Position numbers and translations under genes: made by a program
Source of the DNA: Porticoccaceae bacterium UBA2002
Lineage (GTDB): Bacteria; Pseudomonadota; Gammaproteobacteria; Pseudomonadales; Porticoccaceae
Direction of reading: 5' to 3'
NCBI GenBank assembly: GCA_002334915.1
Contig: DDCQ01000005.1
Span: forward strand, 30,867-46,670
Length of the DNA stretch: 15,804 nucleotides
Shown: piece by piece, positions 1 through 15,804 of the stretch
How positions within the stretch are numbered: the first letter of the stretch is position 1
Layout: each line of letters opens with the position of its first letter
The notes under the pieces: model-generated
What the model was told of the DNA's origin: nothing
The model's input: the letters and a program-made list of their open reading frames with translations, nothing else
Databases searched by the model: none

Positions 1-183
1 GCCTTTGCGCCAGTGGATGATCCGCAGATTGCGGTGGGTCTGATCGTTGAAAATGGAGAGCACGGCAGCTCAGCTGCCGCGCCCATTGCTCGACAGGTCA
101 TCGACACCTATATGAAATCAAGGCCACCCAGAGAGTCGCAGCTTGTGGCTGCTGAGTCTATCAACCCGGGAGAAGCCAGATAA
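1..183 (+). CDS. mrdA: Penicillin-binding protein 2, C-terminal fragment
   Basis: Only the last 60 codons and the TAA stop are in the window; the 5' end lies upstream. The segment A-F-A-P-V-D-D-P-Q-I-A-V followed by L-I-V-E-N-G-E-H-G matches the end of the transpeptidase domain of class B PBPs (compare AFAPYNNPQVAV in E. coli PBP2, from memory), and a short hydrophilic tail follows. PBP2 is the inner-membrane D,D-transpeptidase of the elongasome, cross-linking new lateral-wall peptidoglycan with RodA as partner glycosyltransferase. The active-site serine and KTG motifs are outside the window. The stop is directly followed by the rodA ATG with no spacer, so translational coupling is likely. 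Assignment rests on the C-terminal motif plus the rodA neighbour. Confidence 0.9.
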   Translation, partial: AFAPVDDPQIAVGLIVENGEHGSSAAAPIARQVIDTYMKSRPPRESQLVAAESINPGEAR

Positions 184-1323
184 ATGTATAGAGATGACTT
201 TGTTAGACGCATACAGAGACCAGGGGGAGACCGCCGCAGAGGTAGATCCATACATCTGGATATTCCTCTGTTTCTGACCCTGATAGTTCTCTGTCTGGGC
301 GGTCTATTTGTTCTCTACAGTGCCAGCGGCCAAAGTCTCTATTTTGTTAAGCGGCAGGCGGTGTTTATGCTGTTTGGGTTTGTTGCCATGATAGCTGTGG
401 CGCAATTCCCGGTGCGCTTTTGGGAGCGCTGGGCGCTTCTATTTTATATTGTTGGTCTACTGTCACTGGTGGCTGTTATGTTTGTTGGGGTGGGCGCCAA
501 AGGAGCCCAGCGCTGGCTGGATTTGGGGGTCACCAGATTCCAGCCCTCTGAACTGATGAAGGTTGCCGTGCCCATGACCATATCGGCATTTTTAGGCAAG
601 CGCTATATCCCACCCTCATTTCAACATATTTCTATCTCACTCATCCTGATACTTTTACCCGTGCTGTTGATTATTAAACAACCCGATCTGGGCACTGCAA
701 TTCTGGTGTTTATCTCAGGTTTCTTTGTACTGTTTTTAGCTGGTCTGCGAAAACGCTACCTGGTCTCTGCATTTTTGCTGGTTATGGCTGCCATTCCCTC
801 GTTCTGGATTTTTGTGATGCGCGACTATCAAAAACAGCGGGTGTTGACGCTGTTGTCGCCAGAGGATGATAAATTGGGTGCTGGCTGGAATATTATTCAG
901 TCCACCACAGCCATCGGCTCTGGCGGACTGGCCGGCAAAGGCTGGATGCAGGGCACTCAGTCCCAGCTAAACTTTCTACCCGAGAGTCACACAGATTTTA
1001 TTATTGCTGTGCTGGCAGAAGAATTTGGTCTCATCGGCGTGCTCAGCCTCTGCGCTGTTTACTTTGTATTTGTTGGTCGCTGCCTGCTTATTGCCCTCAA
1101 CTCACAGTCTCAGTTTGGCCGACTGATTGCCGGCAGTCTGGGGCTGACATTTTTCATCTATATTTTTGTCAATATGAGTATGGTGTCAGGCATTCTGCCT
1201 GTAGTTGGCGTACCACTGCCATTAATTAGCTATGGCGGCACTTCCGTGGTCGCACTATTTTTAGGATTTGGTATCCTGATGGCTATCAGCACGGAACCCA
1301 AACGAATCAGGATGGAACTTTGA
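184..1323 (+). CDS. rodA: SEDS peptidoglycan glycosyltransferase RodA
   Basis: Multi-pass inner-membrane protein of 379 residues, near the usual 370 for RodA. After a basic cytoplasmic head (residues 1-25) come about ten hydrophobic segments, starting around 27-46. SEDS hallmarks are visible: G-A-Q-R-W-L-D-L-G near 107-115, Q-P-S-E-L near 120-124, K-Q-P-D-L-G-T near 165-171, and L-P-E-S-H-T-D-F near 265-272, where D271 corresponds to the catalytic Asp of E. coli RodA (D262). The C-terminal P-L-P-L-I-S-Y-G-G segment is also typical. RodA polymerises lipid II into glycan strands in complex with PBP2, whose gene ends immediately upstream. The last codons overlap the start of mltB. FtsW is the closest alternative, but the mrdA neighbour argues for RodA. 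Confidence 0.97.
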   Translation: MYRDDFVRRIQRPGGDRRRGRSIHLDIPLFLTLIVLCLGGLFVLYSASGQSLYFVKRQAVFMLFGFVAMIAVAQFPVRFWERWALLFYIVGLLSLVAVMFVGVGAKGAQRWLDLGVTRFQPSELMKVAVPMTISAFLGKRYIPPSFQHISISLILILLPVLLIIKQPDLGTAILVFISGFFVLFLAGLRKRYLVSAFLLVMAAIPSFWIFVMRDYQKQRVLTLLSPEDDKLGAGWNIIQSTTAIGSGGLAGKGWMQGTQSQLNFLPESHTDFIIAVLAEEFGLIGVLSLCAVYFVFVGRCLLIALNSQSQFGRLIAGSLGLTFFIYIFVNMSMVSGILPVVGVPLPLISYGGTSVVALFLGFGILMAISTEPKRIRMEL

Positions 1324-2339
1324 AAAGATTGACTAGAATATTGTTAATAGCCTGCATTAGCCTGTGCGCTGCAACGTCATTTGCCGACTATTCAGAGCAC
1401 CCTGAAGCCGCAGCCTTTGTGGATACTATGGTATCCAAACACAACTTCGAACGCGCAGAGATTATTGGCTGGCTGTCCTATGCCAAACACCAGAGCTCAA
1501 TTGTAAAAGCCATGAGTCGCCCCGCCGAAAAGGTCAAACCCTGGTTCGAGTACAGAAAGCACTTTATCTCGGAACTGCGTATCGATCGGGGACTGCAATT
1601 CTGGCGCGAGAACCAGCAGACATTGGAACGCGCAGAGCTTGAGTTTGGCGTGGACCCGGCAATTATCGTCAGCATTATTGGTGTCGAAACCAACTATGGC
1701 CGCAATACCGGCAGCTACAAAGTGATTGATGCTCTGACCACATTGGCCTTCGACTACTACACGTACACTGAGAAACGCGAGTCGCGCAAAAAGTTCTTTA
1801 CCACCCAGTTGGAACATCTGTTTTTGCTGGCACGGGAACAGAACCAGGACCCGCTGGAGTTAAAAGGCTCCTATGCTGGCGCCATGGGCTGGGGTCAATT
1901 TATGCCCAACAGCTACCGCAATTACGCGGTTGACTTTGACGGTGATGAGTTTGCGGATATCTGGTCTAACCCCACCGACGCCATCGGCAGTGTGGCCAAT
2001 TACTTTACCAAGCACGGCTGGAAAAAAGATCAACCCGTGGCTACCAGGGCCCATATCAGCGGATCAGTCAGTGAGGAGGGGCTGAATAAAATGAAGCGCC
2101 CCACTAAGACCATCGCCGAGTTAGAGGCCATGGGCTATGATCCGGTAGAGAATTTTGCCCGCGACAGCACGGCTTTCCCTATGCGATTTACCGCAAAATA
2201 TGGCGAGGAATACTGGCTTGGCTTGCATAATTTCTATGTTATAGGCAGATATAACCCTCGCACCAAGTACGCTATGGCAGTTCACCAACTCAGTGAAATT
2301 ATTCGGACCCGGCGCTGTGTTGCGACGCAAACCTGCTAA
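1320..2339 (+). CDS. mltB: Lytic murein transglycosylase B (GH103)
   Basis: 339-residue exported lytic transglycosylase that cleaves the MurNAc-GlcNAc bond with formation of 1,6-anhydroMurNAc. The family catalytic Glu is E123 in I-I-G-V-E-T-N-Y-G (119-127). The core continues with G-A-M-G-W-G-Q-F-M-P (187-196) and an EF-hand-like loop D-F-D-G-D-E-F-A-D-I-W (205-215), as in Slt35, where it binds calcium. The best start is TTG at 1320, overlapping the rodA stop in TTGA. The next in-frame ATG (residue 37) would remove the signal peptide, and a G/A-rich stretch (AGGATGG) precedes TTG. The leader (K-R, hydrophobic 7-18, cleavage near S-F-A|D) looks like signal peptidase I; a short L-I-A-C at 9-12 is probably too close to the N-terminus to be a lipobox. 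The 3' end overlaps rlpA. Confidence 0.94.
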   Translation: MKRLTRILLIACISLCAATSFADYSEHPEAAAFVDTMVSKHNFERAEIIGWLSYAKHQSSIVKAMSRPAEKVKPWFEYRKHFISELRIDRGLQFWRENQQTLERAELEFGVDPAIIVSIIGVETNYGRNTGSYKVIDALTTLAFDYYTYTEKRESRKKFFTTQLEHLFLLAREQNQDPLELKGSYAGAMGWGQFMPNSYRNYAVDFDGDEFADIWSNPTDAIGSVANYFTKHGWKKDQPVATRAHISGSVSEEGLNKMKRPTKTIAELEAMGYDPVENFARDSTAFPMRFTAKYGEEYWLGLHNFYVIGRYNPRTKYAMAVHQLSEIIRTRRCVATQTC

Positions 2340-3180
2340 TCATTCAATCTCGCTACTAGCGACCAGCCTTTTAAGCTGCCTTGTTCTGGCAGGCTGCGCC
2401 GCTGTGCCTATGATTATGCCAGAGCCGCAGGATGGTCCTGGCGCCCCGGTGGATACGGCCAGCATCAACAATGCCATTCCCAAGGTGGAGCCCATCACCA
2501 AGGTTGGCAACAAGAGCCCCTACACAGTTTTTGGCAAAACCTATTTTGTACTTCCCAGCAGCAAAGACTATCGCGAAGAGGGCGTGGCATCCTGGTACGG
2601 CAAAAAATTTCATGGCCGCAAAACCTCCAACGGCGAAGTTTACGATATGTATGCCATGACAGCAGCCCACAAGACTCTGCCTATACCTACCTATGTCAGG
2701 GTTACCCATACAGGCAATAAACGCTCGATCATTGTGCGTATCAATGACCGCGGCCCTTTCCATGGACTTCGCATTATTGACCTATCCTATGTGGCCGCAT
2801 TAAAACTTGGTTTTGCCGACAATGGCACCGCCGAGGTGCTGGTAGAAACCATAGACCTCTCGGGCAGCCTGGACAGACCTAAGCCCCCTGCCGAAGCAAA
2901 AGCTGTGGTCAAAACAGATGGGCAGCCTGAGGCCGGCCCGACCATACCTCCTCTTAATCAGGGGCGCTATCTGCAGGTGGGAGCTTTTGACCAATTGCAG
3001 CAGGCACAGGTACTGCAGAAAAAAATTCGCGGCTACACCAGCCACCCTATTCTGGTTCAACAGAGAGACCTGCTTTACAAAGTCTGGATTGGTCCCATCA
3101 GCGACCAGTTGGAGTTGCGGTTAATAAAGCAGGTCCTCAAGCAGTCGGCTAATATCTCCGGCTTTATGGTTGACCATTAG
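2293..3180 (+). CDS. rlpA: RlpA septal/endolytic transglycosylase lipoprotein (DPBB + SPOR)
   Basis: Outer-membrane lipoprotein with a lipobox L-A-G-C (lipid Cys 35 in the longest frame). It has a double-psi beta-barrel domain at about 96-187 (G-V-A-S-W-Y-G-K-K-F-H-G-R) and a C-terminal SPOR domain at about 223-295 that should bind denuded glycan. Residues matching those needed in Pseudomonas RlpA are present: E115 (S-N-G-E), H126 (A-A-H-K) and D152 (N-D-R-G-P), so it should be an active lytic transglycosylase. The linker between domains is Pro/Ala/Lys rich. The start is unsettled: GTG at 2293 gives 295 residues, while GTG at 2317 or TTG at 2320 gives a more typical leader beginning L-R-R-K with a slightly better upstream CGGA. 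Either way it begins inside mltB. It belongs to the mrdA-lipA cluster. Confidence 0.93.
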   Translation: MKLFGPGAVLRRKPANHSISLLATSLLSCLVLAGCAAVPMIMPEPQDGPGAPVDTASINNAIPKVEPITKVGNKSPYTVFGKTYFVLPSSKDYREEGVASWYGKKFHGRKTSNGEVYDMYAMTAAHKTLPIPTYVRVTHTGNKRSIIVRINDRGPFHGLRIIDLSYVAALKLGFADNGTAEVLVETIDLSGSLDRPKPPAEAKAVVKTDGQPEAGPTIPPLNQGRYLQVGAFDQLQQAQVLQKKIRGYTSHPILVQQRDLLYKVWIGPISDQLELRLIKQVLKQSANISGFMVDH

Positions 3181-3277
3181 ATGACATCCCGCTATCTGCG
3201 GCCATAGGGCGCGCATAAGCCTTGCTGTGGTGGTAAACTAGGTGCAAAACATTCTTCGACTTTTTGGTGACTCCAAT

Positions 3278-4453
3278 ATGCTTAAACAATGGATGCTGTT
3301 CTCTTTAGTATTCGGTCTATATCTGCTCAATATCTCTGTTGCTCAGGCGCAAAAATTGATCCCCGCGCAGCCAGAGCTGGCCGCCAAAGCCTGGGTTTTA
3401 GTGGATGCACAGACAGGCTGGGTGTTGGCGGAAAAAAATGCCGATGAACAGCTGCCGCCGGCAAGTTTAGCCAAGATGATGACCACCTATATAGTCTCCA
3501 ATGAGATTGAAGCTGGGCGCATGGAAGAGCAGAGCCTGGTGCGCATCAGTGATAACGCCTGGGAGCTGGGCGGTGCAAAGACCGATGGCTCTACTATGTT
3601 TTTAAGCCCTCGCTCCGAGGTCTCTGTGCTCGACCTTATGCATGGGGTGATTATTCAGTCTGGCAATGATGCGGCTATTGCTCTGGCAGAATATGTCAGC
3701 GGTGATGAACAGGCTTTTTCTGACACCATGAATCGTCAGGCCGAGTTACTGGGTATGAATAACACCCGCTATTTAAATGCGACCGGACTGCCCGCAGAGG
3801 GTATGGTTACCACAGCCAGGGATTTGTCCCTGATAGCCAGTGCAATTATTCGTGAGCACCCCAACTATTACAGCATCTATTCAAAGAAATATTTTGAGCA
3901 CAACAATATCAATCAGCCCAATCGCAATAGGTTGCTGTGGCGAGATACCAGTGTCGATGGCTTAAAAACCGGCTATACCAAGGCCGCGGGTTACTGTCTG
4001 GTGGCCTCTGCCCAGCGCCGGGATATGCGCCTGATTTCGGTGGTACTGGGTGCCAGTAGTGAAGCTGCCAGGGCCAAGGAATCACAAAAATTACTCTCCT
4101 ATGGCTTCCGCAATTACGATACCAAGGTAATTTACTCCGCAGGTGACCTGCTAAAAGAAAACACCAAGGTGTGGTATGGACAGCAGGAATTTTTAAACCT
4201 GACGATTAGCGACGATGTAATCCTGACTTTCCCCAGAGGTTCACAAAAAAAACTGGCCGCCAATATTCTCGTCGACGAGCAGATTGAAGCGCCTATTTAT
4301 CAGGGCCAAGAGCTGGGTCGACTGCAGGTCACCCTGGATAGCAAAACCCTGATAGATGTGCCTTTGGTGGCCCAGGCAGGTATTGAAGAATCTGGCCTTA
4401 TGTCCAGATTCTTTGATTGGATTATTTTGTTTTTCACTAAGCTGATGTCTTGA
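3278..4453 (+). CDS. dacA: D-alanyl-D-alanine carboxypeptidase (PBP5/6 type)
   Basis: Periplasmic low-molecular-weight PBP that removes the terminal D-Ala from peptidoglycan pentapeptides. Counting from ATG 3278 (391 residues), all three active-site motifs are present: S63-L-A-K66, S128-G-N130 and K230-T-G232. A signal peptide (K-Q-W, hydrophobic 6-22) ends in A-Q-A|Q. A C-terminal amphipathic helix rich in Phe, Trp and Ile (about 373-391) matches the membrane anchor of PBP5/6. ATG 3278 is chosen because GGTGA lies about seven bases upstream; a GTG at 3242 would add 12 residues. About 97 bases separate it from rlpA, the largest gap in this gene string, so an own promoter is possible, but I could not find a convincing one. 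The stop is ten bases before the ybeD start. Confidence 0.95.
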   Translation: MLKQWMLFSLVFGLYLLNISVAQAQKLIPAQPELAAKAWVLVDAQTGWVLAEKNADEQLPPASLAKMMTTYIVSNEIEAGRMEEQSLVRISDNAWELGGAKTDGSTMFLSPRSEVSVLDLMHGVIIQSGNDAAIALAEYVSGDEQAFSDTMNRQAELLGMNNTRYLNATGLPAEGMVTTARDLSLIASAIIREHPNYYSIYSKKYFEHNNINQPNRNRLLWRDTSVDGLKTGYTKAAGYCLVASAQRRDMRLISVVLGASSEAARAKESQKLLSYGFRNYDTKVIYSAGDLLKENTKVWYGQQEFLNLTISDDVILTFPRGSQKKLAANILVDEQIEAPIYQGQELGRLQVTLDSKTLIDVPLVAQAGIEESGLMSRFFDWIILFFTKLMS

Positions 4454-4463
4454 GCGCTGAATT

Positions 4464-4733
4464 TTGACTGAACAAGAAGCACCAAAGATAGAGTTTCCCT
4501 GTGACTATCCCATCAAGGTTATGGGTGAGGCGCGCGAGGAGCTGCGCGAACATATACTGCAGGTTATGGATAACCATGCGCCTGGCTTTGATCAGGGTAA
4601 AATAACCGTTCGCGATAGCAGCAAAGGCCGCTGGCAATCTATCACTCTGGTAATCACCGCCACAGGCAAACCTCAGCTAGAAGCTATTTTTGCAGAATTA
4701 AAGACTAGTCGTCTGGTCAAGATGGTGTTGTAA
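4464..4733 (+). CDS. ybeD: YbeD family (DUF493/UPF0250) small protein
   Basis: 89-residue soluble protein. The N-terminal I-E-F-P-C-D-Y-P-I-K-V-M-G and the rest fit the YbeD/DUF493 family, about 87 residues in E. coli, with an ACT-like ferredoxin fold. Molecular function is not established; its conserved place between dacA and lipB suggests a regulatory role connected to the lipoate genes, which is inference. The start is TTG at 4464: the only nearby ATG (4521) would cut off the conserved F-P-C-x-Y-P-I-K-V motif, and no ATG or GTG lies between the dacA stop and this TTG. lipB starts two bases after its stop, so coupling is likely. Confidence 0.88.
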   Translation: MTEQEAPKIEFPCDYPIKVMGEAREELREHILQVMDNHAPGFDQGKITVRDSSKGRWQSITLVITATGKPQLEAIFAELKTSRLVKMVL

Positions 4734-4735
4734 CC

Positions 4736-5434
4736 ATGACTGAGCCTGCGCAGTCACCGCTGACTATTCGCCACTTGGGTCTCTGCGAATATGGCCATTG
4801 TTTTGCTGCCATGAAGGCTTTTAATGAACAGCGAGACGAAACTACCGGCGATGAGATTTGGTTCCTTGAGCATCAGCCGGTTTTTACTCAGGGTCAGGCG
4901 GGTAAAGACGAATATATTCTTAGCCCCGGGGCTATCCCCGTGGTGCAGAGCGATCGTGGCGGTCATGTAACCTACCATGGTCCTGGTCAGATCACTGCCT
5001 ATATTCTGGTTGATCTGAAACGTCTTAAAATTGGTGTACGCGATCTGGTGAGCCTGATAGAACAGGCTCTGGTTGATACCCTGGGATATTGGAATATCAG
5101 CGCCAGCCCGCGCCGGGAAGCGCCGGGCGTGTATGTAGACAGTGGCGAAAAAATTGCCTCACTGGGACTGCGCATTCGCAAAGGGCGCAGCTACCATGGC
5201 CTAAATTTTAATGTGGCTATGGATATGGCTCCCTGGGACTGTATCAACCCCTGTGGGCTGGGCGTTGCCATGACTCAGTTGCAGGATCTGGTCGACAGAC
5301 CTCCGGGAATCGAACAGGTCACCGAAAAGTTAGCCCAATGTCTTATCGCGGGACTTGGCTATAATGAGTATTCTATTGGCAGTGGCGACACTGCACTAAA
5401 TAAGAGCGTTGAAAGAGACAACTATGAGCACTGA
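4736..5434 (+). CDS. lipB: Octanoyl-[ACP]:protein N-octanoyltransferase LipB
   Basis: Cytosolic enzyme that moves the octanoyl group from acyl carrier protein to the lipoyl-domain lysine of 2-oxoacid dehydrogenase E2 subunits and GcvH, the first step of lipoate biosynthesis. It has 232 residues. Substrate-pocket motif [12 protein letters not shown] is at 74-85. The catalytic pair is visible as K139 (G-E-K-I-A-S-L-G) and C173 (I-N-P-C-G-L), corresponding to Lys135/Cys169 of E. coli. S-Y-H-G-L-N-F-N-V (152-160) is also conserved. The ATG is two bases after the ybeD stop. The last 11 bases overlap lipA, which carries out the next reaction, in the usual lipB-lipA order. Confidence 0.96.
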
Positions 5435-6404
5435 GTCCGTTACACCACCTAAGCGAACCCGCAGGCTGCAGCAGGGAGAAAAGCTGCGCAGTGCAGACAA
5501 GGTGGAGCGTATTCCCGTAAAAGTTATTCCCACCGAGACCATTCAGCGTAAACCAGAGTGGATGCGTATCCGCCTGTCAGCTTCTCCCAAGGTGCAGCAA
5601 ATAAAAAATATTCTGCGCGAGCACAAGATGGCCACTGTCTGTGAGGAGGCCGCCTGCCCCAATCTTCATGAATGCTTTAGCAATGGCACAGCCACCTTTA
5701 TGATCATGGGTGAGATATGTACCAGACGCTGTCCTTTCTGCGATGTGGGCCATGGTAAACCCAACCCGCTGGACGCCGATGAACCCACCAACCTGGCCCG
5801 CGCTATTCAGGAAATGGGGCTTAGCTATGTGGTGATTACCTCGGTTGACCGCGATGATCTGCGCGATGGCGGTGCCCAGCATTTTGCCGACTGTATTCGC
5901 GAGGCGCGTCTGCTGTCACCGGACCTTAGCGTCGAGGTACTGGTACCTGATTTTCGCGGCCGCATGGCCCCAGCCCTGGAGATTCTGACTGCCACTGCAC
6001 CAGACGTATTCAATCACAATATGGAAACTGTTCCCAGACTCTATCGCGAGGCGAGGCCTGGGGCCAACTATCATTGGTCGCTGAAACTGCTGAAAGAGTA
6101 CAAAGCTCTGAATCCAAATGTGCCTACCAAGTCAGGTTTGATGGTGGGTCTGGGCGAGACCAAAGATGAGCTGCTGCGCACTCTGGATGATTTGCGTGAA
6201 CATGATGTGGATATGCTCACTGTCGGCCAGTACTTGCAGCCCTCTACCAGCCACCTGCCTGTGGAGCGCTTTGTCCACCCGGATGAATTTGCCGAGTACA
6301 CCGCCTATGCAGAGAGCATAGGCTTTACCCAGGCCGCCTGCGGGCCGCTGGTACGCTCAAGCTATCATGCGGATAAACAGGCCCGTGGTGAGGACATTAC
6401 TTAA
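5424..6404 (+). CDS. lipA: Lipoyl synthase (radical SAM)
   Basis: Inserts two sulfurs into the protein-bound octanoyl chain made by LipB. From ATG 5424 the protein has 326 residues (E. coli about 321). Both iron-sulfur sites are intact: the auxiliary [4Fe-4S] cluster motif C73-x4-C78-x5-C84, and the radical SAM motif C99-T-R-R-C103-P-F-C106. The C-terminal R-S-S-Y at 311-314 carries the Ser ligand of the auxiliary cluster, which is consumed as sulfur donor. ATG 5424 is preferred over an in-frame TTG at 5409 because a purine-rich GAAAGAG lies about six bases before it. It overlaps the lipB end by 11 bases and is the last gene of the plus-strand cluster. The following gene is convergent, with only 29 bases between the stops. 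Confidence 0.97.
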
Positions 6405-6433
6405 AGGGTTGTTTCTCAGCCCCGGGGCAAGAA

Positions 6434-6751
6434 TTACTCCTGACTCCAAACCTCACGCAGAGGTTCTCCAAAATCGTCGTAAATGATTTTTTTCTTTGGC
6501 CGCTTGCTGGGCTTCTTAACAGGTTCGGCTGTCTTGCTCTTTTTGCGATTATCGAGTGCGCTCACAGCATGGTTAACATAGGTTCTGGTCTGACGTGGCT
6601 GGGCGCTGACAAAAACCGACCTGGCCCTGGGCCTGTCCGCAGGCTCACCTGTCTCTCCTGCATTGTGCTGTTTTATCTCGCCACCACGAGACAGAAACTC
6701 CTCCGTTTTCCGGCGAAGCTCTCTGCGCAAAGATTGTTTAGAGCTAGTCAT
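6434..6751 (-). CDS. Small basic hypothetical protein with EEFLSRGG motif
   Basis: 105-residue protein from ATG 6751 (a GTG three bases further upstream is possible). It has no signal peptide or membrane segment. The N-terminal part (about 4-27) is a charged, probably helical stretch, L-R-R-E-L-R-R-K-T-E-E-F-L-S-R-G-G. The middle is low-complexity, rich in Arg, Pro and Ala. The tail is lysine-rich (K-K-P-S-K-R-P-K-K-K), then ends acidic and aromatic in I-Y-D-D-F-G-E-P-L-R-E-V-W. The E-E-F-L-S-R-G-G segment resembles one I remember in SutA, a small RNA-polymerase-binding protein of Pseudomonas, but the rest does not, since SutA is acidic at its N-terminus. Composition suggests a nucleic-acid or polymerase-associated disordered protein; this is inference. 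It lies 80 bases downstream of the dinB stop, on the same strand. Coding is supported by its non-random motifs and lack of overlap with other genes. Confidence 0.72.
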   Translation of the reverse strand: MTSSKQSLRRELRRKTEEFLSRGGEIKQHNAGETGEPADRPRARSVFVSAQPRQTRTYVNHAVSALDNRKKSKTAEPVKKPSKRPKKKIIYDDFGEPLREVWSQE

Positions 6752-6831
6752 CACAGTAATTGTTTAATCTCAAAGCCAACGCACGAGTCTACCAAAGCCG
6801 TTTAGATAAGCAAATACAGCTAAATTTGCGA

Positions 6832-7890
6832 TTATGGAAACAACTCTAACTGGGTGGCGCGCTGCTCGCTGGTATCCACAAAACGCACACCTATGCCCAA
6901 TAGCCGCACAGGGCGCGCGCCCCTCTCCCAGGCTTGGTCACAGAGATGATCAAAACTCTCAGCTGGCAGCCCTGCAACCATTTGCCGCTCTACCGTGGTG
7001 GCGCTGAAATCATTAAATTTCATTTTAATAAATTGCTTGGTCACCATATAGTCACTGTCTATACGGCGCAAACGGCTGCGCAACTCAATCAATAGGCCTG
7101 CGAGTTTGCCCTTACAGGCATCAATATCCTGCAAGTCATCGGAATAGGTGTGCTCGACGCTCAGGGACTTGCGGCGACTATTGGCATTTACCTCGCGTTC
7201 ATCACGCCCAAAGCTCAGGTCATGAAGCCGCTTGCCAAAAACCCCAAATTTGTCCACCAACTCAACCAGTGAGCGCTGCTGCAGATCGCCACAGGTGACT
7301 ATACCCAGACGTCGCAACTTCTCATTGGTGACCTTGCCCACACCAAAAATACGCTTGACCTCAAGTTTCTCGACAAAGCCCTCGACATTTTCTGGAGTAA
7401 TCACAAACTGACCATCTGGTTTATTCAGATCACTGGCAACCTTGGCCAGGAACTTGTTAGGCGCTATGCCCGCTGAGGCCGTGACTCCCACTTCTCGGGA
7501 AATAACCTGGCGAATTTCCTCGGCAATCAGGGTGGCACTGCCATGACATTCGGTACAGTCGGTCACATCCAGATAGGCTTCATCAAGAGACAGAGGCTCA
7601 ACCTTATCGGTATAGCGATAGAAAATCTGACGGATCTGCAGGGCGGCTTCGCGATACTTGGCCATGGTGCCTGGTATAACCACAAGATCGGGGCAGAGTT
7701 TTAGGGCCTGGCCCGTAGGCATGGCCGAGCGCACACCAAACTGTCGCGCCTTGTAATTGCAGGTGGCAACAACACCACGCCGGTCAGATTTGCCACCTAT
7801 GGCAATGGGCAGATTAACCAGACTGGGATCATCTCGCATTTCCACGGCGGCATAAAAACAATCACAGTCGCAGTGGATAATTTTTCTCAA
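6832..7890 (-). CDS. dinB: DNA polymerase IV (Y-family translesion polymerase)
   Basis: 352-residue error-prone polymerase (E. coli 351) that bypasses minor-groove lesions and lacks proofreading. It starts M-R-K-I-I-H-C-D, closely matching E. coli Pol IV. Metal ligands D8 and D103-E104 (L-S-L-D-E-A-Y-L-D-V-T) are present, and the steric gate position 13 is Tyr where E. coli has Phe. The C-terminus Q-L-E-L-F-P is a good beta-clamp-binding peptide. The start is TTG at 7890: its position agrees exactly with the family N-terminus, and a strong AAGGGG (plus-strand 7898-7903) sits seven bases before it. The gene follows the RND pump by 63 bases on the same strand. A CTGG-N8-ACAG sequence over the ribosome binding site is at best a degenerate LexA box. 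Confidence 0.96.
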   Translation of the reverse strand: MRKIIHCDCDCFYAAVEMRDDPSLVNLPIAIGGKSDRRGVVATCNYKARQFGVRSAMPTGQALKLCPDLVVIPGTMAKYREAALQIRQIFYRYTDKVEPLSLDEAYLDVTDCTECHGSATLIAEEIRQVISREVGVTASAGIAPNKFLAKVASDLNKPDGQFVITPENVEGFVEKLEVKRIFGVGKVTNEKLRRLGIVTCGDLQQRSLVELVDKFGVFGKRLHDLSFGRDEREVNANSRRKSLSVEHTYSDDLQDIDACKGKLAGLLIELRSRLRRIDSDYMVTKQFIKMKFNDFSATTVERQMVAGLPAESFDHLCDQAWERGARPVRLLGIGVRFVDTSEQRATQLELFP

Positions 7891-7897
7891 AGCTGTG

Positions 7898-7903
7898 CCC
7901 CTT
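7898..7903 (-). promoter_or_regulatory. Shine-Dalgarno of dinB that decides a TTG start
   Basis: On the minus strand AAGGGG is followed by seven bases (CACAGCT) and then TTG. This strong site supports TTG at 7890 as the true start, which also gives the family-typical N-terminus. Confidence 0.75.
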
Positions 7904-7953
7904 GCCAGTCCAGCGCTCTGTGGTTAGCTTTTTCTAACCTCTGCCTGGTCCGA

Positions 7954-10900
7954 TCAGGCCGCTTCATCTTCATACTGATGCTCAGCGACCCTGACACCAA
8001 AGCGCTTGGAGATGATCTCTGGAAGCAGCAGCATAGCAGGCGTCAGTAACAATGTGAGCACAGTGGATACCACCAGCCCGTTGACAATAGCACTGGCCAG
8101 CGGCTGCCACCAGGATGCAACCATGCCACCTAGAGTAAAGCTGCGGTTTACCAGGTCGATACTCAGTCCGTTGGCCAGGGGTAAGAGGCCCACAATGGTG
8201 GTAATACTGGTCAGCAGCACCGGCCTGAAACGCGACCTTGCCGCGTTGTAAACCGCCTCTGCAGCTGACAGCTGGCTGTTGTTGCGCCGCAAATAGTTAT
8301 AGGTATCGATCAGAACAATATTGTTATTCACCACAATACCAGCCAGAGCCACAATACCCACGCCAGTCAAAATGGTACTGAATGTCGCCTGAGCGATAAG
8401 TAGCCCCAATAGCACACCTGCCGTAGACATCACCACAGAGAATAGAATAAGTCCCGCCTGGTAAAAGCTATTAAATTGCATCACCAACATAATTAGCATC
8501 ACTGACATCGCCAGTGAGAATGCAGTAGACAGAAACTCAGCTGCCTTGGTCTGCTCTTCATTGGCACCGCGGAAAACAATATTGACCGATGAATCAAAGT
8601 TCTGGGTGGCCAGCCATTCGCCAATTTGGCGAGTCTGGTCATCGGGCAGGTAACCCTCTTTTGAGTTTGCCAAAATAAATACTGTCTCGGCCATATTGAT
8701 ACGCTGAATTACATCCACTCGCGGCTTGGCAACACGCTGACTAAAACTTCCTATTGGCACTGCCCCGCTAGGTGTATTCACCCTTAAACCATCAATGGAG
8801 GCTAGCTGTCGATCCTGCTCAGGATAACGCAGGCGAATTTCAACCTCATCATCTGCATCATCGGGACGAAATTCACCGATCATAACCCCGCCAGTGACCA
8901 TCTGTACCATATTGCCTACCTCGGCAACATTAACTCCGAGCATCGCTGCACGAGAGCGGTCCACATCAATCTCCCACTGGATGCCAGCCAGAGGCAGAGT
9001 ATCCTGCAGATCCCGCACTCCTTCAACATTATCGGCAATCCACTGTCGAATCTGATCAGTCACTCGATACATAGCTTGACGATCAGAGGCTGAAAGCTGT
9101 ATCTGGATATCCTTGCCCACCGGCGGCCCGGATTCCATCTCCGACGCACTCACATAGACGCCGGGTAAGGATTTAGTTTTCTGGCGAATTTCTTCGAAGA
9201 TTTCAGCACTGCCTCTATCTCGCTGATCGCGGGGGTAGAGCTCAATCAGGAATGAACTGATTTCATCGCGGCTTACATCGGTGCCAAAAAGTACCATACT
9301 GCTGCCTTTGGCATTGCCATAGAGCTGAGCAACACCCTCGACATCGGCCACAATATCCTGCACCTTAAAAGTCAGCTCCCTCTGTTCATCTATGGAAATA
9401 TTACCCTGTGCTCGCACACCGGCCATGCCATATTGACTTTCAATTGGCGTAAAAAATTCCTGACCGGCATTAAATTTTCCGTAGAGACTAAAGATACCCA
9501 CAAGCACCAACATAGCGACAGCGGCTGAGATTAATGGGGCACCGATAACGGGGCGCAGGACACGCAGATAAGCAGTTTCAAGTGGCTGAAAAAAGGTAGC
9601 AGCTAACTCTTCTGAATGATGGTCTTCAGGAAGTTTTTTACGCTGCCCCCGCCTGCGCGCCAGAACAATGCCCAGAGTGGGGGCAAAAATAAGCGCATAG
9701 GTAAGCGACCAGGCCAGCACTGCGAAAACGGTAAGCGGCAGGTAGGACATAAAGTCACCTGAGACGCCCGGCCAAAACAATAGCGGCAGAAAGGCTGCCA
9801 ATGTGGTTCCGGTTGAGGCAATCACCGGAATCGCCATACGTCTGACCGCGGCTATATAGGCCTCGCGCGCAGGCAGGCCCGCTGCAGCCTGAGTATTGGC
9901 AAACTCCACCACCACAATGGCGCCATCAATCAACATACCCAGCGATAGCAACAGTCCAAACATAACCATAAAGTTGAAGCTGTAGCCCAGCATATTGATA
10001 AAAATAAGCGAGCCCAGCAGACAGAAGGGTATACCGAAACCAACCAGCAACCCGGATTTGACTCCCAGCGTGGCCACCACCAGCATCAGTACCAGACACA
10101 TAGCGGTAATAATATTGCCCTGCAGCTCGTCCACCATCTGCTTGGTAAATATTGAGGAATCAAACACGTAGCCTATATCCATATCGGCACTAAATTTTCT
10201 GCGTGACTGATCTACCACAGCTCGGGAGGCCTCGACAGTTTTGATTAAATTGCTGTTGAGCCGTTTGCGCACCTCAATGGCAATCGCTTTTTTGCCATTG
10301 ATAAAACTGTAACCGGTGGCATCTTTAAAGGTGCGCTTTACCGAGGCTACATCACCAAGGGTAATAGAACCCTCGGGACTATGACGCACCGGGAGGGCGC
10401 GAATATCTTCAGTGGTTTCAATTAATGCCGGGACCTTGATACCAAAACGCCCCTGAGCCGCATCCATCTCTCCAGCGGGAATCAGCAGGTTGTTGACGGT
10501 GACAGCGCGAACAAGCTCATCTATGCGCAGTCCGTATTGCTCCAGTCGCGCTGGATCCACAACAACATCAACCACCTCGTCTCTGTGCCCGGATATATCT
10601 GCTTTAAGCACTTCAGGGAGCATTTCCAGTTCGCGCTGATAATATTTAGCCGCCCTATGCAGCTCTCGCTCGGCCACATTGTCCCCTGAGAAGGTGATCA
10701 CAATAGTGGGTTCCGGGCTGGGGCTCAGCTCATTGACTATGGGCTCTTTAGTATCCTGAGGGAATTCTGCCTTGGCGCGATCGACCGCTTCACGGACCTC
10801 TGCAACTATCTCTTTGATATTATCCGCCGCTTCAAACTCAGCAGTTACAACAACCATGCTCTCTTGGGCTGTCGCCTGAATCTCCTCCAGACCGTCGAGG

Positions 10901-11118
10901 GTTTTTAATTCCTTTTCTATTGGTCGAATCAACAACCGGGCTCCATCCTCGGGAGATATACCATCATGCTGGACCATGATCATTACCACGGGCAGAGTGA
11001 CATTTGGGTTCATCTCCACCGGCATGGATAGTCTCGACCCTGCGCCAGCAACCAGAATCAGCAGCATAATTGAAAGCGTTGCTCTGGAGTGATCTACAAT
11101 AAGATTGAGAAATTTCAT
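7954..11118 (-). CDS. RND (HAE1-type) efflux pump inner-membrane subunit
   Basis: 1054-residue resistance-nodulation-division transporter, of normal length for the family. The first transmembrane helix (about 12-28) is followed by a large periplasmic porter region. Helices TM2-TM6 start near 335, a second periplasmic loop begins near 555, and a final helix bundle runs from about 860 to 1035. TM4 reads G-M-L-I-D-G-A-I-V-V-V-E (394-405): only one (D398) of the two Asp residues of AcrB (D407/D408) is kept. TM10 reads G-I-V-V-N-N-N-I-V-L-I-D (927-938), with Asn at the position of AcrB Lys940. These features place it among HAE1-like RND proteins that differ from AcrB in the proton relay. The substrate cannot be read from sequence. 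It is translated after its adaptor with a 31-base gap; no outer-membrane factor gene is nearby, so it probably uses a TolC-like protein encoded elsewhere. Confidence 0.93.
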   Translation of the reverse strand: MKFLNLIVDHSRATLSIMLLILVAGAGSRLSMPVEMNPNVTLPVVMIMVQHDGISPEDGARLLIRPIEKELKTLDGLEEIQATAQESMVVVTAEFEAADNIKEIVAEVREAVDRAKAEFPQDTKEPIVNELSPSPEPTIVITFSGDNVAERELHRAAKYYQRELEMLPEVLKADISGHRDEVVDVVVDPARLEQYGLRIDELVRAVTVNNLLIPAGEMDAAQGRFGIKVPALIETTEDIRALPVRHSPEGSITLGDVASVKRTFKDATGYSFINGKKAIAIEVRKRLNSNLIKTVEASRAVVDQSRRKFSADMDIGYVFDSSIFTKQMVDELQGNIITAMCLVLMLVVATLGVKSGLLVGFGIPFCLLGSLIFINMLGYSFNFMVMFGLLLSLGMLIDGAIVVVEFANTQAAAGLPAREAYIAAVRRMAIPVIASTGTTLAAFLPLLFWPGVSGDFMSYLPLTVFAVLAWSLTYALIFAPTLGIVLARRRGQRKKLPEDHHSEELAATFFQPLETAYLRVLRPVIGAPLISAAVAMLVLVGIFSLYGKFNAGQEFFTPIESQYGMAGVRAQGNISIDEQRELTFKVQDIVADVEGVAQLYGNAKGSSMVLFGTDVSRDEISSFLIELYPRDQRDRGSAEIFEEIRQKTKSLPGVYVSASEMESGPPVGKDIQIQLSASDRQAMYRVTDQIRQWIADNVEGVRDLQDTLPLAGIQWEIDVDRSRAAMLGVNVAEVGNMVQMVTGGVMIGEFRPDDADDEVEIRLRYPEQDRQLASIDGLRVNTPSGAVPIGSFSQRVAKPRVDVIQRINMAETVFILANSKEGYLPDDQTRQIGEWLATQNFDSSVNIVFRGANEEQTKAAEFLSTAFSLAMSVMLIMLVMQFNSFYQAGLILFSVVMSTAGVLLGLLIAQATFSTILTGVGIVALAGIVVNNNIVLIDTYNYLRRNNSQLSAAEAVYNAARSRFRPVLLTSITTIVGLLPLANGLSIDLVNRSFTLGGMVASWWQPLASAIVNGLVVSTVLTLLLTPAMLLLPEIISKRFGVRVAEHQYEDEAA

Positions 11119-11149
11119 AGCGGAATAAGGCTCAGGTATTTAGTTTTGG

Positions 11150-12217
11150 TTAGTTTAAGGAACTAGATTGATAGGAGGGATTAACCAGCTCGCCATCAAT
11201 TACATAGTTCTGACCGACCACAATCAGGATTACATCTGAATCCATTCCAGTCACCCAAATGCCGGCCGAAGATTCACCAACCACTGTAACCCTCACTGAA
11301 TCGACCATACCTTCCTGACTCAATACCCGCACCGCTGTCTCGCCCTGATCATCCAGTAAAATACTGCTAGCTGGAATCAGATGGGCCGGCTTGGCATTAG
11401 CTAGAACAGTTAATCTCGCAGAAATACCCGCTCTGAGAGTTCGGTCCGGATTAGGCATTGTCGCTTCCACTCTGTAGCCTTTGGTGGCAGGGTCTGCCTG
11501 ATAAGCCAGAAAAGAGATCACCGCCCCCTCATAATCCTTGCCCGCAATATTAACCAGAGCTCTGTCACCTAATGCCAGAGCACTTATCTCTCTCTCAGCC
11601 ACCAGGGCCTCAACTTTCAATGGATTCAGCTCAAGGACAGTGGCACAGAGTTGTCCTGCCATTATAAAGTCGCCAATTTCAACAGGACGGGTTTCCACAA
11701 TGCCATCGAAGGGCGCCTTGATCTGCAGGTTTTGGACGTCAAGGCGGGCGCGCTTTAAATTTGTTCTGGCTGCGGCCTGAGTCGCTTTGGCTTGAGAAAT
11801 AGCCAAGTCAGACTGATACCCAGCGCTTTTTAACTTCAGTGCGCCGCGATAGGCAATATCCGCATTTTCCAGAGACGCTTTGGCCTGAGCCAGACGCAGA
11901 TGACGATCCTCTGCATCGATCTGGCAGATGCCCTGTCCCGCTGTCACAAAACTGCCCTCTTCAGCAAGAGTGGCAGAGATTTTTCCAGAGACCTGAGCAA
12001 GCACCTGTACATCTCTGTTGGCCTTAGTCTTGGCTCGCAGAGAAATAGTTGGATTGAAAGGCCGCTCGACAGAATTTATAACCTGCACATTAGTCAGTGA
12101 ATTAGCTATCTCTTTAGCTTCAGTATCCATGGGCTCAGCATCACGCAGCAGGCCGCTAAAAAACCACAGTAAGAGAGCCACAGCGAAAATAAGCGCAAGA
12201 CGAAGATTAGTATTCAA
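11150..12217 (-). CDS. RND efflux periplasmic adaptor (membrane fusion protein)
   Basis: 355-residue HlyD/AcrA-type adaptor joining the pump to an outer-membrane channel. An N-terminal hydrophobic segment (about 7-23) with no lipobox suggests a membrane anchor rather than a lipoprotein. A lipoyl-like half-motif V-L-A-Q-V-S-G-K-I lies near 71-79. An Ala/Lys-rich alpha-helical hairpin follows (about 107-162), then the second lipoyl half I-K-A-P-F-D-G-I-V-E-T near 166-176, and beta-barrel and membrane-proximal domains to the end. The start is TTG at 12217: an in-frame TGA lies just upstream, AAGG is nine bases before the TTG, and the next ATG (residue 30) would remove the membrane segment. It is the first gene of the adaptor-pump operon and faces the CHI/TonB fusion gene across a shared intergenic region. 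Confidence 0.9.
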   Translation of the reverse strand: MNTNLRLALIFAVALLLWFFSGLLRDAEPMDTEAKEIANSLTNVQVINSVERPFNPTISLRAKTKANRDVQVLAQVSGKISATLAEEGSFVTAGQGICQIDAEDRHLRLAQAKASLENADIAYRGALKLKSAGYQSDLAISQAKATQAAARTNLKRARLDVQNLQIKAPFDGIVETRPVEIGDFIMAGQLCATVLELNPLKVEALVAEREISALALGDRALVNIAGKDYEGAVISFLAYQADPATKGYRVEATMPNPDRTLRAGISARLTVLANAKPAHLIPASSILLDDQGETAVRVLSQEGMVDSVRVTVVGESSAGIWVTGMDSDVILIVVGQNYVIDGELVNPSYQSSSLN

Positions 12218-12406
12218 AGCGGGCTGCCTTCAATCAGTAATTAATATTCAGTTTGCCTGTGTACGGAGAGGCAAAGCGGCTAGTTTACTTGGTTTTGGGC
12301 TCTGCTGTTATTGTAAATGCGAATAGATTGTAATGCTGAACGCTTTTATTTTGGCATTTATAACGCCAATCGAACGGGGTTTCTCACTTTAAGCGTTTAA
12401 CAAATC

Positions 12407-12412
12407 TATACT
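12407..12412 (+). promoter_or_regulatory. Candidate -10 element (TATACT)
   Basis: TATACT is preceded by C and followed by GTAA, giving CTATACT, which resembles both sigma70 and sigmaS -10 elements. No good -35 hexamer lies 16-18 bases upstream (the sequence there is TCACTT). This would fit a sigmaS-type or activator-dependent promoter reading rightward into the fusion gene about 190 bases downstream. It is a candidate only. Confidence 0.4.
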
Positions 12413-12414
12413 GT

Positions 12415-12436
12415 AAATGTGATGGTGCGCACAAAA
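12415..12436. promoter_or_regulatory. Candidate CRP/Vfr-type binding site
   Basis: The 22-base sequence has the core TGTGA-N6-GCACA with flanking AAA on the left, matching nine of ten positions of the CRP core TGTGA-N6-TCACA. It starts three bases after the candidate TATACT -10. If that -10 is used rightward, the site covers the transcription start and would block it; relative to the leftward RND operon it lies about 200 bases upstream. The regulator is inferred; no crp gene is in the window. Confidence 0.42.
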
Positions 12437-12606
12437 GTTACAAATGAGTGCGTATGGAGTCGATATTTTTCCCAAGCAGCCCTTGCACAGCGGTTAAGCC
12501 TGCCCAAAATAGCTTGCGAAAGTTAGGAAAAGGACTGTTTCAGCAACTCTGCTACCCCTTGATTTAAGTGCTGAAATATTTAGTAACCAGGAAAGGAACT
12601 ATCCTA

Positions 12607-13827
12607 ATGAACAATCACAGCCATGCTCCGGCGAATGGAGTGAATCGGGTGAATCGGGTGAATCGAGCAATCAACCACAGGCATCCATTCGCAACTGTGG
12701 GCACTTTAATACTGTCTTTTCTATTGGTCTTCTCCAGCGGCGCACAGGCCGAACTGCAACTCAATGGCAGTGCTATCTACCAAGACCTCGGCAAACAGCA
12801 GTTTGTGGCAGCATTATTTGTAGAGAACCTGAGTAATAATGCCAATAGCATACAGCTACAACAGAGTCCCAAGCGCATGGAGGTGAGGATAATCAATGTC
12901 TACTCCAAGCGCCGCTGGCTCAATCTGTGGATGCAGAGCATTTCAATCAATAACGACCGCGAGAGCTTTTCAGGCTCGGCACAGGAGGTTATTGATATTA
13001 TGCGCGCGCCCAGATCTGCACCAAAGAAAGGCGATGTTATCGAGTATCTGTTTGATCCGGATCAGGGTACCTCAGTGCGCTTTAACGGCACCGAACTAAT
13101 CGCCAATTACCCTCCGCAAGTGTTTAATATTCTGTTGCGCACCTGGATAGGGCCCATACCGCCATCAACCGCCTTTAAAGATCAGCTCTTGGGTAACAGC
13201 ATTGATATGGATGCAGAGGAGCTACTGACTGATATTCAGCCCCAGAGAAGCAGAATTGCCCTGGCGGCCTCGTGGATGGCACCCCCTCCCGAACCAGCTA
13301 GTCCAGAGCCTGCCGCAGAAAATCCCGAGCCAGAGGCAAAACCACAGATAGCAGCAGTGGAAAACCCGGCAGACGGGGAGTCCGAGTCAGTAGCGGCGAC
13401 AGAGACTGAGGGGTCAGATTTATTGGCCAGCGCTGAACAATCACCAGCCGAAAGTACGGCCGCGGCTGATGAGACAGATACCGAAATAGCTGAACAGCTA
13501 GAGGAGGAGATTGCAGACTTTAATGTCTCCGAAGCTCTGGCTCAGCGGGACTACACACCGCTGGTAGTGGCACAAATTTACAAAGCAATTCGCTACCCCA
13601 ATCGCGCAGCAGACAAAAATCAGCAGGGGACTGTGCGCATAGGTGTCACTATTGACCGCTCTGGACATTTGATCAGCGCGGTAACCACTCATGAATCCAG
13701 ATATCGGCTGTTAAATCAGGCTGCACTTAAAGCTGTTAAAAAAGCGGCACCATTCCCAGAGCTACCAGAGGCAATGAAGGCTGACAGCTTTGAGGTAAAT
13801 CTGCCAATCACCTTTAGATTGCAATAG
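12607..13827 (+). CDS. Exported protein fusing a chalcone-isomerase-like domain to a TonB C-terminal domain
   Basis: From ATG 12607 the protein has 406 residues (a GTG at 12568 would add 13); AGGAAAGGA lies just upstream. Residues 1-48 look like a signal peptide with a long polar n-region, hydrophobic 28-43 and cleavage A-Q-A|E. Residues 49-198 resemble the bacterial periplasmic chalcone-isomerase-like family (Chalcone_3): P-K-R-M-E-V-R near 88-94, K-K-G-D near 140-143, G-T-S-V-R-F-N-G-T-E-L near 154-164, and L-L-R-T-W-I-G-P-I-P near 176-185. Residues 225-300 form a Pro/Glu/Ala-rich acidic linker. Residues 312-406 form a TonB C-terminal domain: R-Y-P-N-R-A near 329-334, G-T-V-R-I-G-V-T-I near 341-349, and A-A-P-F-P-E-L-P near 380-387. 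Ligand and partners are unknown. Automated annotation might call it simply energy transducer TonB, but there is no typical TonB membrane anchor and no exbB/exbD beside it. Confidence 0.85.
   Translation: MNNHSHAPANGVNRVNRVNRAINHRHPFATVGTLILSFLLVFSSGAQAELQLNGSAIYQDLGKQQFVAALFVENLSNNANSIQLQQSPKRMEVRIINVYSKRRWLNLWMQSISINNDRESFSGSAQEVIDIMRAPRSAPKKGDVIEYLFDPDQGTSVRFNGTELIANYPPQVFNILLRTWIGPIPPSTAFKDQLLGNSIDMDAEELLTDIQPQRSRIALAASWMAPPPEPASPEPAAENPEPEAKPQIAAVENPADGESESVAATETEGSDLLASAEQSPAESTAAADETDTEIAEQLEEEIADFNVSEALAQRDYTPLVVAQIYKAIRYPNRAADKNQQGTVRIGVTIDRSGHLISAVTTHESRYRLLNQAALKAVKKAAPFPELPEAMKADSFEVNLPITFRLQ
12640..12666 (+). repeat. Three tandem copies of a 9-base repeat in the signal-peptide coding region
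   Basis: GTGAATCGG occurs twice in direct succession, followed by a third copy ending in A (GTGAATCGA). The unit is three codons long, encoding V-N-R three times (residues 12-20 of the fusion protein), so copy-number change would lengthen or shorten the n-region without shifting the frame. Confidence 0.9.
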
Positions 13828-13854
13828 GGTAAAGCAGGTAATAAAGGGCGGATA

Positions 13855-13908
13855 GCGGATTTTAGCCATTCATACTGGTCAAGTTTTGATCAACTGGCTA
13901 TAATCCGC
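13855..13908. repeat. Inverted repeat around the ppa promoter
   Basis: Arms GCGGATTTTAGCCA (13855-13868) and TGGCTATAATCCGC (13895-13908) are complementary at 13 of 14 positions, with a 26-base spacer. The right arm contains the -10 hexamer and the spacer contains the -35. It could be an operator dyad, or a weak transcript-end hairpin for the upstream gene, although no T-run follows on the plus strand. Confidence 0.6.
13876..13904 (+). promoter_or_regulatory. Sigma70-type promoter of ppa
   Basis: TGGTCA at 13876-13881 (four of six matches to TTGACA) is followed by a 17-base spacer and a perfect TATAAT at 13899-13904. Transcription would start near 13911, about 36 bases before the ppa ATG. 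A perfect -10 is consistent with constitutive expression of a housekeeping enzyme. Confidence 0.72.
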
Positions 13909-13946
13909 CACCTCCGACAGTCACGCAATCTAATGGAACCATTGAA

Positions 13947-14477
13947 ATGAGCTACAACGACATACCGGCTGGCAAAGACCTGCCAAATGATATCAACGTT
14001 ATTATTGAAATCCCCGCTAATCACGACCCCATAAAATATGAAGTAGACAAAGATAGCGACGCTATATTTGTCGATCGCTTTGTGGCTACACCTATGTTCT
14101 ACCCTGCTAACTATGGCTATGTGCCCCAGACTCTGTCTGAAGATGGCGACCCTCTGGATGTACTGGTAGTTACACCATATCCGGTAATGCCAGGCGCAGT
14201 GATTCGCAGCCGTGTAGTGGGTGTGCTGAATATGAGCGATGAGTCTGGTGTCGATGCCAAGCTGCTGGCCGTTCCTCACAGCAAGCTAACCAAAATTTAT
14301 GACCATGTTCAGGAAGCCACTGATCTTCCAGAATTGCTGATTGCCCAGATTGGTCATTACTTCGAGAACTACAAAGCACTTGAGCCCGGCAAATGGGTAA
14401 AAGTTGAAGGCTGGGATAATGCAGATGCAGCCCGCGCTGAAGTTATGGCCTCCAGAGAGCTTTATCTGGCTGAATAA
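13947..14477 (+). CDS. ppa: Inorganic pyrophosphatase (family I)
   Basis: Cytosolic Mg-dependent enzyme that hydrolyses pyrophosphate to phosphate, pulling DNA, RNA, protein and fatty-acid synthesis forward. It has 176 residues, the same length as the E. coli enzyme. The family signature is E-D-G-D-P-L-D-V (65-72), with metal-binding D66, D71 and D103 (G-V-D-A-K) at the expected spacing. R-F and Y-P-A-N-Y-G-Y active-site segments lie near 44-58. The start ATG is preceded by a modest ATGGAACC about seven bases upstream. It has its own promoter and is closed by the terminator at 14501-14528, so it is probably monocistronic. It is convergent with rpoS. Confidence 0.97.
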
Positions 14478-14500
14478 TTCAGTAGTAAGCTAGAAAATAT

Positions 14501-14528
14501 AAAAAACCCAGCATCAGCTGGGTTTTTT
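14501..14528. terminator. Bidirectional intrinsic terminator between ppa and rpoS
   Basis: A perfect six-pair GC-rich stem, CCCAGC (14507-14512) and GCTGGG (14517-14522), with an ATCA loop, is flanked by six A on the left and six T on the right. It therefore works as an intrinsic terminator in both directions: for ppa on the plus strand (24 bases after its stop) and rpoS on the minus strand. Confidence 0.93.
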
Positions 14529-14556
14529 ATTGTTCCCTTAAAGGCCTGAAAACCTG

Positions 14557-15477
14557 TCAGCTATCCTGAAGCTCTGCAAATAACACATTGCTGCTCAGAC
14601 CATGCTTGCGCAGTACATCTCCCAGTCGGCGCAGGGCATCCACCTGAATCTGCCTGACACGCTCGCGAGTCAGCCCTATCTCCCGACCCACCTGCTCCAG
14701 AGTCTCCTCCTGATGGTTTTGCAGACCAAAGCGTCTGACCAGCACTTCGCGCTGTTTTTCCGGCAGCTGCTCCAACCATTCATTGAGCGCAGTGCTGAGG
14801 TTTTCACCCTCAATTTGATTTTCCGGACTAAAACCATGGTCGTCGGCTATAGTCTCAACCAGAGTTTTCTCTTTGTCCGCTACGGGCACATCAATTGATG
14901 AGATACGCTCGCTTAGACTGAGAATTCTGAGCACATCTGCAACTGGCTTGCCCACTTCCTCGGCAATTTCTTCCGGGGTCGGCGCATGGACCAGGCGCTG
15001 AGCCAGTGTTCTGGAGGCGCGAAGATAGACATTCAGCTCTTTGACCACATGAACTGGCAGGCGAATGGTTCTGGTTTGATTCATAAGGGCCCGCTCAATG
15101 GTCTGACGAATCCACCATGTGGCATAGGTCGAAAAGCGATAACCCAGTTCGGGATCGAATTTTTCTACCGCCCTCATTAGCCCCAGATTGCCCTCCTCGA
15201 TAAGATCGAGAAGCTCCAGGCCCCGATTGACATAGCGCCTGGAGATTTTAACTACCAGCCGCAAATTGCTCTCAATCATTCTGTGTCGCGACGCTTCACA
15301 GCCTTTTTGAAACTTGCGGGCGTAGTAAACCTCTTCGTCGGCCGTCAGCAACGGCGCGAAGCCAATTTCTTTTAAATAAAGACTTGTTGCATCAATAACT
15401 TGATGACTTATCTCAGGTGTGTCTTCCTTGTTGTCAGCGGCTTGAGCCTGCTGATCTAAAATAAACGCTTCATCCAT
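14557..15477 (-). CDS. rpoS: RNA polymerase sigma factor RpoS (sigma-38)
   Basis: General stress and stationary-phase sigma factor that directs core polymerase to stress promoters. From ATG 15477 it has 306 residues, about 24 fewer than E. coli, the difference being in the poorly conserved N-terminus; a GTG three bases upstream is closer to the AAGGGA site and is a possible start. Region 1.2 is about 29-62. Region 2 is about 66-136, with N-L-R-L-V-V-K and the -10 recognition helix [15 protein letters not shown] (116-130). Region 3 is about 145-222, and region 4 about 235-290 with helix-turn-helix [21 protein letters not shown] at 145-149 is where the Lys needed for RssB recognition lies in E. 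coli, so regulated proteolysis is possible. The nlpD end upstream and the lack of a region 1.1 argue for RpoS over RpoD. Confidence 0.96.
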
Positions 15478-15622
15478 CACGTTTGCATCCCTTTTGCACG
15501 ATCTTCCAATAATTTAGCAGCCAATCCCGCCGCTAACCCAGAACCTTAGTTCATCTCCCTACTACCCTTTCCCCCAATTTTAATCTTCGTTTTTTATTTT
15601 TAAATCCAGCTTTGGTGTTGTT
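15478..15622 (-). other. rpoS leader between nlpD and rpoS
   Basis: 145 bases, AT-rich toward nlpD. On the minus strand it would form the 5' leader of rpoS when transcribed from promoters in or before nlpD, as known in E. coli. The AAGGGA ribosome binding site is at its rpoS end. I see no convincing promoter, terminator or sRNA-pairing structure. Confidence 0.5.
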
Positions 15623-15804
15623 TTAATCTATATATACAGATGGATTTACCGGGTACCCATCCTTTCTAATTTCAAAGTATAACGTTTCTTTAGACCCCAA
15701 TTTTGAGATTGTTTCCGTACTTTTTACAGATTGTCCCTCTTTTACCAATATTTTTTCATTGTGCCCATAGGCGCTAAGAAGGATTTCACTGTGCTTAATG
15801 ATAA
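15623..15804 (-). CDS. nlpD: NlpD-like LytM (M23) domain protein, C-terminal fragment
   Basis: The last 59 codons and the TAA stop, reading leftward; the gene continues past the window end. The sequence K-H-S-E-I-L-L-S-A-Y-G-H-N-E-K-I-L-V-K-E followed by G-Q-S-V-K matches the LytM/M23 fold end of NlpD, an outer-membrane lipoprotein that activates amidase AmiC at the septum. The metal-site H-L-H-F of active M23 enzymes is replaced by T-L-Y-F-E-I-R, so this copy should be a non-enzymatic activator; E. coli NlpD is also degenerate here. By hand count the segment is about 34% GC, well below the rest of the window. The position directly upstream of rpoS supports nlpD. Only the end is seen, so a related M23 protein cannot be excluded. 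Confidence 0.85.
   Translation of the reverse strand, partial: IIKHSEILLSAYGHNEKILVKEGQSVKSTETISKLGSKETLYFEIRKDGYPVNPSVYID

Follow-up and report, generated by a model that had tools for sequence, protein, structure and literature searches.

What can a protein do in the cell envelope when it joins a chalcone-isomerase-like (CHI) domain to the C-terminal domain of TonB (TonB_C)? The question is raised by the window, by which we mean the whole stretch of 15,804 nucleotides analysed here; it lies on contig 49 of the 2.04 Mb genome (82.3% complete) of a marine SAR92-type bacterium. Domain make-up, folds (by model), distribution, the clade of fused rows, the absence of an arginine and the recurring gene settings were all obtained by computation. 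The open reading frame at 12607-13827 (+ strand) runs from a signal-peptide-like start through Chalcone_3 and an acidic Pro/Ala/Glu linker to TonB_C, as follows.

12607..12750, + strand: signal-peptide-like N-terminus, residues 1-48 (hydrophobic stretch, then AQA and, after the putative cut, E; sequence heuristic)
12745..13194, + strand: Chalcone_3 (CHI-fold) domain, residues 47-196 (Pfam PF16036)
12778..12780, + strand: Tyr58 codon, a site that is Arg in 30/36 stand-alone CHI rows
13195..13278, + strand: fusion-specific extension, residues 197-224, carrying Arg216 and Trp223 (CHI alignment)
13279..13533, + strand: acidic Pro/Ala/Glu linker, about residues 225-309 (composition; low pLDDT)
13534..13824, + strand: TonB_C module, residues 310-406, with Tyr330-Pro331 (PF03544 match 328-405; fold)

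A first-pass annotation had recognised the CHI-like domain, the linker and TonB_C from motifs and had proposed an HMM search and a structure prediction as the check. Both bear out its domain calls. The Pfam HMMs score the frame at 58.3 bits for Chalcone_3 (cutoff 27) and 60.7 bits for TonB_C (cutoff 24.6), the structure model and fold comparison agree on a CHI fold in the first part, and the fold of the second matches TonB C-terminal domains. The acidic composition of the linker was also seen, and pLDDT in the predicted model is <50 at residues 235-253 and 255-303. The linker has 86 residues in the window protein and a median of 108.5 (range 52-234) among 60 distinct fused sequences. In 27 diverse fused proteins the Tyr-Pro motif is well kept: Pro331 never varies, and Tyr330 is found in at least 90%. 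Our tentative answer, which we hold to be quite possible but short of probable, is that the window protein is a soluble adaptor of the periplasm that has no motor and uses TonB_C to dock an envelope partner. A linker of at least 52 residues in 60/60 distinct fused sequences is counted in favour of this reading; as a flexible arm it would give TonB_C the range to grasp a partner in the envelope, be it an outer-membrane barrel or some other component.

It had also been considered that the domains might prove to be separate genes in close relatives, which would have pointed to a sequence error; the close relatives are fused. A sequencing or assembly error behind the fusion was ruled out because fused frames recur in many genomes and in 18 named loci. 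The same protein occurs in named records labelled SAR92-clade, Porticoccaceae or 'Pseudomonadales', H231, HTCC2207 and MOLA455 being among them. The fusion is present in 7/7 genomes of the window's genus and in 2/2 of genus g3 of the same family, and genera g2 and g4 of that family have a stand-alone CHI gene in 5/6 genomes and none in the other (G041). One g3 genome (G107) carries both fused and stand-alone CHI genes, 12 kb apart. No second Chalcone_3 match was found in the window's genome, at its 82.3% completeness.

At the level of the order, a profile built from 20 fused proteins was run on 341 genomes and 76 places were read by hand. Full or nearly full-length fused matches occupy at least 76 places in at least 67/341 sampled genomes and 20 families, a tally that includes nine places where the match is in two pieces or stops at model position 383. 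The tally is a lower bound because it leaves out G149 (its domains lie in neighbouring frames), G027 (at a contig end), G087 (stops), G695 C9 (400 residues, matched in part), G075:187177 (L040, a fusion in our own model) and, as CHI-only, G055 and G166. The adjacent frames of G149 (contig C258, 1670-2799; 204 and 216 residues) would be a split gene or a frame break of the draft. Among the matches listed for a sample of the phylum (398 genomes), four are full-length; they come from three genomes, each of the same order, and the remaining listed matches cover one domain or run over a stop.

In a tree of the CHI domain (76 rows), one branch separates 40 fused rows and the unfused L074 from the 35 remaining unfused rows; its support of 100/99 may be false, since by the tree program's own warning the split between fused and stand-alone rows is where long branches come together. 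The stand-alone rows were the best-scoring PF16036 loci and a chosen set, with no random draw. The simplest reading of this tree would be one fusion and then one later loss. The L074 gene (4493-5104, - strand) belongs to the fused clade but encodes CHI with no TonB_C, and has probably lost the C-terminal domain. It was also observed that a stand-alone CHI gene adjoins the CHI-TonB_C gene in tandem in L142 (4280-6497) and divergently in L146 (3264-5400), which hints at a partnership.

Does such a protein work as TonB does? TonB draws energy via ExbB/ExbD, and linkage of TonB energy transducers to exbB and exbD is common, not universal. The database names of the fused proteins, mostly 'TonB family protein' or 'protein TonB', suggest an energy transducer. 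The window protein could be a true anchored TonB, whose uncut N-terminal helix works with ExbB/ExbD and whose CHI domain is a periplasmic insert. This is improbable. It agrees with the hydrophobic N-terminal stretch, with a TonB_C that has the Tyr-Pro motif and with ExbD-like genes 3-4 kb off in L044 and L049, but a cleavable-looking motif stands directly before CHI: a hydrophobic 12-mer and a small-x-Ala pattern, permissively defined, were found there in 40/40 distinct fused sequences, which is counted for the adaptor. A crude lipobox pattern matches 3/40 of them. To judge by these N-termini, the CHI-TonB_C protein is probably secreted. A search of 98 sequences (the window and 97 loci, some of which overlap) found no ExbB match near fused genes and ExbD-like genes near two, none of them in the window; both results are counted for the adaptor. 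The two ExbD-like settings are at 6939-9848 in L049, where we also read a TonB-like ORF and a TPR gene, and at 1418-1891 in L044. Further against an anchored TonB, the same genome has a separate TonB_C gene, its one other TonB_C match, beside ExbB matches, in a run that we take to be TtpC-ExbB-ExbD-TonB-TPR (the labels TtpC, ExbD and TPR being tentative). That gene and the 19 plug-domain matches in the genome are counted for the adaptor as well. If the protein is an adaptor, its signal peptide would be cut, as the motif suggests, leaving it free of the inner membrane; with no hold there, it would have no energy via ExbB/ExbD and no link to the proton-motive force.

The CHI domain differs between fused and stand-alone proteins at position 58 of the CHI alignment, which is Arg in 30/36 stand-alone rows and in 0/40 fused rows (Tyr 22, His 7, Phe 6, Glu 5). 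The six stand-alone rows without Arg have a gap (three), Phe, Leu and, in L074 inside the fused clade, Tyr. The window protein is without this Arg, which belongs to the Gly-x-Gly-x-Arg motif conserved in ligand-binding CHI/FAP proteins, and has Tyr58 in its place. A PDB search with a profile of stand-alone CHI picks up AtFAP1 (E 5.2e-7) as well as AtFAP3 (E 0.0012), and the Arg aligns with an Arg of AtFAP1, AtFAP3 and an engineered CHI, in weak local matches. Fused rows have conserved residues of their own, namely R102 (37/40), W108 (37/40), N115 (38/40), N116 (35/40) and F173 (36/40), and in the extension Arg216 (40/40) and Trp223 (31/40), where stand-alone rows have gaps; stand-alone CHI proteins terminate a few residues past the domain. 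An Arg-less CHI domain with R102, W108, N115 and R216 may serve mainly as a docking module for the envelope partner; the missing Arg and these four kept residues are counted for the adaptor.

A different possibility is a carrier or sensor of hydrophobic ligands, in which CHI would bind a fatty acid, a different lipid or heme, with TonB_C docking at outer-membrane transporters. The first-pass annotation had thought of a ligand-sensing or ligand-delivering protein that bridges the periplasm. Bridging stays plausible, and the ligand part is weakened because Arg is absent from 40/40 fused rows; in yeast, replacement of the corresponding Arg is reported to have reduced heme binding. Moreover, eight lipid-gene queries (tblastn) matched 0/99 fused loci (overlapping) and had at least one match in 13/48 stand-alone CHI loci, both of which are counted for the adaptor. 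On the other side, a CHI pocket without Arg could still bind a neutral ligand, and the fused gene of L042 has a gene of fatty-acid-oxidation type (3HCDH/ECH) in its vicinity; these are counted against the adaptor, and the L042 setting keeps a lipid role conceivable. On balance we regard a carrier as rather unlikely. A GDSL lipase autotransporter gene lies near the fused gene of L045.

Lipid-modification genes surround some stand-alone CHI genes: DUF1365, amine oxidase and FA desaturase in L064, DUF2878, DUF1295 and CMAS in L071, and SDR and DUF3833 in L112. Most of the 13 loci neither figure among the tree's 36 stand-alone rows nor belong to the Arg-bearing clade, so their setting tells little about the fused genes. 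L064 is their sole row in the tree, with a gap at the Arg column. The 30 loci L009-L038 of the Arg-bearing clade had no match to the eight queries, and the neighbours in two Arg-clade loci scanned were rpoS-like, nth, acyltransferase and ETF genes. In Vibrio cholerae, a porin-expression phenotype is described for VC1123, a DUF2878 gene, and VC1122 encodes a cyclopropane synthase; the passages on them leave chalcone isomerase unmentioned (PMC12971978, PMC5241685).

Neighbouring genes in the window offer a further candidate partner.

7954..11118, - strand: AcrB-type RND transporter (PF00873, 543.4 bits)
11150..12217, - strand: HlyD-type membrane-fusion protein of an RND pump, divergent neighbour (Pfam)
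13947..14477, + strand: inorganic pyrophosphatase ppa, downstream neighbour (NCBIfam)

The divergent membrane-fusion-protein gene is present in 18/18 named loci and the AcrB-type gene in 17/18, the remaining locus reaching its contig start; ppa and rpoS (RpoS by NCBIfam) follow downstream in 17/18, the remaining one being a short locus. The constancy of the membrane-fusion-protein gene could mean that the fused protein is an accessory part of the divergent RND pump. This is highly improbable, since a cNMP-domain gene intervenes in the related genus g3 (L054) and clustering found no RND genes beside fused genes of other families. A scan of promoters and terminators gave counts no higher than in shuffles. 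Between lipA and dinB there is a 106-residue Arg/Lys-rich ORF (6434-6754, - strand) without NCBIfam match. The window's rpoS is two genes from the fused CHI gene, and an RpoS-like sigma gene also stands beside stand-alone CHI in L009-L013, L018-L021, L024 and L032; RpoS-like cluster D2 occurs in 10 stand-alone CHI loci, one of them scanned by Pfam. All of this may be coincidence.

A divergent gene with a cyclic-nucleotide-binding (cNMP) domain stands beside the fused gene in at least 32/76 places, a lower bound because the E 1e-25 cut-off misses a weaker neighbour (G042, L154). Among the 341 genomes, 43 have both genes, 24 the fused one only, 40 the cNMP one only and 234 neither (Fisher p 2.7e-15, kinship ignored). 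Against an association, 60/92 cNMP places are without a listed fused gene beside them, and in the window's genus no match at E 1e-25 was found in 7/7 sampled genomes. The neighbour was considered as a CRP-type transcription factor and this was rejected, Pfam giving only a CNB domain in the two members scanned. Its model shows a CNB domain and, at the C-terminus, helices, and the VIA matches listed are CNB domains, including sensor parts of Crp/Fnr type; a DNA-binding role may be possible. Near some cNMP or CHI-TonB_C genes there are signalling genes (response regulator, a sub-cutoff CheX match, PilZ, CheW, CheB), at L045 6623-7605, L057 7146-7817 and L041 5869-7389.

Some relatives of the window protein have TonB_C doubled, and here the outer membrane comes into view. 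A porin gene on the same strand is adjacent or one gene off in 7/9 loci with two TonB_C copies, which is counted for the adaptor; the porin model was built from three of these loci and 4/6 of the others were positive, tblastn agreeing. None was found in L041 and L139. A PBP-like gene also occurs at a distance of 3.9 kb from a gene with one TonB_C, that of L144. Counted against the adaptor are that porins accompany two-TonB_C genes only and not the single-TonB_C kind as in the window, and that the three neighbouring porins read are, by our reading, without a TonB-box-like N-terminal extension.

TonB_C could instead bind peptidoglycan or a septal or wall protein and no outer-membrane barrel, making the protein a cell-wall or envelope-integrity factor. 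By analogy, two reports are consistent with this: the TonB-like SjdR of Anabaena has a proposed peptidoglycan-structuring role and TonB-like proteins are linked to envelope integrity (PMC8597729), and TonB3 of P. aeruginosa functions in type IV pilus assembly (PMC5285504). The fused loci, however, have no constant cell-wall gene neighbour; SLT transglycosylase genes lie near four of them (C9: L046, L050, L053, L056), not in the window's genus. We consider a wall factor unlikely.

The adaptor reading may be carried further. A secreted 'motorless TonB' could clamp outer-membrane barrels via TonB_C, porins in the two-TonB_C branch and perhaps TonB-dependent receptors elsewhere, gated by whatever the Arg-less CHI domain binds. 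It would set outer-membrane traffic without energy, compete with true TonB and be coupled in many lineages to the cNMP-domain protein of the divergent gene. Taken whole, this is speculative and decidedly unlikely. If the proteins are secreted adaptors of the simpler kind, a widespread envelope component of the order, SAR92 included, has been misfiled, and the CHI fold gains a role without its conserved arginine. The porin-linked two-TonB_C genes are a direct test case for TonB_C docking outside TonB. No description of a CHI-TonB_C fusion was found in the titles and abstracts searched, most subscription journals lying outside the search; its parts are known and the architecture is already visible in databases as precomputed Pfam domains. 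The fusion is common to related bacteria and may connect partners between the two cell membranes.

Among known systems, the CHI-fold proteins (bacterial stand-alone CHI, plant FAP/CHI and yeast Aim18/Aim46) share the Pfam family and the CHI fold with the window protein, which differs in the replaced Arg and in the added extension, linker and TonB_C. It differs from TolA in the CHI domain in front, and its NCBIfam TolA score of 28.5 is below the cutoff of 59.45. P. aeruginosa TonB3 and Anabaena SjdR, compared by description only, are likewise TonB-like with envelope roles, and unlike the window protein they have no CHI domain mentioned in the descriptions consulted. With TonB and HasB (PF03544) it shares the TonB_C HMM, the fold and the Tyr-Pro motif, HasB 2m2k being the best match by sequence among solved structures (E 1.1e-5). 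The window protein departs from them in the CHI domain in front and the cleavable-looking N-terminus, and the fused loci depart from TonB in being almost without ExbB/ExbD linkage and in that some relatives have two TonB_C copies.
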